NCBI RefSeq assembly: GCF_002736145.1
Contig: NZ_CP024160.1
Coordinates: 1,302,001 to 1,366,000 of the forward strand
Direction of reading: 5' to 3'
DNA length: 64,000 nucleotides
From: Collinsella aerofaciens
GTDB lineage: Bacteria > Actinomycetota > Coriobacteriia > Coriobacteriales > Coriobacteriaceae
Shown: positions 1 to 64,000 of the stretch, in pieces
Layout of the letters: each line of letters opens with the position of its first letter
Numbering within the stretch: position 1 is the first letter of the stretch
Notes under the pieces: generated by a model
Told to the model about the DNA's origin: nothing
The model's database searches: none
The model's input: only the letters and a program-made list of their open reading frames with translations
Program-made: the position numbers and the translations under genes

Positions 1-845
1 TCGCGCGCGGTGGTTGCGGCTGCGAGAGCAGTAGCAGTCTCCTGCTTCTTGGCCTGGGCAGTCGTCAAAGCTGCCTCGGCATTCTGCTTTTCCTGCTGGG
101 CGCTGGCCTCGGCAGCCTTGGCCTGGTCCAGATTGGCCTGTGCAGTAGTAACGGCCTTATTGGCGTCATCGAGCTTTGCCTGCGCGTCCTCGACGGCCTT
201 CTTGGCGGCCTCGTACTCGTCCATACCCATGGCCTCGAGCTTGGCCTGAGCATCGTCGAGGGCCTTCTTGGCCTCATCCTGCTTTGCCTTGGCGTCCTTG
301 AGCGCCTGGGTCTTATCCTCGACACTCTTGTTGGCTTGATCGAGCTGATCGTTCAGGTCGCCCAGCTTCTTCTGCTGCTGCTCGGTCTTTTCGACGGCGG
401 CTTTGAGCTCGTCAATCTTCTCCTGGAGCGCGGCGACTTCTGCCGCGTTCTGCTCGATTTCGTTGTCGCTCACAGCCTGCGAGGCCTGATTCTTTTGCTG
501 CTGCGCCTGCTTTTGAGACTGGCCCGCCGCATCGGCGTTCTTCTGGGCGGCATCGTAGGCGGCCTGAGCGTCCTTGAGCTGCTTTGCCGACTCCTCGGCC
601 AGCTGGGCAGCCGTCTTTACGACCGCTTGGTTACCGGCGGCAACGGTGTTCTCTACAGAACTACCCCCCCCCTGAACAGAATCGCCGTTATCGGTTGACG
701 GTGCGGCGATTGCCGCCAGCGGCGACATGAGCGGCTGAGCAATGAGGCCCGCCGTCAAAACGGTTGCGACGGCGCGGTTGGCAACGCCCTTGACGTTGAC
801 GGCCTTAACCCGAGGCTCAAAGTGTTGTGGGCTGTAGTTTGCCAT
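1..845 (-). CDS. Secreted coiled-coil protein, N-terminal part (runs off the window)
   Basis: The frame is open from an ATG at 845 (preceded on the minus strand by AAAGGGAGA) to the window edge, giving 281 residues without a stop. Residues 20-48 form a hydrophobic, Ala-rich signal-like segment ending in AAIAAPS. From about residue 72 the chain is almost entirely Ala, Gln, Lys, Glu and Asp with a heptad-like rhythm and repeated phrases such as LDDAQAKLE and VEDAQAKLDDA, so a long extracellular coiled coil or stalk is expected. Codons 58-61 are read through a run of nine G (plus-strand C at 664-672). Seen: signal, coiled coil, homopolymer. Inferred: surface or secreted protein, perhaps an adhesin or a peptidoglycan hydrolase with a coiled-coil stalk; the domain that would decide this lies outside the window. 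Confidence 0.8.
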   Translation of the reverse strand, partial: MANYSPQHFEPRVKAVNVKGVANRAVATVLTAGLIAQPLMSPLAAIAAPSTDNGDSVQGGGSSVENTVAAGNQAVVKTAAQLAEESAKQLKDAQAAYDAAQKNADAAGQSQKQAQQQKNQASQAVSDNEIEQNAAEVAALQEKIDELKAAVEKTEQQQKKLGDLNDQLDQANKSVEDKTQALKDAKAKQDEAKKALDDAQAKLEAMGMDEYEAAKKAVEDAQAKLDDANKAVTTAQANLDQAKAAEASAQQEKQNAEAALTTAQAKKQETATALAAATTAR

Positions 846-1152
846 GGCTTTCTCCCTTTGACACGGATGTATCCATACGTATCAAACGGTAGCTGTCGAT
901 TTTTGAATTCTGTTGCGCAACATTGGCGACCAGCGTATTTTTTGAAATTCACGCTCTCGTGCTTCACAGTTTCGTCACATTTGAAGGAGCTGGTGCATCA
1001 TATTCTCGCGGGATGGAATTGAGCCTGTGATTTGCATTTGCTCCCGCGTCATCCGCCCTATCGGATTCCGCATCCAACAGACACCCCGCCCGCCACGGTG
1101 TAGAGTTAGGACAACGGGCGCGTTGCGCGGACCGCGCTGGAACGAGGTGGAC
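846..1152. other. Divergent intergenic region
   Basis: This stretch separates two divergently transcribed genes and should hold both promoters. I see the likely ribosome-binding sites at each end but no convincing sigma-70 pair, terminator or repeat. A frame that extends the DUF389 gene upstream to 1027 is open but has no ribosome-binding site. Confidence 0.4.
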
Positions 1153-2292
1153 ATGGAACTCGATAGACAACAGCTCAAGCGACTGCGTGAACGCCATCAC
1201 CGGCGCCATGGCATACGCCCCGCACACAGCGAGGCCATGGAGAACGCCGGCCGCTTCCTAAAGCGCGCATTCAACATTCGCGAGGGTCGCGCGCCCTATC
1301 ACGTAATCCGAAGGCGCTTTGTAAACGGGGCGCGTCTGACTGGCTCCCACCTATGCATCCTCATCATCGCCATGCTCATCGCGAGCATCGGCCTCGATAT
1401 CGATTCAGACATCGCCATCGTGGGCGCCATGCTCATCTGCCCGCTTATGGGCTCGGTCCTTGCCATGGCATATGGCATCGCCACGCTCGACCGCGAGATT
1501 ACTGTCGAAGCCGTCGCGGGCTTGGCCCTACAGATGGCCTTTTGCCTGGTCACGTCCACGTTGTACTTTAAACTCTCGCCCCTTGGCACCACCACGGCCG
1601 CCATCATCGACAATTCGACACCGACTGTGTGGGACCTTGCCGTCGCGCTCGCGGGCGGCTTTGCGGGCGGCCTGGGCAACTCGCGCGACCAGGAGCCTTC
1701 GACGCTCATTGCCGGCGTAGCCGTGGCGACCGCGCTCATGCCGCCCCTGTGCGCGGCGGGCTATGGCATCGCCATCGCAAGCGGGTCGCTGTTCCTCTCG
1801 GCCCTCTACGAGTTTGGCATCAACGTGGTCTTTATCGCACTGACCGCCGAAGCCGTGCTGCTTCTTTTGCGCGTGCCGCTCAAGCGCGACCTCAACGGCG
1901 ACGGTATTGTGACCGCCGAGGAAAATGCCGAGGTCGACGAGCTGTCACGCAAGGTGCGCCGCCGCATTATTGTGGGCACGGTGATCTTTGCCATCCCCTG
2001 CATCGTTATGACCGCGGGGGCTATTGGCTCGGCGCAGGCCGGCGTGCAAGACGGCTACGGCGTCACCGAGACCACACGCGAGCTTGCCGCGGTGCTGCCA
2101 AGCTTTAAGGATTACACCGTCGCCGTCGAGACCTCGGCCACCGAAGGCGACGAGGAGGGCATCGTCGAGCGCGAGATTGTCGCCCATGTGACAACGAGCG
2201 AGGCGCTCGGGGCGCACGACCGCCACGTCGCCCGCAAGCTCATCGACCTCAACGTACCCGAACTCGATCGCGTGGAGTTCGATGTGAAGTGA
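1153..2292 (+). CDS. DUF389 family membrane protein with an EF-hand-like loop
   Basis: The 379-residue protein starts with a basic, Arg/His-rich 60-residue leader and then has about six hydrophobic segments with the Gly/Pro-rich pattern of the DUF389 family (VGAMLICPLMGSVLAMAYG, AGGFAGGLGNSR, VATALMPPLCAAGYG). The ATG at 1153 follows AACGAGG by a normal distance; longer in-frame starts lack such a site. Between membrane segments, residues 246-257 read DLNGDGIVTAEE, which matches the 12-residue EF-hand loop (D1, N3, D5, G6, V8, E12). DUF389 proteins are membrane proteins of unclear role. The calcium-binding idea is inference. The gene is followed by a terminator-like hairpin and seems monocistronic. 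Confidence 0.85.
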   Translation: MELDRQQLKRLRERHHRRHGIRPAHSEAMENAGRFLKRAFNIREGRAPYHVIRRRFVNGARLTGSHLCILIIAMLIASIGLDIDSDIAIVGAMLICPLMGSVLAMAYGIATLDREITVEAVAGLALQMAFCLVTSTLYFKLSPLGTTTAAIIDNSTPTVWDLAVALAGGFAGGLGNSRDQEPSTLIAGVAVATALMPPLCAAGYGIAIASGSLFLSALYEFGINVVFIALTAEAVLLLLRVPLKRDLNGDGIVTAEENAEVDELSRKVRRRIIVGTVIFAIPCIVMTAGAIGSAQAGVQDGYGVTETTRELAAVLPSFKDYTVAVETSATEGDEEGIVEREIVAHVTTSEALGAHDRHVARKLIDLNVPELDRVEFDVK

Positions 2293-2368
2293 TGCGGAGC
2301 GCGGGGATGAATGCTCGCACGGACGCAAGTTACAACGAGGCGCAGACGCGATACGGATACGAGCAAAT

Positions 2369-2406
2369 AGCGGGGTGCAGTTCACGTCCGCGCCCCGCTC
2401 GCTGTT
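2369..2406 (+). terminator. Terminator of the DUF389 gene
   Basis: AGCGGGG pairs with CCCCGCT across a 17-base loop and is followed by CGCTGTTTTATT. It lies 77 bases after the stop codon. Confidence 0.55.
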
Positions 2407-2419
2407 TTATTGCCGTGAA

Positions 2420-2869
2420 TCAGACGTCCGCATCGACATCGCCAGACTCCACCGTAAACGCCGGACCGGTACTCACCAGATAAAAACGGGTCACCCTGGT
2501 ATCTCTAAATAGGTAGAGCAAGCCCTGATCGCGTCGGCGCGAAATATACGCCACGTGGACCGTACCGAATATTTCGCCGTTTTCATTCTTTAATACCAGA
2601 ATGTTGGGGTCGTCCATACGTTTGAACTGTCCATCAACGATGCTGCCGCCTTTGCCGACCAGCTGCCACCGATGGTTATCCTCTTCATGAAAGGCCAGGG
2701 TTTCCAAGCCTGCTTTGTCATCCCGATAGTAACCATCAATGGCGAAGCCTTCGGAAGCACATTCCTGCATATAGGATGTTTCACGACTTATAGCGAACTG
2801 CCCCGTAGCGCCCAAAAGCACAACTAGGCAAACCACTGCAAGGGTTATTGAGATAGTGCGGCGGCCCAT
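2420..2869 (-). CDS. Small membrane-anchored or secreted hypothetical protein
   Basis: 149 residues. Residues 5-27 (ISITLAVVCLVVLLGATGQ) form one hydrophobic segment after Met-Gly-Arg-Arg, so the protein is either anchored by its N terminus or cleaved as a signal peptide. The remainder is soluble, mixed charge, with beta-rich character (WQLVGKGGSIVDGQF, EIFGTVHVAYISRR). I do not recognise the family. It converges with the DUF389 gene and has no obvious operon partner; base composition is a little more AT-rich than its neighbours. Confidence 0.7.
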   Translation of the reverse strand: MGRRTISITLAVVCLVVLLGATGQFAISRETSYMQECASEGFAIDGYYRDDKAGLETLAFHEEDNHRWQLVGKGGSIVDGQFKRMDDPNILVLKNENGEIFGTVHVAYISRRRDQGLLYLFRDTRVTRFYLVSTGPAFTVESGDVDADV

Positions 2870-3059
2870 GCTAGCCAGCCCGATACTTGTTTAACGGAGC
2901 GCGAAACATACTTGGCACCTCCGATATCAGAGCAAACGTCACCCGCAGCCCGGCGGCAGTCATATGTTTCCAACATCAAACCATATGGCTGCCACTCGCG
3001 GAGGGGGCATCGGCGAACGGCGTGTTTTCATACTCCATTGGTCAAACCTAAGCGCGGCC

Positions 3060-3280
3060 CTACAGCTCGTACTTGTACACGCGGTAGATGAACTTTTCGG
3101 CTTCCATCTCGTAGGTGGCGATGGGCAGTCCGCAGCGATCATCTCGTCGTTTGGCAGATAGGTCACGCTATGTTGGCCCGCGTTGAGCGAAAAATCGCCT
3201 TGGGCCTGCAGCAACTTGTCCTCAAAGCCCGAGTCAGCCCAAAACTCTGGCGAGCCCACGGAAGGCTGCAGCAAGGTCAT
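3060..3280 (-). pseudogene. Frameshifted remnant of an unknown gene
   Basis: On the minus strand a frame starting MTLLQPSVGSPEFW runs to about 3135 and then loses sense. Shifting by one base at the GGACTGCC near 3130 restores a plausible C terminus, LPIATYEMEAEKFIYRVYKYEL followed by TAG at 3062-3060. The piece starts just after the terminator of the upstream gene and lacks a ribosome-binding site. It may be a decayed 3-prime fragment, or a short gene with a sequencing error. I do not recognise the family. Confidence 0.45.
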
Positions 3281-3299
3281 TTGCGCAACATATGTCCAG

Positions 3300-3335
3300 C
3301 AAAAACGGGTGGTAGCCGGCACGGCTACCACCCGT
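3300..3335 (-). terminator. Rho-independent terminator of the activase operon
   Basis: A perfect 13-bp stem (ACGGGTGGTAGCC with GGCTACCACCCGT, five-base loop) is followed on the minus strand by TTTTT. It lies 30 bases beyond the activase stop codon at 3366. Confidence 0.9.
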
Positions 3336-3365
3336 TTGCCTCATATCTAGCCCAAAGCAGGCCAG

Positions 3366-6300
3366 TTACTTCTTAATGCCGCGCCCCAGACGCTCGGCGA
3401 CCGATGCAACGGCCTCTTCGCTGGCCGGCCCGCAGCTCACGCAGCCGTCATGTGCACGCATCTGGCCGGTAACCTCGTCCATCGCGAGCGGTGCCACCTT
3501 CTCGAGCTTAAAGCCCTTGCCGGCGCGCATGTTTTCCTTGGCAACGCTGATCATGAGCTTAATACGGTTGAGTTGGTTGACCTCGGACGCGCCAGGGTCG
3601 TAGTCCACCGCGACAATGTTGCTCTCGGGGTGCTGGCGGCGTAGCTCCTTGATCACGGCCTTGCCCACCACGTGGTTGGGCAGGCACGCGAAGGGCTGCG
3701 TGCAGATGATGTTGGGCGCACCGTGATCGATCAGGTCGAGCATCTCGGCCGTAAGCAACCAGCCCTCGCCCATGTTGTTGCACACCGAAAGCACCGTGCG
3801 GGCCTTATCGGCCATGGTGCCGATGCGCTCGGGCGCCTCAAAGCGGCGGGACTTTTCGAGCATCTCTTCCACCGGCGTGCGCATCCAGTCCACGAGCTTG
3901 ATGAGCGCCTGCATACCAGCGCGCGTGGTAGCAGAGCTTCCCAGCTCGTCCTTCTGCAGCTCGGCGTTGCTCATGGAGTACAGGAAGAAGTCAAGCAGGC
4001 CCGGCACTACGGCCTCGCAGCCCTCGCGCTCGATGACATCGACCACGTGGTTGTTGGCTGTGGGGTGGAACTTGACCAAGATCTCACCGACCACGCCCAC
4101 GCGCGGCTTGGTACCCTCGCCCACGAGCGGCATAGTATCGAACGCGCGGATGGCCTCACGGCACAGCTTGGTGTAGTTGTGGCGGTTGAACTTGGGCGCC
4201 AGCTTGCGGGCGCGCGCCATGTACTCCTCGTAGAGTGCGTTGGCAGCGCCGGGCGTGGCCTCGTACGGGCGGCAACGATAGAGCATCTGCATCATCACGT
4301 CGCCAAAGAGCACCGCGTACACGGCTTGCTTAAGCAGCGCCGGCGTAATCTTAAAGCCGGGGTTGTCCTCGCCGAGCGCCACGGCCGAAAGCGAGATCAC
4401 CGGGATCTCGGGGTGGCCGCTCTCGCGCAGGGCCTTGCGGATGAGTGCGATGTAGTTGGTGGCACGGCAGCCGCCGCCGGTCTGGCTGATGACCACGGCC
4501 GTCTTGGACAGGTCGTACCGACCGCTCTCGATGGCCTCCATAATCTGGCCCGTTACCAGGATCGACGGATAGCAAATGTCATTGTTCACATAGCGCAGAC
4601 CGGCCTCGACGGCATCGTGATCGGTCGAGGGCAGCAGTTCCAGGTTATAGCCAGCACCGCGGAACACCTCTTTGACCAGGTCGAAGTGGATCGGCGCCAT
4701 CTGCGGGCACAGGATGGTGTAGCCCTCCTCGCGCATCTGCTCGGTAAAGGGCACCTTGGGCCACGCGGTCGAAGCACTCTCGCGCTGAGCCTCAAACGTG
4801 TACTTGCGGCTCGCGAACGCGGGGGCATCCGTGGAGGGCGCCACCGGCGCGGCATCGCCCTGCTCGTAGGCCTCGCCCGCGGCCGTGGCCTCGGCCAAGC
4901 GCTCGGCCTCCTGGTCCTTGAGCGCTGCCATGAGCGAGCGAATACGGATACGCGCGGCGCCCAAGTTGGACACCTCGTCAATCTTGAGCACGGTGTAGAT
5001 CTTGCCGCTGGCCTCAAGGATCTCCTGCACCTGGTCGGTGGTCAGAGCGTCCAGACCGCAGCCGAAAGAGTTGAGCTGAATCAGGTCCAAATCGTTGCGC
5101 ATCGTCACAAAACGGGCGACGGCGTACAGGCGGCTGTGGTACATCCACTGGTCGACGACGCGAATCGGACGCTCGGGCTTTACCAGATGCGCGAGCGAAT
5201 CCTCGGTAAAAACCGCAAAGCCAAAGCTCGAGATAAGCTCGGGCAGGGCATGGTTGATCTCGGGGTCGTTATGGTAGGGACGGCCGGCGAGCACGATGCC
5301 GTGACCGCCGTGGTCCTCGACCCACTTAAGAGCCTCCTCGCCCATAGTCTGGATGTCCTCGTGGAAACGCGCATCGGCCTCAAAGGCAGCGTTGACGGCG
5401 GCATCGACCTCGGAGCGCGTGATTTTAGGACCACGCACGCGACCGCGACCGGCCTCAGCATCGGCCACACGGTCGACGGCGAGCACCTGGTACAGACGGC
5501 GCTTGAGCTCGGTCTTGTCGTGATAGGGCACAAACGGGTACAGAAACTCGATGTTCTGCTCGCGGATCTCGTCGATGTTGAGCGCCAGCGCCGTGGGGTA
5601 GCTCATGACGATGGGACAGTTGTAACAGTTGCCAGCCGTCGGGTCCTCCTTGCGCTCCCAGCGCACGCACGGCATCCAAATGAAGTCGACATCGCGGTCG
5701 ATAAGGTTCATCACATGGCCGTGGCTCATCTTTGCCGGGTAGCACACGCTCTCGGACGGCATGGACTCGATGCCCGCCTGGTAGGTCTTCTTGCTCGACT
5801 GGTCGGACAGCTGCACGCTAAAGCCCAAGCGCGTAAAGAACGCGTGCCAGAAGGGGTAGTTCTCGTACATGTTGAGCGCGCGGGGGATGCCGACGGTACC
5901 GCGCGGGGCCTCGTCGGGGCTCAGCACCTCGCGGTTAAACAGCAGCTCGTTTTTCTTTTTGAAGAGGTTGGGGGCCTCGGTCTTCTGCTTTTTGTGGCCG
6001 GCGCCCTTCTCGCAGCGGTTGCCGGTAATGAAGCGCCTGCCGCCGCCAAAGTCGTTGACGGTGAGCTGGCAGTTGTTGGAGCAGCGACCGCAGCGGACAT
6101 GCTTTTGCGTCACGGTAAGGTGCGCGATGTCCTCAGCCGAAAGGATGGTCGAAGTGCCGTCGGCGCCAGCGCGATCGCGGGCGAGCAGGGCCGCACCATA
6201 GGCGCCCATGCAGCCGGCGATATCGGGACGCACGGCATGAACGCCGGTGAGCTGCTCAAACGCGCGCAGCGTGGCGTCGGACATAAAGGTGCCGCCCTGG

Positions 6301-8147
6301 ACGATCACCTGGCTGCCGATCTCCTTGGGGTCGCGCAGCTTAATGACCTTGAACAGGGCGTTCTTGATGACGGAATAGGACAGGCCGGCCGCGATGTCGC
6401 CCACCGTGGCGCCTTCCTTTTGCGCCTGCTTGACGCGCGAGTTCATAAAGACCGTGCAGCGGCTGCCCAGGTCGACGGGGGCCTTGGCATGGATGGCGGC
6501 ATCGGCAAACGCGCGCACGTCCATGTTCATAGACACGGCGAAACTCTCGATAAAGCTGCCGCAACCCGACGAGCAGGCCTCGTTGAGCATGATGTGCTCG
6601 ATGACGCCGTCCTTGACGCGCAGGCACTTCATGTCCTGGCCGCCAATGTCCAGAATAAACTCGACGCCGGGCAGGAACGCCTTGGCACCGCGCAAGTGCG
6701 CGACGGTCTCGATCTCGCCGGAATCGGCCTTGAGGGCCTCGATGAGCAGCGCCTCGCCGTAGCCCGTGGTAGTCACGTGGCCGATGGTGCAGCCCGCGGG
6801 GATGTGGTTGTAGAAATCGGCCATGATGACCTTGGCCGTGCCCAGGATGTCGCCGTTGTTGTTGCCGTACCAGGTGTGCAGCAGCTGGCCGTCCTCGCCC
6901 ACGAGCGCGGCCTTCATGGTGGTGGAACCGGCGTCGATGCCAATGAACACGCGGCCGGTGTAGCCTTCGAGTTTGCCCTTGGGGACGACTTCCTGGTCGT
7001 GGCGGGTTTTGAACTCGGCGAAGTCCTCGTCGGTAGCAAAGAGCGGATCCAGGCGCTCGACCTCGGCACCCTGTGTGTCACCCAGGGCATCGATAGCCTC
7101 GATGAGCTGCGGGAACGTGCTGAGCTTGTTGGACTCATGCGCCATGGCGGCGCCGCTCGCCACAAACAGGTGAGCGTTTTGGGGCACAATGCGGTGCTCC
7201 TCGTCCAGGTTGAGCGTGAGGTAGAAGCGGTGGCGCAGCTCGGAGAGATACTGCAGCGGGCCGCCCAGGAAGGCGACGTTGCCGCGGATGGGACGGCCGC
7301 ACGCCAGGCCCGAGATGGTCTGGGTCACGACGGCTTGGAAGATGGAAGCGGCGACGTCCTCGGGACGGGCGCCTTCGTTGAGCAGCGGCTGCACGTCGGT
7401 CTTGGCAAAAACGCCGCAGCGGCTGGCGATGGGATAGATGGTGGTGGCGTTGGCCGCGAGTTCGTTGAGGCCGCTGGCGTCGGTGTGCAGCAGAGTGGCC
7501 ATCTGGTCGATGAAGGCGCCCGTGCCGCCGGCGCAGGTGCCGTTCATGCGCTGCTCGATGCCGTTGTCGAAGTAGATGATCTTGGCGTCCTCGCCGCCCA
7601 GCTCGATGGCAACATCGGTGGCCGGGATGAGGGTCTCGACGGCACGCTTGCTGGCGATGACCTCCTGGACAAACTCCAGGCCGAGCCACTGAGATAGCAG
7701 CAGACCGCCCGAGCCGGTGATGGCGCAGGTCATCTGGGCCGTCGGCAGCACGGTCGCAGCGCCCTCGAACAGGTCGCGGGCGCAAGCGCGGACGTCGGTG
7801 TGGTGGCGCTGGTACTTGGCGTAGACAATCTGGTTGTCGTCGTTGAGCACAGCGAGCTTAACGGTGGTGGAGCCCACGTCGATGCCCAGGTGCAGGTTGC
7901 CGCGAGCGGCCTCGGGGTTGAAGATCGCGCCTTCGGGGGCGTGGGCGGCGGCTACGGGCTCAGCGGCAGTGACGGGCTCGCTAGCGACGGGCGTCTCCCC
8001 TGCCGCGTTCTTGGCCTCGGCAACAGCCTCGGCAACTTTCTCGGCAGCCGCGGTCGCGGCCTTCTGCGCGGCGTCCACCACGGCGGGCGCGGCCTCGCGT
8101 GCGGCAGCAACCACACGGTCCTTAATGCCCTCGACGAGTTTGCTCAT
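3366..8147 (-). CDS. Giant 2-hydroxyacyl-CoA dehydratase-type activase with two ASKHA domains
   Basis: 1593 residues. After an Ala-rich helical leader (1-85) comes one ASKHA ATPase domain of the BcrA/BadF/HgdC type (GIDVGSTTVKLAV at 88, ELGGEDAKI, GTCAGGTGAFID), then a second from about 400 (GIDAGSTTMKAAL, DIGGQDMKC, ACSSGCGSFIE). In HgdC-type activases the Cys between the two halves binds a 4Fe-4S cluster at the dimer interface; both repeats keep such a Cys. A Cys cluster CGRCSNNC near 684 follows, then DUF2229-like and HgdB-like regions with more conserved Cys (SVCYPAKMSHGH, NCYNCP, DICYPS) and a terminal CVSCGP. The family couples ATP hydrolysis to low-potential electron transfer; the acceptor here is unknown and no dehydratase subunits lie alongside. 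GAGGAG precedes the ATG. It is co-transcribed with the TetR gene 12 bases upstream. Confidence 0.88.
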   Translation of the reverse strand: MSKLVEGIKDRVVAAAREAAPAVVDAAQKAATAAAEKVAEAVAEAKNAAGETPVASEPVTAAEPVAAAHAPEGAIFNPEAARGNLHLGIDVGSTTVKLAVLNDDNQIVYAKYQRHHTDVRACARDLFEGAATVLPTAQMTCAITGSGGLLLSQWLGLEFVQEVIASKRAVETLIPATDVAIELGGEDAKIIYFDNGIEQRMNGTCAGGTGAFIDQMATLLHTDASGLNELAANATTIYPIASRCGVFAKTDVQPLLNEGARPEDVAASIFQAVVTQTISGLACGRPIRGNVAFLGGPLQYLSELRHRFYLTLNLDEEHRIVPQNAHLFVASGAAMAHESNKLSTFPQLIEAIDALGDTQGAEVERLDPLFATDEDFAEFKTRHDQEVVPKGKLEGYTGRVFIGIDAGSTTMKAALVGEDGQLLHTWYGNNNGDILGTAKVIMADFYNHIPAGCTIGHVTTTGYGEALLIEALKADSGEIETVAHLRGAKAFLPGVEFILDIGGQDMKCLRVKDGVIEHIMLNEACSSGCGSFIESFAVSMNMDVRAFADAAIHAKAPVDLGSRCTVFMNSRVKQAQKEGATVGDIAAGLSYSVIKNALFKVIKLRDPKEIGSQVIVQGGTFMSDATLRAFEQLTGVHAVRPDIAGCMGAYGAALLARDRAGADGTSTILSAEDIAHLTVTQKHVRCGRCSNNCQLTVNDFGGGRRFITGNRCEKGAGHKKQKTEAPNLFKKKNELLFNREVLSPDEAPRGTVGIPRALNMYENYPFWHAFFTRLGFSVQLSDQSSKKTYQAGIESMPSESVCYPAKMSHGHVMNLIDRDVDFIWMPCVRWERKEDPTAGNCYNCPIVMSYPTALALNIDEIREQNIEFLYPFVPYHDKTELKRRLYQVLAVDRVADAEAGRGRVRGPKITRSEVDAAVNAAFEADARFHEDIQTMGEEALKWVEDHGGHGIVLAGRPYHNDPEINHALPELISSFGFAVFTEDSLAHLVKPERPIRVVDQWMYHSRLYAVARFVTMRNDLDLIQLNSFGCGLDALTTDQVQEILEASGKIYTVLKIDEVSNLGAARIRIRSLMAALKDQEAERLAEATAAGEAYEQGDAAPVAPSTDAPAFASRKYTFEAQRESASTAWPKVPFTEQMREEGYTILCPQMAPIHFDLVKEVFRGAGYNLELLPSTDHDAVEAGLRYVNNDICYPSILVTGQIMEAIESGRYDLSKTAVVISQTGGGCRATNYIALIRKALRESGHPEIPVISLSAVALGEDNPGFKITPALLKQAVYAVLFGDVMMQMLYRCRPYEATPGAANALYEEYMARARKLAPKFNRHNYTKLCREAIRAFDTMPLVGEGTKPRVGVVGEILVKFHPTANNHVVDVIEREGCEAVVPGLLDFFLYSMSNAELQKDELGSSATTRAGMQALIKLVDWMRTPVEEMLEKSRRFEAPERIGTMADKARTVLSVCNNMGEGWLLTAEMLDLIDHGAPNIICTQPFACLPNHVVGKAVIKELRRQHPESNIVAVDYDPGASEVNQLNRIKLMISVAKENMRAGKGFKLEKVAPLAMDEVTGQMRAHDGCVSCGPASEEAVASVAERLGRGIKK

Positions 8148-8159
8148 CTGTCTCTCCTC

Positions 8160-8870
8160 TTAGTTGTTGGACTCGACGGTTGCGGTGGTGTCGACCGCAT
8201 CCTCGAGCTGCAGATTCAATAGCTTCATGCCGTATTCCGGCACGTTGATATCGATGGGTTGGCCATACAGGTCGCCGGGGCGCACAAAGGCGATGACCGT
8301 CATAATGCGCGCCATGGTCTCGGGCGATTCAGAAAGGTCACGCTCAAACCAACGTTGGATCATGCCGACCTCGGCACTCACGACATAGGTGACGTAGTAG
8401 TCAAAGAAGGTGCCCAGCGCCAAGCCCAAAATGCCCGTCTGTGCACGCGGCACCACGGCCTCGCGTGCGGTATCGATGATCTTTTTAATAAAGGCGGGGT
8501 CGCCGCCCGGGCCCAGCAGGGCCCCGATAAGGTCGCGATTAGCCGCAAGATAGCGAAGCAGCTCAACCGAACCGGGTGCCGGCTCGAGCTCGTCGATATT
8601 GCGGTAAAGATCGGGTAATTGAGCTGCGGTGATAAGCTCCACCCGCTCGCGAATCTCGGCAAGCAGGCCGTCCTCGATCTGGCTGATAAAGTCGGGGATA
8701 TCGCGGTAGTGCGAATAGAACGTGCGGCGTGTAAGACCGGCGCGCTCGGTGAGCGACGCGACGTTAATGCGCGAAAGGTCGCCGCTTTCGGCAAGCTCGC
8801 TGGCAAGCGCCTGGCGAAGGGCACGCTGCGAGCGAAGGGACCGGCGGTCGCATTTCTCGAGCTGGGACAA
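8160..8870 (-). CDS. TetR family regulator upstream of the activase
   Basis: 236 residues. Residues 14-60 carry the TetR helix-turn-helix (INVASLTERAGLTRRTFYSH), followed by an all-helical ligand domain. It is the first gene of an operon with the giant activase, only 12 bases apart, so it probably controls its own operon. Palindromes in its upstream region fit autorepression. The ligand is unknown; an acyl-CoA is a reasonable guess from context only. The start is ATG preceded on the minus strand by AAGGAGG. Confidence 0.88.
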   Translation of the reverse strand: MSQLEKCDRRSLRSQRALRQALASELAESGDLSRINVASLTERAGLTRRTFYSHYRDIPDFISQIEDGLLAEIRERVELITAAQLPDLYRNIDELEPAPGSVELLRYLAANRDLIGALLGPGGDPAFIKKIIDTAREAVVPRAQTGILGLALGTFFDYYVTYVVSAEVGMIQRWFERDLSESPETMARIMTVIAFVRPGDLYGQPIDINVPEYGMKLLNLQLEDAVDTTATVESNN

Positions 8871-8892
8871 GCGTCCTCCTTGTTACTCAGCC

Positions 8893-8936
8893 TGTGCGCT
8901 ATTGCACAGTGCGAGTATTATTGCACACCGTGTGCA
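8893..8936 (-). promoter_or_regulatory. Two operator-like palindromes before the TetR gene
   Basis: TGTGC-N6-GCACA (8893-8908) and TGCACAC-C-GTGTGCA (8922-8936) lie 23 and 52 bases upstream of the TetR start and share the GCACA/TGTGC core. They are the expected size and place for autoregulatory TetR operators. Confidence 0.6.
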
Positions 8937-8963
8937 TCAACACGTAAAGGCAATATTTAGATT

Positions 8964-8990
8964 GTGACAAAGGGGCGTCCCTTTGCCACA
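8964..8990. repeat. Short REP-like hairpin, left flank of the toxin-antitoxin candidate
   Basis: GTGACAAAGGGGCGTCCCTT plus TGCCACA forms a hairpin (GTGaCAAAGGG with CCCTTTGcCAC). A near-identical sequence in opposite orientation lies at 9359-9386, so the two enclose a 368-bp segment. Confidence 0.7.
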
Positions 8991-9010
8991 TTCCACGGCG
9001 GCATTACCGA

Positions 9011-9039
9011 TTGTCCAAAAAGTCATTCGTGGGTAGAAT
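9011..9039 (+). promoter_or_regulatory. Promoter of the convergent small RNA
   Basis: TTGTCC, exactly 17 bases, then TAGAAT: a good sigma-70 pair pointing rightward with no plausible reading frame behind it before the terminator at 9094-9128. Predicted transcript start is near 9046. Confidence 0.6.
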
Positions 9040-9045
9040 GGTGTC

Positions 9046-9131
9046 GACGGCAGCCCAAGTTGTAGCTGGCTGGGCAGCGCCGTTGCTTGGATTAAGGGGT
9101 CAACGCCTTAGCGGCGGCGACCCCTTTTACG
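9046..9131 (+). ncRNA. Candidate antisense RNA (antitoxin) convergent with the small peptide gene
   Basis: A predicted 85-nt transcript from the promoter at 9011-9039 to the bidirectional terminator. It has no start codon with a ribosome-binding site. Its 3-prime part overlaps the last codons and terminator of the 41-residue peptide mRNA on the other strand, so the two RNAs would be complementary there. The first 20 bases after TAGAAT (ending in ACGGCAG) resemble those of the opposing transcript. Confidence 0.45.
9094..9128. terminator. Bidirectional terminator shared by peptide gene and small RNA
   Basis: AAGGGGTC pairs with GACCCCTT around a 17-base loop that itself contains GCC/GGC pairing. 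It is followed by TTTTA on the plus strand and by AATCC after the A/T flank on the minus strand. The peptide stop codon (9110-9108) lies inside the loop. Confidence 0.65.
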
Positions 9132-9233
9132 TTGCTTCGAACGTTGCTTGAGTGCCTCGGAAAGCCCGACGAGCGCCGTGAAGAACGAGACCAAAGCGGT
9201 CAGAAGTCTCACGAAATCAATCAGATCGGTCAT
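9108..9233 (-). CDS. 41-residue hydrophobic basic peptide, candidate type I toxin
   Basis: Read on the minus strand from ATG 9233, which follows GGGAGGTG at the right distance (an ATG six bases earlier is too close to it). The product starts MTDLIDFVRLLTALVSFF, continues as one hydrophobic helix to about residue 24, and ends with a strongly basic tail (KQRSKQRKRGRRR). A single short membrane helix with a charged tail is typical of type I toxins of the Fst/TisB/holin-like kind. A convergent small RNA with a shared terminator supports this. Too short for most gene callers. It could instead be a small membrane regulator of a neighbouring gene. I do not recognise a specific family. Confidence 0.6.
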   Translation of the reverse strand: MTDLIDFVRLLTALVSFFTALVGLSEALKQRSKQRKRGRRR

Positions 9234-9297
9234 GGGCATCACCTCCCATCAGATGGAGGGCGTTGCCCGGCACATGGAACTGCCGTCAACGATACCG

Positions 9298-9340
9298 ATT
9301 CTACCAGAGCCTAGTTATATATACGAATATATGTTCGTAT
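9298..9340 (-). promoter_or_regulatory. Promoter and palindrome upstream of the small peptide gene
   Basis: On the minus strand TAGAAT (9303-9298) is a good -10. The -35 region is weak (TTCGTA with an 18-base spacer) and lies inside a palindrome ATACGAA-N6-TTCGTAT at 9321-9340 that could bind a repressor or activator. The 5-prime leader would be about 58 bases. Confidence 0.45.
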
Positions 9341-9358
9341 TCCAAGCACACAGACCCC

Positions 9359-9386
9359 TGTGGCAAAGGGGCTGTCCCTTTGTCAC
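9359..9386. repeat. Short REP-like hairpin, right flank; also 3-prime end of the HAD gene
   Basis: TGTGGCAAAGGGGCTGTCCC plus TTTGTCAC, the inverted partner of 8964-8990. It begins one base after the HAD stop codon and could also act as that gene's 3-prime stabilising hairpin. Confidence 0.7.
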
Positions 9387-10244
9387 TTATTCGATGATGG
9401 TGCGGGAGTTTTGCTTGTGCATGGTGGCGAGCATGTGTTTGGGGACGGCGTGGACCATGCAACTGCCGATAGTCGCGTTCGCGGCAGCCTTGGCTGCATC
9501 GCTTGCGTTTTTGGTCGCGTAGCTGTGACGGAAGCGCTTGAGCATGGCGATGTCGTTGCCGCCGTCTCCATAGACCGCGACCTCGTCCTCGGCAATGCCG
9601 TAGTAACCCGCCAGCCAGGCCACGCTCTCGCCCTTGTTACACGCCACGTCCGTGATCTCGAACATCACCGGATCGAACGGCGCGTTGACCACACGGTCCG
9701 AGCGCTCGGCAAGATACGCCTTAAGATCACGCTCCAGCTCGGGCGAGGTCACGCGACAGTTGATCTTGCACACATCGTGGCGCAGGATGTCACCGATCGA
9801 CTGGTCGAAGTACTGTTCCTCGTGGTACCCGCCACGCGCACGCATGCCGCGCATCACGATGCGCTTGATAGGGCTGTCTTTTTTAAAGCCCGCCTGATGC
9901 ATCTCGAACGAACCGCTCGAGTACATGCCATCGGGTGTGGAGCAGTCAAAACAGATATCCGGAAACTCCTTGAGCAGCTCCTCGGTGATCTGAGGGTCGA
10001 TGGTCCAGGTCTTGAGCACCTCGCCATGGCTGTCGCGCACGATGGATCCATTGGAGCAGCAGGCGTCAAGCGCCAGGCCCGTAAAGCCATGCTCGCCGAT
10101 CGGCAACGTCGAGCGTCCAGTCGCGGGAACCACGTGGAGTCCGGCCTCGGTCAGCTCGCGAATGGCACGGCGGATGGTCCCATCTGCCTCGTGTAGGGCG
10201 TTCAGCAGCGTTCCGTCTAAGTCACTCGCAAACATCTTGATCAT
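9387..10244 (-). CDS. Cof-type HAD-IIB hydrolase (sugar phosphatase-like)
   Basis: From ATG 10244 the protein is 285 residues. Motif I is DLDGTLL near the N terminus, motif II the ATGRS segment, and motif IV GDGGNDIAML near residue 240, with the cap domain between as in Cof-type (HAD-IIB) phosphatases, which dephosphorylate sugar phosphates, FMN or similar small molecules. Two in-frame ATGs (10250, 10244) are possible; the second has better spacing from AGAGAGG. The ribosome-binding site and the first ATG lie in one arm of a perfect 21-bp inverted repeat, so translation could be blocked by RNA structure. Substrate unknown. Confidence 0.88.
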   Translation of the reverse strand: MIKMFASDLDGTLLNALHEADGTIRRAIRELTEAGLHVVPATGRSTLPIGEHGFTGLALDACCSNGSIVRDSHGEVLKTWTIDPQITEELLKEFPDICFDCSTPDGMYSSGSFEMHQAGFKKDSPIKRIVMRGMRARGGYHEEQYFDQSIGDILRHDVCKINCRVTSPELERDLKAYLAERSDRVVNAPFDPVMFEITDVACNKGESVAWLAGYYGIAEDEVAVYGDGGNDIAMLKRFRHSYATKNASDAAKAAANATIGSCMVHAVPKHMLATMHKQNSRTIIE

Positions 10245-10298
10245 GGGCATGCCTCTCTTTCGTCTGCACGATATTGTAGACGAAAGAGAGGCATGCCC
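10245..10298 (-). promoter_or_regulatory. Perfect 21-bp inverted repeat occluding the HAD ribosome-binding site
   Basis: Arms 10245-10265 and 10278-10298 are exact reverse complements with a 12-base loop. On the minus-strand mRNA the 3-prime arm contains AAAGAGAGG and ends directly against the AUG at 10244. No T tract follows, so it does not look like an ordinary terminator. Confidence 0.75.
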
Positions 10299-10359
10299 AA
10301 ACAATGCCGTCCCGGCGCGGCGGGCCACCGCCTCCGCAAATTCACGGTGCCCCAGCGCG

Positions 10360-11592
10360 TCAAGACAATCGCCGCAAGCGACTTTTCAGCCGATAAAACA
10401 GCGCCGTCGTCAGCGCCAGCACCGCCAACATGCCTGCGAATACAATCGCCGGTGTCCATCGATCATATGCAGCCCCGTACGTCAATTGGCCGATAGGTAT
10501 TGCACAGGAAAGGACTGTGTAAACGACCGAAAGCACTTTTCCGCAGAGCTCAGTCGGCGCTGCCCGCTGAACAAACGCGATGATTTCAACCGACGCAATG
10601 CTTGCCCACACCATGACCCATGCCGAACCAACCGCAAACACGGTGAACATGCATGCATCTGCGCCGAACAGTAGCGTGACAATGATCGGTGCGACTCCAA
10701 AACAGATCATCGCAACATATCGACATATGCCATTGAAAGAAAAGCGATGCGGCCAAATGCCGACCAAGCCACTGCCGGCAAGACCACCCAAGCCCATAGC
10801 AACCTCAACTATCCCAACGCAGGACGATTGCATGCCGAGATGCTTTGTAACAATAATGGGAGCGCCAATCGTTAGCCCAACCAACGCAAGGTTCAAAACG
10901 GCCGCAAGCAAAATCACAGCGACCAATGATGCATTTTGCAACAGATACCGAATCGACTCCCGAAAATCGTTTCGGCATGTCGTGCGAGTCGCGCCGTCTC
11001 CCATCGTTTCAGATGAGGCATTTTGCTTGAGTGCGACCCCAAACAAGAGAGCTGAAATCGCAAACGCCACCGACGCGGTTGTGCAAAGAGTATCGATACC
11101 AAAGCACCCATAGACTGCCGTCCCGACCACAGGGCCCAAGATATTGCTCACCATGGTCATCTGCGAAACCAATGCAGTGGCCCGCTCAACCTTCTCTTCA
11201 CCCGCCATACGCACCGTCTCAATTTGGAGCATTGGCTTCAGCAGCGATTGAACACCATATTGAACACAAAGTATCGCTACTACGACGACCGCAAGAGGCA
11301 ACGAGCGCTTCATGGGGATAGACAGCAGCGATGCAGTCATCAGAGCAATGCCAAGGGCCACGAGGACCTCGCGATGTCTTCCCCTATCCGCCAAGATTCC
11401 GCCAACCGGAGTTGCGAGTACGCCGGGTATGAACGCCGTCGCCACGACGACGCCATATAACGTTGACGATCCACTGCAATCGAACAAGTAAAGTGGATAC
11501 GCAAAGCACAGCGCCGACAGCATCGCATACGTGCACAGCTGCGCAACAAGAAGGCCAAAAAGCCTGATAGGTCGCACTGTTTTTTGCGTCAA
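10360..11592 (-). CDS. MFS family efflux transporter
   Basis: 410 residues, about 12 membrane segments in two halves, with the loop 2-3 motif region GGILADRGRHREVLVALG typical of major facilitator drug exporters. The TTG at 11592 follows GGAGGAG by ten bases; an ATG at 11613 is in frame but has no ribosome-binding site, so I prefer TTG. The gene is downstream of a TetR regulator on the same strand, and two related palindromes lie between the TetR stop and this start, so expression is probably induced when the TetR protein binds its ligand. The exported compound is unknown. Confidence 0.85.
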   Translation of the reverse strand: MTQKTVRPIRLFGLLVAQLCTYAMLSALCFAYPLYLFDCSGSSTLYGVVVATAFIPGVLATPVGGILADRGRHREVLVALGIALMTASLLSIPMKRSLPLAVVVVAILCVQYGVQSLLKPMLQIETVRMAGEEKVERATALVSQMTMVSNILGPVVGTAVYGCFGIDTLCTTASVAFAISALLFGVALKQNASSETMGDGATRTTCRNDFRESIRYLLQNASLVAVILLAAVLNLALVGLTIGAPIIVTKHLGMQSSCVGIVEVAMGLGGLAGSGLVGIWPHRFSFNGICRYVAMICFGVAPIIVTLLFGADACMFTVFAVGSAWVMVWASIASVEIIAFVQRAAPTELCGKVLSVVYTVLSCAIPIGQLTYGAAYDRWTPAIVFAGMLAVLALTTALFYRLKSRLRRLS

Positions 11593-11635
11593 CGAGACGC
11601 TACTCCTCCGCATTCCAGCTATAAGCCAACCCCCT

Positions 11636-11719
11636 ATACATACCACTAGTATGTATTTAATGACTTGAAAAGGGCAGCCGTGGCTACCCTCACAAATCAA
11701 TTACATACCGTTAGTATCT
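11636..11719 (-). promoter_or_regulatory. Pair of TetR-type operators before the MFS gene
   Basis: ATACATAC-CACTA-GTATGTAT (11636-11656) and ACATAC-CGTTA-GTATCT (11703-11719) share the pattern ACATACCrytAGTATnT. They lie 44 to 111 bases upstream of the MFS start and directly after the TetR stop, which fits repression of the exporter by the adjacent TetR protein. Confidence 0.7.
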
Positions 11720-11722
11720 ATA

Positions 11723-12385
11723 TTACCACCTGGCGCGGTCCCATACGTCCCAAATCTGCGCCGTTGTCTGGAGCACTTCCTCGCCCAAATCGAGTCCCAC
11801 CGCAGAGGCCATCTGCGCCAAACATTGAGCGCGAGCGAGCATTCGATCCTTGGGCTCGAGCGGACGAAACAGTGGCAGCAACCAGAGATTCGCCAGCAAC
11901 GATACGGCCTCTGCCGCTTCGCGCGGGCATTCGCACGCAATGGATCCGTCGGTGATGCCCTCCTCGATCACCGGCAAGAGATAGCCATCGGCCGACTCGT
12001 CAAATGAGCCCTGATACTGCATCGCCAGTAGACGCGAGCTTTTTACCGGATCTGCTGCAGGACGCATACGTGCCCATAGCTCAATTTGCGGAACAACGGA
12101 CTCGGGAGCGTAAAGCCTTTTTAGCTTTTGGGCGCCGGTCATATTACCGACGCCAAGCATCGAGCGACGGTGCTCAACAATCGGAGTCATCGCCCGATCA
12201 AACGCGGCGTTGAAAATCTCTTCTTTGCTCTTAAAGTGATGATAGACAGCGCCCTTGGTCATGCCATCGAGACGGTCAACGATATCTTGAATGCTCGTCC
12301 CCTCATAACCCTGTGCACAGAATAGCTCCAGTGCCGCGTCGAGAATCTTCGCGACCGTCTCCTCGGGATATTTATTGCGACCCAT
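11723..12385 (-). CDS. TetR family regulator of the MFS exporter
   Basis: 220 residues from ATG 12385. The N-terminal helix-turn-helix is classic (IQDIVDRLDGMTKGAVYHHF), with the common K-GAVYHHFKSKEE helix. The C-terminal ligand domain is helical and unlike the other TetR protein in the window. Palindromic operators follow the stop codon, in front of the MFS gene. No copy of the palindrome lies before this gene, so autoregulation is not evident. The ligand is unknown. Confidence 0.88.
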   Translation of the reverse strand: MGRNKYPEETVAKILDAALELFCAQGYEGTSIQDIVDRLDGMTKGAVYHHFKSKEEIFNAAFDRAMTPIVEHRRSMLGVGNMTGAQKLKRLYAPESVVPQIELWARMRPAADPVKSSRLLAMQYQGSFDESADGYLLPVIEEGITDGSIACECPREAAEAVSLLANLWLLPLFRPLEPKDRMLARAQCLAQMASAVGLDLGEEVLQTTAQIWDVWDRARW

Positions 12386-12459
12386 AATCCGTCCATCCGC
12401 AACACAAGCCTTATGCCTCACTGCAGTATTTTAACGTTGCAGATGACAGACGGTCGGCC

Positions 12460-12798
12460 CTACACCGCGGCGGGGCCGTGTTCGCCGGTACGGATGCGGA
12501 TAACTTCCTCGACCGGCTCGACCCAAATCTTGCCGTCTCCGACGGCGCCGGTGCGGGCAGCGTTGCAGATGATGTCGACAATGCCGTCGACGTGCTCATC
12601 GGCGCAGATAAGGGTGAACTGCACCTTAGGGATCGTGTTGACAAGCAGTTCGTTGCCGCGCACGTATTCCTTCCAGCCATGCTGTGCGCCGCAGCCCTGA
12701 ACCTGGTTGATAGTCATACCGCGAACATCAGCGGCAAACAGCGCGTCTTTAAGAACCTCAAGCTTCTCCTGGCGCACAATAGCCGTGATCTTTTTCAT
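12460..12798 (-). CDS. glnB: PII nitrogen regulatory protein lacking the uridylylation tyrosine
   Basis: 112 residues, full length for PII. It keeps the N-terminal MKKITAIVRQEKLEVLKDAL strand-helix, the C-loop VGDGKIWV and the terminal R-x-RTGE. The T-loop reads GCGAQHGWKEYVRGNELLVN. Aligned with E. coli GlnB (ELYRGAEY) the uridylylated Tyr51 is replaced by Leu, so control by GlnD uridylylation is unlikely; response to ATP/ADP and 2-oxoglutarate may suffice. It lies downstream of the ammonium transporter, as GlnK-type proteins do, and probably blocks that channel when ammonium is plentiful. Confidence 0.93.
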   Translation of the reverse strand: MKKITAIVRQEKLEVLKDALFAADVRGMTINQVQGCGAQHGWKEYVRGNELLVNTIPKVQFTLICADEHVDGIVDIICNAARTGAVGDGKIWVEPVEEVIRIRTGEHGPAAV

Positions 12799-12846
12799 AA
12801 TGAATTCCTCTCAATAATCAACGTATCCCTTTACATGAGACGCGGG

Positions 12847-12926
12847 TTTCCCAGGTGCCGCAGATTGGGTTTAAAGAGGAGCGCCGCGTACTTATGTTTG
12901 AAACCCAAGGTGCGGTGCCTGGGGAA
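12847..12926 (-). promoter_or_regulatory. Long hairpin between amt and glnB
   Basis: Arms 12850-12872 and 12901-12923 pair over 23 positions with a few mismatches around a 28-base loop. It sits in the 132-base gap of the amt-glnB operon and could be a partial terminator or an RNA-stability element that sets the ratio of the two products. Confidence 0.5.
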
Positions 12927-12930
12927 GCCG

Positions 12931-14208
12931 CTAGTCAAGTCCCGAGAAGGAGGGATATGCGCTCTCACCGTGCTGACTCGCATCCAAGCCCAGCGCCTCG
13001 TCGGCCTCGTCCACGCGCAGACTGCCGTGGAACAGCGCCTTGACCACCGCGGCGATCACCAAGTCGAGCACCAGCACAATAACGACCGTCACCACAATGC
13101 CCAGAATCTGCGAGACGAGCAGCGACACGTCGCCCGTGTAGAACAGGCCGCCCTTATCGGTCCACGAAAGCTCCGGCACGCAGAACAGACCCGTGAGCAC
13201 GCCGCCCAAGATGCCGCCGATACCGTGGCAACCGAACGCGTCGAGCGCATCGTCGTAGCCAAACTTGGTCTTAAGATGGCTGATGGCCAGGTAGCAGACG
13301 GGAGACACGATCAAGCCCATGGCCAGCGCCGCCCACGGCTCGACAAAGCCCGCGCCCGGCGTGACCACCACAAGGCCCGCAACCAGACCGGTGCTGGCGC
13401 CCACCAGCGTGGGGCTGCCGGTATGCACGCGCTCGACGGCAAGCCACGAGACCATGCCCGCCGCGCTGGCGGTCACGGTGTTGAGGATGGCGAGCGCCGC
13501 CACGGCGTCGGCCTTAAACTCGCTGCCGCCGTTAAAGCCAAACCAGCCAAACCAAAGCAGGCCGGCGCCCAGCGCCACAAACGGCACGTTATGCGGACGG
13601 TAGCTCACCATGCCAAAGCCGCGACGACGGCCGAGCATTAAGCAGAGAATCAGGCCCGTGAGACCGGACGAAATGTGTACCACGTCGCCGCCGGCAAAGT
13701 CGAGCGCGCCGATGATGTCGCCGATAAAGGAACCATCGCCGCCCCAAACCATGTGGGCGAGCGGCGCATAGACCACGAGCAGCCAAATGCCCAGGAAGGC
13801 CGTCATGGCACCAAACTTAACGCGGCCTGCCAGACTGCCCGTAACGATAGCGGCGGTGATCATGGCAAACGCCATCTGGAAGGCGATGTTGATGATCTGA
13901 GGGTAGACGGCACCATCCGCAGCATTGCCCTCGGCCGCCTGCAGCACCTGGTTGAGCACCGGCAGGCACAGCAGCTGGTCAAAGCCGCCAATAAACGGAC
14001 TCGAGCCGTCGCCGCCGTAGGCCAGCGACCAGCCGGCAACAATCCACAGCACGCCCACCAAGCCAATGACTCCAAAGCACATAAGCATGGTGTTGATGAC
14101 ATTTTTGCGTCTAGACAGACCGCCATAGAAAAACGCCAGGCCCGGTGTCATTAAAAACACGAGCATGGTGCAGATGAGCATAAACGTTGTCGATCCCGTA
14201 TCGTACAT
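12931..14208 (-). CDS. amt: Ammonium transporter
   Basis: 425 residues with 11 expected membrane segments; MTPGLAFFYGGLSRRKN near residue 20 and DFAGGDVVHISSG are Amt signatures, and the twin His region is present (FGCHGIGGILGG). It forms the trimeric channel for ammonium uptake in the membrane. The ATG at 14208 follows AAGGGGGAG, better than the in-frame start 57 bases upstream. It is operonic with glnB, the usual arrangement in which PII plugs the channel. Confidence 0.95.
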   Translation of the reverse strand: MYDTGSTTFMLICTMLVFLMTPGLAFFYGGLSRRKNVINTMLMCFGVIGLVGVLWIVAGWSLAYGGDGSSPFIGGFDQLLCLPVLNQVLQAAEGNAADGAVYPQIINIAFQMAFAMITAAIVTGSLAGRVKFGAMTAFLGIWLLVVYAPLAHMVWGGDGSFIGDIIGALDFAGGDVVHISSGLTGLILCLMLGRRRGFGMVSYRPHNVPFVALGAGLLWFGWFGFNGGSEFKADAVAALAILNTVTASAAGMVSWLAVERVHTGSPTLVGASTGLVAGLVVVTPGAGFVEPWAALAMGLIVSPVCYLAISHLKTKFGYDDALDAFGCHGIGGILGGVLTGLFCVPELSWTDKGGLFYTGDVSLLVSQILGIVVTVVIVLVLDLVIAAVVKALFHGSLRVDEADEALGLDASQHGESAYPSFSGLD

Positions 14209-14406
14209 TCGCTCCCCCTTGGTCGCATGAACGTTGTCGGCGCCCATAATGCGGCCGAGGGGCAACTGGTGTAGACCAGATACGGCGCTGTTAAACGCTG
14301 CGTTGTCGAATGGAAACGGTGCCGCAATCTTGGAAACGGCACGGCAACGGGCGCGAAACGAACGGGAAATACGCGAGCAAGGGGGCCGTGAGCGTGCCCG
14401 CCCCGG

Positions 14407-15426
14407 CTAGCGCCGAAACAGCTCGTGGGCGCGGTCGCGGAGATTAGTTGCTCGGATGACGCCCTCGTAGCGATTGATGCGCAGACGCGGGAAGGCGTTA
14501 AAGAAGCGCAGGTCACGACGGCTGAGCGACACACTCGGCACCGGACGGCTCATGCGCTTGCCGGTACGGAGACGGGTGAGCGACGGACGGGGCACGCTCG
14601 GCGCGGCATCGGCCACGCGGCGGGCAGCGAGCGCCAGGCCGCGAGCACCATCCGAGATAAACGTCGGCATCGAAGCCTTCTCGCGCAGGGCATCGAGCGC
14701 CGCGTCGCCCAGCTCGGCCAGCCAAGCGTTAACGGCGCGACCGCGGATATGCGTCTGCGCCACCGAGTCGATCGCCGAATCGGGAATACGTTCGAGCATA
14801 GAGTCGGAGGCATCGGCAAGCGACTCATTGATGCGGTCGGCAAGGTCGGCACGCACACGCTCAAGCTGATCGGACAGGCGGCGCCAGCTGGCCAACGAGC
14901 ACACCGCATCGACCATCATCGCGACCGCGACGATAAAGGCGGACAGCCGCACAATCAGCACCGGCAGATGGCCAAGCAGCCCCAGCAATGCCGGCTCCAC
15001 TAAACGGCAAATACACAACGCACCCAAGCTAAACGCGCAGGCCCAGTACAGGCAGATGCGTCCGTGCAGGTTAAACGGCAGATGCGAGTAATCCCAAAAC
15101 CGGGCACCCGTCGTTTTTTCCAACAGCACGCCCACGCTATATTCGATCACGCTGCATACGAGCGCGGCAGCGACAAACTGGCTCGAGGCGTCTGGGATTC
15201 CACGCAGCAGCAACCAGCACGCGATGCCGCCCGCACCGTAGATGGGACAACACGGCCCTAGCAAAAAGCCGCTGTTGGCAAAACGTCCGTGGTTGAGCAT
15301 GGCACAGACTGTCGACTCCCATACCCAGCCGCAAAAACCGTAGAAGGCAAACGAGAGTACCAGCGCCGAGAGCGGACAGGCGGCAAGCGTCGCGCCGTCA
15401 AATGCCATATCGATCGCGGTTCCCAC
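14407..15426 (-). CDS. Putative ABC transporter permease (CmpB/DUF1113 type)
   Basis: 339 residues. The N-terminal 170 residues carry several membrane segments with GFCGWVWESTVCAMLNHGRF and CPIYGAGG, the pattern of the CmpB (formerly DUF1113) family annotated as putative ABC permease. The C-terminal half is soluble, helical and Arg-rich. It begins three bases after the stop of the HD-domain gene, so the two are one operon. Function of the family is not established. Confidence 0.75.
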   Translation of the reverse strand: MGTAIDMAFDGATLAACPLSALVLSFAFYGFCGWVWESTVCAMLNHGRFANSGFLLGPCCPIYGAGGIACWLLLRGIPDASSQFVAAALVCSVIEYSVGVLLEKTTGARFWDYSHLPFNLHGRICLYWACAFSLGALCICRLVEPALLGLLGHLPVLIVRLSAFIVAVAMMVDAVCSLASWRRLSDQLERVRADLADRINESLADASDSMLERIPDSAIDSVAQTHIRGRAVNAWLAELGDAALDALREKASMPTFISDGARGLALAARRVADAAPSVPRPSLTRLRTGKRMSRPVPSVSLSRRDLRFFNAFPRLRINRYEGVIRATNLRDRAHELFRR

Positions 15427-15429
15427 CGT

Positions 15430-15987
15430 CTACCCACTCCTCTTTTCGTTCGATTCTTTGCTCGAGCCGTCACTCGAGCCCTCGTTCAAATCGTTCGCGC
15501 CGCCTTTGCGCTGTAGACGACCGGCAACCGTCTCGCGCAGCGCGCACCATTTATCGGCCAGGCACACAATCCATGCCTCACGACACGTCGGCGGCACCGG
15601 CACCAGCGGAAACATATGCCGCGCGATAATATTCCGCTCGCGCGACGTCAGCTCAAAATCTTCCTCCGCACGCGCCAGGGCAAAAAACGGGTGACGAAAG
15701 CCATGCAGTCGGTGGCTTGGGTCGGGATCGTGCCAGTCATAGAGAAAGTAATCGTGCAGCAGGGCCCCGCGCAGCAGCGACAAGCGGTCGACCGAGACAC
15801 CGACGCGGCCCAGGCGCTCGGCAAAGGACAGGCTCGCCCGCGCCACCGAGGTCACATGCGTATACACCGTCACATCGCCATGCTGGATAAACTCGCGCGT
15901 CAGGCCCAAGCGGCCCGCTTGGGCCAGCTGGCGGGCAGCATGGTCTACTTCGCACGCGATTTTCTCGGCACGAACGACATCAGACAT
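15430..15987 (-). CDS. HD-domain phosphohydrolase-like protein
   Basis: 185 residues from ATG 15987, which follows GGAAGGAGG. HD-type residues are visible (LLHDYFLYDWHD in the middle, HGFRHPFFA and IIARHMFP further on), the pattern of a metal-dependent phosphohydrolase of small soluble type. It precedes the CmpB-like membrane protein in a two-gene operon. The C terminus is Ser/Glu/Asn-rich and probably disordered. Substrate unknown. Confidence 0.8.
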   Translation of the reverse strand: MSDVVRAEKIACEVDHAARQLAQAGRLGLTREFIQHGDVTVYTHVTSVARASLSFAERLGRVGVSVDRLSLLRGALLHDYFLYDWHDPDPSHRLHGFRHPFFALARAEEDFELTSRERNIIARHMFPLVPVPPTCREAWIVCLADKWCALRETVAGRLQRKGGANDLNEGSSDGSSKESNEKRSG

Positions 15988-16215
15988 GCTGCCTCCTTCC
16001 AGCGACTCACGGCGACAAGCCACAGCCTGTGCACAATCGATAAAAACATCATGGAACATATCAGTATGGCATCGGACAAAACGTTTTGCCCCACCAGTTG
16101 GCGAATTACCGCGCCGCCGTCACATATCAAACGCCAAAATGTGCGAGACTGTCTTGTGCAATTGTGCCGACCAAGGGAGTGCCGGCACACGATTCGCATG
16201 GAGTAACCCACAACG

Positions 16216-17997
16216 ATGCTGCTTACGCAAACGACAACGCCCGAGGACGTCAAGGCTCTCGACCGCGCCGAGCTTCCGCTGCTCTGCGGCGAGATCCGCC
16301 AGGCAATCCTCGAAAGCTCCGCCGCCGTCGGCGGGCACGTTGCCCCCAACCTGGGCGTCGTTGAGCTTACGGTTGCGCTTCATCGCGTGTTTAACTCCCC
16401 CATCGACAAGATTGTCTTTGACGTTTCGCACCAGACCTACGCCCACAAGGCTCTGACTGGGCGCGCGTACACTTATATCGATCCGGAGCGTTATGGTGAG
16501 GCTTCTGGCTTTGCCAATCCCGACGAGTCCGAGCACGACCTGTTTGCCATGGGCCATACCTCCACGTCGGTGAGCCTGGGCTGCGGCCTGGCGCACGCTC
16601 GTGACCTGGCGGGCGATACGTACAACGTCATCACCATCATTGGCGACGGCTCGCTTTCGGGCGGCTTGGCGTTTGAGGGCTTCAACAATGCCGTCGAACT
16701 CGACAGCAACCTGATCATCATCGTCAACGATAACGACCAGTCCATTGCCGAGAACCATGGCGGCCTGTATCGCAATCTAGCCGAGCTACGCGCCAGCAAC
16801 GGCACCTGTGAGCGCAACGTTTTCCGCGCGATGGGGCTCGACTACCGCTATCTGGACGCCGGCAACGATGTGTTGGCCCTCGTCGACGCGCTGCAGGAGC
16901 TGCGCGATATCGATCATCCCATCGTGCTGCACGTCTCCACCGCAAAGGGCAAGGGCTTTGAGCCAGCCCAGAGCGACCCCGAGCGCTGGCATCATGTGGG
17001 TCCGTTTGACATGGCGACTGGGCGCAAGCTCTGCCCGGGCCATCCGAGCGAGCCTGCGCCGCGCACCTATGCCGACATTACGGGCGAGGCGCTCAGCGCC
17101 GCCATCGAGCGCGATCCACAGGTCGTGGGCATCACGGCCGCAACGCCCTATATCATGGGCTTTACACCCGAGCTTCGCGCTGCCGCCGGCAAACAGTTCG
17201 TCGACGTGGGCATTGCCGAGGAGCACGCCGTGACCTTTGCCACCGCGCTTGCGCGCTCGGGCGCCAAGCCGGTCTTTGGCGTGTACGGCACGTTTTTGCA
17301 GCGCGCCTACGACGAGCTGTGGCACGACCTGTGCCTCAACGACGCCCCGGCGACCATCCTTGTATTTGGCGCGTCGATCTTTGGCACCACGTCCGAGACG
17401 CATCTTTCGTTCTTTGATATTTCCATGCTGGGCGGTCTTCCCAACATGCGCTATTTGGCGCCTTCCTGTATGGAGGAATACCTGTCCATGCTGAGCTGGT
17501 CGCTCGACCACCGCGAGCATCCCGTGGCGATTCGCGTGCCGGGCATTGGCTTGGTAAGCCGCCCCGATCTGGCACCCGCCGAAGACGCCGACTATGGTGT
17601 CGCACGGTATAACGTGGTACGCCAGGGCCGCGACGTGGCCGTGCTCGCGCTTGGCGATTTCTTTGAGCTGGGTGAGCGCGTGGCAAACCGCTTGGCCGCC
17701 GAGTACGGCATCGAGGCCACGCTCGTCAACCCTCGCTTTGCAACCGAGCTCGACCGCGAGTTCCTCGACAGCCTTGCCGCCGAGCATCGCGTTGTCGTCA
17801 CCCTCGAGGACGGCATCTTGGACGGCGGCTGGGGCGAGCGCGTGGCATGTTATCTGGCATGCACGCCGTTGCGCACGCGCACCTTCGGCATTGCCAAGGG
17901 CTTTCCCGACCGCTATGACCCCAACGAGCTGCTCGCGCAGAACGGCATGACGGTCGAGAACATGGCCGCCGAAGCGGTACGTCTACTGAACGAGTAG
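16216..17997 (+). CDS. dxs: DXS-like thiamine-diphosphate synthase (1-deoxy-D-xylulose-5-phosphate synthase type)
   Basis: 593 residues, somewhat shorter than typical DXS (about 620). N-terminal TPP domain: GGHVAPNLGVVE near residue 38, FDVSHQTYAHK, GDGSLSGGLAFEG with the ND of the TPP motif, then pyrimidine-binding and C-terminal transketolase domains (VGIAEEHAVTFA). Signatures differ from textbook DXS: GHTSTSVSLGC in place of GHSSTSIS, and NDNDQSIAENHGGLYRNL. These match a DXS paralogue group found in anaerobic Firmicutes. DXS joins pyruvate and glyceraldehyde 3-phosphate to start the MEP isoprenoid pathway; whether this copy does so is not certain. Monocistronic, with a strong terminator. 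The ribosome-binding site is weak (GGAG twelve bases before ATG). Confidence 0.85.
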   Translation: MLLTQTTTPEDVKALDRAELPLLCGEIRQAILESSAAVGGHVAPNLGVVELTVALHRVFNSPIDKIVFDVSHQTYAHKALTGRAYTYIDPERYGEASGFANPDESEHDLFAMGHTSTSVSLGCGLAHARDLAGDTYNVITIIGDGSLSGGLAFEGFNNAVELDSNLIIIVNDNDQSIAENHGGLYRNLAELRASNGTCERNVFRAMGLDYRYLDAGNDVLALVDALQELRDIDHPIVLHVSTAKGKGFEPAQSDPERWHHVGPFDMATGRKLCPGHPSEPAPRTYADITGEALSAAIERDPQVVGITAATPYIMGFTPELRAAAGKQFVDVGIAEEHAVTFATALARSGAKPVFGVYGTFLQRAYDELWHDLCLNDAPATILVFGASIFGTTSETHLSFFDISMLGGLPNMRYLAPSCMEEYLSMLSWSLDHREHPVAIRVPGIGLVSRPDLAPAEDADYGVARYNVVRQGRDVAVLALGDFFELGERVANRLAAEYGIEATLVNPRFATELDREFLDSLAAEHRVVVTLEDGILDGGWGERVACYLACTPLRTRTFGIAKGFPDRYDPNELLAQNGMTVENMAAEAVRLLNE

Positions 17998-18040
17998 AAA
18001 AACCTCCGCAAGGGAAGCACCCCTGCGGAGGTTTTTATTT
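17998..18040 (+). terminator. Terminator of the DXS-like gene
   Basis: AAAAACCTCCGCA pairs with TGCGGAGGTTTTT around a 13-base loop, followed by ATTTTT. It starts at the stop codon. Confidence 0.93.
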
Positions 18041-18054
18041 TTCGAGCTCAATTA

Positions 18055-18271
18055 TCTCGATCTGTAACATCTAGGGCCCGAATTCCCGTCTAACTGTTAC
18101 AGATCGAGACAAACGTTCTTAGCTCCCGACGTTTGTCTCAATCTGTAACAGATAGAGACCTTTTGTCCGTCCAGATGTTACAGATTGAGACATTCGAATT
18201 CCCCTGAAGAGAAAATCTCAATCTGTAACAGGTAGAACCCATTTCCTCGTCTACCTGTTACAGATTGAGAC
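18055..18271. repeat. Cluster of three hairpin repeats (TCTCAATCTGTAACA type)
   Basis: Three units, 18055-18110, 18135-18191 and 18216-18271, each have a left arm TCTC(A/G)ATCTGTAACA and a right arm TGTTACAGAT(T/C)GAGA around 25-26 variable bases; unit 3 extends the stem by CAGGTAG/CTACCTG. The 24 bases between units 1 and 2 are AAACGT...ACGTTT, so the right arm of unit 1 can also pair with the left arm of unit 2 (GAGACAAACGT with ACGTTTGTCTC). The cluster fills the gap between the dxs terminator and the 3-prime end of the alcohol dehydrogenase gene. Confidence 0.92.
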
Positions 18272-18311
18272 GAACCGCCAAAGTGCCCCCTTTGTGGTGG
18301 TTTGGAGTCAA

Positions 18312-19514
18312 CTAGCGGTAGCTTTGCTTGAGGATTTCGACGACGTCTGGTTCGGTCAGTGTCACGGGGTCGTGGCTGAACAGGACGCCGTTGGTCGTCA
18401 GAGCGTTATGCGCGATGGCCGGCAGCTCTTCGACCGTAATCCCCCATTCGCTCATGGCGAGGTCTGCCACATGGCAAGCCTCCATCAGGCGCGTAAGCTC
18501 AACCACAAAATCGTGCGGATCATTCGCGGCGGCATTACCCATCAGGCGCGCCATGTCGATATAGCGCTCGGGCGCGGCGCCGTGATCGATCATCCACGTA
18601 TGGTAGGCGCGCGCAATCATGATGAGTCCGGCGCCGTGTGGCAGGTCGTGATGATGCGCGCTCATGCCATGCTCAAGGCCATGCGAGCCCGTGGTGCCCG
18701 AAGCATCCATGGCATAGCCGCCGAGCGTGTTGGCAAACGCAAGGCTCGAGCGCGCCTCCAGGTCATCGCCATCATTGACGCACGTAGGCAGCGCTGCGGC
18801 TGCGCGACGAATGCCCTCGCGGCAAACCATGTCACCCATGGGCGTGTTGGTATTTGAGATGTAGCACTCAACGCAATGGAACAGGGCGTCGAATCCCTGA
18901 TAGGCGGTCAGACGCGCCGGGACGCTCACCATGAGCTCGGGGTCGACGACCGAAAGCACTGGAAACAGGCGCGGATCGCCCAGACGGAGCTTCTCGTCAT
19001 TGTCCTCGCAGGACAGGACACCGCTCGCATCGACCTCGGAGCCGGTACCCGCCGTGGTGGTCACGCACACCAGCGGCAGCGGATCGTTGGGGATAGGCAG
19101 GCCGAGCGCCGTGCCGCCATTCACAAAGTCCCAGATGTCACCGGGGCACTCGTTGCCCTCGGCGTCCGTATGCGGGTTGGCCGCCACCGCGCAAATACCC
19201 TTGCTGCCGTCCATGACCGAACCGCCGCCAAGCGCCAGCACAAAGTCGCAGCCATGGGTGCGCGCCATCCAGCCACCTGCGTTGACGGTCTCGCGCAGCG
19301 GATTGGGCTCAATGCGATCGAACAGCTCGTGCGCCACGCCGGCGCGATCGAGCTCGGCCTCCAAACGTCCCAGATATCCAAAACGCTTGACCGAGTTGCC
19401 GCCGGTGGTAACGATGAGCGCTTTGATGCCAGGCAGCTTCTGCGCGCCCAGCTCGCCCAACTTGCCCGCGCCAAACAGCACCTTGGTCGGTGCGATAAAC
19501 GAATAACCGTTCAT
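18312..19514 (-). CDS. Iron-containing alcohol dehydrogenase (butanol dehydrogenase type)
   Basis: 400 residues, normal for group III alcohol dehydrogenases. NAD(P)-binding GGGSVMDGSKG near residue 96 and TTAGTGSEVD; metal-ligand region GFDALFHCVECY (Asp/His) and the two later His in GLEHGMSAHHHDLPHG. It would reduce aldehydes to alcohols at the end of fermentation or oxidise diols; substrate not determined. AAGGAG precedes the ATG. It is divergent from the amino acid transporter operon and ends next to the hairpin cluster. Confidence 0.9.
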   Translation of the reverse strand: MNGYSFIAPTKVLFGAGKLGELGAQKLPGIKALIVTTGGNSVKRFGYLGRLEAELDRAGVAHELFDRIEPNPLRETVNAGGWMARTHGCDFVLALGGGSVMDGSKGICAVAANPHTDAEGNECPGDIWDFVNGGTALGLPIPNDPLPLVCVTTTAGTGSEVDASGVLSCEDNDEKLRLGDPRLFPVLSVVDPELMVSVPARLTAYQGFDALFHCVECYISNTNTPMGDMVCREGIRRAAAALPTCVNDGDDLEARSSLAFANTLGGYAMDASGTTGSHGLEHGMSAHHHDLPHGAGLIMIARAYHTWMIDHGAAPERYIDMARLMGNAAANDPHDFVVELTRLMEACHVADLAMSEWGITVEELPAIAHNALTTNGVLFSHDPVTLTEPDVVEILKQSYR

Positions 19515-19626
19515 ACGCGATCTCCTTACTTATATATGTGTCGCGTTGCCGCCATTATAGCGACCGCTGCGAGCGATCATGCCGTCTGCAAAACCCTATC
19601 TCAGCAGCAATAACCGACGTTTCCCC

Positions 19627-19668
19627 AGATAAAACCTGCCAAAATAAACCTGTCCCTTTTTGGTAGGT
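19627..19668. repeat. REP-like hairpin, type GATAAAACCTGCC (copy 1)
   Basis: AGATAAAACCTGCCAAAATA followed by AACCTGTCCCTTTTTGGTAG. Stem CCTGCCAAAA/TTTTTGGtAGG. One of six copies (others at 33264, 34501, 40585, 44148 and 47306). It lies in a divergent promoter region. Confidence 0.9.
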
Positions 19669-19783
19669 AGAATAACCCATAAGGTAAGTATGTTTCTGAG
19701 TTATTTCGTGTTGACCCATTTGAGCGGGATGGGGTATAACTCTACTCAACCGCTAGGGATTTTATTGAGAAAGGTGTTCTACC

Positions 19784-20779
19784 ATGAGCAAGAACCTCTC
19801 CCAGCAGGTCGTTCTCGACCGCCGCGGCTTTGTCGCCGCCACCTTCGCAACCGTCGCCGGCCTTGGTCTTGCCGGCTGCTCCGACACCAGCGCCGAGGCT
19901 GACAAGGGTTCCGCCGCCGGCTCTTCCAAGAGCTCCGAGGATACCGAGGTTTCCGCCACGCTCGATGCCAAGGCATTCGACAAGCTCGTCGACAACGGCC
20001 CCAAGGCCGATGACGACGCCATCGCCGCCAGCACCTGGGCGACGGCCGTCAAGGACGCCGGCGTCTTTAAGATCGGTGGCGTTCAGACCTCCACGCTCTT
20101 CTCCCTCCTCAACGAGAAAGACGGTCAGACCCGCGGCTTCGACGCCGGTATCGCACAGCTCCTGTCCAACTACATTCTGGGCGAGAACAAGGTCGAGATC
20201 ACCCAGGTGACCTCGGACACGCGCGAGTCCGTCCTGCAGAACGGCCAGGTCGACGCTGTCTTTGCCACCTACACCATCACTGACGAGCGCAAGAAGCTCG
20301 TCTCCTTTGCCGGTCCCTATTACTACACGCAGCAGGCCATCCTGGTACTCGCCGACAACGACGACATCAAGAGCGTCGACGACCTGGCCGACAAGAACGT
20401 CGCCGTCCAGTCCGGCTCCAACGGCCCTGCCATCCTGGAGGAGTTCGCTCCCAAGGCCAGCCAGCAGGAGTTCAAGACCGACGAGGAGGCCCGTCAGGCA
20501 CTCCAGCAGGGTCGCGTTGACGCCTACGTCATCGATAACAACATGCAGCAGAGCGCCCTGGTCCGCGAGCCCGGTAAGTACAAGATCGCCGGCAAGCCCT
20601 TCGGCAGCAAGGAGCCCTATGGCATCGGCCTGCCACTCGATTCCGACGGCGTCGCCTTTGTCAACGACTTCCTTAAGAAGATCGAGGACGACGGCACCTG
20701 GACCGAGCTGTGGCAGATCTGCATTGGCGACCGTACGGGCGACACCAATGTTCCCGAGCTGCCCGAGATCGGCGCCTAG
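19784..20779 (+). CDS. Polar amino acid ABC transporter, substrate-binding lipoprotein
   Basis: 331 residues. Signal segment with lipobox LGLAGC (Cys32) preceded by DRRGFVAATFA, then a Ser/Glu-rich linker and a periplasmic-binding fold (GFDAGIAQLL, FATYTITDERKKLVSFAGPY) typical of the glutamate/glutamine/aspartate group. It delivers the amino acid to the two permeases encoded next. A hairpin after the stop codon may leave this gene expressed in excess over the membrane parts. The exact ligand is not readable from sequence. Confidence 0.92.
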   Translation: MSKNLSQQVVLDRRGFVAATFATVAGLGLAGCSDTSAEADKGSAAGSSKSSEDTEVSATLDAKAFDKLVDNGPKADDDAIAASTWATAVKDAGVFKIGGVQTSTLFSLLNEKDGQTRGFDAGIAQLLSNYILGENKVEITQVTSDTRESVLQNGQVDAVFATYTITDERKKLVSFAGPYYYTQQAILVLADNDDIKSVDDLADKNVAVQSGSNGPAILEEFAPKASQQEFKTDEEARQALQQGRVDAYVIDNNMQQSALVREPGKYKIAGKPFGSKEPYGIGLPLDSDGVAFVNDFLKKIEDDGTWTELWQICIGDRTGDTNVPELPEIGA

Positions 20780-20867
20780 GCAGCGAGCCTAGTAACGGCC
20801 GCTACGAAACCATACGGAAACGCACGATGCGCTTTATTGCGCTAAACTGTTTCCTCACTGAGTTGTC

Positions 20868-20897
20868 GGGGCTTCCGTACACACGGGAGCCCCTTTC
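20868..20897 (+). terminator. Partial terminator between binding protein and permease
   Basis: GGGGCTTCC pairs with GGGAGCCCC (one G-T pair) and is followed by TTTCCTT, then by the GGGAGG ribosome-binding site of the next gene. The arrangement suits read-through attenuation inside the transporter operon. Confidence 0.6.
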
Positions 20898-20917
20898 CTT
20901 ACCGGCGGGAGGTCCGC

Positions 20918-21577
20918 ATGAGTCTCTCCGAGCTCTGGTCGCTCTATGGCCAGAACTATATCGACGCGCTGCTAGCAACCTGGGGCATGACGCTTGAGTC
21001 GTTTGCCATCGCCATGGTGCTGGCCGTTGCCGTCACTGTGATGCGCGTGTCGCCGCTCAAGCCGCTGCGCGTCTTTGGCGACCTGTATGTCCAGGTCTTC
21101 CGTAACATCCCCGGCATCGCGCTACTCATCATCGTCGTCTATGCGCTGCCGCCGCTCAAGGTCGTCCTACCCTACCGCACCTGCGTTATCGTCGCCACGG
21201 TCCTTTTGGGCTCAGCCTTTGGCTCCGAGAACTTTATGAGCGGCATCAACACCGTCGGCGTCGGTCAGGTAGAAGCCGCCCGCTCGCTGGGCATGAGCTT
21301 CAACCGTATCCTCGCCAAGATCGTGATTCCGCAGGCGCTGCGTTCGAGCGTGCTGCCCATGACCAACCTCTTTATCGCCGTCATGCTCACCACCGCGCTC
21401 GGCAGTCAGGTGCCACTTAAGCCGCAAGAGCTCACCGGCGTGGTGAGCTACATCAACACGCGCTCGCTCGGCGGCGTCGCCGCGTTCTTTATCTCGGCGC
21501 TCGGCTACCTGGGCACGGCCTTTGTGGTGAGCCACATTGGCAACTACATCGATAAGAAGGTGAGGATCCTCCGATGA
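20918..21577 (+). CDS. Polar amino acid ABC transporter permease 1
   Basis: 219 residues, about five membrane segments, with the cytoplasmic EAA loop GQVEAARSLGMSFNRIL followed by VIPQALR that docks onto the ATPase. It belongs to the HisM/GlnP-type permease family and would pair with permease 2, whose start overlaps this stop by four bases (ATGA). GGCGGGAGG precedes the ATG. Confidence 0.92.
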   Translation: MSLSELWSLYGQNYIDALLATWGMTLESFAIAMVLAVAVTVMRVSPLKPLRVFGDLYVQVFRNIPGIALLIIVVYALPPLKVVLPYRTCVIVATVLLGSAFGSENFMSGINTVGVGQVEAARSLGMSFNRILAKIVIPQALRSSVLPMTNLFIAVMLTTALGSQVPLKPQELTGVVSYINTRSLGGVAAFFISALGYLGTAFVVSHIGNYIDKKVRILR

Positions 21578-22407
21578 GCAAGCATTCCTCTCCCGCGCTC
21601 ACCATGCGCGATGCGCTCTACGAGGCTCCCGGCCCCAAGATGCGCGCCAAGATTCGCGTTGGCACCGCCATCTCGCTTGTTGCCGTCGCCGCGCTCGTCG
21701 TCCTGGTACTACAGCGCTTTTATGTGACCGGTCAGCTTTCGGTCCACTATTGGTATTTCTTTACGCACCTCACCACCTGGAAATTCTTGCTTGCCGGTTT
21801 TGAGGGCACCGTTAAAGTCGCACTCACCGCCGGCGCCATCGCGCTGGTACTGGGTCTGGCCCTCATGCTCGGCCGCACGAGCGACATCAAGCCGCTGCAG
21901 CTGGTCTGCCGCGTGCTCACCGATTTCTTCCGTGGCGTGCCGAGCCTTCTGTTCATCTACTTCTTCTTTTTGGTGCTACCCCAGTACAAGATCGCGCTGC
22001 CGTCGTTTTGGATGCTCACGCTTCCCGTCGCGCTCGCTGCAGCCGGCGTACTTGCCGAGATCTTCCGTGCCGGCGTCAACGCCGTGCCGCGTGGCCAGGT
22101 CGAAGCCGCCCAGGCACTCGGTCTCTCCAAAGCTAAAATCACCTTTAAAATCGTGTTGCCGCAGGCGATCCGGTTTATCATTCCGTCGTTGATTTCGCAG
22201 CTTGTGGTCGTGGTCAAGGACACCACCGTCGCCTATGTGGTGAGCTACCCCGACCTCATGCAAAATGCCCGCGTGCTCATTACCAACTACGACGCCCTCG
22301 TGTCGGTCTACCTGGTAATCGCGGTCATCTACATCCTCATCAACGTCGCGATTAACAAGGCCGCCGTCTACGTTTCGCACAAGACCGGCGCGACCATCAT
22401 CCGCTAA
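21574..22407 (+). CDS. Polar amino acid ABC transporter permease 2
   Basis: 277 residues. A longer N terminus with an extra membrane segment precedes the HisM/GlnP-type core; the EAA loop is GQVEAAQALGLSKAKIT followed by VLPQAIR. It forms the heterodimeric channel with permease 1, with which it is translationally coupled. The next gene, encoding the ATPase, starts 36 bases later. Confidence 0.92.
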   Translation: MSKHSSPALTMRDALYEAPGPKMRAKIRVGTAISLVAVAALVVLVLQRFYVTGQLSVHYWYFFTHLTTWKFLLAGFEGTVKVALTAGAIALVLGLALMLGRTSDIKPLQLVCRVLTDFFRGVPSLLFIYFFFLVLPQYKIALPSFWMLTLPVALAAAGVLAEIFRAGVNAVPRGQVEAAQALGLSKAKITFKIVLPQAIRFIIPSLISQLVVVVKDTTVAYVVSYPDLMQNARVLITNYDALVSVYLVIAVIYILINVAINKAAVYVSHKTGATIIR

Positions 22408-22443
22408 CGCTTTACCATTTCGAGTCATAAGGAGCCAAGCACC

Positions 22444-23208
<765 letters not shown>

Positions 23209-23295
23209 CCCAATTGCCACGTGGGCGAATTCATCAGTAACGTTTGTCCCGCGCCGCCCCTGTGCCATGTCCATCCGGATTCGAAAGCCGCACCC

Positions 23296-24105
23296 ATGAT
23301 CGGAACCCGCACCTCATCGTCCTACACTCCGCACGTCGACGTCGATCCCGCCGACCGCCCGCTTATCCTGGTAGCACCACGCTGGGAAGAAGCGAAGCCC
23401 TATTTGAGCGAGACGCTCTCCCCCAACGAGGAGATTGCGAGCGTCTTTGTCGACGCCATTCTTGCCGCCGGCGGTCTGCCGCTGCAGATGTCCATTACCG
23501 AAGACGTCGACGTTATCCGTCATTACGTGGAAATCGCTGACGGTATCGCCATTCCCGGCGGCCCCGATGTCAATCCCAAACGTTGGGGCGATGATCGACC
23601 CTACGACCCCACCCTCTGCTGCGAGATCCGCGATAGTTTTGAGTTTAAGCTGGTCGACGAGGTACTCCGCGTCAAAAAGCCGCTCTTTACCACCTGCCGC
23701 GGCACGCAGCTGCTCAACGTCGCTACCGGCGGCACCCTGTGCATGGACGTGCCGAGCCTGGGCGCGCGCGAGGGCCGCACGCAGTGGCGCCACACCCACG
23801 TGCTCAACGACCCCGTGCACCCTGTCGAGGTCATGCCGGGCTCGCTGCTGGAGCGCGCGGTTGGCGGGCACAGGCTGATCCAGACCAACTCGGCACATCA
23901 CTGCTGCGTCGACCGTCTGGGTAAAAGCACGCGCTTGGTCGCCAAGGCAACCGACGGCGTTCCCGAGTGCATCGAAGTCGAAGGCCAGCCGTTCTGCCTG
24001 GGCGTGCAATGGCACCCTGAGTATACGTGGAAGACGCTCGAGACCGACTTTAACCTGTGGAAGTCGTTTGTCGAGGCGGCGGCCAAGGTAAAGCAGGCCC
24101 GCTAG
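23296..24105 (+). CDS. Class I glutamine amidotransferase-like hydrolase (PuuD type)
   Basis: 269 residues from ATG 23296; a GTG at 23221 is in frame but would add 25 unlike residues. The fold is that of gamma-glutamyl-GABA hydrolase (PuuD/YvdE family): GGPDVNP oxyanion region, nucleophile Cys134 in TTCRGTQLLNV, and His240 and Glu242 in VQWHPE. These enzymes cut gamma-glutamyl bonds to release glutamate. Lying at the end of the amino acid importer operon, it could process an imported gamma-glutamyl compound; this link is inference. Confidence 0.85.
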   Translation: MIGTRTSSSYTPHVDVDPADRPLILVAPRWEEAKPYLSETLSPNEEIASVFVDAILAAGGLPLQMSITEDVDVIRHYVEIADGIAIPGGPDVNPKRWGDDRPYDPTLCCEIRDSFEFKLVDEVLRVKKPLFTTCRGTQLLNVATGGTLCMDVPSLGAREGRTQWRHTHVLNDPVHPVEVMPGSLLERAVGGHRLIQTNSAHHCCVDRLGKSTRLVAKATDGVPECIEVEGQPFCLGVQWHPEYTWKTLETDFNLWKSFVEAAAKVKQAR

Positions 24106-24138
24106 CTCGCGAACCGCACAGGCTTAAACCTTCCATGT

Positions 24139-24182
24139 CAGGGGGGGCGGACACCAGCCACGGTGCCCGCCCCCCTGTATTT
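24139..24182 (+). terminator. Terminator of the amino acid transporter operon
   Basis: CAGGGGGGGCGG pairs with CCGCCCCCCTG around ACACCAGCCACGGTG, followed by TATTT. It lies 34 bases after the hydrolase stop codon. Confidence 0.85.
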
Positions 24183-24215
24183 GGTATGCTCGGTATGATC
24201 ATCCCTCACAAACAA

Positions 24216-25034
24216 TCAAAGAAATCTCGACCGCAATCGGTCTACGGTAAAGCAGATGGTAAAGACGCTTGCTACGTTTATTAGGCAGTCAATTAAAATC
24301 GAAACGCATTGACCGTCCCTCAACGGGGTCACGCCGCAAATCCACATGAGCATCGAGGACGGAAGCGGAAGCATGGAATTGGCCCCGAGCTGTATGTAAA
24401 TCGCTACGACGTTGACAAGCAGCAGCATGCCAATCGGACCGAAGCCGGACTCAAAATAGGAAACAACGATTACGCAAGAGACCACGTATGCAAGGCAGAC
24501 AGCGGCGGCAAGAACAAGTCGATAGCAAAAAATATTCAGGTTGAAATACTGCTGAGCATCCAAAACGATCGCGCAGTTAAGACAGTACAAAACGACACTC
24601 GTCAGGATAAACGCGCCCAAAAGGACAAAAGAAGACAGCACCACTCGCGCAACGATAGCGCACACACGCTTCCCTCCCCGAGCCTCCGACAACCCCCACG
24701 GTTCCTCGACAAAGCCTGAGCTGACAAAGCGCGGCACGATACAAGCCGCGATGAACGGAAAGAACAATGCATGAGCCAACGGGGCTACGTTGAACAGCAG
24801 ACCGCGAAAAACCTCTGCATTACGAAATAGAAGGACATCCTCCGCCGATAACCGAAGCGTCGGATCTGGGAAAAAGCCCAAGAAACTGTTCTCACGGAGG
24901 CTACAGAACCACATCGGGAAAGAATTAAGCTGCAATACCACCATGCACGTATAAATTATCAGGATTAAGGCATACGTCCATTTACTCACATGCTTCCATT
25001 CTGAATGGAGGAATCTTTTAGTCTGACGAGCCAT
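24216..25034 (-). CDS. ABC-2-like membrane protein, second permease of an AT-rich ABC system
   Basis: 272 residues (an ATG three codons earlier, at 25043, is also in frame). About six hydrophobic segments with a long extracellular loop between the first two, the layout of lantibiotic-immunity or bacitracin-resistance ABC permeases. It overlaps the end of the preceding permease gene and is the last gene of a three-gene operon. Base composition is clearly more AT-rich than the surrounding chromosome and Ile/Ser/Cys are frequent, which suggests transfer. Confidence 0.75.
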   Translation of the reverse strand: MARQTKRFLHSEWKHVSKWTYALILIIYTCMVVLQLNSFPMWFCSLRENSFLGFFPDPTLRLSAEDVLLFRNAEVFRGLLFNVAPLAHALFFPFIAACIVPRFVSSGFVEEPWGLSEARGGKRVCAIVARVVLSSFVLLGAFILTSVVLYCLNCAIVLDAQQYFNLNIFCYRLVLAAAVCLAYVVSCVIVVSYFESGFGPIGMLLLVNVVAIYIQLGANSMLPLPSSMLMWICGVTPLRDGQCVSILIDCLINVASVFTICFTVDRLRSRFL

Positions 25035-25842
25035 TGAGCACACCCCCAGCGCGAAAGCTCAAGAGAGCGTAAATCAATACCGATAGACAGCTGGCTGCCA
25101 CGCCATATCCCAGAAGCGTCAGCTGCCCCATATCGCTATACCCAAGGGCACATCCGACTCCAAGGTACGGCCCCGGAAGAAAGAAGATCCATTGCAAGGA
25201 CGGTATGGGCGTCTGAAGGTAAGTTCCGTAGAGCGTCAAGCTCATGACAAATCCGATTATTACCACAGCCCCGCTAAATACGGCGCTGCTTGTAATCCGA
25301 TAGATGCTCACCGTCTCCAGCGCAATCGATATCACCAATACGGCGTTAATCATCATTGCGGGCAAAAATGCAGTCAGCATGCTATGCGCATAGTTTTGCC
25401 CTCCACGTGTTATCGCTATTGCAAAAAGAAGAAGGCAAAGCGCGCTATATGCTGCGCCAATTATCGAAGCAGACGAAAATGCATGGGCTAGAGCCCCATA
25501 AAAGCGGTTGAGACCTCTTGCCAAAGAAATTCGGCAGCCCTCTTCATAGCCACGCTCCTGTAGAATTACCAGGCAAACGATGAGCGGCACAAACAGAGAT
25601 GTGCCGGCAAAGGCGCTACGCACAAGGGACTCATCAGGCGCAGTAGGATCGATTACATTCCAGATGAAACCAATATCCTCCCCGCAAACGCTATTGCCAA
25701 AGGCGAGCAACGTTGTTCCGCTTTTTAGAAAGACACCGAAGAGAAGGCCGAACGCCAGCATAAGCGCAAGACCAAACTTCGCCGGAAACATCCTGTGCAA
25801 ACGCATCATATCTGCCTTTATGGGATGAATCGCCCGCTTCAT
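25018..25842 (-). CDS. ABC-2-like membrane protein, first permease of the AT-rich ABC system
   Basis: 274 residues with six expected membrane segments and an N-terminal cytoplasmic stretch. It resembles the next gene's product in topology rather than in obvious sequence, as in immunity-type ABC exporters (BcrB/LanEG-like). Its start overlaps the ATPase stop by four bases (ATGA), and its end overlaps the following permease, so the three proteins are translationally coupled and act as one transporter. Substrate unknown. Confidence 0.75.
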   Translation of the reverse strand: MKRAIHPIKADMMRLHRMFPAKFGLALMLAFGLLFGVFLKSGTTLLAFGNSVCGEDIGFIWNVIDPTAPDESLVRSAFAGTSLFVPLIVCLVILQERGYEEGCRISLARGLNRFYGALAHAFSSASIIGAAYSALCLLLFAIAITRGGQNYAHSMLTAFLPAMMINAVLVISIALETVSIYRITSSAVFSGAVVIIGFVMSLTLYGTYLQTPIPSLQWIFFLPGPYLGVGCALGYSDMGQLTLLGYGVAASCLSVLIYALLSFRAGGVLNGSSD

Positions 25843-26600
25843 AGCGAGACCGCCTTCATCAAGCGCCTGTAATACTCTTTTAGGGATGGCGCCTCATCCC
25901 TTATGACGTCCATCGATTCCTTTTTCAGCAGTTCGCCGTCATGAATAAACACGCAACTTGTTGCAACCGATGCCAGCTCATCCAAATCATGACTAGAGAT
26001 GAGCATGGTCTTACCCTGCTCTCGATTCAATCGGCCGATAAGGGTCCATATGCTCTCAATGCCCAACGGATCCAATCCATTTGCCGGCTCATCGAAAATC
26101 AGCAAGTCGGTGTCGCCCAACAAAGCCGTAGCTATATCCAATCGCCGTTTCATTCCCAGAGAAAAACTGCTCACGCTCTTTTTCTCATCGGCATCCAGCC
26201 CGACTAGGCTCAAAACGCGAGGAATCTCACGCTTCTCATCGAGCCCCCATTCCGCACATCGGATTTGAAGATTCTCAACCGCACTGAGAGATTGATATGC
26301 TCCACTGGAATCTGGTACATAGCCGACACGCGTCCGCATCAGGCTCAGCTCTCTTTTTGACTTGCCTCCGAAGAGTTCCACGCTTCCCGACGATGGCTCA
26401 CAGATGCCCAAGACGATTTTAATTAGCGTGCTTTTGCCCGCACCGTTTGCACCGACAAGGGCACAGAGCTCAGACTGATGCACCTCGAAGGAAACGTCAT
26501 GCAAAACGCGCCGTTTCCCGTAGCGCTTTGATACTTTTGATAGCTTTATCGCTGATGTGTTCATTGGCCTCCCGTTCTGCTTGATAGCAAAACCGCTCAT
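25839..26600 (-). CDS. ABC transporter ATPase (bacteriocin immunity / BcrA-like)
   Basis: 253 residues. Walker A GANGAGKST, signature FSLGMKRRL (the M-x-R form of BcrA/LanF-type ATPases), Walker B LLIFDEPANGLD and switch His SSHDLDE. Two starts have ribosome-binding sites: ATG 26600 after AAGGAG and ATG 26564 after GGGAGG; the protein core fits the second equally well. Such ATPases pair with two small permeases to protect cells from peptide antibiotics or bacteriocins. No bacteriocin structural gene is visible nearby. A sigma-70 promoter lies just upstream. Confidence 0.85.
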   Translation of the reverse strand: MSGFAIKQNGRPMNTSAIKLSKVSKRYGKRRVLHDVSFEVHQSELCALVGANGAGKSTLIKIVLGICEPSSGSVELFGGKSKRELSLMRTRVGYVPDSSGAYQSLSAVENLQIRCAEWGLDEKREIPRVLSLVGLDADEKKSVSSFSLGMKRRLDIATALLGDTDLLIFDEPANGLDPLGIESIWTLIGRLNREQGKTMLISSHDLDELASVATSCVFIHDGELLKKESMDVIRDEAPSLKEYYRRLMKAVSL

Positions 26601-26638
26601 ATCGCTCCTTCTTTCCTTTATCGTTTTCCATAGTTGTT

Positions 26639-26667
26639 ATTGTTTTTCGATAACTCGTATTTGTCAA
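26639..26667 (-). promoter_or_regulatory. Promoter of the AT-rich ABC operon
   Basis: On the minus strand TTGACA (26667-26662), 17 bases, AACAAT (26644-26639), with the ATPase ATG 39 bases further on. The region also holds an imperfect inverted repeat TTATCGTTTT/GTTTTTCGATAA. Confidence 0.6.
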
Positions 26668-26744
26668 GATAATCTAAAAGAAAGAACACGTGTTAGACAC
26701 GAGTCCCTTCACGCTGATATTTCGTTTTAGTTGTTCGCCTTAAG

Positions 26745-27074
26745 CTACTCGTCACTCAAATCGACAGCAAAGACTGATGTCGGAAGCGACGCCTCGTTGC
26801 CTCCGCCATCCCGCATCTGTCTCACAACATTTTTTGCGCGCTCAACAATAAGCTCCTCAAGCTCTTTCTCGCTCACGCGCTGAATAATATCTCCCGGTTG
26901 ACAATCAAGCTCATCACAGATATCGAGGAGCGTCTTTAGGCGAATAGCTTTTATCTTTCCGTTTCTAAGCTTTGAAATATTAGCCGGAGTATGCCCCGTC
27001 GCCCGAATCAGATCAGCGCTGGTCTTTCCGGTCTTAAGCAGCTGCGTCTCAAGCTCGATGATGAGATAGCTCAT
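26745..27074 (-). CDS. Small XRE/Cro-type regulator (YozG-like)
   Basis: 109 residues. The helix-turn-helix occupies residues 15-62 (TSADLIRATGHTPANISKL, then KIKAIRLKTLLDICDELDC), which is the compact Cro/CI type with the QPGDII motif found in YozG-like proteins. These are typically encoded next to a DUF2975 membrane protein, as here (8 bases downstream of it). The C-terminal 40 residues are acidic. It may regulate its own operon or the ABC genes that follow on the same strand; no operator could be identified. Confidence 0.85.
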   Translation of the reverse strand: MSYLIIELETQLLKTGKTSADLIRATGHTPANISKLRNGKIKAIRLKTLLDICDELDCQPGDIIQRVSEKELEELIVERAKNVVRQMRDGGGNEASLPTSVFAVDLSDE

Positions 27075-27082
27075 GTTTCCTC

Positions 27083-27643
27083 CTACACAAGCTCGTCAGA
27101 CTGCTCTTGGAGCAGCGAGGCATAACTCCAGATCGCCGAGATAAACAAACAGACAACTGCGCCGATAAACGACCCCGCATCAAAGGTAGCGCCTTGGCAA
27201 ATCTCAATAACGAAGGAATGAGGCACGATGTAAAGCTCCAGTCCGCCAATGGTGAGATTGACCGATCCATAGGCACCAACAAGCGAAACCGCGGCGTTAA
27301 CAGCAAAGGCAAGCGCGAGAACACGGATAAGCCGCACATGCGTCTTGGTAAAGGGCGAGACGCCCCGAGAGATATTACGGCTGATCCCGCACAAAACGAC
27401 AAGCGAAATACCCACGACGAGTGCCAGGCACAGTCCGCTTGGGATAACGACGCACCCGCCATTGAGAAACGTCACGACACCGAAAGAATCGACAGAAGCA
27501 ACGTTTGTAACCGCATACCAGATCACGTAAACAACCAACGCGGCAAAAGCGACGAGCATCCCTGCAAAAACGGCTGCCATGCAAAAACCAAGCTTCCTGA
27601 TATTTTCGCCCGCCTTGGCCATACGCTGAACGCTGTTGGACAT
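27083..27643 (-). CDS. DUF2975-like membrane protein
   Basis: 186 residues from ATG 27643, preceded by GATGAGGGTGAG. Four membrane segments are evident (GFCMAAVFAGMLVAFAALVV, CLALVVGISLVVLCG, VLALAFAVNAAVSLVGAYG and a C-terminal one), with a conserved-looking cytoplasmic loop SRNISRGVSPFTKTHVRLIR; segments of this kind (RxxxxxxPFt) are typical of DUF2975 proteins. The partner YozG-like regulator follows directly. Family function is unknown; the pair is thought of as a membrane sensor with a small repressor. Confidence 0.8.
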   Translation of the reverse strand: MSNSVQRMAKAGENIRKLGFCMAAVFAGMLVAFAALVVYVIWYAVTNVASVDSFGVVTFLNGGCVVIPSGLCLALVVGISLVVLCGISRNISRGVSPFTKTHVRLIRVLALAFAVNAAVSLVGAYGSVNLTIGGLELYIVPHSFVIEICQGATFDAGSFIGAVVCLFISAIWSYASLLQEQSDELV

Positions 27644-27764
27644 ACACTCACCCTCATCGACTCTATCGTTATTCGAACAGTTTATCGAACAACGATATGG
27701 ATTGCATGCGGAAAGCCCCGCCAGTGCGCATAGGCCATTCACTAATCAGAAGGGGTGAGAGTGG

Positions 27765-27849
27765 ATTTTTGGACACGTATCGAACGAGAGTGGATAATCT
27801 CCCACTTTGAGGCCGCCACCGGGCCTAAAACGGGAGATTATCCACTCTC
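27765..27849. repeat. Hairpin with 18-bp perfect arms plus an extra half copy
   Basis: GAGAGTGGATAATCTCCC (27786-27803) is the exact reverse complement of 27832-27849, with a 28-base loop containing GGCC/GGCC pairing. GTGAGAGTGGATTTTTGG just before it (from 27765) repeats the arm's first ten bases. It lies 24 bases after the HPt stop codon on the minus strand. Confidence 0.9.
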
Positions 27850-27873
27850 ATAGTCATCAAAGCTCGCAAGCTC

Positions 27874-28230
27874 TTATTCGGCCGCCTCGCGCAGAGCCGA
27901 CATCGTTGCCGCATATTGCTGCTGCAGCGCATGCATTCCCTCGCGGGCGCCGTCAACGGCATCGGCGCCGCGCAACGTTTCGGTCACCACGACCGCCGGC
28001 TTGTACAGGTTATCAAATCCCAGGTTCTGGCTCACGCCCTTGAGCGTATGCACCGCCATAAACGCTTCCTCGGCGTCTCCTGCCGCCATGGCAGCCTCCA
28101 GCTTGTCCATGCTCTCGTCATCCAAAAACTTGAGGGCAAAGCGGGCAAGCATTTCCTCGCCCATCAGCCGAGCGCACGCGTCATCATAATTAGCGCCGAT
28201 CTTCTCATACGCCTCACGCATGGAAATCAT
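27874..28230 (-). CDS. Histidine phosphotransfer (HPt) protein
   Basis: 118 residues, a single HPt domain. The phosphoacceptor His61 sits in AVHTLKGVSQNLG, the standard HPt motif. It would carry phosphate between a hybrid sensor kinase and a response regulator. The gene follows the REC/GGDEF/HD-GYP gene by 24 bases, so the natural partner is that protein's receiver domain (Asp323). No cognate hybrid kinase is in the window. Confidence 0.92.
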   Translation of the reverse strand: MISMREAYEKIGANYDDACARLMGEEMLARFALKFLDDESMDKLEAAMAAGDAEEAFMAVHTLKGVSQNLGFDNLYKPAVVVTETLRGADAVDGAREGMHALQQQYAATMSALREAAE

Positions 28231-28254
28231 GGGTTAAAAACTCCTTTGTTCAAA

Positions 28255-30135
28255 CTAAATCGTGGGAAACGCGACGACGTCAGCGGGGCGTGCCAACGTC
28301 TCGGCAATTTGGTCTTGCACCTCGAGCAGGCAATCAAGCAGCAGCGGGTTAAAGGTGCCGCACTTACCGTCCAGGATCATCTGGATCGCCTCCTCGTGCG
28401 GGATAGCGTCCTTGTACACGCGCACGCTCGTCAGTGCATCGTACACGTCAGCCACCGAAACCACCTGCGCGGCGATGGGAATTTCGTCGCCCTTAAGGCC
28501 ATCGGGATAACCCTTGCCATCCCAGCGCTCGTGGTGCCAACGCGCAATCTGGTACGCATATTCCATAAGCGCATTGCCGGCGTGATGGCTACCCAGCTCA
28601 AGCAGCATGTCGGCGCCGATCGTGGTATGCGTCTTCATAATCTCGAACTCCTCGGGCGTAAGGCGTCCGGGCTTGTTGAGGATCGCATCGTCAATCGACA
28701 TCTTGCCGATATCGTGCAGCGCCGAAGCCAGGGCGATCGTGGAGCGTTCCTCATTGTCGAGGGAGATCGTGCCGCTACGCTGGACCAGACAGCCAAGCAG
28801 CAGCTCGGTCAGCTTTTCGATGTTCGTAACGTGCCTGCCGCTCTCGCCGTTGCGAAGCTCCATGACGCCGGCCATGATGTCGATGAGCATGCGACTGTTC
28901 TTGACGCGCTCGTTGTACTGCTGGGACAGCAGGTTCGTCAGGCGGCGCTGTTTGGCGTATAGGCGGATGGTGTTGCTTACACGGCGGCGCACGACACGGG
29001 AGTCAAACGGGCGGTTGATATAGTCCGAGGCTCCCAACTCGTACGTGCGCAGAACCATATCATCGGAATCTTCGCTCGAGATCATGATGACAGGCAGATT
29101 GTCGATACCCGTTCGGCGCGACAGATCGGCCAGCACCCCAAAGCCGCTCATGCCCGACATGACAATGTCCAGCAGCACGAGCGACAACTCATCGCCATAG
29201 CGGTCGACCATGTCGAGCGCCGCACGACCGTTATCGGCCTCGAGGATGCAATACTCGTCCTTGAGCATCTCGTTGAGAATGACTCGGTTCATCTCGGAGT
29301 CATCGACAATAAGCACCAAAGGCTTTTCGCTTTGGAAGGCCTCGATGGAATCGGCATCGGTCACGACCGTACCGGCTTTTGCCTTAGCACGGCTCAGTAA
29401 CTGGACAGCGCGGCCAACGCCCTCATCGACCGTCTCGCCATGAATGCGAACGCCACCAACACATGCCGTCAAGCTCACGTACTCATGGCCCGGAATAATC
29501 GTGGAACGAACGGCATCGGACACCTGATGCAGGCGACGGGTGAAGTCATCGGAGGGAATATTGGGCATGACGACCACGAACTTGTCGCAGCCATAGCGTA
29601 CAAGCTCGTCAGTCGAACGAATTCCGCTGCGTATGGCCGTCGCCACAGCACCGAGCGCAAGGTCGCCGGCATGACGGCCACACGTATCGTTGAAGACCCT
29701 AAAATCATCAAGGTCGATCATCGCAACGCCGGCATTCATACGGGCGCCACGAAGCTTTTCCTCGTAATATCGGCGATTGTGCACACTCGTCAGCACGTCG
29801 GTGTAGACAAGGTCCTCTTCTGCAGCCTCTTGCTCATCGATCGGACGCACCATCAGTAAGACATGAGGCTCGCCCTCGACCTTTAGAGGGCGCAGAAGGG
29901 CGCGGTACTCAACGCCATCGTTGAGCAGTTGCTCCGACACCTCATCGGAATCTGTCAAGGCCTCAAGACTCGACTGACGCAGACAAGGGCAGCGATCGCC
30001 GGCGAGCAAGCAGTTAGGCTCGCTCTTAATCTGATCGGCCGACAGCAAACGCACCACGGGGTAGGTCTTCGCGACGCGGGCGACCTCGGCGGCAGCCTCC
30101 TCGTCGGTTAGATTGGCCTCGTGATTATTGAGCAT
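28255..30135 (-). CDS. REC protein with degenerate GGDEF and HD-GYP domains
   Basis: 626 residues. Order: N-terminal region with a Cys cluster (Cys42, Cys49, Cys51, in NCLLAGDRCPC); GGDEF-like domain about 111-260 whose signature is YGCDKF, so cyclase activity is improbable; receiver domain about 272-395 with DD at 278-279 and phosphoacceptor Asp323; HD-GYP domain about 410-605 with HD at 474-475 and GYP at 542-544 (WDGKGYPDGL). HD-GYP domains hydrolyse cyclic di-GMP to pGpG or GMP. The unusual order places the receiver between the two nucleotide domains. It is operonic with the HPt protein, so phosphorelay control of phosphodiesterase activity is expected. Confidence 0.9.
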   Translation of the reverse strand: MLNNHEANLTDEEAAAEVARVAKTYPVVRLLSADQIKSEPNCLLAGDRCPCLRQSSLEALTDSDEVSEQLLNDGVEYRALLRPLKVEGEPHVLLMVRPIDEQEAAEEDLVYTDVLTSVHNRRYYEEKLRGARMNAGVAMIDLDDFRVFNDTCGRHAGDLALGAVATAIRSGIRSTDELVRYGCDKFVVVMPNIPSDDFTRRLHQVSDAVRSTIIPGHEYVSLTACVGGVRIHGETVDEGVGRAVQLLSRAKAKAGTVVTDADSIEAFQSEKPLVLIVDDSEMNRVILNEMLKDEYCILEADNGRAALDMVDRYGDELSLVLLDIVMSGMSGFGVLADLSRRTGIDNLPVIMISSEDSDDMVLRTYELGASDYINRPFDSRVVRRRVSNTIRLYAKQRRLTNLLSQQYNERVKNSRMLIDIMAGVMELRNGESGRHVTNIEKLTELLLGCLVQRSGTISLDNEERSTIALASALHDIGKMSIDDAILNKPGRLTPEEFEIMKTHTTIGADMLLELGSHHAGNALMEYAYQIARWHHERWDGKGYPDGLKGDEIPIAAQVVSVADVYDALTSVRVYKDAIPHEEAIQMILDGKCGTFNPLLLDCLLEVQDQIAETLARPADVVAFPTI

Positions 30136-30346
30136 ATGGGGCCCTTTCGATAGTTTCGCATGGTAGCGGTGGGTTCCAAATGCTACAAGGGTAACACCTT
30201 GTCGATGCAGGTAAGTACGTGAATGCTGCTACATTTTTATGAGTTGGCAGACGGCGCGATTGAAGCCGCAGACGTGAGGTTTTGAGCACATTTGTTAACA
30301 CGGCCGAAACGTTTGCGGATGGAGCTTGCTTTGGCTATTGCGGGTG

Positions 30347-31144
30347 CTAGAACCCCAGGATGCCACGGACAGTCTGGGCAGCCGCTACCGGGCGATCGCG
30401 CAGGCCGTTGTGCGCGCCCGGGATCGTCACGAGCGGACAGTCCAAAAGCTCAGCCGCCATCCTCGTGCCCACCTCGCGGGGCGTGCCAATCGAAAGCTCG
30501 CCCAGGAGCACAGCGGCCACCGTTTTCGACGCGCGAACGCTATTCCAATCGGGAACGCAGGTCATAGTAATCCCGTATTCGTTTGCCATGAAACTGCGGC
30601 CGTTGCGCAGGGCATGCCTGGCTTCTGCCTCGGTTAACTTGGGGGCCTCGGGGTCCGAATCGCCGATGGCGCCCAGGAAGGCCCGTAATGCCCTGGAAAC
30701 CTTTCCCGCGGCGATCATCTCGAGCAAAACCGGGGCCGCGCCCAGGCCGGTACCCTCATCCGTCACGGCGGGTTCATGCAGAATCGCACGCGAGATTATG
30801 GCGGGGTTTGCACGGAGAAGCTCCAGGGTCACCAGCGTACCGGCACTGTGCGCGAGCACGTTTGCCGGAGCGCCAATATGCTCGATAACGGCCTGCAGGT
30901 CGGCGGCCTGGGCGGCGAGGTCGTAGCGTCCGTCTACAGCGTCGCCGCTCTCGCCGCAACCGCGTCGGTCGTAGGCAATGACGCGGTAGTTACAGGCGAG
31001 CTCGCGGGCGATGGCGTCAAAAAAGACGCCGTCGACGCAGGCGCCGTGCACGCACACCAAGGCAGGAGCATCAGGCGACACATCCGGGCCGGCATATTCG
31101 CGACAGGCGATCGTGGTGCCCGCATTCTCGACCGTAAAATCCAT
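30347..31144 (-). CDS. Alpha/beta hydrolase
   Basis: 265 residues. Oxyanion region VCVHGACVDG, DRRGCGESG, nucleophile elbow AHSAG (Ser about 100) with Ala in place of the first Gly, and a late His in PGAHNGLRDR. The layout is that of a soluble alpha/beta-fold esterase or C-C hydrolase. It stands alone and is divergent from the radical SAM gene. Substrate unknown. Confidence 0.88.
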   Translation of the reverse strand: MDFTVENAGTTIACREYAGPDVSPDAPALVCVHGACVDGVFFDAIARELACNYRVIAYDRRGCGESGDAVDGRYDLAAQAADLQAVIEHIGAPANVLAHSAGTLVTLELLRANPAIISRAILHEPAVTDEGTGLGAAPVLLEMIAAGKVSRALRAFLGAIGDSDPEAPKLTEAEARHALRNGRSFMANEYGITMTCVPDWNSVRASKTVAAVLLGELSIGTPREVGTRMAAELLDCPLVTIPGAHNGLRDRPVAAAQTVRGILGF

Positions 31145-31369
31145 ACTGTGTTCCCATCGTCAATGCCCATCCAGTTGCACGTCAGTACGGTTGGATAGAC
31201 CCGCATTGCCTTACGCCTTGTTAACAGATTAACTGTACCCGACCTGAGGCTTTTCATGGCACGGCATAATAAGCGACGTGAAAAAACGAAACTTGTAAAG
31301 CAAGAGCCCGCACCTTGCTTTGGAGCCGATGCTATGCTTAGGCACAATTGTCTTGAGGAGCATTTGCCT

Positions 31370-32146
31370 ATGTCTACGTTTTTGAATGCCAGCCCCATCT
31401 TTGGGCCCGTTCGCAGCCGTCGCCTTGGTCTCTCGCTCGGCGTCAACATGATGCCGGCCAGCGGCAAAATCTGCACGTTCGACTGCATCTACTGCGAGAA
31501 CGGCCTCAACGCCGAGCGCCCCTGCCATGAGCCGTATAACACGGCTGCCGTGGTACTCGACGCGCTCGAGGCAAAGCTGCGCGAGATGGCAGCCGAGGGC
31601 GAGCTCCCCGATGTGATCACGTTTGCCGGCAACGGCGAGCCCACCGCCGCGCCGGAGTTTCCGCAGGCCATCGCCGGTGCCGTCGCGCTGCGCGACGAGC
31701 TTGCCCCAAACACCAAGATTGCTGTGCTCTCCAACGGCACACGCGCCGACCGCCCCCAGGTACACGATGCGCTCATGATGGTCGACGACAACATTCTTAA
31801 GCTCGATACGGTCGACCCGGCGTTTATCCAGCTGCTCGACCAGCCTGTTGGCCCCTACGACGTCGAGCGCCAGATCGAGACGTTCGCAAGCTTTGACGGT
31901 CACGTTATTATCCAGACGATCTTTTTGACCGGCGAGTATCAGGGCAGGCCCATCGACAACACCGGCGAGGAGTACGTTGCCCCTTGGCTCGCGGCGCTCA
32001 AGCGCATTCGTCCGCAGGAAGCGACCATCTACACGGTGGCGCGCGAGACACCGGTCGCCGGCCTTGCTAAAGCGGCGCCCGAGGTGCTCGACGCCATTGC
32101 CGCGCGCGTCCAAGCCCTCGGCATTCCCTGCCAGGTGAGTTACTAG
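31370..32146 (+). CDS. Radical SAM protein
   Basis: 258 residues from ATG 31370, which follows GAGGAG by ten bases. Cys35, Cys39 and Cys42 (CTFDCIYC) bind the 4Fe-4S cluster; GNGEPTAAPEFP is the Gly-rich SAM-binding GGE-like motif. The protein is short with little beyond the core radical SAM barrel, like activating-enzyme or YfkAB/MoaA-like small members. No substrate peptide or partner enzyme is nearby. A short inverted repeat AAAGCAAG/CTTGCTTT lies in its leader (31297-31321). Confidence 0.85.
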   Translation: MSTFLNASPIFGPVRSRRLGLSLGVNMMPASGKICTFDCIYCENGLNAERPCHEPYNTAAVVLDALEAKLREMAAEGELPDVITFAGNGEPTAAPEFPQAIAGAVALRDELAPNTKIAVLSNGTRADRPQVHDALMMVDDNILKLDTVDPAFIQLLDQPVGPYDVERQIETFASFDGHVIIQTIFLTGEYQGRPIDNTGEEYVAPWLAALKRIRPQEATIYTVARETPVAGLAKAAPEVLDAIAARVQALGIPCQVSY

Positions 32147-32187
32147 CAAAACCACGCAGCAGCTAGTGTCAGCCATCCCGCTCCATC

Positions 32188-32254
32188 AGTTGCGGTGATA
32201 TAGTTCCTATTTGTGCTGTTAAACCGCTTAAATCGGAACTATATCACCGCAACT
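32188..32254. repeat. GTTGCGG hairpin repeat (copy 1)
   Basis: AGTTGCGGTGATATAGTTCC at the left and GGAACTATATCACCGCAACT at the right, perfect 20-bp arms with a 27-base loop, followed by TTTT on the plus strand. One of four copies (others at 38575, 39791 and 57918). Here it can also serve as terminator of the radical SAM gene. Confidence 0.95.
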
Positions 32255-32306
32255 TTTATGGACACGTGGGTGGGCTATACTAGCTGCAAATGAAAGGAAG
32301 TTAGCC

Positions 32307-33194
32307 ATGTTTGACAAAGGACCCGTGCCGGGCCGCAACGACGCTTGCTGGTGCGGCAGCGGCAAAAAATACAAGAAATGCCACAGTGCCTTCGACGAGC
32401 GCCTCGAGCGCCTGTGGGAGGAGGGCTGGGAGGTTCTGCCCCGCACGCTCTACAAGACGCCCGCCGACATCGAGGGCATCAAGCGCTCCGCCGCCATCAA
32501 CGTGGGCGTGCTCGACTACGTAGGCGAGCACATCGCCGCGGGCATGACCACCAACCAGATCGACCAGATGATCTACGACTACACCGTCGAGCATGGCGGC
32601 ACGCCAGCCGACCTCAACTACGAGGGCTACCCCAAGAGCGTGTGCACCTCGATCAACGACGTGGTCTGCCACGGTATCCCCTGTGATACGGACGTGCTGC
32701 ACGAGGGCGACATCATCAACGTGGACTGCTCCACGATCTTGGACGGCTACTTTAGCGACTCGAGCCGCATGTTCTGCATCGGCGAGGTCTCGGCCGAGCG
32801 CCAGCGCCTGGTCGACGTCACCCGCGCCAGCGTGGAGGCGGGCCTTGCCGCCGTCAAGCCGTGGCTGCCGCTGTCCGTGATGGCCGAGGCCGTGCAAAAG
32901 ACGGTCGAGGACGCCGGTTTTAGCGTGGTGCGCGAGTACGGCGGACACGGCATTGGCAAGGAGTTCCACGAGGACCCGTTTGTGGGCTTTACCACCGAGG
33001 CGCCCGATGTGGACACCATCATGGCTCCGGGCATGGTCTTTACCATCGAGCCTATGGTCAACGCCGGAGCGCCCGACATCAAGATTAGCAAGGGCGATGG
33101 CTGGTGCGTGCGCACCAAGGACGGCAGCGATTCGGCCCAGTGCGAGGTACAGCTCGTGGTGACCGAGGACGGTTACGAGCTGCTGAGCTGGTAG
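32307..33194 (+). CDS. map: Methionine aminopeptidase type I with N-terminal SEC-C zinc motif
   Basis: 295 residues. The first 30 residues form a SEC-C motif (Cys14, Cys16, Cys25, His26 in NDACWCGSGKKYKKCH), followed by the pita-bread peptidase fold with metal ligands in NVDCSTILDGYFSDSS, GHGIGKEFHE and TIEPM. It removes the initiator methionine from nascent proteins in the cytoplasm; the SEC-C extension is thought to help ribosome or chaperone contact. AAAGGAAG precedes the ATG. Monocistronic with its own terminator. Confidence 0.95.
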   Translation: MFDKGPVPGRNDACWCGSGKKYKKCHSAFDERLERLWEEGWEVLPRTLYKTPADIEGIKRSAAINVGVLDYVGEHIAAGMTTNQIDQMIYDYTVEHGGTPADLNYEGYPKSVCTSINDVVCHGIPCDTDVLHEGDIINVDCSTILDGYFSDSSRMFCIGEVSAERQRLVDVTRASVEAGLAAVKPWLPLSVMAEAVQKTVEDAGFSVVREYGGHGIGKEFHEDPFVGFTTEAPDVDTIMAPGMVFTIEPMVNAGAPDIKISKGDGWCVRTKDGSDSAQCEVQLVVTEDGYELLSW

Positions 33195-33202
33195 CCGTGG
33201 AT

Positions 33203-33248
33203 GCGCCGGATGCTGACGGGCACGCTCGTCTTGCATCCGGCGTTTTTG
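33203..33248 (+). terminator. Terminator of map
   Basis: CGCCGGATGC pairs with GCATCCGGCG across a 19-base loop and is followed by TTTTTGTTT. Confidence 0.93.
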
Positions 33249-33263
33249 TTTGAGCGTTTTGCC

Positions 33264-33304
33264 TGATAAAACCTGCCAAAATAAACCTGTCCTTTTTGGC
33301 GGGT
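33264..33304. repeat. REP-like hairpin, type GATAAAACCTGCC (copy 2)
   Basis: GATAAAACCTGCCAAAATAA then ACCTGTCCTTTTTGGCGGGT; one C shorter in the loop than other copies. It lies between the map terminator and the next start codon. Confidence 0.9.
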
Positions 33305-33323
33305 CGAGCGGAGAGGACTGCTT

Positions 33324-34259
33324 GTGAACATCCTGGTTTTGTTGCCCGTCAACGATCGCCATCGCGCAATTCTTGAGTCGAGCGCTCCGGGCGAGGACTT
33401 TATCTACACGAGCGCCGACGCCATCACGCGTGAACAAGTCGCCAACGCCGACGTTATCTTGGGCAACATAGACCCTGCCCTGCTTACCGCATGCGAGCAC
33501 CTCCAGCTGCTGCAACTGCAGACCGCGGGCTATGACGATTACTTGGCCGCCGGCACCGTGCCAGCCGACGCTAAGCTTTCCTGCTCGGTGGGCGCCTACG
33601 GCCAGGCCGTGAGCGAGCACATGTTTGCCATGGTCCTTTCCATGATGAAGCGCCTGCCCGGCTATCACGACTTGCAGCGTGAGCATCGCTGGGAGGATTT
33701 GGGACCGGTCACTTCGCTCAAAAATGCCAATGTGCTCGTGCTGGGCGCGGGCGATATCGGCGGCCACTTCGCCACGCTCTGCCGCAGCATGGGTGCACAC
33801 GTCCGCGGCATCAAGCGCCATCCGCTCGTCTACCCCATCGTGTTTGAGGACATGGACGGTATGGACGCCCTGCCCGAGCGCCTGGCCGAGGCAGACGTCG
33901 TCGCATCCTTTATGCCCAGCACGTCCGAGACCCGCGGTCTGGCGAACGCCGAGTTCTTCGCCGCGATGAAGCCGGGCGCCTTCTTTGCCAACGGCGGCCG
34001 CGGCGATCTTGTGGTCGCCGACGACTTAGTTGCCGCCCTGGAGTCAGGACATCTCGCCGGCGCCGCGGTCGACGTCACCGACCCCGAGCCGCTGCCTGAG
34101 ACAAGTCCCCTGTGGGATGCGCCCAACATGCTCATCACACCGCACGTCTCCGGCTGGTTCCATCTGGCCGCCACGCTCAACAATGTGGTCGACATCGCCG
34201 CGGAGAACCTGCGTCACCTGCAGGCCGGCGAGACGCTGCGCTGTTGGATCGAGCATTAG
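33324..34259 (+). CDS. D-2-hydroxyacid dehydrogenase
   Basis: 311 residues. NAD-binding LGAGDIGGHFA in the middle, catalytic Arg in GGRGDLV, Glu in DVTDPEPLPE and His in ITPHVSGW, all in family order. It reduces 2-keto acids to D-2-hydroxy acids or the reverse. The ATG/GTG context: start GTG at 33324 is preceded by GAGAGGACTGCTT. Followed by a hairpin terminator. Substrate not identifiable from sequence. Confidence 0.9.
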   Translation: MNILVLLPVNDRHRAILESSAPGEDFIYTSADAITREQVANADVILGNIDPALLTACEHLQLLQLQTAGYDDYLAAGTVPADAKLSCSVGAYGQAVSEHMFAMVLSMMKRLPGYHDLQREHRWEDLGPVTSLKNANVLVLGAGDIGGHFATLCRSMGAHVRGIKRHPLVYPIVFEDMDGMDALPERLAEADVVASFMPSTSETRGLANAEFFAAMKPGAFFANGGRGDLVVADDLVAALESGHLAGAAVDVTDPEPLPETSPLWDAPNMLITPHVSGWFHLAATLNNVVDIAAENLRHLQAGETLRCWIEH

Positions 34260-34262
34260 ATT

Positions 34263-34290
34263 GTTCCGGCGTTTTACCAAACGCCGGAAC
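34263..34290 (+). terminator. Hairpin after the D-2-hydroxyacid dehydrogenase gene
   Basis: GTTCCGGCGTTT and AAACGCCGGAAC form a perfect 12-bp stem with loop TACC, three bases after the stop codon. No T tract follows. Confidence 0.7.
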
Positions 34291-34301
34291 CCCTCGACGC
34301 T

Positions 34302-34405
34302 GCGAGCCCGCCAGAGCGGCAATCTGACGTTCAATCGTCGGGCATGGCCAAAAGGCCTATGCCCTCCTCTTTCACGTCACCTTGCTCGCTCTGGCGGGCT
34401 CTCGC
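34302..34405. repeat. Long hairpin, GCGAGCCCGCCAGAGCG type
   Basis: GCGAGCCCGCCAGAGCG pairs with CGCTCTGGCGGGCTCTCGC; inside it ACGT/ACGT and GGGCATGGCC-AAAA-GGCCTATGCCC can pair again. It is built like the other long intergenic hairpins of the window but lacks the conserved CCGCAG/GAGGAC core. Confidence 0.8.
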
Positions 34406-34500
34406 TGACTTTTGCTCTACCTGCGGAGTTTCACTGGCGTCGACTTCATCTGCAAGCCTTAGCAGCTCCGTCTTGCCGTTGGCGCTGTGGCATTTGCCCA

Positions 34501-34536
34501 GATAGAACCTGCCAAAATTGTCATCTCATTTTGGTC
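34501..34536. repeat. REP-like hairpin, type GATAAAACCTGCC (copy 3, diverged)
   Basis: AGATAGAACCTGCCAAAATT followed by GTCATCTCATTTTGGT. The left half matches the family, the loop and right arm are changed. It is five bases from the 3-prime end of the M18 peptidase gene. Confidence 0.75.
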
Positions 34537-34540
34537 GATT

Positions 34541-35926
34541 TTAGAGCTCCACGCTTTCGGCGCCGTTGATGGTTAGGTTGCGCTCGTAGAAGGCGGTGAG
34601 GGCGCGGATGGCGTACATCACGTCGCGTACGCCGCCGGTCTCGTAGCTCGAGTGCATGGCCAGCTGCGGCAGGCCCACGTCCACGGCATGCATGCTCGCC
34701 TGCATATTGGACAGGTTACCGAGCGTGGAGCCGCCGGCCATATCGCTCTTGTTGGCGAAGGCCTGCGTGGGCACGTCGGCGTCATCGCAAATAGCCTGGA
34801 ACACCGCGCGGCTAAAGGCATCGGTGCAGTAGTGCTGGTTGGCGGCCTCCTTGATGACGATGCCGCCGTTGAGCACAACCTGGTTGCGGGCGTCGCACTT
34901 CTCGGCGTGGTTGGGGTGCACGGCATGCGCGTTGTCGCAGCTCACGAGCATCGAAGCGGCAAGGGCGCGATGGTACGACTCGTCGTCAAAGCCCAGCGAT
35001 CCGTTAATGCGGCGCAGCGCGTCGGCCAAGAACGTCGACATGGCGCCCTGCTTGGTCTCGGAGCCAACTTCCTCGTTATCAAAGCAGCAGAAGACCGAAA
35101 CGTCGTGCGCGTTCTCGGCACCCAAAAATGCCTGCAGCGAGGTGTAGGCGCAGGCCAGGTCGTCGAGCTTGGGCGTCGAGATAAACTCGTCGGCCCAGCC
35201 CCAAATGCGCGCATCCTGACGATTGACCAGGAACAGATCGCGGCCCAAAATCTGCTCGGGCTCAACGTCCAGCTCGTCGGCGATCAGGGCGTCAAAGTCG
35301 CCCTGCTTAAGGTCACCAGCGCTGATGAGCGGGCACAGGTCAACGGCTCGGTTGGGAGCAAAGCCCTCGTTGACGCCACGGTTCATGTGGATGGCGAGGC
35401 TCGGGATGATGGCGACCTCGCGCTCGGTGGCAAGCAAGCGACTCTCAATGCGGTCACCCTCGCGCACCAACACGCGGCCCGCGAGCGCCAGCGGGCGATC
35501 GAACCAGGTGTAGTCGATCATGCCGCCGTAGGCCTCGGTGTTCAGGCGCAGCGTCTCGCCCGCGCCGTCAAGCTCAGGCACGGCCTTGACCTTAAACGTC
35601 GGCGAATCGCTGTGCGACGCCGTGAGCTGAAAATGATAGTCACCGGCAACGCCGTCCTCGCCCCACGTCGCGGCCAGGTCCTCGCCCACCTTAAAGGCGA
35701 TAACGCTCGAGGTGTTGCGCTGCGTGTAATAACGCCCGCCCGGCTCGATATCCCACGCCGCGTTCTCGGGCAGGTAGGTAAAGCCCGCCTCGTCGAGCTC
35801 GGCCATAATGGTCGCCGCCGTATGGAACATGCTGGGGCATGCCTCGATAAAGTCGATAAGGTCGTTGGCGGCCTCGATATCGTCGGCCGTCACGTGCGCG
35901 CGCTCGGGCGTTTCCTGATCCGTCAT
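34541..35926 (-). CDS. M18 family aminopeptidase (aspartyl aminopeptidase type)
   Basis: 461 residues from ATG 35926, which follows AAAGGGGAG; an upstream in-frame ATG would add 37 unlike residues. M18 features in order: SHSDSPTFKVK (metal His, Asp), the DDL metal Asp region, CFDNEEVGS (catalytic Glu pair), and a late HSSYETGG with the last metal His. Cytoplasmic di-zinc exopeptidase that removes N-terminal acidic residues from peptides, as part of peptide turnover. Monocistronic, divergent from the Ntn hydrolase gene. Confidence 0.93.
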   Translation of the reverse strand: MTDQETPERAHVTADDIEAANDLIDFIEACPSMFHTAATIMAELDEAGFTYLPENAAWDIEPGGRYYTQRNTSSVIAFKVGEDLAATWGEDGVAGDYHFQLTASHSDSPTFKVKAVPELDGAGETLRLNTEAYGGMIDYTWFDRPLALAGRVLVREGDRIESRLLATEREVAIIPSLAIHMNRGVNEGFAPNRAVDLCPLISAGDLKQGDFDALIADELDVEPEQILGRDLFLVNRQDARIWGWADEFISTPKLDDLACAYTSLQAFLGAENAHDVSVFCCFDNEEVGSETKQGAMSTFLADALRRINGSLGFDDESYHRALAASMLVSCDNAHAVHPNHAEKCDARNQVVLNGGIVIKEAANQHYCTDAFSRAVFQAICDDADVPTQAFANKSDMAGGSTLGNLSNMQASMHAVDVGLPQLAMHSSYETGGVRDVMYAIRALTAFYERNLTINGAESVEL

Positions 35927-36087
35927 GCTCTCCCCTTTCGCTGGGTTGATGGTCCCTTCCAGCATACCCCGCCACGCCAGCGCCGCACTCTTCATTCCGC
36001 GCTTAATTCCGCGCCACTCACCAAGTTGAGCCATCATGCCCGCGCTCCTTTTGCGACAATTGCGCTAACAGGACGAGAGGAGCCGTC

Positions 36088-37173
36088 ATGAAGCCACGTA
36101 ACATTGCCATCGCCTGCGGTGTCGCGGGAGCCGCCGTCGGCCTTGCCGCTGCCACCGGCATCGTTTATCACAAGCAAATCAAGTCCGTCGCGTCGCTCAA
36201 ACGCTTGACCGACTATGCGGATGGCTATGACCTGTACGCAATCGACATTGCCTACGACTACGATCTTGATCGCGTCATCGCCGCTGGCGTGCGCGACGAC
36301 CAGGCCTACATCGATGCCGTGGTGGCGCAGGTGTTGCCCGGCGTGCCGGCACATGTCCAGGCGCCCCAGTTTGCCTGCAGCGCTTTTGTCGCCGTAGATG
36401 CCGAAGGCCGCGTGCGCACCGGTCGCAATTACGACTTTAAGGACGACACCTCGGCGCTGCTGGTGCGCAATCACCCGCGCAATGGCTATGCCTCCATCGG
36501 CTTTGCGGCCCTCAATAACCTGGGCGCCAACACTCCGCTTGACTCCGTCGCCGGACGCGCCGCCGCACTCATGGGCCCGTTTGCCCAGCTCGACGGTGTT
36601 AACGAATACGGCGTGTCCATTGCCGTACTCACCCTGGATTCCAAGCCCTGTGACCAGGACACGCAACGCCCCGTCATCAACACCTCGCTCGCCATCCGCC
36701 TGGTGCTCGACCGCGCGGCTACCACGCAGGAGGCCGTAGACCTGCTTTCCGCCTACGACATGCACGCCATGGCCGGACGCGACTACCACTTCTTTATCAA
36801 CGACGCCGCCGGTGACGCGCGGGTGGTGGAGTGGGATCCGCGCGATCCCAACCGTGCATGCAAGGCAACGCCCGTACGCCAGGTTACGAACTTCTACGCC
36901 TGCTATGGCAACGAAGTGCTGCCCAACCAAAAGAACGGCGAGCTGGGCCATGGCAAGGAACGCGCCATCGCCATCGCCGATGTCCTCGACGCCCATACCG
37001 GCGCCCAAGATGAGGCAGTCGCTTGGAAGGCCCTGCGCGCTGCGGCGCAAAAGCCCAATCCGGAAGACATCACCAGCAACACGCAGTGGTCGGTCGTCTT
37101 TGACAACACCGAGCCCGCTGCCGCCATCACGCTGCGCCGCCACTGGGGCGACGTCGACGCCTTCGCGCTGTAA
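36088..37173 (+). CDS. Membrane-anchored Ntn hydrolase (linear amide C-N hydrolase-like)
   Basis: 361 residues. One N-terminal hydrophobic segment (residues 5-26) is followed by about 70 residues and then Cys97 in ACSAFVAVDAEGRVRTGRNYDF, where Cys followed by GRNYDF is the signature of choloylglycine hydrolase / acid ceramidase / C45-like Ntn enzymes. NEYGVSIA further on matches their conserved Asn region. In bile salt hydrolases Cys is residue 2; here it could only become N-terminal after cleavage of a 96-residue anchored propeptide. It may hydrolyse an N-acyl amide outside the cell. Substrate not determined. Confidence 0.75.
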   Translation: MKPRNIAIACGVAGAAVGLAAATGIVYHKQIKSVASLKRLTDYADGYDLYAIDIAYDYDLDRVIAAGVRDDQAYIDAVVAQVLPGVPAHVQAPQFACSAFVAVDAEGRVRTGRNYDFKDDTSALLVRNHPRNGYASIGFAALNNLGANTPLDSVAGRAAALMGPFAQLDGVNEYGVSIAVLTLDSKPCDQDTQRPVINTSLAIRLVLDRAATTQEAVDLLSAYDMHAMAGRDYHFFINDAAGDARVVEWDPRDPNRACKATPVRQVTNFYACYGNEVLPNQKNGELGHGKERAIAIADVLDAHTGAQDEAVAWKALRAAAQKPNPEDITSNTQWSVVFDNTEPAAAITLRRHWGDVDAFAL

Positions 37174-37242
37174 GGAGCTGGCACCGTCGTCCTTACGCTC
37201 GCCTGACGTTGCTTACATTTCTATACGCTTGAGCTAACACGT

Positions 37243-37275
37243 TTTACCCCCGTATCAACAGTGTGCGGGGGTAAA
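37243..37275. terminator. Hairpin between the Ntn hydrolase and pfk genes
   Basis: TTTACCCCCG pairs perfectly with CGGGGGTAAA around a 13-base loop. It is 70 bases after one stop and 39 before the pfk start, so it could be a terminator or a leader element of pfk. Confidence 0.65.
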
Positions 37276-37313
37276 CTTATGCGCATGTTATAACTTGCCC
37301 GGAAGGATTCATC

Positions 37314-38393
37314 ATGCTTAGGATCGGTCTTCTTACCAGTGGCGGCGACTGCCAGGCGCTCAACGCCACCATGCGCGGCATTGTCAAAACGCTTATGACC
37401 AATAGCGAAGAGCCTATCGAGATCTATGGTTTTGAGGACGGCTACCAGGGCCTTATCTACAGCAGATTCCGTGTTATGACGCCCGCCGATTTTAGCGGCA
37501 TCCTCACCCGCGGCGGCACCATCCTGGGCACGAGCCGCACGCCGTTCAAGCGCTTGGACATTCCCGAGGCCGACGGCGTCGAGAAGGTGCCCGCAATGGT
37601 CCACACCTATCACAAGCTGCAGCTCGACTGCCTGTTTATGCTGGGCGGCAACGGCTCCACCAAGACCGCCAACCGCCTGCGCGAAGAGGGCCTCAACGTT
37701 ATCGCCCTGCCCAAGACCATCGATAACGACACCTGGGGCACCGAGTTGACGTTTGGCTTTACGAGCGCCATCGACGTCGCCACCAAGTGCATCGACGACA
37801 TCCACACTACCGCCTCGAGCCACGGCCGCGTGTTCGTCATCGAAATCATGGGCCACAAGGTCGGATGGATTCCGCTGTACGCCGGCGTCGCGGGCGGCGC
37901 GGACGTCATCCTGATTCCCGAGATCCCCTACGACATGGACAACGTCATCAAGACCATCGAGCATCGCATGGAGACCGGCAGCCGCTTTACCATCGTGGCC
38001 GTCGCCGAGGGCGCCATCTCTAAGGAGGACGCGGCGCTGCCCAAGAAGGAGTACAAGAAGAAGCTCGCCGAGCGTACGAGCCCGTCAATCGTGTACGACA
38101 TCGCCAAGGAGATCGAGGCCAAGACCGGTCGCGAGACCCGCGTCGCCATCCCCGGCCACACGCAGCGCGGCGGCCAGCCCGACGCCCAGGACCGCATTTT
38201 TGCGACCCAGTGCGGCGTCGAGGCAGCGCTCGGTTGCCTACGCGGCGAGTTTGGCTACATGATTGCCCTGCGTGACGGCAAGATGTGCCACATGCCGCTC
38301 GAGGAGGTCGCCGGCAAGCTCAAATATGTCGACCCCCAGAGCGATCTGGTGCGCGAGGCCAAGGCGTTGGGCATCAGCTTCGGCGACGAATAG
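37314..38393 (+). CDS. pfkA: 6-phosphofructokinase
   Basis: 359 residues. N-terminal GLLTSGGDCQALNA, phosphoryl-donor site GGNGSTKTA, catalytic loop PKTIDNDTWG, and the fructose 6-phosphate region GHTQRGGQPDAQD. The residue equal to E. coli Gly104 is Gly, as in ATP-dependent enzymes, whereas Lys in PKTIDND is typical of the long-type group III enzymes of actinobacteria; Asn replaces the usual Asp in GGDGS. It phosphorylates fructose 6-phosphate in glycolysis; ATP is the more likely donor. GGAAGG precedes the ATG. Confidence 0.93.
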   Translation: MLRIGLLTSGGDCQALNATMRGIVKTLMTNSEEPIEIYGFEDGYQGLIYSRFRVMTPADFSGILTRGGTILGTSRTPFKRLDIPEADGVEKVPAMVHTYHKLQLDCLFMLGGNGSTKTANRLREEGLNVIALPKTIDNDTWGTELTFGFTSAIDVATKCIDDIHTTASSHGRVFVIEIMGHKVGWIPLYAGVAGGADVILIPEIPYDMDNVIKTIEHRMETGSRFTIVAVAEGAISKEDAALPKKEYKKKLAERTSPSIVYDIAKEIEAKTGRETRVAIPGHTQRGGQPDAQDRIFATQCGVEAALGCLRGEFGYMIALRDGKMCHMPLEEVAGKLKYVDPQSDLVREAKALGISFGDE

Positions 38394-38419
38394 CCTCGGC
38401 CGAAATCCATCCCATCGGA

Positions 38420-38510
38420 CCCTCCGACCCCGCCCGACGTATTTCGATTTGGCTCCTCCCTTGACTCCGTCAAAGGTCGCCAATCGAAATCGTCGGGCGG
38501 GGTCGGAGGG
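38420..38510. repeat. Long nested hairpin after pfk
   Basis: CCCTCCGACCCCGCCCGACG (38420-38439) is the exact reverse complement of 38491-38510. Inside, ATTTCGATTTGG pairs with CCAATCGAAAT and TTGAC-TCC-GTCAA forms the tip. It starts 27 bases after the pfk stop and is followed by only weak T runs. Confidence 0.9.
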
Positions 38511-38574
38511 CCCTGCGTTTACATACTCGCCGAGGCTATTCGTCTTCTTGCTGCGGGTGCCTGATCTGAAATTA

Positions 38575-38642
38575 AGTTGCGGTGAAACAGTTCCTGCTTA
38601 GCCTGCAAATGGCTGAATCTAGAAACTATTCCACCGCAACTT
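38575..38642. repeat. GTTGCGG hairpin repeat (copy 2)
   Basis: AGTTGCGGTGAAACAGTTCC at the left and ACTATTCCACCGCAACTTTT at the right. Same family as 32188, 39791 and 57918. Further on (38705-38785) two loosely similar phrases, GGTTGCTACCGGTAG and GGTCGCTACCGGTTG, form a direct repeat ahead of the next gene. Confidence 0.93.
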
Positions 38643-38824
38643 TTGACCCGGGCTCTTAGCTGTTGCGCGCACTGACATTTGTCACATAATTGCTGGTCAT
38701 GATGGTTGCTACCGGTAGTTGCGGTAGGGTTGGGGCAGATTCTAACTAGAAATGGTGGTCGCTACCGGTTGTTCTCGGCATACTCGGCTCATTCGATTAC
38801 GGTCACTACATGAAAGGAACTGCT

Positions 38825-39745
38825 ATGGATCTTGCAATGGCACAGCGGCTCGTTGACCGCCGCAAGGCTGCCGGGCTTTCTCAGGAGGCGCTTGCTGCCC
38901 AGCTGGGCGTAAGCCGCCAGGCTGTTAGTAAATGGGAGCGCAGTGAGTCCTCACCCGATACCGATAACCTCATTGCGCTCGCCGCGCTGTATGACGTGTC
39001 GTTGGACGAGCTGCTATATGGGGAGGCGGCCAACGATGCCGACGACCTGGAAGACGGTAGCGCCGACACCGAGACGGCGGATGTGGCTGACGAGGCTGAG
39101 GATTCTGCCGGGCACGCCGATTGCGGCGACAAACCACTTGTCGATATTTCCCTCGCGCGCGGTATCCACGTCATTGATCCCAATAAAGGCGAGGAAGTCC
39201 ATGTTGGTTGGAGCGGCATCCATGTGACCAACGAGCGCAAGGGCGAAGAGGTGCATGTGGGGCCGGGCGGCGTGCATATCGATACGCTTGAGGACGACGG
39301 ACATAGCGTGCGTACCAATGACGACGGCACCGTCACCATCGACGGCGAGACGTTTTCCAGCTGGAAGGAAGCACACGACAAGCTCGACCATCATGGCAAG
39401 CATTTCCACACCAAGGTCGGACGTGCATGGAACAAATTCCCCTTCCCCGCACTTGTCACTCTCGCCTATCTGGTGCTCGGCATTGTCTACGGCACATGGG
39501 GCATGGGGCTTTTCCTCGTCTTTCTGGTTCCCGTCTACTACGCGATTGGTGACTTCATCGATCGGCGCCACCTGTCTAAGCTGATCGAGGCCATCTACCC
39601 GGCAGCCGCCATCGCTTGGTTCCTCTACATGTGGCTCTGTTTGGGACAGCCCCATCCTGCATGGATCATCCTCATCACGATTCCCGTCATAAAGGCGCTC
39701 ATGCGCTGGTGCCGCAAACAATGGAAGCACCGCAAACAGGCCTAA
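38825..39745 (+). CDS. XRE-type regulator with repeats and C-terminal membrane segments
   Basis: 306 residues from ATG 38825, preceded by GAAAGGAA. Residues 5-60 are a helix-turn-helix of the XRE type (LSQEALAAQLGVSRQAVSKW) as in many Firmicutes and actinobacterial membrane-bound regulators. An acidic linker follows, then two near repeats (GEEVHVGWSGIHV, GEEVHVGPGGVHI), a His-rich stretch (DHHGKHFHTK) and about four membrane segments at the C terminus. A DNA-binding protein tied to the membrane suggests direct envelope sensing; target genes unknown. Confidence 0.85.
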   Translation: MDLAMAQRLVDRRKAAGLSQEALAAQLGVSRQAVSKWERSESSPDTDNLIALAALYDVSLDELLYGEAANDADDLEDGSADTETADVADEAEDSAGHADCGDKPLVDISLARGIHVIDPNKGEEVHVGWSGIHVTNERKGEEVHVGPGGVHIDTLEDDGHSVRTNDDGTVTIDGETFSSWKEAHDKLDHHGKHFHTKVGRAWNKFPFPALVTLAYLVLGIVYGTWGMGLFLVFLVPVYYAIGDFIDRRHLSKLIEAIYPAAAIAWFLYMWLCLGQPHPAWIILITIPVIKALMRWCRKQWKHRKQA

Positions 39746-39790
39746 CACGCTCCGACCCACCAGCACCCAACCACCCCCGCCCTTCTTCTA

Positions 39791-39859
39791 AGTTGCGGTG
39801 AAATAGGGACTGTTTTGAAGCTCCAAAGCGCCAAACAGTCCGTATATCACCGCAACTTA
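39791..39859. repeat. GTTGCGG hairpin repeat (copy 3)
   Basis: AAGTTGCGGTGAAATAGGGA and, at the right, GTCCGTATATCACCGCAACT. The outer 12 bases are the same as in other copies; the inner stem differs on both sides together. Confidence 0.93.
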
Positions 39860-39916
39860 CAAACAACTGGATCAGTTCCGGCACGGAGATTAGCATTGAG
39901 CTGACCGCGCGCCAAG

Positions 39917-40065
39917 AAAAGGGCCTATTTACTACGTTTAACTCGAGAGGGCCGACCATACCCGCCTTTTCCGAAAATTGGCAAGCCCTCTACCTGCGGT
40001 TTTAATTTCATAATCTTTGTCATGGTTGAGGGTGTGGTAGCAAACGTAGTAGATAGGCCCATTTT
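39917..40065. repeat. 149-bp element with 23-bp terminal inverted repeats
   Basis: AAAAGGGCCTATTTACTACG then TTT (39917-39939) matches the reverse complement of 40042-40065 except for two or three positions. The interior can pair again (GAGAGGGC with GCCCTC). No sensible coding frame inside. It fills most of the 440-base gap between the XRE gene and the small hypothetical gene. Confidence 0.8.
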
Positions 40066-40188
40066 GTGGCATACGACCCATTCAAGCCCAATCTCGAAGG
40101 CTAAAGAGAGCCTCTCATCCACGCCTGTGAGCGAAAACCAAATAGAATGAAAGGCAAATGGAAAGCCCGTTTGACGAGCGGAGGACAT

Positions 40189-40509
40189 ATGCGCGACGTA
40201 GCCGAAAGCGACTGGAAGCTGTTTAAGAAAATGCTTCCTCAATGGCAAGAACGTTATATGGAAAAGCTCATCGGCCAGTACGTTGAGATACTGAACGGCG
40301 ACAGTGAAGCGTCCAGTAGATTTTGGGCACTAGAAGAGCACCTCAATAGAGACAAGCTGTCCTCAGGCGTAATTGCAAACGACCTTCGCCGCAGCACAAT
40401 GCACCGCGAGATAGCCAATTTGCTTATCGACAGCGTGATCACCCTTGACGACCTTGACGGTTTTACCGAGGACATTAAGAGCTATGCGCAACACTGGATT
40501 GGCCAGTAA
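40189..40509 (+). CDS. Small conserved-looking hypothetical protein
   Basis: 106 residues from ATG 40189, which follows GCGGAGGACAT; a longer frame to 40147 lacks a ribosome-binding site. All-helical, charged, with a Trp/Phe-rich start (SDWKLFKKMLPQWQERYMEKL) and a middle ASSRFWALEEHLNRDK. I have seen similar roughly 100-residue proteins in anaerobes annotated only as hypothetical. No membrane segment. Convergent with the FtsX-type permease; a REP-like hairpin between the two may act as terminator for both. Confidence 0.75.
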   Translation: MRDVAESDWKLFKKMLPQWQERYMEKLIGQYVEILNGDSEASSRFWALEEHLNRDKLSSGVIANDLRRSTMHREIANLLIDSVITLDDLDGFTEDIKSYAQHWIGQ

Positions 40510-40584
40510 GAGCACTGAACGGCAGACATCCCCAGCAAAACGGGGCAAACGCCGGGCCACCTAATGGTTGTCCGGCGTTTGCCC

Positions 40585-40627
40585 AGATAAAACCTGCCAA
40601 AATAAACCTGTCCCTTTTTGGCAGGTT
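40585..40627. repeat. REP-like hairpin, type GATAAAACCTGCC (copy 4)
   Basis: AGATAAAACCTGCCAAAATA then AACCTGTCCCTTTTTGGCAG GTT. Lies between two convergent genes and ends inside the last codon of the permease gene; the symmetric AAAA/TTTT flanks would let it terminate transcription both ways. Confidence 0.93.
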
Positions 40628-43391
40628 ACTCGGCGCTCTTGAGGGCGCCGACCATGTCGATCTTATTGAGGGTGCGATTGGTAGCGAGGTTGACGATAAA
40701 CGTAAAGGCAAAGGCCAGCAGAACGGATAACACGTAGCTCAGCGGCTCGACCTCAACGTCAAAGTACAATGACGGCATCTGCAAGATGTACGTAAAGCTC
40801 TCGGCCAGCGCACCGCCCAGCGGTACGCCCAGCGCGGCTCCGATCGCCGTAAGAATCAACGTCTCCTTGTTGACATAATGGTGCACCTCGCCACGACGGA
40901 AGCCCAGCACCTTGATAGTCGCCAGCTCGCGTTCGCGCTCCGAGATGTTGGTGTTAGACAACGTAAATACCACCACAAACGACAGGCAGGCCGCCATAAA
41001 GGTCACAAGCACCACGACCGAATTGATAATCGTAAAGTTTGCCTCATAGTTTTCCCAATGCTCGGCGGTACTCGACAGCGTAATCCAACCATCGCTCTTA
41101 AGACGGTTGGTAAACGCAATCTGATCAGCCGACGAACCCTTAAGCAGCGCAAGGATGCCGTTGAGGCGCGCGCTTCGACCGAACGCGCGCTCATAGGTGC
41201 CCTGCGTCATGTAAAGCGTGTTGCCCAGATAGTTGAGCGAAATGTCGCTGACTTTGACCTTGGCAACATTGAGCGACGAATCCTGGACGTGAGCCGTGTC
41301 GCCCGGCTTGATCCCCAGCACCAGCTGAGAGCTCTTGCTCAAATACACATCCCCGTCACGCAGGGCGAGCGGTTCTTTGGACTCATCCTCCAGGCGCACG
41401 TAATCGCCCAAGTCACCCGTGCGGTCGTCGGGAATCACGATGAGCTGCACGGTCTCGCTCTTACCGCCAAATGTAAAGATGACGTTGTCTGTCATAATCG
41501 GCAGCGTCGAAGTCACGGTCACGTTGGAATCCTTGGCTGCACTGCGCTCATCCAACGCCGCGCACGTCTGCGAAAAATCATCGGGGTTGGCGACCGCCAG
41601 CAAATCGTAGCGTGTGATGTGGCCGTACTGCTTGGGCGACAGCGCGACCGACGTATCACGGATGCCCATGCCGCAAATCACAAGCGCCGTGCAGCCCGCA
41701 ATGCCAAAGATGGTCATAAAGGCGCGCTTTTTGTAGCGGAACAGGTTACGCGCTGCCACCTTGTTCAAAAAGCCCATGCGGCGCCAGACAAAGCCGATGC
41801 GCTCAAGCAAGATGCGCGAGCCGGCGCGCGGGGCCTTGGGGCGCATGAGCGAGGCAGGGGTCTCGGCCATCTCGTGGCGGCAGGCGATAATCGTGGCTCC
41901 CACCACGCCCACGGCAAACAGCGCCACCGAGACGATTGAGGACACGATGTCGTACGAAAGTAGCATCTGGGGCAGCGAGTACATGTCGTCGAACACCGTA
42001 AACAAGAACAGCGGCAGACCCACAAATCCGATGATATTGCCGAGCACGCCACCGATCAGACACGCCCACAGCGAGTAGTCCACATATTTGGACAGGATAC
42101 GCCCGCGTGAATAGCCGAGCGCCTTGTACAGGCCAATAAGCGTGCGCTCCTCCTCGACCATGCGGGTGGCGGTGGTGAGGCTGATAAGCACGGCGACGAT
42201 AAAGAAGATGAACGGGAACACCGTGGCGATGGCCTCGATCGAAGAACTATCGCTCTCGACGCTCGAGTAGCTTGCGATATTGCCGCGGTCCTGGATGTAC
42301 CAGGTGCATTCACCCAGGTCAGAGAGCTCGGCGCGGGCATCGGCAAACTGCTGGTCGGCGGCGGCACGGCGCTGGTCCAGGTCGGCTTGCGCCTGCGCAC
42401 GCTCGTCGCTGCCCTCGGCCATGCGATTGATGTTGTCCTGCTCGATCCCAAAGACCATATTCGCCTGACGCTCAGCCGCGTCCAAGCTCGCCGGCGTGTC
42501 GACCGTCAGCTCCTGGGCGCGCGCCTTCTCATGCTCCTCGCGGATCTTCTCGATATTGCCCTTGACCTCATTGATCTTTGCCGAGTAGGCATCCGAATAG
42601 GAGTTGAGGCTCTTGGCTCCCTCGACGACCACATGGACAGCGGAGTAGGAAGAAGATGTCGCGGCATCCTCGCTCACGTAGAACTTGTAGTCCGCAGTCG
42701 AAGCAGCGCGAAAGGCGTTGACTGTCGAGTCGGAGCTCACATCAGTAGGATCGAGAACCTCGGCCGTAATGGTGTAATCGCCCGCGGCAAATTGATCCTT
42801 GGCACTTTGGTTGGACGAGCTCGCGTCATTGGCGGCAAAGCTCACCGTATCGCCGATTTTCTTGCCCGAAGCCTTCAAAAAACGTGAGGTCACTGCCACT
42901 TCGCCCGAAGTCTCGGGCAGCTCGCCGCGTACTAGCACCGGTTGGTCAATATTCTCTTTGGAGAGGCTCTGTACGACGACACGCTCGCGCGTCGTGCCCA
43001 CGGCGGTATAGGCGGTCTCGGTATAGATGCCCTCGGCCGTCTCGACGCCATCGACCTCTTGGATCGCAGCAAGATCGTCATCGGTCAGACCATAGGTCGA
43101 CTGCACGTTGATGTCATAAACATTCTGCTGGTCAAAGTAAGCGTCAACCGAATCGCACAAGTCCTCGCAGCCCGCTTTGAGGCCGCACATCACGCTCACA
43201 CCGAGCGCGGTGATGACCACGATGGATAAGAAGCGCTTAAGACTGCCTCGGATTGTGCGGTAGATGCCACGGCGAAAAACCGTCGGCACCATATCGTTTG
43301 AGCTTTGGGCGGTGCGGTAGGTCGTAAAATCCTGCTCGCGCTCCGTGTTCTGCGCATCGCGGCGTTGGCTGTTTTGGCGGTCTTGGTCCAT
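40626..43391 (-). CDS. MacB/FtsX-type ABC transporter permease with coiled coil
   Basis: 921 residues from ATG 43391, six bases after the ATPase gene ends. One membrane segment near residue 60, a long extracellular domain including a coiled coil (roughly 270-370, EKIREEHEKARAQE, RAQAQADLDQRRAAADQQ), then two FtsX blocks: three membrane segments around 390-520 (TTATRMVEEERTLIGLYKALG) and three at the C terminus (SERERELATIKVLGFRRGE). This is the large mechanotransmission-type permease typical of Gram-positive cells. With the adjacent ATPase it probably moves lipids or peptides, or regulates an extracellular enzyme. Confidence 0.88.
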   Translation of the reverse strand: MDQDRQNSQRRDAQNTEREQDFTTYRTAQSSNDMVPTVFRRGIYRTIRGSLKRFLSIVVITALGVSVMCGLKAGCEDLCDSVDAYFDQQNVYDINVQSTYGLTDDDLAAIQEVDGVETAEGIYTETAYTAVGTTRERVVVQSLSKENIDQPVLVRGELPETSGEVAVTSRFLKASGKKIGDTVSFAANDASSSNQSAKDQFAAGDYTITAEVLDPTDVSSDSTVNAFRAASTADYKFYVSEDAATSSSYSAVHVVVEGAKSLNSYSDAYSAKINEVKGNIEKIREEHEKARAQELTVDTPASLDAAERQANMVFGIEQDNINRMAEGSDERAQAQADLDQRRAAADQQFADARAELSDLGECTWYIQDRGNIASYSSVESDSSSIEAIATVFPFIFFIVAVLISLTTATRMVEEERTLIGLYKALGYSRGRILSKYVDYSLWACLIGGVLGNIIGFVGLPLFLFTVFDDMYSLPQMLLSYDIVSSIVSVALFAVGVVGATIIACRHEMAETPASLMRPKAPRAGSRILLERIGFVWRRMGFLNKVAARNLFRYKKRAFMTIFGIAGCTALVICGMGIRDTSVALSPKQYGHITRYDLLAVANPDDFSQTCAALDERSAAKDSNVTVTSTLPIMTDNVIFTFGGKSETVQLIVIPDDRTGDLGDYVRLEDESKEPLALRDGDVYLSKSSQLVLGIKPGDTAHVQDSSLNVAKVKVSDISLNYLGNTLYMTQGTYERAFGRSARLNGILALLKGSSADQIAFTNRLKSDGWITLSSTAEHWENYEANFTIINSVVVLVTFMAACLSFVVVFTLSNTNISERERELATIKVLGFRRGEVHHYVNKETLILTAIGAALGVPLGGALAESFTYILQMPSLYFDVEVEPLSYVLSVLLAFAFTFIVNLATNRTLNKIDMVGALKSAE

Positions 43392-43396
43392 GGGCG

Positions 43397-44098
43397 CTAC
43401 CACTCGATCGTCTCGATCGGCACGGGATTTTGCTGGACTGTCTCGCTCTCTACGCGACCGCTCTTAAAGCGAATCAGGCGATCGGCCATGGGCGCCAGCG
43501 CAGAGTTGTGGGTGATGATAATGACCGTAATGCCCTGCTTGCGGCAAGTGTCCTGTAGCAGCTGCAAGATCTGCTTGCCGGTTTTGTAGTCGAGTGCACC
43601 CGTAGGCTCGTCGCACAAAAGCAGCTTGGGGTTCTTGGCCAGCGCGCGGGCGATGGATACGCGCTGCTGCTCGCCGCCCGAAAGCTGCGCCGGAAAGTTG
43701 CCCAGGCGCTCGCCCAGGCCAACCTGACGAAGCGTTTGCTCGGCATCGAGCGAATCGGGGCAGATCTGCGCCGCGAGTTCGACGTTCTCAAGCGCCGTCA
43801 GGTTAGGAACCAGATTGTAGAACTGGAAGACAAAGCCGACGTCGGCGCGGCGGTATTCCACGAGTTGCGCCTCATTGGCGGAGCTCACGTCGCGCCCGTC
43901 CACCGTCACAGTGCCGGAGGTTACCGTATCCATGCCGCCCAGAATGTTGAGGGCCGTGGTCTTGCCGGCGCCCGAAGCGCCCAGAATGATGGCGAGCTCA
44001 CCGCGCTCGACCGTAAAGCTCGCGCCGTCGAGCGCGTGGATGCGGGCGTCGCCCTCGCCGTATGCCTTGATGACGTCTTTGAATTCGATATAGGCCAT
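43397..44098 (-). CDS. MacB/LolD-type ABC ATPase
   Basis: 233 residues. Walker [10 protein letters not shown], signature LSGGEQQR, Walker [13 protein letters not shown], switch His IITHNS. The TGALD form is typical of the LolD/MacB/FtsE-like group that works with FtsX-type permeases, and the permease gene follows after five bases. A REP-like hairpin occupies its upstream region. Confidence 0.93.
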
Positions 44099-44147
44099 CG
44101 ATTAATTCCCATCTGGTCGGATAACTCTTTAGTATTACCCATTTCGC

Positions 44148-44188
44148 ACCTACCAAAAAGGGACAGGTTTATTTTGGCAGGTTTTATA
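44148..44188. repeat. REP-like hairpin, type GATAAAACCTGCC (copy 5, opposite orientation)
   Basis: ACCTACCAAAAAGGGACAGG then TTTATTTTGGCAGGTTTTAT. It is the reverse complement of the other copies and lies 50 bases upstream of the ABC ATPase start, between divergent genes. Confidence 0.93.
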
Positions 44189-44299
44189 TGGGGAAACGGC
44201 AGCTATAGATAGGGCGCCGGGGAGGCCGAGAAATCATCGACGGGGTCAGGCCGACCGCCAAACACAACGCACGCATCTCAATCTGTCAGCCAAATCATT

Positions 44300-44313
44300 C
44301 GAACAGCTGTTCG
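44300..44313 (+). promoter_or_regulatory. LexA (SOS) box
   Basis: CGAAC-AGCT-GTTCG is a perfect match to the CGAAC-N4-GTTCG LexA operator of Gram-positive bacteria. A -10-like TATGAT follows at about 44319, and the GyrI-like gene starts 57 bases downstream. Confidence 0.8.
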
Positions 44314-44369
44314 TTTCTATGATATGATTCGACTATCTAAGCGGGCCAATACGCAGAAAGGCGGCCAAC

Positions 44370-45008
44370 ATGGCGTTCGACTTTAAGAAGGAATGCAAGG
44401 AGCTCTATAAACCTGCAAGCAAGCCGAGTATCGTAACTGTCCCGCCTATGAGCTACGTTGCCGTTCGCGGAAAGGGCGACCCAAATACCGAAGGTGGCGA
44501 GTATCAAAACGCCCTGCCGCTACTTTACGGCATCGCCTATACCGTCAAGATGTCAAAGAAAGGCTCAAGGAGTATCGAGGGCTATTTCGACTTTGTGGTA
44601 CCGCCGCTCGAGGGTTTCTGGTGGCAAGAGTCCCCGAGCGGCGACATCGATTATGCCCGCAAGGACAATTTCAACTTTATCTCGTGCATCCGCCTGCCCG
44701 ATTTCGTCACCCGAGATGACTTTGACTGGGCAGTCGCGGAAGCCACGACCAAAAAGAAACTGGACTTTTCCGCCGTCGAACTGCTTAAAGTTGACGAGGG
44801 TCTCTGCGTTCAATGTATGCACACCGGGCCCTACGACAACGAACCGGCGACCGTAGACGCTATGCATGAATACACGACCGAGCTGGGCTATGTTCCCGAC
44901 TTCTCAGACACCCGTTTACATCACGAAATCTATCTCTCCGATCCACGCAAATGCGCACCGGAGAAACTTAAGACCGTGGTTCGTCATCCTATCAAGCGCG
45001 CTGAATAG
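44370..45008 (+). CDS. GyrI-like small-molecule-binding domain protein, probably SOS-regulated
   Basis: 212 residues with the GyrI-like layout: an N-terminal TVPPMSYVAVRGKGDPN strand, a middle KGSRSIEGYFDFVVPPLEG, and a C-terminal GLCVQCMHTGPYDNEPAT with the conserved MHxGPYD motif, then LHHEIYLSDPRK. GyrI-like (SHS2-fold) proteins bind small molecules or modulate DNA gyrase; E. coli gyrI (sbmC) is a LexA-regulated gene. Here a perfect LexA box lies 57 bases upstream, which supports a DNA-damage role. Preceded by GAAAGGCGG. AT content is slightly higher than average. Confidence 0.85.
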   Translation: MAFDFKKECKELYKPASKPSIVTVPPMSYVAVRGKGDPNTEGGEYQNALPLLYGIAYTVKMSKKGSRSIEGYFDFVVPPLEGFWWQESPSGDIDYARKDNFNFISCIRLPDFVTRDDFDWAVAEATTKKKLDFSAVELLKVDEGLCVQCMHTGPYDNEPATVDAMHEYTTELGYVPDFSDTRLHHEIYLSDPRKCAPEKLKTVVRHPIKRAE

Positions 45009-45193
45009 CGTGGGGCGTCATTTCACGCGCTGGGTTTTAAGCCAGCCAACCAGCCGCCTCCTAGGCCGTCCGGTAATTATCTTGACGCGGCCCATCGCAT
45101 CTTATAAGTTTGTTTTGCTAAAGCTGGAAAGCCTCTCAACGATGCGCAACTCCAGCTCTTTTTCTATCAAGAGAGCAAGTGTCGGAAAGCAAA

Positions 45194-46438
45194 ATGTCAG
45201 AAAGCAACGTATCGAGCAGGATTAAACGCCTGGTCAACACCTATAGCGGCCTCGTGCTTATGGGTGCCGTCGGAATCCCTATCGGCATCATCGTTGGCGC
45301 CATCTGTGCCCTTTTTGGTCGTGTGCTCCTGGCAATCGGCGCCTTCCGGGACGTGCACGTCGCGTTGCTGCTCCCCTTTCTCGCTCTTGCGGGCCTTGCC
45401 ATCGTGTTTGCCTACCGCACCTGGGGCAAGGGCACCGACCGCGGCATGAGTCTGGTGTTCGACGTAGGCCACGGACGCGAGGACGCCATCTCCCCACGTT
45501 TGGTGCCGCTCATTATGCTGAGCACGTGGGCCACGCATCTCTTTGGCGGCAGTGCGGGACGCGAGGGCGTGGCCGTGCAGATCGGTGCAACCGTCTCGCA
45601 TTGGATTGGCCGACGCCTGCCTTTCCGCGACCCCGGCAACACGTTTTTGCTCATTGGTATGGCCGCTGGCTTTGCCGGACTCTTTCGAACACCGCTCGCT
45701 GCTACGGTCTTTGCCGTCGAGGTGCTGGTCGCCGGACGCATGGAATACCGCGCGCTGTTTCCCGCGCTTACGGCTTCACTTGCCGCAAGCATGACCTCCG
45801 GCGCCCTGGGGCTCGAGAAGTTCGAGGTCGCCGTTACCGCCTCGTATGCGCTCGACCTCCCCGGTCTTGGATGGCTGGCGTTGTTGGGTATCGCGTTTGG
45901 TATGGTAGGTGGCGCTTTTGCCTGGTGCCTTGCCCACGCCAAGACCCTTGCGGCGCGGCTGTTCCCCAACCCTTATACGCGCATTGCCGTTATGGGCCTT
46001 GTGCTGTCGGCGATTTTGTTCGCGCTGTGGCAAGGGCGATACTGCGGACTTGGCACCAACCTGATATCGGCGGCACTCAACGGTGACGGCAAGGTCGCCA
46101 TCATGCCTTGGGACTGGGCGCTCAAATTCACACTCACCATTGCCACGCTTGCCGCAGGATATCAGGGTGGCGAGGTAACGCCGCTGTTCTCCATCGGAGC
46201 CAGCTTGGGTGTCGTACTCGCCGGGATTCTCGGCATGCCCGCCGAGCTCTGCGCCGCGCTGGGCTACGCCGCCGTTTTTGGCAGCGCCACCAATACGCTG
46301 CTCGCGCCCATCTTTATTGGCTGCGAGGTCTTTGGCTTTAGCAGTCTGCCGACGTTCTTTATTGTCTGCGTCGTGGCCTACCTGTTCAACATGGATAAGT
46401 CGATCTATGCGCTGCAGGAGCACAGCCGAACCCGATAA
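45194..46438 (+). CDS. ClC family chloride channel or antiporter
   Basis: 414 residues from ATG 45194 (GGAAAG before it; a GTG five codons earlier is in frame). About ten membrane segments. GSAGREGVAVQIG is the ClC GxxGREGP motif with the gating Glu and Val in place of Pro, and GYQGGEVTPLFSIGASLG is the second ClC motif. Such proteins exchange chloride for protons or conduct fluoride; lack of the usual GREGP Pro makes the subtype unclear. It follows the GyrI-like gene after 185 bases. Confidence 0.9.
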   Translation: MSESNVSSRIKRLVNTYSGLVLMGAVGIPIGIIVGAICALFGRVLLAIGAFRDVHVALLLPFLALAGLAIVFAYRTWGKGTDRGMSLVFDVGHGREDAISPRLVPLIMLSTWATHLFGGSAGREGVAVQIGATVSHWIGRRLPFRDPGNTFLLIGMAAGFAGLFRTPLAATVFAVEVLVAGRMEYRALFPALTASLAASMTSGALGLEKFEVAVTASYALDLPGLGWLALLGIAFGMVGGAFAWCLAHAKTLAARLFPNPYTRIAVMGLVLSAILFALWQGRYCGLGTNLISAALNGDGKVAIMPWDWALKFTLTIATLAAGYQGGEVTPLFSIGASLGVVLAGILGMPAELCAALGYAAVFGSATNTLLAPIFIGCEVFGFSSLPTFFIVCVVAYLFNMDKSIYALQEHSRTR

Positions 46439-46460
46439 ACAGGGCGTTTGCCACCAAAAA

Positions 46461-46493
46461 ACGCGCACGACAGGCCAGGCCCGCCGCGCGCGT
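46461..46493. terminator. Weak hairpin between convergent genes
   Basis: ACGCGC pairs with GCGCGT across a GC-rich 21-base loop; AAAAAA precedes it, so it resembles a terminator read from the minus strand. Confidence 0.4.
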
Positions 46494-46507
46494 CATCCTA
46501 TACGCGA

Positions 46508-47182
46508 TTAGTTATTGTTGTTGGTCATCGAAGCCACTGCTGCCGCAAGATTGGAAATGGGCATTGTCTGCAGCCAGATGCGCCCCGGACCGGTGAGCAC
46601 AGTGTTAAACACGCCTTCACCGCCAAACATGATGTTTTTGACGCCCTTGACCATCTGCGCGTCGATGCTCACCGTCTCCTCAAAGCCGGCCACGTTGCCG
46701 GTATCTACAATCATTTGCTGGCCAGCAGCAAGCTCGTACTCAACTAGGTCGCCGTCGATCTCGGCAAAGGCAATACCCGAGCCCGTGAGCTTTTGCATGA
46801 TAAAACCCTCGCCACCAAAGACGCCGGTCTTTGCCTTCTTGTTAAAGTGGATGCTCAGCTCAACACCACTTTCCGCGGCAAGGAACGAACGCTTCTGCAA
46901 AATCCAGCTCTTACCAGGGCCAATCTCGATCGGTATAATGCGGCCGGGGAAGCAAGAGCCAAACGCAATCATACCATCGCCGTGCGCGGTCCAAATGTTT
47001 TGGAACAACGCCTCACCCGAAAAAGCCTTAGAGAACATCTTGCCTATGCCACCGCCCGAGGTGGACATCTCCATGTTGGGGGTCATCCAGACCATGGCAC
47101 CGCTTTCGGTGATCATGGATTCGCCGTCGCTAAGGTTGCACGTAACAACCGGGAAAGCCCCTCCGCCGATCTCGTACTGCAT
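46508..47182 (-). CDS. AIM24/TIGR00266 family protein
   Basis: 224 residues of beta-rich, Gly-rich sequence with SGGGIGKMFSKAFSGEALFQNIWTA-like segments (positions 40-65) and FGGEGVFNTVLTGPGRIWLQT near the C terminus, the double-stranded beta-helix pattern of the AIM24 family. Cytosolic, no signal or membrane segment. Family function is unknown. Start ATG 47182 has GAAAGGAG ahead of it. Monocistronic. Confidence 0.9.
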   Translation of the reverse strand: MQYEIGGGAFPVVTCNLSDGESMITESGAMVWMTPNMEMSTSGGGIGKMFSKAFSGEALFQNIWTAHGDGMIAFGSCFPGRIIPIEIGPGKSWILQKRSFLAAESGVELSIHFNKKAKTGVFGGEGFIMQKLTGSGIAFAEIDGDLVEYELAAGQQMIVDTGNVAGFEETVSIDAQMVKGVKNIMFGGEGVFNTVLTGPGRIWLQTMPISNLAAAVASMTNNNN

Positions 47183-47305
47183 GACCGTCTCCTTTCCTTC
47201 GGGAGCCGAACAACGATGTCCATATTTTAGCAGTTAGAGGTGCGTTTATTTGGGTCGGTGGCGTTCATGGCACCGATCACCGCCAGCCTCCGCTGCCGTC
47301 TGCAC

Positions 47306-47350
47306 AGATAAAACCTGCCAAAATAAACCTGTCCCTTTTTGGCAGGTTTT
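47306..47350. repeat. REP-like hairpin, type GATAAAACCTGCC (copy 6)
   Basis: AGATAAAACCTGCCAAAATA then AACCTGTCCCTTTTTGGCAG GTTTT. It is directly attached to the stop codon of the sensor kinase gene and probably terminates that operon. Confidence 0.95.
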
Positions 47351-48728
47351 AGAGGCGGACGGTGAAGGCGATCTGATGATCGTGGCCGGACACGGTAGCG
47401 CAGCCGCCATGGGCCTCGGCGATGGCGCGCACGACGGATAGGCCCACACCCGAGCCGCCTGTCTTGGAGCTGCGCGACACGTCCGCACGATAGAAGCGGT
47501 CGAACAATCGGTCCAGGTCGCCTTCGGGCAGCTCGTCTACAGCGTTCGATACGACAAGCTCTGCCGAGCCTTTGCCCGCACCGCGCGAAACGGCGCGCAG
47601 GCTCAGCTCGATCACGCTGTCCTCGCTTGCGTAGCGTGTGGCGTTGTCCAGCAGCAGCTCAACAACCTGCGCCACTGCCGCGGCATCGGCATGGGCCCGC
47701 ACACCGCTCGCGATCGACGTCGACAGCCGCTTTCCGCGCGAAACCGCCACCGATTCAAATGGCGTCGCAGCCGTGTCCACGGCCTCCGAAAGATCAATCG
47801 TCGCCATAGTAAAGCCGGCCGAACCCTCGTCCATACGCGCCAGGAACACCAGACGCTCCGTGAGCGCCGTCAGCCGCGCGACCTGCTCGTGAATGCTCTG
47901 CGTCCACTCGCTCTCGCCGCTCTCGATCTCTTGGACCTCGTTGGCGGCGTCAATCACGGCCAGCGGCGTTTTGATCTCGTGGCTTGCATCGGTAATGAAG
48001 CGCTTCTGTTTGCTATAACTCTCGACCATCGGCCGAATCACCGCACCCGAGGCGACCGTTACAATTGCCAGCACCGCCAGCCAGCCAATGCAGCTGATTG
48101 CCACACTCGCGCTCAAAAACGAATGGAAACTTGCAAGCTCGCGCGAACAGTCCACGAACACATAGGTTGTCTTGTCGCCCTGAACCGTAGCCGTATAACG
48201 GTAGTTGCCAGAAAAGCCCGAAGTCCAACCCTTGGAATATAGTCCTGCAGCGATGCGGGCGGCACGCTTGGCACCTACCGCGGCAATGCGGGCCGTGTTG
48301 ACATCGGTCACCTGCCCGCCGGCAATCGACACCGTAAAGTAGCGCGTGTCGAAGGGAGACTCCGCCGTCATGCCTTCAAAATGCACATCGCGAACGGCCG
48401 CCCGGTTACCGGTAGCAACCTTGCCGGCAACCGCATCCTGACCGGGACCGGTCTTAGGCTCGTCCTCCCCATCAATGCCATCCTTGCCTGCCAGGATATA
48501 GTCCAGTCGTGCATCGGCCATCTTGCAAACATGCGAATAATTGACAATGTTGATGCCAGCGATGATGAGCGTGAGCACCACGGTCACAGCGCCCATGGCA
48601 ACGAGGATGAACTTACGACGCAGGCGACGGCCCATTGCACTGGCAGCATCGGCGCGCTCCGGATTACCCGAGCCCACACCCATGCCGAGCTTCGCCGCCA
48701 TGCGCTTGCACCACGTGCGCACGCTCAC
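47349..48728 (-). CDS. Sensor histidine kinase
   Basis: 459 residues. GTG 48728 overlaps the regulator's TGA (GTGA) and follows GAAGGAGAA, so it is preferred over in-frame starts inside the regulator gene. Two membrane segments near residues 35-60 and 200-225 enclose an extracytoplasmic domain; then dimerisation box SHEIKTPLAV, N-box LLLDNATRYA, and G-box GGSGVGLSVVRAIAEAHGG. It would phosphorylate the OmpR-type regulator encoded just upstream. The signal is unknown. A REP-like hairpin closes the operon. Confidence 0.93.
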   Translation of the reverse strand: MSVRTWCKRMAAKLGMGVGSGNPERADAASAMGRRLRRKFILVAMGAVTVVLTLIIAGINIVNYSHVCKMADARLDYILAGKDGIDGEDEPKTGPGQDAVAGKVATGNRAAVRDVHFEGMTAESPFDTRYFTVSIAGGQVTDVNTARIAAVGAKRAARIAAGLYSKGWTSGFSGNYRYTATVQGDKTTYVFVDCSRELASFHSFLSASVAISCIGWLAVLAIVTVASGAVIRPMVESYSKQKRFITDASHEIKTPLAVIDAANEVQEIESGESEWTQSIHEQVARLTALTERLVFLARMDEGSAGFTMATIDLSEAVDTAATPFESVAVSRGKRLSTSIASGVRAHADAAAVAQVVELLLDNATRYASEDSVIELSLRAVSRGAGKGSAELVVSNAVDELPEGDLDRLFDRFYRADVSRSSKTGGSGVGLSVVRAIAEAHGGCATVSGHDHQIAFTVRL

Positions 48729-49414
48729 GCCCGTTCTCCTTCCTCGACAACCTCGAGCGAATATCCCTGGTTGCGCGACGCGCGGATGGCCACGTCGGCA
48801 CCCAGCGCCGTCAGCTTTTTGCGCAGGTACGAGATATAGACCCACACTACATTGGCACCTTCGGGCGCGTCCTCGCCCCAAACCTCAAGCATTAGGCGCT
48901 CGGTGGGCATGCGCGTGCCGGCGTTGCGCATAAAGAGTTCCATAAGCTGAAACTCGCGATTGGCCAGGTGCTCCTCGCCCAAAGGTCCCACAAGCGTGCA
49001 AGCCGCCGTGTCGAGGCGCACGTTACCCACGCTGAGCGTCGTGGCGTCAATTGCCGTCGCGGCACGCGTCATGGCACGAATACGCGCAAGCAGTTCCTTG
49101 GCGGCAAACGGCTTGGTCAGGTAATCGTTGGCACCGGCATCCAGGCCCTCGACCTTATCGGACACCTCGCTTTTTGCCGTGAGCATGATGATGGGCAGTC
49201 GCTTTCCGGCGGCGCGTGTACGCTTGAGCACCTCGATGCCGTCCATGCCGGGCATCATGATGTCCAGGATTGCGGCGTCGTAATCGTTGGTGAGTAGATT
49301 CTCGAGCGCCGTCAAGCCGTCGAGGGCGGTGTCGACCTCGTAGTCGCTATGTTGAAGAATCGCGGTGAGGGCGCGGGAGAGACCAGGTTCGTCCTCGGCA
49401 AGCATCAGCTTCAT
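48725..49414 (-). CDS. OmpR/PhoB-type response regulator
   Basis: 229 residues. Receiver domain with acidic pair EDE (7-9) and phosphoacceptor Asp51 in ILDIMMPGMDG, Lys in LTKPF; C-terminal winged helix (VWGEDAPEGANVVWVYISYLRKKL). First gene of a two-gene operon with the sensor kinase, with which its stop overlaps. Targets unknown. A short hairpin AGGACG/CGTCCT lies between it and the upstream ogt gene. Confidence 0.95.
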   Translation of the reverse strand: MKLMLAEDEPGLSRALTAILQHSDYEVDTALDGLTALENLLTNDYDAAILDIMMPGMDGIEVLKRTRAAGKRLPIIMLTAKSEVSDKVEGLDAGANDYLTKPFAAKELLARIRAMTRAATAIDATTLSVGNVRLDTAACTLVGPLGEEHLANREFQLMELFMRNAGTRMPTERLMLEVWGEDAPEGANVVWVYISYLRKKLTALGADVAIRASRNQGYSLEVVEEGERA

Positions 49415-49642
49415 AGTTGCTCCTTTGGCGCATGGCTCTACAGGTTTCGATACTGCCGATGATAGCGTACCGTCAACCGCCTTAGCGCAGCCTTAGCGGC
49501 TCAACCTGCGCGTTTTCAAATACGCAGGATGTGACTTAGCCAAACTTAAGCCGCCGATGCCGAGCGCCCGGACGCATACCGGCCGCGGAAGGACGGAGGC
49601 TCGTCCTTTTGCGGCGTCCTAGTTATGCAAAGCGTTCGAGCG

Positions 49643-50221
49643 TTATTCCTCGTACGCGCCCTCAAGCCGCAGTAGCCACTCCTTGCGATCAAGGCCGCCG
49701 GCATATCCGTTGAGCGAACCATCGGCGGCAACTACGCGATGACATGGCACGATAATCGAAATGGGGTTACGCGCAACCGCAGCCCCCACAGCACGGGGAG
49801 ACACAGCGGGCGCTTCATTTCCTGGCACACGATGTCGAGCCGCAACACGCTGGGCGATCTCGCCATACGTAGCGACCTCGCCACGCGGGATAGAAAGCAG
49901 CTCAAACCAAACCTCGCGCTGAAACGCCGTGCCGATCAAATGCAACGGCGGCGTAAATCGAGGCTCCTGTCCCGCAAAATAGGCATTCAACCAAGCCCAA
50001 GAACGCTCAAGCACCGAAGAAGCCGCGCCATTTGCCGGACTCACCGAAGACATCCCACCGGTACCGGAAACCGCGTCGGCGCCTTCAACATGTTCGGGGT
50101 CTTCCCGGAGAAGCGTGGAACCAAAGTGCTCCTGCCCCTCAAACCAAAGCCCCGTCAGACCGCGGCCATCAGCGGCAAGCAAGATTTCGCCCAAAGGCGA
50201 GGCAAATGTCGTCGTGACCAC
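49643..50221 (-). CDS. ogt: Methylated-DNA-protein cysteine methyltransferase
   Basis: 192 residues. The alkyl acceptor Cys160 lies in IIVPCHRVV, with the DNA-binding region GEVATYGEIAQRVA and the following GYAGGLDRKEWLL, all typical of Ogt. It removes O6-alkyl groups from guanine in a suicide reaction. The start is GTG 50221 after AAAGGAG. A nonconserved 30-residue insertion (about 42-68) separates the N-terminal and catalytic domains. No Ada-type regulatory domain. Confidence 0.93.
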   Translation of the reverse strand: MVTTTFASPLGEILLAADGRGLTGLWFEGQEHFGSTLLREDPEHVEGADAVSGTGGMSSVSPANGAASSVLERSWAWLNAYFAGQEPRFTPPLHLIGTAFQREVWFELLSIPRGEVATYGEIAQRVAARHRVPGNEAPAVSPRAVGAAVARNPISIIVPCHRVVAADGSLNGYAGGLDRKEWLLRLEGAYEE

Positions 50222-50283
50222 CAGCGGCTCCTTTCAAAACTCCGCAACATAATACCGCGAATTGTGCAGACAACCCCAATCGA

Positions 50284-50439
50284 CCCCAAAGTCACCCAAG
50301 GCAGCAGGCGCGACAGCGCCGCAGCTGCCGCACGACCCCAAAGTCCCCGCAGGCAGCAGGCGCAACGCGCCACAGCTGCCGGCCGCACCCCAAAGTCCCC
50401 CAAGGCGGCAGGCGCAAAGCGCCGAGGCCGCCGCCGGGA
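50284..50439. repeat. Three exact-length 52-bp tandem repeats, each a hairpin
   Basis: Units at 50284-50335, 50336-50387 and 50388-50439 each begin CCCCAAAGTC and contain GGC(A/G)GCAGGCGC, a short AT-containing tip, GCGCC and (GCAGCTGCC or GGCCGCC). Paired positions change together between units 2 and 3 (GGCAGC/GCTGCC versus GGCGGC/GCCGCC). No coding frame with a ribosome-binding site crosses them. Confidence 0.9.
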
Positions 50440-50533
50440 CCAGGGCCCGCAACAACCACGTGCCCCCACATCAGCCCAGCGGCCCCAACCAACAACGGCC
50501 CCATCGCGGGCAGCTCGCAGCAACGTCACCGCA

Positions 50534-50663
50534 GGCGGGGGCCGGGCTTGGTTTTCAGAACACTCCGCAGACCAGTGTGGCGCCTTGTCCGCGGCTCCGA
50601 AGGAGCAGGACAAGGCGCCACACATGGTCGAGGACGTTCTGAAAACCAAGCCCGGCCCCCGCC
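50534..50663. repeat. Long hairpin element with conserved core (copy P)
   Basis: Outer arms GGCGGGGGCCGGGCTTGG and CCAAGCCCGGCCCCCGCC plus TTTTCAG/CTGAAAA; core AACACTCCGCAG opposite CGAGGACGTT; inner stem TGTGGCGCCTTGTCC/GGACAAGGCGCCACA; tip GCTCCGAAGGAGCA. It lies 14 bases downstream of the asd stop codon. Confidence 0.95.
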
Positions 50664-50677
50664 GGACAGGTCAACCG

Positions 50678-51703
50678 CTACTCGCAGAGCAGCTTAGCGA
50701 TCTGGACGGCGTTGGTTGCCGCGCCCTTACGGATTTGGTCACCGCAGCACCAGAAGGTGATGCCACGCGCGGCCTCGGGGTTCGAGATGTCGCGACGCAC
50801 GCGGCCGACCCAAATCAGGTCCTGGTCGGACGTATCCATCGGCATGGGGAAGCGGTCGTGTGCATCCTCGGCGCTCATGTCGTCAACCAGCTTCACGCCG
50901 GGAGCGGCAGCCAGCGCGGCACGGGCCTCCTCGACCGTAATATCGCGCTCAAACTCGAGCGTAATGCTCTCGGAGTGCGAACGCAGCACGGGCACGCGCA
51001 CGCAGGTGCAGTTCACGCGCAGCTCGGGCAGGTGCATAATCTTGCGGCCCTCGTTTTGCAGCTTCATTTCCTCGGAAGTAAAGCCTTCCTCCTTGACGCC
51101 GCCGATCTGCGGAATCAGGTTGCTCGCCAGCTGGGCGGCAAACGCGCGCGGCTCGGGAATCTCCTCGCCGCGGCCCAGGGCGGCCAGCTGAGCCTCAAGC
51201 TCGGCCATACCGGGAGCGCCGGCGCCCGAAGCTGCCTGATACGTGGACACGATCATACGCTTCACGCCAGCAAGCTGATGCAGCGGCCAGGTGGGAACCA
51301 GGCCGATGATGGTCGCGCAGTTGGGGTTGGCAATAAGGCCATGATGCCACTTGATGTCATCGGCATTGATCTCGGGCACGACCAGCGGCACCTCGGGATC
51401 CATGCGGAAGGCGTGGCTGTTGTCGACCACAACGGCGCCGCGCTTGACGGCCTCGGGCAGCAGTTCCTTGGCGATATCGTCGCCGGCAGCGCCGAGTACG
51501 ATGTCGCAGCCCTCAAAGGCCTCGGGGCAAGCCTCCTCAATCACAACCTGCTCGCCGCGGAACTCGACGGTCTTGCCCGCAGAGCGTGCGCTCGCCAGCA
51601 GCTTGAGCTTACCGACCGGAAACTCCTGCTCGTTGAGGCACTCGAGCATCTGGGTGCCCACGGCTCCCGTCGCGCCCAAAATAGCAACCGTGTACTGTTT
51701 CAT
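50678..51703 (-). CDS. asd: Aspartate-semialdehyde dehydrogenase
   Basis: 341 residues from ATG 51703, preceded by AAAGGGGGAAG. NADP-binding GATGAVGTQML at the N terminus, active-site Cys in NPNCATIIG, and catalytic His in the region NCTCVRVPVLRSHSE. It reduces aspartyl phosphate to aspartate semialdehyde, the branch point to threonine, methionine, lysine and diaminopimelate. It is downstream of lysC on the same strand, separated by a terminator-like hairpin. Confidence 0.95.
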   Translation of the reverse strand: MKQYTVAILGATGAVGTQMLECLNEQEFPVGKLKLLASARSAGKTVEFRGEQVVIEEACPEAFEGCDIVLGAAGDDIAKELLPEAVKRGAVVVDNSHAFRMDPEVPLVVPEINADDIKWHHGLIANPNCATIIGLVPTWPLHQLAGVKRMIVSTYQAASGAGAPGMAELEAQLAALGRGEEIPEPRAFAAQLASNLIPQIGGVKEEGFTSEEMKLQNEGRKIMHLPELRVNCTCVRVPVLRSHSESITLEFERDITVEEARAALAAAPGVKLVDDMSAEDAHDRFPMPMDTSDQDLIWVGRVRRDISNPEAARGITFWCCGDQIRKGAATNAVQIAKLLCE

Positions 51704-51778
51704 GCTTCCCCCTTTAAAGGTTGTGGCTATCGCCCGCACGCCAAGCAGGCCGGATATTCTTGCCCAGTTTATACAAGA

Positions 51779-51805
51779 ACGGGGCGGGCACGAAACCCGC
51801 CCCGT
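51779..51805 (-). terminator. Terminator-like hairpin between lysC and asd
   Basis: ACGGGGCGGG pairs perfectly with CCCGCCCCGT (seven-base loop) and is followed on the minus strand by TCTTGTAT. The asd start is 76 bases further on. Confidence 0.7.
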
Positions 51806-51877
51806 CGAAACGAAACCGAAACGAAACGCCCCGCCGTAGTTTTTGAGGCAAGTCCCAAAAATCTACTGGGATAGCAG

Positions 51878-53266
51878 CTACTTGTGGAGCGCGGCCGGGG
51901 CGGGATCGACCGGCACGGGAGCCTCCAGGTCGGAGACCTTCACAATGCCGTTCTCGTCGGAGAAGGCGCGGTAAATGGTCCGAATCGCCAGGTCGAAGTC
52001 CTTCTCCTCGACACCGATAATGATGTTGATCTCGTCACAGCTCTGCGAAATCATGCGCACGCTCACGCCGGCCTGGCCGAGCATGCCAAACAGGTGGCCC
52101 GAGATACCTGCGCGGCCGCGCAGGTTACGACCGACGGTCGCGATGAGCGCCAAGCCCTCGACAACCTCGATCTCGAGCGGCTCGACCTCCTGCTGGATGT
52201 CACCCACGAGTGAGTACAGCGAATCGTGCACATCCTGCTCCTGCACCACGGCGCCAAAGCGGTCGACGCCGGTGGGCATATGCTCGACGGAAACGTCATA
52301 GCGTTCGAACACCGAAAGTGCACGGCGCATAAAGCCGACACGGGGCTTGGTGCGGTCGCGGGCAACGTTGATGGCGACAAAGCCGCGCTTGCCGGTCACG
52401 CCGGTAATGATAGGCTCCGCCTCACCCTCGTCAGCCGTCTCGCTAATGATGGTGCCGGGGTCCTGCGGCGCATTGGTGTTCTTGATGACCAGCGGAATGC
52501 CTGCCTCGCGCACGGGGAACACGGCCTCCTCGTGCAGGACGCTCGCGCCCATGTACGAAAGCTCGCGCAGCTCCTCGTAGGTAACGCGGGCGATGGGCTG
52601 AGCCTCGGGCACAATGCGAGGATCGGCAGAATAGAAGCCCGAAACGTCGGTCCAGTTCTCGTACAGGTCGGCACCAAGGCACTTGGCCAGAATCGAGCCG
52701 GAAATATCGCCGCCGCCACGGTCGAGCAGCTTGATCTGCCCCTCACGCGTCGCGCCGTAGAAACCGGGCATAACAAAGCCGCCCTGCTGGCCGTACTCCT
52801 GCACCAGCTCGGCGGTGCGGTTCATGCTGAGCGTACCGTCATGATGGAACGCCACGACCGTCGCGGCATCCAGGAACGGCAGGCCCAGGTACTCGGCCAT
52901 CAGGCGAGCGGTAAAGTACTCGCCGCGGCTTACGAGCTCCTCAGTAGAGTAGCCACCGGAGCGAGCACGCTCGGCAAAGGCCGCAAACTCTTCGCGGATG
53001 GGATAGGTGAGCCCCAGCTCGTCAGCGATATCAAAATAGCGCTGGCCGATGTCCTCGAGCAGCTCCTCGCACGACACGTGGTACTTGACGTGCGCGTTGA
53101 CCAAGTAGAGCAGATCGGTCACCTTGGTGTCGCCCTTAAAACGGCGACCGCAGGCAGAAACCACCACAAAACGGCGGGCCGGATCGGCATCGACGATGGC
53201 CTTGATCTTCTTAAAGTGTTCGGCGTCGGCGACCGACGAGCCGCCAAACTTGGCAATCTTAATCAT
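51878..53266 (-). CDS. lysC: Aspartate kinase
   Basis: 462 residues. N-terminal KFGGSSVADAEHFKKI, catalytic GRGGSD-like region present as DRGGGDISGS, SRGEYFTARLMAEYLG, and two ACT domains at the C terminus (about 310-455), which bind the feedback inhibitor. It phosphorylates aspartate as the first step to threonine, lysine and methionine. The ATG at 53266 follows GAAAGGTAACCTCC on the minus strand. The gene is divergent from thrC across 104 bases, so the pathway genes share a control region. Confidence 0.94.
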   Translation of the reverse strand: MIKIAKFGGSSVADAEHFKKIKAIVDADPARRFVVVSACGRRFKGDTKVTDLLYLVNAHVKYHVSCEELLEDIGQRYFDIADELGLTYPIREEFAAFAERARSGGYSTEELVSRGEYFTARLMAEYLGLPFLDAATVVAFHHDGTLSMNRTAELVQEYGQQGGFVMPGFYGATREGQIKLLDRGGGDISGSILAKCLGADLYENWTDVSGFYSADPRIVPEAQPIARVTYEELRELSYMGASVLHEEAVFPVREAGIPLVIKNTNAPQDPGTIISETADEGEAEPIITGVTGKRGFVAINVARDRTKPRVGFMRRALSVFERYDVSVEHMPTGVDRFGAVVQEQDVHDSLYSLVGDIQQEVEPLEIEVVEGLALIATVGRNLRGRAGISGHLFGMLGQAGVSVRMISQSCDEINIIIGVEEKDFDLAIRTIYRAFSDENGIVKVSDLEAPVPVDPAPAALHK

Positions 53267-53370
53267 GGGCTGGAGGTTACCTTTCTAAAAAGCCTCTGCG
53301 AACCTATTTTGCGCGCTCTGATACCATGGTTTCACCGATTGGGACCAAGGCATCCGAGGAGCAGTGTTAT

Positions 53371-54888
53371 ATGGGAACTTATCATAGTACACGAGGACGC
53401 ACTTTATCGTGCTCAAGTAAGGTGGCAATCCGTACCGGCATCGCTCCCGACGGGGGTTTGTTTGTCTCGGACGAGCTCGGCACCCAGCAGGTCGATATCA
53501 GCTCGCTTGCAGATAAATCGTACTTTGAAATCGCTCAAGATGTGTTGGGAATGTTACTGAATGATTACACGACCGAAGAAATTTCGGCCTGTGTGAATGA
53601 GGCATACCGCGGCACGTTCGCGAGCGAAGAGGTCACGCCGCTCGTCAAACTCGACGCCGCACCGGGCGCCGACGCCCCGCAAACCTATGTGATGGAGCTC
53701 TTTGGCGGCCCCACGAGCGCCTTTAAGGACGTCGCCCTGCAGATGCTCCCCCGCCTGATGGCCCGCACCTCTGCCAAGGACGGCGGCGCCGAGCGCATCA
53801 TGATCGTCACCGCCACGTCGGGCGACACCGGCAAGGCAGCACTCGCCGGCTTTGCCGACGCTCCGGGCACGGGCATCACTGTCTTTTATCCCGAGGGCAA
53901 GGTCAGCCGCGTCCAGAACCTGCAGATGTCCACTCAGGAGGGCGACAACGTCGCTGTCTGCGGCATCCGCGGCAACTTTGACGACGCCCAGAGCGCCGTC
54001 AAGCGCATCTTTGCCGATAAGGAGCTTGCCGAGCGCCTGGAGGCCGCTGGCACCGTGCTTTCGAGCGCCAACTCCATCAATGTCGGCCGCCTGGTGCCGC
54101 AGGTCGTCTACTACTTTGCCGCCTATGCGCAGCTGCTGCGCGCCGGCGCTATCGAGGCTGGCGACGCCGTAGAGTTCTGTGTGCCCACCGGCAACTTTGG
54201 CGATATCTTGGCCGGCTACTACGCCAAGCGCATGGGTCTGCCCGTCGCCAAGCTCGTCGTGGCGAGCGACAAGAACAACGTGCTGGCCGACTTCCTGACC
54301 ACCGGCGTTTACGACCGTAACCGCCCGTTCTTCACGACCATCTCGCCGTCGATGGACATCCTCATCAGCTCCAACCTGGAGCGCATGCTCTACTTCCTGT
54401 CCGATGGCGACTGCGAGCTCGTTGCCGGCCTTATGGAGCAGCTCGCTCAGACCGGTCGTTACGAGGTGCCCGCCGAGCTGCTGGCAAAGATTCAGAGCGT
54501 CTTTGGCTGCGGCTGGGCCAGCGAGGACGAGGTCCGCGCTGCCATCAAGACCTGCTGGGATGCGAACGGCTACGTGATCGATCCGCATACCGCCTGCGGC
54601 TATCACGTCTTTGAGCAGGTCGCTCCCGCCGAGGGCGCCAAGGCCCGCGTGCTGCTTTCGACCGCCAGCCCTTACAAGTTCCCACGCGCCTGCTGCGACG
54701 CCCTGGGGCTCAACGTTCCCGAGGATGATTTTGAGGCCATGCGCGTGCTCGAGCAGGCCACCAACACGGTCGCCCCGACCCAGCTCGCCGAACTCGAATC
54801 CAAACCCGTCCGCTTCGAAGACGTCTGCGACGTCGATGAGATGGCCAGCTACGTCGAGTCCGTAGCAAAAAAGATGGCTTCCAACTAA
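53371..54888 (+). CDS. thrC: Threonine synthase
   Basis: 505 residues from ATG 53371, which follows GAGGAG; an upstream in-frame ATG at 53326 has no such site. N-terminal STRGRT, PLP-binding Lys in GGPTSAFKDVALQ, and TATSGDTGKAA for the cofactor phosphate, with the long C-terminal domain of the E. coli-type (class I) enzyme. It converts O-phosphohomoserine to threonine. Followed by thrB on the same strand after a long hairpin. Homoserine dehydrogenase is not in this window. Confidence 0.95.
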   Translation: MGTYHSTRGRTLSCSSKVAIRTGIAPDGGLFVSDELGTQQVDISSLADKSYFEIAQDVLGMLLNDYTTEEISACVNEAYRGTFASEEVTPLVKLDAAPGADAPQTYVMELFGGPTSAFKDVALQMLPRLMARTSAKDGGAERIMIVTATSGDTGKAALAGFADAPGTGITVFYPEGKVSRVQNLQMSTQEGDNVAVCGIRGNFDDAQSAVKRIFADKELAERLEAAGTVLSSANSINVGRLVPQVVYYFAAYAQLLRAGAIEAGDAVEFCVPTGNFGDILAGYYAKRMGLPVAKLVVASDKNNVLADFLTTGVYDRNRPFFTTISPSMDILISSNLERMLYFLSDGDCELVAGLMEQLAQTGRYEVPAELLAKIQSVFGCGWASEDEVRAAIKTCWDANGYVIDPHTACGYHVFEQVAPAEGAKARVLLSTASPYKFPRACCDALGLNVPEDDFEAMRVLEQATNTVAPTQLAELESKPVRFEDVCDVDEMASYVESVAKKMASN

Positions 54889-54967
54889 GCCCCTCATTAA
54901 GCGCCGGCGAAAGCCGGCGCACCTTCTTTCATCAGATAACCCCCGGGATGATGACGAACGCGCACAG

Positions 54968-55077
54968 CGTGCCTGGCTGTTTAGTTCGTCGCGAGTTCCG
55001 CACGCAAAGGAAAGCACTTAATGTGCTTTCCGTCTTGCGCAGGACTGCCCGAGCAGCGAACTAAACAGCCAGGCACG
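54968..55077. repeat. Long hairpin between thrC and thrB (possible diverged member of the core family)
   Basis: CGTGCCTGGCTGTTTAGTTC plus G pairs perfectly with the end of the element; inner stem GGAAAGCAC-TTAAT-GTGCTTTCC. Between them are TTCCGCA on the left and AGGAC on the right, the same words as in the core of copies P, R and Q, but the flanking bases differ. Confidence 0.85.
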
Positions 55078-55091
55078 CCAGGAGGACTCAC

Positions 55092-55973
55092 ATGATCAAG
55101 ATCACCGTCCCAGCAACAAGCGCCAACTTGGGCATTGGCTACGACACCCTCGGCATGGCCGTCAGCCTTTACTCGCACTTCACCTTCGAGCGCGCCGACA
55201 AGCTCACCATCACGGGCTGCCCCGAGGAATTCCAAAACGAGAACAACCTGGTCTACGTGAGCTTTGTCGATGCGCTTGCCGCATGGGGCGAGCCGGCTTT
55301 TCCCGTTGCCATCGACATTCAAACCGATGTGCCCGTCGCTCGCGGCCTGGGCTCCAGCTCCACCTGCGTTGTCGCCGGCATTATGGCCGCCGCCGCGCTG
55401 ACGGGCCACACCGTCGACCGCGCCGAGCTCGTCCGCATTGCCACCGAGGTCGAGGGCCATCCCGATAACGTCGCCCCCGCTATCCTGGGCGGCGCCGTCT
55501 GCTCCTTTACGCCGACCGATTCGCTCCCCCAGTGCCTGCGCTACGAGGTGAGCGATCGCCTGCGTTTTATTACCGTGATTCCGCCCTACGAGGTACACAC
55601 GAGTGAGGCGCGCAAGGTCGTGCCGCAGGAGATTCCGCTTTCCACCGCCGTATGGCAGATGGGCCGCATCGCCGGCATGACGCGCGGTCTCGAGACCGGC
55701 GATCTGGACCTGATTGCCGCCGCCAATGACGACCGTATCCAGGAACCCTATCGTCGCCGTCTGATTCCCGACTACAACGCTGTGCGCGACACCTGCCTTA
55801 ACGGCGGCGCCAAGACCATCTGGATCAGCGGCTCCGGCTCGACCCTTATGGCTGTGACCGACGATACCATCGTGGCAAAGTTCCTGCAGGTCAAGCTGCG
55901 TGAGCAGTTCCCCAAGTGCGACACGCATATTCTGACGTGCGACACCGAGGGCGCTCAAATCGAGTACCTGTAG
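55092..55973 (+). CDS. thrB: Homoserine kinase
   Basis: 293 residues of the GHMP kinase family: N-terminal VPATSANLGIGYDTLGMAV, ATP-binding GLGSSSTCVVAG near residue 88, and C-terminal ISGSGSTLMAV. It phosphorylates homoserine to give the substrate of ThrC. CAGGAGG precedes the ATG. It follows thrC after 203 bases that contain a long hairpin, so the two may be expressed at different levels. Confidence 0.95.
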   Translation: MIKITVPATSANLGIGYDTLGMAVSLYSHFTFERADKLTITGCPEEFQNENNLVYVSFVDALAAWGEPAFPVAIDIQTDVPVARGLGSSSTCVVAGIMAAAALTGHTVDRAELVRIATEVEGHPDNVAPAILGGAVCSFTPTDSLPQCLRYEVSDRLRFITVIPPYEVHTSEARKVVPQEIPLSTAVWQMGRIAGMTRGLETGDLDLIAAANDDRIQEPYRRRLIPDYNAVRDTCLNGGAKTIWISGSGSTLMAVTDDTIVAKFLQVKLREQFPKCDTHILTCDTEGAQIEYL

Positions 55974-55994
55974 ACATCGCTGGTTAATCCCTTC

Positions 55995-56123
55995 GGGCCG
56001 CCCAAGGGTATCCCCTTAAAAACGTCCTCGCACTTGAGGCCCGCTTATCCTGCTCCTTCGGAGCTACGGATAAGCGGGCCTCGTGCTGCGGAATGTTTTT
56101 AAGGGGATACCCTTGGGCGGCCC
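55995..56123. repeat. Long hairpin element with conserved core (copy R, minus orientation)
   Basis: Read on the minus strand: outer arms GGGCCGCCCAAGGGTATCCC plus CTTAA with their complement, core AACATTCCGCAG opposite CGAGGACGTT, inner stem GAGGCCCGCTTATCC/GGATAAGCGGGCCTC, tip GCTCCGAAGGAGCA. Between convergent thrB and ysxC. Confidence 0.95.
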
Positions 56124-56231
56124 TACAGCAACGTGGTCGACGATGTCTATAGGAACCCACGCTTTGAAGGGGCGCCGGACTGATGGTTTGGCTTTTTATT
56201 GGTGGGGGCCCTTACTAGGATGGGACCCTTA

Positions 56232-56822
56232 CTAGAGGCAGGCCTCGGCGATGCGCTTTTTGAGTTCGTCGATGCCGGTGCCGGTCTGGGAGCTTGTGAT
56301 GATCACGTTTTCGGCCGGGACGTTGAGCTGCTTTTTGATGGCTGCTGCCTGGCGGGCCTGCTGGGTACGGCTGAGTTTGTCGGCCTTGGTGAGACAGACG
56401 ATAAAGTTGAATTCGTTGCCCTGTAGGTAGTCGATCATGTCGTGGTCGAGCTTGCTGGGATCGTGACGAATGTCCACCAGCGAGACGACCAAGTTAAAGC
56501 TGCGTTCGGAGTCGAAGAAGTCGCCGATAAGCTCGGCCCAGCGGTCACGCTCGGCCTTAGAACGACGGGCGAAACCATAGCCCGGCAGGTCGATGAAGTG
56601 CACGTCGTCGGCCTCGAAGAAATTGATGTTGCTCGTCTTGCCCGGTGTGCTCGAAACCTTGACCAGGTTCTTGCGGCCAAAGAGCTTGTTCATAATCGAC
56701 GACTTGCCCACATTGGAGCGGCCGACAAAGCTCACTTCGGGGCAGGTGGACTCGGGAATCTGCGAAACCTTGCCGTAGCTGGCGACGAACTTGGCAAGCT
56801 GGTAGTTAATGGAATCGGCCAT
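56232..56822 (-). CDS. ysxC: Ribosome biogenesis GTPase YsxC/EngB
   Basis: 196 residues from ATG 56822, five bases after AAGGAG (a GTG two codons earlier is possible). G1 GRSNVGKSS, G2 TPGKT, G3 DLPGYG, G4 TKAD. EngB assists assembly of the large ribosomal subunit. Its gene lies 38 bases after the mtn stop on the same strand, a likely operon. Full length for the family. Confidence 0.95.
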   Translation of the reverse strand: MADSINYQLAKFVASYGKVSQIPESTCPEVSFVGRSNVGKSSIMNKLFGRKNLVKVSSTPGKTSNINFFEADDVHFIDLPGYGFARRSKAERDRWAELIGDFFDSERSFNLVVSLVDIRHDPSKLDHDMIDYLQGNEFNFIVCLTKADKLSRTQQARQAAAIKKQLNVPAENVIITSSQTGTGIDELKKRIAEACL

Positions 56823-56860
56823 GGACACTCCTTGGTCGTAGGTTCTTACAAAAGAGCGCG

Positions 56861-57601
56861 CTATTGCGCAGCGGCAATGCGGCGGACGATATCGAGCGTG
56901 ATGTTACTTGCGACACGCGCGTACTCGAACAGATCGAACTCTCGGTCGCAAATTGCATCGTACGCCTCGTCACAATTATCGCTGATAGCGCGCAACACCA
57001 GGCAATCGACACCATTTTTGGTTGCGACATGGGCAATTGCCGCGCCCTCCATGCCGACACAATCGGCATGCGTCGCCTCGATAGCGTCGTTGCGCATGGC
57101 GGCGCCCGTCACAAAGCGGTTACCCGTGGCAATCGTGCCGACCAGGAACTGCTTGGTGCCCTCGTTCGAAGCGACTGCATTTGTTGAAGCATCAACGAAC
57201 CCACGCTCAGCAAGCACGTCGACGGCAATATCGACCAGCGCGGGTGTCGAGCCAAACTCCTCGAGCCCCGGTGCGGACTCGGCGATAAGCGCGGTATCGG
57301 TATCCAGATAGCGCAGGCGTTTGCCAATGACCACGTCGTCGATATGGAGCTTGGGGTTCAAACCGCCCGCAATGCCCGAAAACACAACAGCCTGCGGAGC
57401 ATACTTGCTAATGAGGTGCTGTGTTGCAGCGGCGGCGTTCACCGTGCCCATGCCCGCCGTTGTGGCGACAACTGTCAGACCGTCGAGCTCACCGCTCACA
57501 ACGGTCAAGCCTGCCTCCCGCGCCTCGCAAACGTCGCTCAGCTCTTCCTTAATCTGCATGATCTCTTTTTCGAGCGCACCGATAATCGCGATGGTAGCCA
57601 T
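56861..57601 (-). CDS. mtn: 5-methylthioadenosine/S-adenosylhomocysteine nucleosidase
   Basis: 246 residues from ATG 57601. N-terminal IAIIGALEKEI, substrate loop VFSGIAGGLNP, and C-terminal VGMEGAAIAHVA with catalytic Asp in RAISDNCDE are diagnostic of MtnN. It cleaves adenine from MTA and SAH in methyl-cycle salvage and makes the precursor of autoinducer-2 when LuxS is present. Upstream of ysxC in a two-gene operon. Confidence 0.94.
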   Translation of the reverse strand: MATIAIIGALEKEIMQIKEELSDVCEAREAGLTVVSGELDGLTVVATTAGMGTVNAAAATQHLISKYAPQAVVFSGIAGGLNPKLHIDDVVIGKRLRYLDTDTALIAESAPGLEEFGSTPALVDIAVDVLAERGFVDASTNAVASNEGTKQFLVGTIATGNRFVTGAAMRNDAIEATHADCVGMEGAAIAHVATKNGVDCLVLRAISDNCDEAYDAICDREFDLFEYARVASNITLDIVRRIAAAQ

Positions 57602-57679
57602 ACCATTCCCCAAACCTATACGAAATTCTCAACCACGGTATGGTACCAGCATTTTGTTTGACCTCGCCAAACGAACACG

Positions 57680-57844
57680 CTAAGCCAGTGCAGCTCGCGT
57701 ATCAAACAGCGCCTTTGCAATCGCGGCCGTAACCTCGCTCGAGCGGTCGCTCCACGGCATAGATGTCATGACGCTCATGACATAGGTACGGCCATCGATG
57801 TCGATAGCAGGCATTTCTTTCCAAAGATATTCAGTCGCGTTTAA
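57680..57844 (-). pseudogene. C-terminal remnant of an unknown (possibly serine-hydrolase) gene
   Basis: The minus-strand frame ending at 57680 reads sensibly only over its last 55 residues (PAIDIDGRTYVMSVMTSMPW, then SDRSSEVTAAIAKALFDTRA); upstream it runs into hairpin repeats and has no ribosome-binding site. Strand-loop-helix endings like this occur in class A beta-lactamase-like serine hydrolases, but the piece is too short to assign. Probably the surviving 3-prime end of a gene lost by deletion. Confidence 0.5.
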
Positions 57845-57917
57845 GGTGTCTCTAAACAATAAACAGGCGTTTCTATGCAAAAACACCGATTCTGTTGCGT
57901 ATCTTTGCCCAAAACGC

Positions 57918-57985
57918 AGTTGCGGTGAAATAGTTCCTGTTTGGGCTGCATAAGCCGAAAAACAAGAACTATTCCACCGCAACTT
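57918..57985. repeat. GTTGCGG hairpin repeat (copy 4)
   Basis: AGTTGCGGTGAAATAGTTCC and, at the right, GAACTATTCCACCGCAACTT. Lies between the gene remnant and the duplicated end of pflA. Confidence 0.95.
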
Positions 57986-58019
57986 GACGGGGCTCTTTGG
58001 CAATCAACTTGGTGCCCAG

Positions 58020-58155
58020 GGGCACTCATTTAAGTCTGTCCCCAATGAGTGCCCTGCTAGCCGATGGCATTTTTGAGTTCGGCGCGGCGCTTTTAAGTCT
58101 GTCCCCAATGAGTGCCGCTAGCCGATGGCGTTTTTGAGTTCGGCACGGCGCTTTT
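58020..58155. repeat. REP-like hairpin and 62-bp tandem duplication of the pflA 3-prime end
   Basis: GGGCACTCATT and AATGAGTGCCC form a hairpin around TAAGTCTGTCCCC (58020-58054). From TAAGTCTGTCCCC on, about 62 bases are repeated: 58031-58093 and 58094-58155 differ at only a few bases. The repeated unit includes the stop codon and the last eleven codons of pflA, so a dead copy of the gene's end lies downstream of the real one. Confidence 0.9.
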
Positions 58156-58936
58156 TCATGCCGGCCATGACGGCGTTGCGCAGCTCGGGCATGCGCGCGG
58201 TATCCATCTGGGGCACGCCCTCGAGCTTATAGGGAATACCCAGTTGCTCGTACTTGACGACACCCATCGTGTGATACGGCAGCATCTCCAGGCCCACCAC
58301 GTTATGCCACGGGGCAATCAGGCGGCCGAGCGCTTCGCACTCCTCCACCGTGTCGGTAATGCCCGGCACCACCACATGTCGAATAACGACCCTAATCTTG
58401 CGACGGGCAAGCTCATCGCCAAACGCCAGGATGCGCGCAGGATCGCAGCCGGTCAGCTTTTTATGCTCAACCGGATCGGCATGCTTGATGTCGAGCAGCA
58501 CCATATCGGTCTCGTTGAGCACAGCATCGAACTTCTCCGGATGCTTGGGATCAAACGCATAGCCGCAGCTGTCTAGGCAGGTATGCACGCGGCCATCGGG
58601 GTTGTTGTGCATTGCACGGAACAGGTCGGCCAAAAACTCAGGCTGCAGGAGCGGCTCGCCGCCCGAAACCGTAATTCCGCCGCTACGGTAAAACTCATGG
58701 TTACTCTGGAACTCGTCCATCAGGTGCTCGACGGTCACCATCGTGCCGCCGTTAACAGACCAGGTATCGGGATTGTGACAATACGCACAGCGCATAGGAC
58801 AGCCCTGGACAAACACCACAAAGCGAATGCCGGGACCATCGACCGTCCCCATCGTCTCGATCGAATGCACGCGACCCAGGGCATACGCAGAGTCCTCGGG
58901 ATGAGCATCCACACCCTCAAGCGTCATCTCAGCCAT
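58118..58936 (-). CDS. pflA: Pyruvate formate-lyase activating enzyme
   Basis: 272 residues. Radical SAM Cys46, Cys50 and Cys53 (GCPMRCAYC), GGE motif VSGGEPLLQ, and the DIKH segment typical of PflA. It abstracts hydrogen from the active Gly of formate-lyase using SAM. Here its target must be Gly58 of the separate small subunit (60415-60666). It lies 1.5 kb from grcA, with the DegV gene between, all on the minus strand. The last codons are duplicated downstream. Confidence 0.95.
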   Translation of the reverse strand: MAEMTLEGVDAHPEDSAYALGRVHSIETMGTVDGPGIRFVVFVQGCPMRCAYCHNPDTWSVNGGTMVTVEHLMDEFQSNHEFYRSGGITVSGGEPLLQPEFLADLFRAMHNNPDGRVHTCLDSCGYAFDPKHPEKFDAVLNETDMVLLDIKHADPVEHKKLTGCDPARILAFGDELARRKIRVVIRHVVVPGITDTVEECEALGRLIAPWHNVVGLEMLPYHTMGVVKYEQLGIPYKLEGVPQMDTARMPELRNAVMAGMKKRRAELKNAIG

Positions 58937-59123
58937 TCCCGCAACCTTGCCTCTCTTTGGTTTTTGTCAATTAAAATGCCAGAGCCATTCTAGCCCATAC
59001 GCCTGATGGCGAAACGGTTTAGCGGTCAATTAGATCGTCCTATTTGACTCCACGCAAAAGCGGCGGGAAGGTTGTCACAACCCGCTCGCCGCCGAAGCAA
59101 TAGAAATCGATAGACGCCAGGCC

Positions 59124-59978
59124 CTACGCCTTAAGCGTAAGCACCGCGCCAAAGGCGGTCGGGCCGCAGTGGCTCGAGATGACGCCGCCGACCTGAGTCC
59201 AGGTGATGTCCTTAAAGCCCAGGTCGTGCGCATAGACTTCCATATCGTCCCGCAGCTCCTCGGAAAGGCCCACTGAATACGCCAAACCAATGTGCGAGTA
59301 ATCAATATCGCCCTTCGCAACCATGTGGTCAATAAAGGCACGGGCGCATTTGAGCATAGAGCCGCGGAGCTTCTTGGTCGCCACGAACTTGCCGCCCGTT
59401 ACCTCAATGCAGGGCTTAATCTTGAGCAGATGGGCACCGAGGAATGCCACGTTGGACAAACGACCGCCGGCCTTAAGGAAGGCGAGATCGGTGGGGACAA
59501 AGCCCAACAGCACGCGGTCCATAACGGAATTGGTAAAGGCGAAAATTTCGTCAACGGTGGCATCGGGATGAGCCTCGATGTATTTGGCAGTCTCGACGAC
59601 AACGAGCGACTGGCCTACCGAGACAAAGCGCGTGTCCATGGAGAACACGTAGTCTCGACCCTTGGCGGCAATTTTCGAGGACTGATGCGAACAGGTCGTA
59701 ACCTCGGAATAGGCAAGATGCAGAATAGTCGCGTCGGGTTGCTCAGCATGGATGCGGTCGTACACATGCGCAAAATCCGCTGGCGAACAGCCACTGGTCT
59801 TGGGCATCACGCCAAACTCGTTGCAGCGCGAGTAAATCTCAAGCGGGTCGATCGATCCGTCTTCGACGGTCTCGTCACCAATCGTGACATGCATGGGCAC
59901 GCGCACGATGCCATAGCGCTCGCAGAGCTCCGGCGTCACATCCGAACCAGACTCAACCACGATTACGTACTTGCCCAT
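59124..59978 (-). CDS. DegV family fatty-acid-binding protein
   Basis: 284 residues from ATG 59978 (ATG 59984 also possible; ribosome-binding site weak, GATGGG). N-terminal VIVVESGSDVTPEL, KTSGCSPADF with the fatty-acid-contacting TSxP-like region, MDTRFVSVGQSL and LKAGGRLSN are DegV signatures. DegV (FakB-like) proteins bind fatty acids and, with FakA kinase, feed them into phospholipid synthesis. Its position between pflA and grcA seems incidental. Confidence 0.92.
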   Translation of the reverse strand: MGKYVIVVESGSDVTPELCERYGIVRVPMHVTIGDETVEDGSIDPLEIYSRCNEFGVMPKTSGCSPADFAHVYDRIHAEQPDATILHLAYSEVTTCSHQSSKIAAKGRDYVFSMDTRFVSVGQSLVVVETAKYIEAHPDATVDEIFAFTNSVMDRVLLGFVPTDLAFLKAGGRLSNVAFLGAHLLKIKPCIEVTGGKFVATKKLRGSMLKCARAFIDHMVAKGDIDYSHIGLAYSVGLSEELRDDMEVYAHDLGFKDITWTQVGGVISSHCGPTAFGAVLTLKA

Positions 59979-60264
59979 TATCATCACAACCCATCTCGAC
60001 GTTGGCTTTTGAATATGTGACGCACGTCCGCCGTCCTGCTGCAGAACGGCCTCCAAGCGCCAAAGAGACGCCGCCCCTTGCACACAACAAAGGACAGCGT
60101 CTCCCTGGAAAAATCCGTGCTTATCTGAGATTCTACACGGTTTATTAAGGAGTGTTACTTATTCCGCAAACGGTAGCTATACGCGATAAACGGTAGCAAG
60201 CAAGTATCCAGAACGCTCAACCCATTAGGAGAGTTCCGCCTAAAGGGTGACTACACAGGACCCC

Positions 60265-60391
60265 GCCGGGCCGCTTTGGGTTACTTTCCAAAACATTCCG
60301 CAGGACGCAAAGGGCTCCGCCGCGCGAAGCGCACAGCGGAGCCCTTTGCATGTCCGAGGACGTTTTGGAAAGTAACCCAAAGCGGCCCGGC
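60265..60391. repeat. Long hairpin element with conserved core (copy Q)
   Basis: Outer arms GCCGGGCCGCTTTGGGTTAC plus TTTCCAA with their complement; core AACATTCCGCAG opposite CGAGGACGTT; inner stem GCAAAGGGCTCCGC/GCGGAGCCCTTTGC; tip GCGCGAAGCGCA. It lies 24 bases after the grcA stop codon. Confidence 0.95.
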
Positions 60392-60414
60392 AATCCTGCA
60401 GGAGTTAAACCCCT

Positions 60415-60666
60415 TTAGAACTTGTTGTGGAAGGTACGCGAAATGACCTCGTCCTGCTGCTCCTTGGTGAGCGTGTGGAAGTTCACGGCATAGCCGGAAA
60501 CGCGAATGGTCAGCTGCGGGTACTTCTCGGGGTGAGCCTGAGCGTCGAGCAGCGTCTCACGGTTGAAGACGTTGATGTTCAGGTGGTGGCCACCCTTCTC
60601 GGCGTAAGCGTCGAGCATGTGGACCAGGTTATCGGCCTGAGTCTCGGAAACTTCAGAAACCTTCAT
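60415..60666 (-). CDS. grcA: Glycyl radical subunit of split pyruvate formate-lyase (GrcA/YfiD-like)
   Basis: 83 residues equal to the C-terminal glycyl-radical domain of formate-lyase: [20 protein letters not shown], then [15 protein letters not shown], with radical Gly58 in RVSGYA. GAAGGAG precedes its own ATG. In E. coli GrcA is a spare part that repairs a damaged full-length PflB. Here the adjacent PflB stops before this domain, so this protein should be an essential subunit supplying the radical in trans. Two hairpins separate it from pflB. Confidence 0.94.
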
Positions 60667-60689
60667 AATGTGTCTCCTTCGATTGATAG

Positions 60690-60749
60690 GCGCCGGCCGA
60701 AACCGGCGCGCTAATCAGTAATCGTTATTGTTAGTATAGCACTAACAAT
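60690..60749 (-). promoter_or_regulatory. Two hairpins between pflB and grcA
   Basis: ATTGTTAGT-ATAGC-ACTAACAAT (60727-60749) starts two bases after the pflB stop, and GCGCCGG-CCGAAA-CCGGCGC (60690-60709) follows, just before the grcA ribosome-binding site. Neither has a T tract; processing or mRNA stabilisation that sets subunit ratio is a likely role. Confidence 0.6.
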
Positions 60750-60751
60750 AG

Positions 60752-62803
<2,052 letters not shown>

Positions 62804-63034
62804 TGTGTAACCACGCTCCTAGTTACGTGTAATGCGGCGCTCTCTCACACCGCTGCTTATTGAATTCTTGAATTATCGGCTTGCACTACCGGCTTCTTCC
62901 GTTCTTCACCACACATTGGTACAGGGAAAAACGTATGTCCACCTTGGAACTGCAACCCAAAAACCCAAGATTTCACCCGTTTGAGAAGGATAACATAGCC
63001 ACCCCCTTCATCAGGGCTGTTATATGTTTCTTTT

Positions 63035-63061
63035 TTTATACCATTAGTGCGTTTTTAACAA
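63035..63061 (-). promoter_or_regulatory. Candidate promoter of the pflB-grcA operon
   Basis: On the minus strand TTGTTA (63061-63056), 15 bases, TATAAA (63040-63035). The spacer is short, so this is tentative. The remaining 62804-63030 leader contains GTAAC/GTTAC pairing close to the start codon but no other clear signal. Confidence 0.35.
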
Positions 63062-63199
63062 ATCCGCAGGAAATGCGAGCGCGAACAACTACCGTTCACC
63101 GATTTGTTTGGTATTTTTCCTTGCCTTTGCACGACGTTCACTCTAGCTGTTATGCCAGTTTTAGCAGGGTAAAGTGTCCCCGAGACCCCGCAGAAACTG

Positions 63200-63235
63200 C
63201 AGGGCGGCCACGGGATTTCCCCCGGGACCGCCCTG
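63200..63235 (-). terminator. Terminator of the permease gene
   Basis: CAGGGCGG and CCGCCCTG pair around a 20-base interior that can pair further (CCGGG/CCCGTGG); on the minus strand it is followed by CAGTTTCTG. It lies 40 bases beyond the permease stop. Confidence 0.7.
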
Positions 63236-63274
63236 TGGCATGGTTAGTTATTTAGCTTTGATTGCCGCTTGGCA

Positions 63275-64000
63275 TTAGGCGGCTGCGGCGGCCTTGTCGG
63301 TCGTTGCCTTGCTGTGGCCCTGACCCTCAAAATGCTTGTAGCACCAGCTGGTGACCAGCGGGGTCAAAATAGCCGTAACGATTGCGCAGGCAGCGACCTG
63401 TGCCGTGGCCGTTGCGAGCACCGCACCGCCGTACATGGCCCCGTTGACGCTTGCCATGGCAGCAGGCGTGGCCACATTGGCTCCGGCGCAGCTCGAAATG
63501 GCCGCACCTGCGACACCTGTACCGCCCGTGAGCTTATCGACCGCGATGACGGGAATTGCAAAGACCACCGAGCAGATCACGCCGAGCAGAATACCGGGAA
63601 GACCGCCATTAATGAGCTGGCCAAAAGTCATGGTCGAGCCCATGGCAAAGAAGACGAGCACGATGACGGCGGAAAGTGCCGGTGCCATCATCTTCTTAAA
63701 GCTGGGGAAGAGGTTGCCCAGAATAATGCCGACGACGATCGGCAGGATGGCACCCACGAGCGACCAGCCGATCGGGGCCTGGCCGGCAGCGCCGAGCACG
63801 ATCATCGTGACCGGAGGGCCGACAACCAGCGTGGTGATTGCGACGGCACCACGTTCAGCCTCATTGCCCATGGTGCCCATCAGTCCAGCGTACATAGCGT
63901 TGTTCGCACCCGTGCAAGCGGCCAGCATCACCATGGCCGAGATACCAAACAGGTTGTCGTTGAACACATAAAGGATGAGCAGCGACACGGCAACGACCAC
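63275..64000 (-). CDS. kdgT: 2-keto-3-deoxygluconate permease, C-terminal part (runs off the window)
   Basis: The frame is open to the window edge; 241 residues are visible, about seven membrane segments, with NDNLFGISAMVMLAACTGAN, IVGIILGNLFPSFKK and TGGTGVAGAAISSCAGANVA, which I associate with the KdgT family. These proteins import 2-keto-3-deoxygluconate from pectin or glycosaminoglycan breakdown by proton symport. The C terminus is Ala/Lys-rich and cytoplasmic. The true start lies beyond 64000, so neighbours such as kdgK or kdgA cannot be checked. Confidence 0.85.
   Translation of the reverse strand: MVVAVSLLILYVFNDNLFGISAMVMLAACTGANNAMYAGLMGTMGNEAERGAVAITTLVVGPPVTMIVLGAAGQAPIGWSLVGAILPIVVGIILGNLFPSFKKMMAPALSAVIVLVFFAMGSTMTFGQLINGGLPGILLGVICSVVFAIPVIAVDKLTGGTGVAGAAISSCAGANVATPAAMASVNGAMYGGAVLATATAQVAACAIVTAILTPLVTSWCYKHFEGQGHSKATTDKAAAAA

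Follow-up and report, generated by a model that had tools for sequence, protein, structure and literature searches.

A candidate SOS-controlled, type I-like toxin-antitoxin locus in Collinsella aerofaciens and its relatives in the Coriobacteriia

Layout of the locus

The stretch of DNA analysed here (the window; 64,000 nucleotides from Collinsella aerofaciens) contains a small gene on the minus strand, encoding a hydrophobic peptide with a basic tail, that is faced by a predicted small RNA (sRNA) on the plus strand. The two overlap at their 3' ends, in a hairpin whose loop holds the stop codon of the peptide. The features are as follows (coordinates in the window, strand, description):

8964..8990, no strand: dispersed 27-bp hairpin repeat, outside the unit
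9011..9039, plus: sRNA promoter, TTGTCC-N17-TAGAAT
9045..9085, plus: 5' hairpin of the antitoxin-like sRNA, with a near-invariant stem and a variable loop
9046..9129, plus: predicted antitoxin-like sRNA (about 85 nt) that faces the toxin gene; a covariance model matches 9039-9129
9094..9126, plus: hairpin over the toxin stop codon (in the loop) and sRNA terminator, with a covarying stem and a T-run on the plus strand
9108..9233, minus: toxin-like ORF of 41 aa, MTDLIDFVRLLTALVSFFTALVGLSEALKQRSKQRKRGRRR, plus stop (ORF list, homologues, dN<dS)
9234..9293, minus: toxin mRNA leader, the first ~45 nt of which resemble the 5' half of the sRNA and are complementary to the tail of a read-through mRNA
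9238..9247, minus: Shine-Dalgarno (SD) sequence GGGAGGTGAT, sequestered in a predicted leader hairpin
9298..9303, minus: -10 box of the toxin promoter, TAGAAT, extended (TGG precedes it), with no good -35
9324..9337, minus: candidate LexA/SOS box CGAACATATATTCG, which matches the core at 9/10 positions and covers the -35 region of the toxin promoter
9359..9386, no strand: dispersed 27-bp hairpin repeat, outside the unit

The peptide is read on the minus strand from an ATG at 9233 to a stop codon at 9108-9110, and an alternative in-frame ATG lies at 9239, two codons upstream. A first-pass annotation of this DNA had described a leftward 41-residue peptide with a strong ribosome-binding site, a convergent promoter and a stop codon enclosed in a hairpin loop. 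Re-reading of the coordinates recovered the ORF together with GGGAGGTGAT as well as the hairpin, and TTGTCC-N17-TAGAAT proved to be the only sigma-70-type promoter match within 8860-9500. The same annotation took the hairpin for a terminator shared by both transcripts, a view that had to be abandoned: in 27 loci, the 8 nt that follow the hairpin hold on average 4.4 T's on the sRNA strand versus 1.1 on the toxin strand, and because the T-run is present on the antitoxin strand only, the hairpin is not a bidirectional terminator. A consensus terminator was also sought on the toxin strand at the locus and none was found. All intact copies have kept the 5' hairpin of the sRNA, the SD leader and the promoter.

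Spread, constraint and decay of the family

The genome to which the window belongs carries one copy of the module. Of 45 Collinsella genomes, 22 gave hits with a tight profile of close relatives, and in these the peptide, the strong ribosome-binding site, the convergent sRNA and the stop-codon hairpin recur together; the relatives in named records are all Collinsella, for the most part C. aerofaciens. The profile was then broadened by adding divergent members to the close relatives, and it picked up the peptide in 57 of the 398 Coriobacteriia genomes, spread over 18 of 153 genera. Individual inspection of about 28 distant loci revealed the same layout in nearly all of them: the peptide has a hydrophobic N-terminus that opens with M[DE]L and, as a rule, a basic tail, the leader sequesters the SD, a hairpin covers the stop codon, and a convergent RNA bears a long 5' hairpin. 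A clean start codon is missing in a minority. Across the family loci the peptides are 37-50 aa long and contain a hydrophobic 17-mer with a KD value of 1.7-2.6, and in 25 of 27 loci the tail carries a net basic charge. One group A pair (the groups are described below) combines a dN of 0 with a dS of 0.24, and dN is smaller than dS in nearly all compared pairs, a pattern of substitution which indicates that purifying selection acts on the peptide.

None of the families in Pfam, NCBIfam and PHROGs reached the cut-off for the peptides, and the window peptide remained without a match in Pfam even at an E-value of 10. A search of the window against Rfam gave nothing above the cut-off, and the viral and phage collections contained no relatives. 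As far as searched, the family is apparently specific to the Coriobacteriia. This class-wide spread, the plasmid-borne sisters, the LexA box and the likeness between leader and antitoxin all go beyond the first-pass annotation.

The Collinsella copies sort into four groups (A-D). Group A, which includes the window copy, occupies a single chromosomal site between genes for a HAD hydrolase and a TetR-like protein, and group B copies are also chromosomal. Group C includes copies on three complete circular C. aerofaciens plasmids of 23, 27 and 30 kb that carry ParA partition genes and related genes; the coverage of three other group C contigs is about three-fold higher than that of the respective strains' chromosomal contigs, which is the expectation for multi-copy plasmids. 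The group C plasmids (L062-L064) also have neighbours of the module in common, namely a metallophosphoesterase gene pair and, nearby, a DUF5067 gene. Finally, group D consists of 12 copies in 12 genomes in which the toxin promoter, the SD and the start codon have been lost, and most of which are frameshifted, while the sRNA is intact in all 12. In two group B copies, too, the sRNA survives where the toxin promoter, the SD or the start is gone, and among the copies examined the toxin never occurred without an sRNA. Since these data represent only a handful of independent toxin-loss events, we take the asymmetric decay as supporting and not as decisive.

Truncated toxins that end in QRKTI were considered as candidates for a loss of the sRNA and were rejected as such: four truncated copies contain an IS110-family insertion, and in both contiguous cases the sRNA persists, intact, on its far side. 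The element (with a PF01548 transposase) lies in the 3' end of the toxin gene in four genomes (loci L107, around 4237-8265; L108, around 6922; L088; and L089), the ORF always ending in ..KTI, and the end of the module may be a preferred target. Some genomes have as many as four modules, in part arranged in tandem (L205-L208; L213; L247; L209); the second copy at L209 has lost the leader portion and kept the sRNA.

The two 27-bp hairpins that flank the unit in the window are inverted relative to each other, as had been reported, and were originally interpreted as the boundaries of a mobile cassette. The hairpin sequence GTGACAAAGGGACAGTCCCTTTGTCAC (also at L027-L034) has 11 forward and 12 reverse matches, which fall at about 12 places of the 2.3 Mb genome, and among the module copies inspected only those at the orthologous group A site are surrounded by these hairpins. 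Being dispersed in the genome and associated with the module at that site only, they do not bound a cassette.

Putative promoter control and the likeness of leader and antitoxin

In groups A and B, wherever the promoter is intact, the ATG is preceded at exactly -104 by CGAACATATATTCG or CGAACAAACATTCG. The pattern CGAAYNNNNRTTCG occurs at 7 sites in the 2.3 Mb genome, a count no higher than that of the reversed control, so that the number of sites is uninformative by itself and it is their positions that inform: further sites precede recA, a Y-family polymerase gene and RarA/MgsA. Within the genus Collinsella, CGAACNNNNGTTYG-like boxes lie upstream of recA in 30 of 30 loci and upstream of lexA in 30 of 31. 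The toxin box is one base off the recA/lexA core, as is the box of the polymerase gene, CGAACAGGTATTCG. Outside the family, but within the order, the boxes of lexA have the sequence GAACNNNNGTTC. At least 7 of the 8 core bases are present at about -100 in 5 of 30 distant toxin promoters (shuffles gave a mean of 0.37, and 0 of 3000 reached 5). The box is absent from the plasmid-borne group C copies and from most distant loci, and the sRNA promoter is without one. From the candidate box at the toxin promoter we infer SOS control; the pairs of plasmid and chromosomal copies are available for asking when this putative control arose or vanished.

Two other LexA-type sites were encountered outside the module. 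One, the perfect palindrome CGAACAGCTGTTCG at 44300-44313 of the window, lies ~60 nt before the gene for a GyrI-like protein (PF06445) and also precedes recA in other Collinsella. The other is a perfect box, CGAACAACCGTTCG, ~100 nt upstream of the likely start of gyrB at L079 (genome 13571).

The locus has two of the features generally asked of a type I system, namely a conserved small hydrophobic ORF and a predicted convergent antisense RNA that overlaps the 3' end of the toxin gene. For the third, a toxic peptide that the RNA would neutralise, the sRNAs kept beside dead toxins give indirect support. We consider it likely, on the basis of comparative sequence data, that the chromosomal copies are SOS-induced, type I-like toxin-antitoxin loci and belong to a new family, which is, as far as searched, specific to the Coriobacteriia. 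A LexA box and purifying selection would suit any useful SOS effector, and the peptide could accordingly be a non-toxic small membrane protein (e.g. a modulator of division or stress) that is induced by SOS and damped by the antisense RNA. We hold this to be unlikely, since the box-less plasmid copies beside partition genes, the presence of several paralogues per genome and the loss of the toxin where the sRNA is kept are all more in keeping with an addiction module.

The first 45 nt of the leader are closer to the 5' half of the sRNA from the same locus than to that of other lineages (permutation p = 5e-5 for 22 loci from about 20 lineages; p = 0.0004 in a seven-lineage version). What had been noted before as similar bases at the beginning of both transcripts is a pair of near-copies that co-change across lineages. 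The shared 5' sequences are inverted copies and not complementary direct repeats. A leader that is like the sRNA is complementary to the tail of its own mRNA, provided that the mRNA reads through the sRNA gene; the predicted duplex between leader and own read-through tail indeed has an energy of -50.1 kcal/mol, whereas mismatched partners give -39.0 kcal/mol (permutation p = 5e-5), with z-values of -2.7 to -7.5 in 21 of 22 loci (locus G018 was not counted in support). As the toxin strand has neither a T-run nor a consensus terminator at this position, a read-through toxin mRNA with a 5'-3' foldback is likely, that is, the toxin mRNA probably runs through the antitoxin gene. Folding of 22 loci gave an unpaired probability of 0-0.28 for the SD, which is hidden both with and without the tail, and the foldback is therefore without a clear predicted effect on SD access. 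Direct pairing between the 5' half of the sRNA and the leader, as sought in the Fst/Ldr DRa/DRb test, found no support, because the duplex was not above shuffles (z about 0) or mismatched partners (p 0.11).

An inverted similarity of ~40 bp that flanks the ORF in every lineage could also exist at the level of the DNA, when leader and sRNA 5' end are the terminal inverted repeats of a small mobile element, homogenised by transposition or gene conversion. The occurrence of several copies per genome agrees with this, and a comparison of G-U versus A-C differences between leader and sRNA (45:38, p = 0.51) is compatible with it, as that ratio does not separate RNA pairing from a DNA-level inverted repeat. 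The aligned similarity begins, however, in the transcribed part, past the -10 boxes, most group A copies share one orthologous site, and neither a target duplication nor a transposase partner was seen, all of which makes such an element very improbable. Even less credit is due to the idea that a trans-acting sRNA is the main product and the peptide gene a passenger. Group D, which retains the sRNA without the toxin, would suit it, but the peptide is under purifying selection, SD and start are conserved in most of the about 20 lineages, and what is left of the toxin in group D is a degraded relative, which is what one expects beside a retained antitoxin.

Proposed working and relation to known systems

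If the locus is the SOS-induced toxin-antitoxin module that we favour, LexA would sit on the toxin promoter, at the motif described above, and toxin mRNA would be made upon DNA damage, while the sRNA, with its box-less promoter, is presumably constitutive. The leader of the toxin mRNA would hide the SD in the predicted hairpin and, judging from the complementarity and its co-change, would pair with the tail of the same read-through molecule. The antitoxin RNA, which is antisense to the mRNA tail and the end of the coding region, would bind there from the loop of the stop-codon hairpin and inactivate the toxin mRNA, probably with RNase III, by analogy with txpA/RatA and par. Peptide that is set free would insert in the inner membrane by means of its ~17-residue hydrophobic stretch and basic tail, and would slow or kill the cell. 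The box-less plasmid sisters would act as plasmid-stabilising modules.

A broader version of this reading, plausible yet somewhat doubtful, is that of an SOS-induced type I family throughout the class, with a plasmid branch that lacks the SOS box. Its antitoxin RNA would repeat the leader in inverted form and compete with it for the tail of the toxin mRNA, forming a mimicry or strand-exchange switch. Such a switch, if true, is not known from other type I systems, and the present set of loci provides comparative data by which a leader-mimicking antitoxin RNA can be tested.

A 2025 paper (PMC12390103), which adds a cyanobacterial case, states that type I systems had until then been recognised in no groups other than Proteobacteria, Firmicutes and Tenericutes. 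Going by that one paper and by text searches of part of the literature, the present family would apparently be the first type I system in the Actinomycetota, and would bring such systems to this phylum in common human gut bacteria.

The first-pass annotation had proposed an Fst/par-like or other type I system. The type I-like character is supported by the family, the plasmid sisters and the sRNAs kept beside dead toxins; membership of Fst/par is not. There is a likeness in layout to par_pAD1/Fst (RNA I - RNA II, Enterococcus and relatives; PMC7472228), where toxin mRNA and sRNA also converge and overlap at the 3' ends, and which has an SD-sequestering 5' stem-loop, a hydrophobic peptide with a charged tail, and plasmid as well as chromosomal copies. 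Nevertheless, a true member of that family is the least probable of the alternatives, as the Collinsella peptide has no Pfam match at an E-value of 10 and no PXXXG motif, and the locus has no complementary direct repeats of the DRa/DRb type and a stop-codon hairpin with a T-run on the sRNA strand only (i.e. no terminator on the toxin strand). It further differs from par_pAD1 in its 5' ends, which are identical instead of complementary, and in its candidate LexA box.

With tisB/IstR-1 of Escherichia coli (PMC4147584) the locus shares a small hydrophobic peptide under apparent LexA control and an sRNA that is apparently not SOS-controlled. IstR-1, however, is divergent and binds the 5' UTR, whereas the predicted Collinsella RNA faces the toxin gene and is complementary to the 3' portion of its mRNA, and the peptide is unrelated to TisB (one family member reached an E-value of 0.095 with TisB_toxin, below the cut-off). 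The family would thus pair a tisB-like DNA-damage control with an unrelated peptide and a convergent layout. The txpA/RatA system of Bacillus subtilis (PMC4147584) has a comparable convergent, 3'-overlapping antisense RNA without specific complementarity between sRNA and RBS; no Pfam relation to it was found, and the Collinsella locus adds the putative SOS control and the similarity of leader and antitoxin. The long-distance 5'-3' complementarity of the toxin mRNA and its hidden SD, finally, recall hok/Sok and aapA/IsoA (PMC6733600), from which the Collinsella locus differs in that its antisense RNA lies at the 3' end and the 5' half of the antitoxin is itself a copy of the leader.

Follow-up and report, generated by a model that had tools for sequence, protein, structure and literature searches.

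Three inverted-repeat units lie in the intergenic DNA between dxs and an iron-containing alcohol dehydrogenase gene of the window (the whole 64,000-nucleotide stretch that was analysed), and they belong to a family of arrays that recurs between genes of this Collinsella aerofaciens chromosome. The arrays can be read as putative ordered half-sites for a sequence-specific, multivalent DNA-binding protein, an interpretation of the letters to which we give about an even chance. Several observations bear on it: i) the layout of the arrays; ii) their recurrence across the genome; iii) their restriction to one clade; iv) the conservation of arm cores and array length; and v) the independent variation of the arms within a unit. 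Words that are equal, conserved and independently varying, and that face each other over a fixed length of variable DNA, point to a protein that would read two half-sites and measure the gap between them. From this we infer binding itself, together with the oligomeric state and biological role of the putative binder that are set out below.

Layout of the arrays and grammar of the half-site

The original prediction had described three consecutive hairpins with a period of about 80 bp, and three such units are indeed present (Table 1), occupying 18055-18270 with a spacing of 81 and then 80 bp. The arms that it had taken as common to the units are related in all three (TCTC(G/A)ATCTGTAACA and its reverse complement) but not identical, since position 5 is G in unit 1 and A in units 2 and 3. 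Neighbouring units can pair alternatively, as had been proposed: the right arm of unit 1 and the left arm of unit 2 are complementary at 93% over 28 nt, and on both strands the minimum-free-energy prediction includes this cross-pairing. Arm-like matches with up to three mismatches number 11 in the window, versus 1.35 +/- 1.26 in shuffles; the phrase at 44278 that had been offered as a hint of a wider family is a lone three-mismatch match (44276-44290), partnerless, at chance level and outside the family. A promoter and terminator scan found nothing inside the array, and no Rfam family reached the gathering score in the window.

Table 1. Coordinates of the array in the window and of its flanking features.
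Feature	Position	Strand	Details
dxs, 1-deoxy-D-xylulose-5-phosphate synthase, left neighbour	16216..17997	+	Pfam PF13292, 6.4e-78
GC-rich hairpin and T run after dxs, terminator-like, outside the array	17998..18036	.	partial consensus-scan match, minus strand
Unit 1	18055..18109	.	arms 18055-18069 (+) and 18095-18109 (-); 25-bp loop 18070-18094, TCTAGGGCCCGAATTCCCGTCTAAC
Outer spacer 1	18110..18135	.	26 bp; CAAACGT...ACGTTTG; orthologues without conserved pairing extension
Unit 2	18136..18190	.	arms 18136-18150 (+) and 18176-18190 (-); loop 18151-18175, GATAGAGACCTTTTGTCCGTCCAGA
Outer spacer 2	18191..18215	.	25 bp
Unit 3	18216..18270	.	arms 18216-18230 (+) and 18256-18270 (-); loop 18231-18255, GGTAGAACCCATTTCCTCGTCTACC
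Second GC-rich hairpin, right of the array, separate	18272..18306	.	resembles the repeat family CCACCACAAAGG...TTTGTGGTGG, by eye
Iron-containing alcohol dehydrogenase, right neighbour	18312..19514	-	Pfam PF00465, 4.3e-41

A wider family does exist, on this chromosome and in other genomes of the genus. On the 2.306-Mb single-contig chromosome the arm, TCTCRATCTGTAACA, has 92 copies at 19 intergenic loci, with one to ten arms per locus. A genome-wide search at up to two mismatches returned 93 matches, versus 0 for a reversed control pattern; the count of 92 leaves out the non-array matches at 59069 and 2261785 and the overlapping one at 1320144 and adds two degenerate arms, and the count of 19 takes together the two parts of a locus that an insertion sequence interrupts. 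Arms switch orientation every 40 bp without exception, a 25-bp inner spacer (inner pitch 40) is shared by 43 of 44 units, the outer spacers are 24-26 bp, and one arm, at 1094248, is solitary. The pattern is the same over 138 loci plus the window, where 419 of 425 inner neighbour pairs stand at 40 bp and the 270 outer pairs at 40 (155), 41 (105), 39 (9) or 38 bp (1), with no same-orientation neighbours within 100 bp; these counts are not independent, since some loci are orthologous or on the same contigs. Moreover, 121 of the 138 loci (L017-L137) came from a pattern search that accepted a locus only if it contained exact 10-bp arm cores and had one or more units with a 24-26 bp spacer; the spacer figure of the own genome is therefore the unbiased one. 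Among 164 arrays away from locus ends, 153 run from + to -, seven from + to + and four from - to -. The commonest sizes are four (58), six (56) and eight (21) arms, and the maximum is 16.

The half-site consensus, drawn from 398 units with a 25-bp loop, runs from an outside block resembling WWTG/WWCA through T-C-T-C/a-R-A-T-C-T-G-T-A-A-C-A to two free bases and W-A-G, with arm positions 6-15 of the fetched loci biased by the fetch pattern, and positions 1-5, loops and flanks unbiased. After W-A-G the loop becomes G/C-rich and then reaches a central T or A tract. This grammar (NNWAG...TTT...CTWNN) is kept while the loop sequence varies: 337 of 355 distinct loops have a clear central majority of T or A, and TCTAG is the commonest 5-mer adjoining the arm within NNWAG. 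A/T falls at 0 and +/-10 in the loop alone, and the outer spacers are A/T at either end and G/C in the middle.

Two other elements were seen in these stretches. One is an insertion sequence of ~1.35 kb, found at L011 (2699-4050, near 1.83 Mb of the own genome) inside the loop of a unit, with a target duplication of 8-9 bp; its reading frame for a Mutator-like transposase seems to be broken. The other is a further hairpin repeat, CCACCACAAAGG-TGCCTGTCCCC-TTTGTGGTGG, that often shares an intergenic stretch with arrays (L001, L009, L010, L012, L013, and the right-hand hairpin of the window), with seven exact cores in 257 kb and none in the sampled stretches of G054 and G048; in the window the exact core has no match. 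In a consensus scan, the hairpin that follows dxs was matched in part only, and on the minus strand.

Conservation, turnover and distribution of the arrays

Sister genomes were checked for absence of the units, and 20 of 22 orthologous loci hold them at the same place, 18 with three units and two (L156, L158) with two. The remaining two loci are a deletion that removed the array and most of the dehydrogenase gene (L159) and a contig end (L160). All 18 three-unit arrays are exactly 216 bp long, with no indel. Their mean pairwise difference is 0.016 in the arm cores, 0.229 at arm positions 4-5, 0.06-0.15 in the outer spacers and 0.04-0.43 in the loops, and dxs differs by 0.190 at 80 four-fold sites and by 0.028 at codon positions 1-2 (17 sequences). 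The arm cores are ~12 times more conserved than the four-fold sites of dxs, and they also change more slowly than its codon positions 1-2; this conservation of arm core and length is selection-like. Gene conversion between repeats could be an alternative cause of the arm uniformity, or one contributor to it, but on its own it would not hold free-running spacers at a constant length.

Loops are replaced while arms stay. Loop 3 exists as two unrelated alleles, unit 3 in other genomes having unchanged arms around an unrelated loop, and loop 1 has a second allele in L155 and L157, with arms and spacers otherwise the same; a formerly longer array that lost a unit between its 80-bp direct repeats would produce such alleles. 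Positions turn over as well, since about half of 25 units in G014 have no close loop match in G000. No recent duplicates were found within G000, where the best loop match is at most 20/25.

Neighbouring genes also change while arrays stay. In a named C. aerofaciens strain the dxs array, unannotated there, adjoins a glutamate ABC transporter gene instead, and the dehydrogenase side of the window is matched in three of the 22 orthologous loci. Between the array and glutamate transporter genes, the dehydrogenase gene (18312-19514) is polymorphic, with only its start left in one genome. For the 132 arrays that are flanked on either side by a called gene and contain none (simple codon-based calls, orthologues included; 37 of 169 arrays had no clean pair), the genes are convergent in 53, divergent in 33 and tandem in 46, and in tandem pairs the array lies closer to the end of the upstream gene. 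The arrays adjoin housekeeping genes that are unrelated to one another: own-genome neighbours encode a GDSL lipase, a DEAD helicase, a copper-type ATPase, EF-Tu, GlmS-like, ClpC-like and GH1 proteins and sugar regulators, with no common theme among the 30 proteins scanned. A preference for part of the chromosome, suggested by the avoidance of 2.05 to 0.36 Mb in G000 (dnaA at 1.75 Mb; by GC skew, origin near 1.75 and terminus near 0.4 Mb), was dropped on finding arrays at 0.21 and 2.35 Mb in G014, a rejection that assumes similar coordinates in the two genomes.

Matches to the window's stretch number 24 to 33 in 22 of 43 genomes of the genus and 0 to 3 in the other 21; being absent from these 21, the arrays are not essential to the genus. 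The exact unit pattern was found in 21 of 296 genomes of the class, all of them Collinsella (one of 125 genera), and a collection of named genomes held at least 80 matching records, all Collinsella among the matches listed. An arm-blind scan for alternating arrays of any other arm gave none in 400 kb from each of two array-free genomes; as a positive control it recovered 13 arrays, 12 in 95 kb and one in the window. A phage collection gave no match, and a plasmid collection gave one, in a 900-kb C. aerofaciens record. A viral contig of 38.9 kb (L137) carries two units at 913-1038, near the beginning of the retrieved sequence; these may belong to the host flank of a provirus. In G013, one of the 21 genomes matching the exact unit pattern but otherwise array-free, a single unit near a contig end (L227, about 1495-1755) is ~96% identical to array-bearing genomes over ~260 bp and adjoins, by eye, a methionine tRNA-like sequence, and may reflect local transfer or an assembly artefact.

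The family thus has a clear grammar, and we found no description of it in the literature searched. The arm letters occur in no paper within that scope, which leaves subscription papers and preprints outside, and searches for Collinsella repeats likewise gave none. A term search of the available text of a recent REP survey (PMC12306157) found neither Collinsella nor Coriobacter, and the available portion of PMC7771070, the sole paper in the literature searched to mention both Collinsella aerofaciens and repetitive extragenic palindromic sequences, does not describe this repeat.

Folding RNA or double-stranded DNA sites

A transcribed RNA element, serving as a terminator, as a 3'-end stabiliser or as a switch between hairpins and cross-paired arms, would account for folds predicted to be strong whichever strand is read (z -13.8 and -12.2) and for the 53 of 132 arrays that lie between convergent genes. 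Arms kept for pairing would show matched changes, and their changes are unmatched, which leaves the folding-RNA reading unsupported. Over 398 units, position 5, which is A or G with nearly equal frequency, agrees between the two arms in 0.525 of cases versus 0.499 +/- 0.026 in shuffles, and position 4 in 0.676 versus 0.680; position 6 (0.940 versus 0.929, z 3.7) is the sole arm position above shuffled. Within the loops, positions 16, 17, 21, 23-25 and 27 are complementary less often than shuffled (z -3.4 to -13.3), a deficit owed in part, at the central positions, to the homopolymer tract.

The 18 dxs-locus orthologues gave the same answer for both folds: 94.4% of cells are paired in the hairpins versus 94.5% in shuffles, and 81.7% versus 81.4% in the cross-paired fold, and the arm pairs 4-52 and 5-51 are each broken in 12 of 18. 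Pairing was also to be extended, according to the original prediction, by AAACGT...ACGTTT between units 1 and 2; the extension is present here, but columns 60-62 pair in only one or two of the 18 orthologues, so that it is largely private to this genome. Extension of pairing into the loops showed a nominal excess (reached in 1 of 500 shuffles for cells paired and 3 of 500 for score) and was rejected as support, because slid controls were as high or higher (0.152 and 0.117 versus 0.089) and its source was the two alleles of loop 3. In addition, the array has no T run, each neighbouring gene has a hairpin of its own, 33 of 132 arrays are divergent, and the window has no Rfam family at the gathering score. 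The switching-RNA idea of the original prediction is therefore not supported, and an RNA element of any of these kinds seems to us quite unlikely.

A proposed binding protein, rival explanations and known repeat systems

A protein that reads double-stranded DNA would take as its half-site the 15-bp arm together with weaker contacts on its outer (WWTG) and inner (NNWAG) sides, and two facing half-sites exactly 25 bp apart, with a central A/T tract, would form one unit. Units at 80/81 bp would present the same surface every 40 bp in alternating orientation, and a dimeric or oligomeric protein may bind unit by unit to build a multivalent complex in intergenic DNA. Its most plausible role would be to organise the chromosome or to insulate neighbouring transcription units, as suggested by the intergenic, gene-independent setting. 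A search for the HU/IHF family (PF00216) found it in 0 of 42 Collinsella genomes (and in 9 of 14 well-known genomes used as a control), a result that also led us to reject HU copy number as a partner of the arrays. The C. aerofaciens group may conceivably have a dedicated chromosome-architecture system, in which a clade-specific protein reads the half-sites at 40-bp pitch and ties ~20 intergenic arrays into a multivalent network or into domain boundaries; we regard this larger proposal as speculative and rather unlikely. Were it true that the arrays organise the chromosome, they would show how bacteria with no detected HU manage. The presence of arrays in about half of the sampled genus genomes provides a natural with/without comparison for finding the protein.

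The arrays may instead be REPIN- or MITE-like selfish repeats, in which a transposase-copied inverted doublet landed between genes and piled up into clusters. The doublets with conserved ends, variable spacer and even-armed clusters fit the REPIN description in the accessible text of PMC3116915, positions turn over between G014 and G000, and Y1 transposase genes occur in 21 of 21 array-bearing versus 15 of 21 array-free genomes. However, the two near-complete genomes compared, G000 and G014, have no Y1 gene closer than 100 kb to any listed unit, and a Y1/RAYT partner was rejected on this lack of proximity and the weakness of the association. Nor do the arms hold an internal hairpin or G000 any recent duplicate, no target duplication or clean empty site was seen (the sole array-less locus is a deletion), the Y1 gene at L209 is flanked by a different repeat, and the arm cores evolve more slowly than dxs codon positions 1-2. 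Taken together, a selfish origin is improbable, if still worth weighing.

Strong sites for gyrase or a general nucleoid protein, as proposed for BIME-2, would match the BIME-like layout, the central A/T tract and the WW blocks ~10 bp to either side, and gyrase favours phased G/C content, its motif having 10.75-bp G/C phasing in the text available from PMC6379681. Such ~10-bp phasing is the mark of a strong gyrase site and was not found in the arrays: A/T phasing at the helical period over the 71-bp unit is not significant (848 of 2000 permutations were as strong), for which reason wrapping is not claimed. Moreover a wrapping enzyme does not need a near-invariant 15-bp word, gyrase is universal whereas the arrays are clade-restricted, and HU/IHF was found in none of the 42 genomes. 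The gyrase role that had been suggested thus finds no specific support, and we consider sites of this general kind quite unlikely; a nucleoid role for the arrays is a possible function. Recombination sites that invert or swap loops as a phase switch are the least probable of these readings, with hardly any claim on belief. They would explain the unrelated loops held between the same arms in unit 3 of the dxs locus and, in two genomes, in unit 1; on the other hand, no loop is inverted in the 18 orthologues, and unit loss between 80-bp direct repeats, as in the two-unit arrays L156 and L158, explains the swaps.

The half-site arrays resemble several known repeat systems in part. Their layout is that of the E. 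coli BIMEs, interspersed mosaics built from REPs, to which the original prediction had pointed for a function: intergenic clusters in which one short word alternates in inverted copies, with two spacer classes and a variable number of units. REPs are palindromes of 20-50 nt that follow a conserved tetranucleotide, mostly GTAG, according to the portion of PMC8266576 available. Unlike these, the arm has no stem beyond 3 bp (its only inner symmetry is TGT-A-ACA) and no fixed GTAG tag, is adjoined by NNWAG and keeps a pitch fixed at 40 bp. A REPIN is a RAYT-linked pair of REPs that folds into a hairpin. As described in the accessible part of PMC3116915, it is an inverted doublet with conserved ends and a less conserved spacer, in even-numbered clusters; the arrays share the inverted doublet, conserved ends, variable spacer and even arm numbers, but their loop is fixed at 25 bp, no RAYT gene is near them in G000 and G014, and the Y1 gene at L209 has its own repeat and not the array arm. 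Variable unit number between genes also recalls the BOX elements. These are intergenic modules of Streptococcus pneumoniae with a variable number of internal units and distinct end modules, whereas the arrays have only like half-sites. With CRISPR the arrays have in common short repeats and variable spacers of fixed length; they differ in that the repeats alternate in orientation and the loops are vertically inherited and bound by the grammar. The Y1 (RAYT-like) transposase gene at L209 (600-1680), with its flanking copies of a repeat like CATTGGGGACAGACTTACATGAGTGCTTTC, is likely a separate REPIN-type system.
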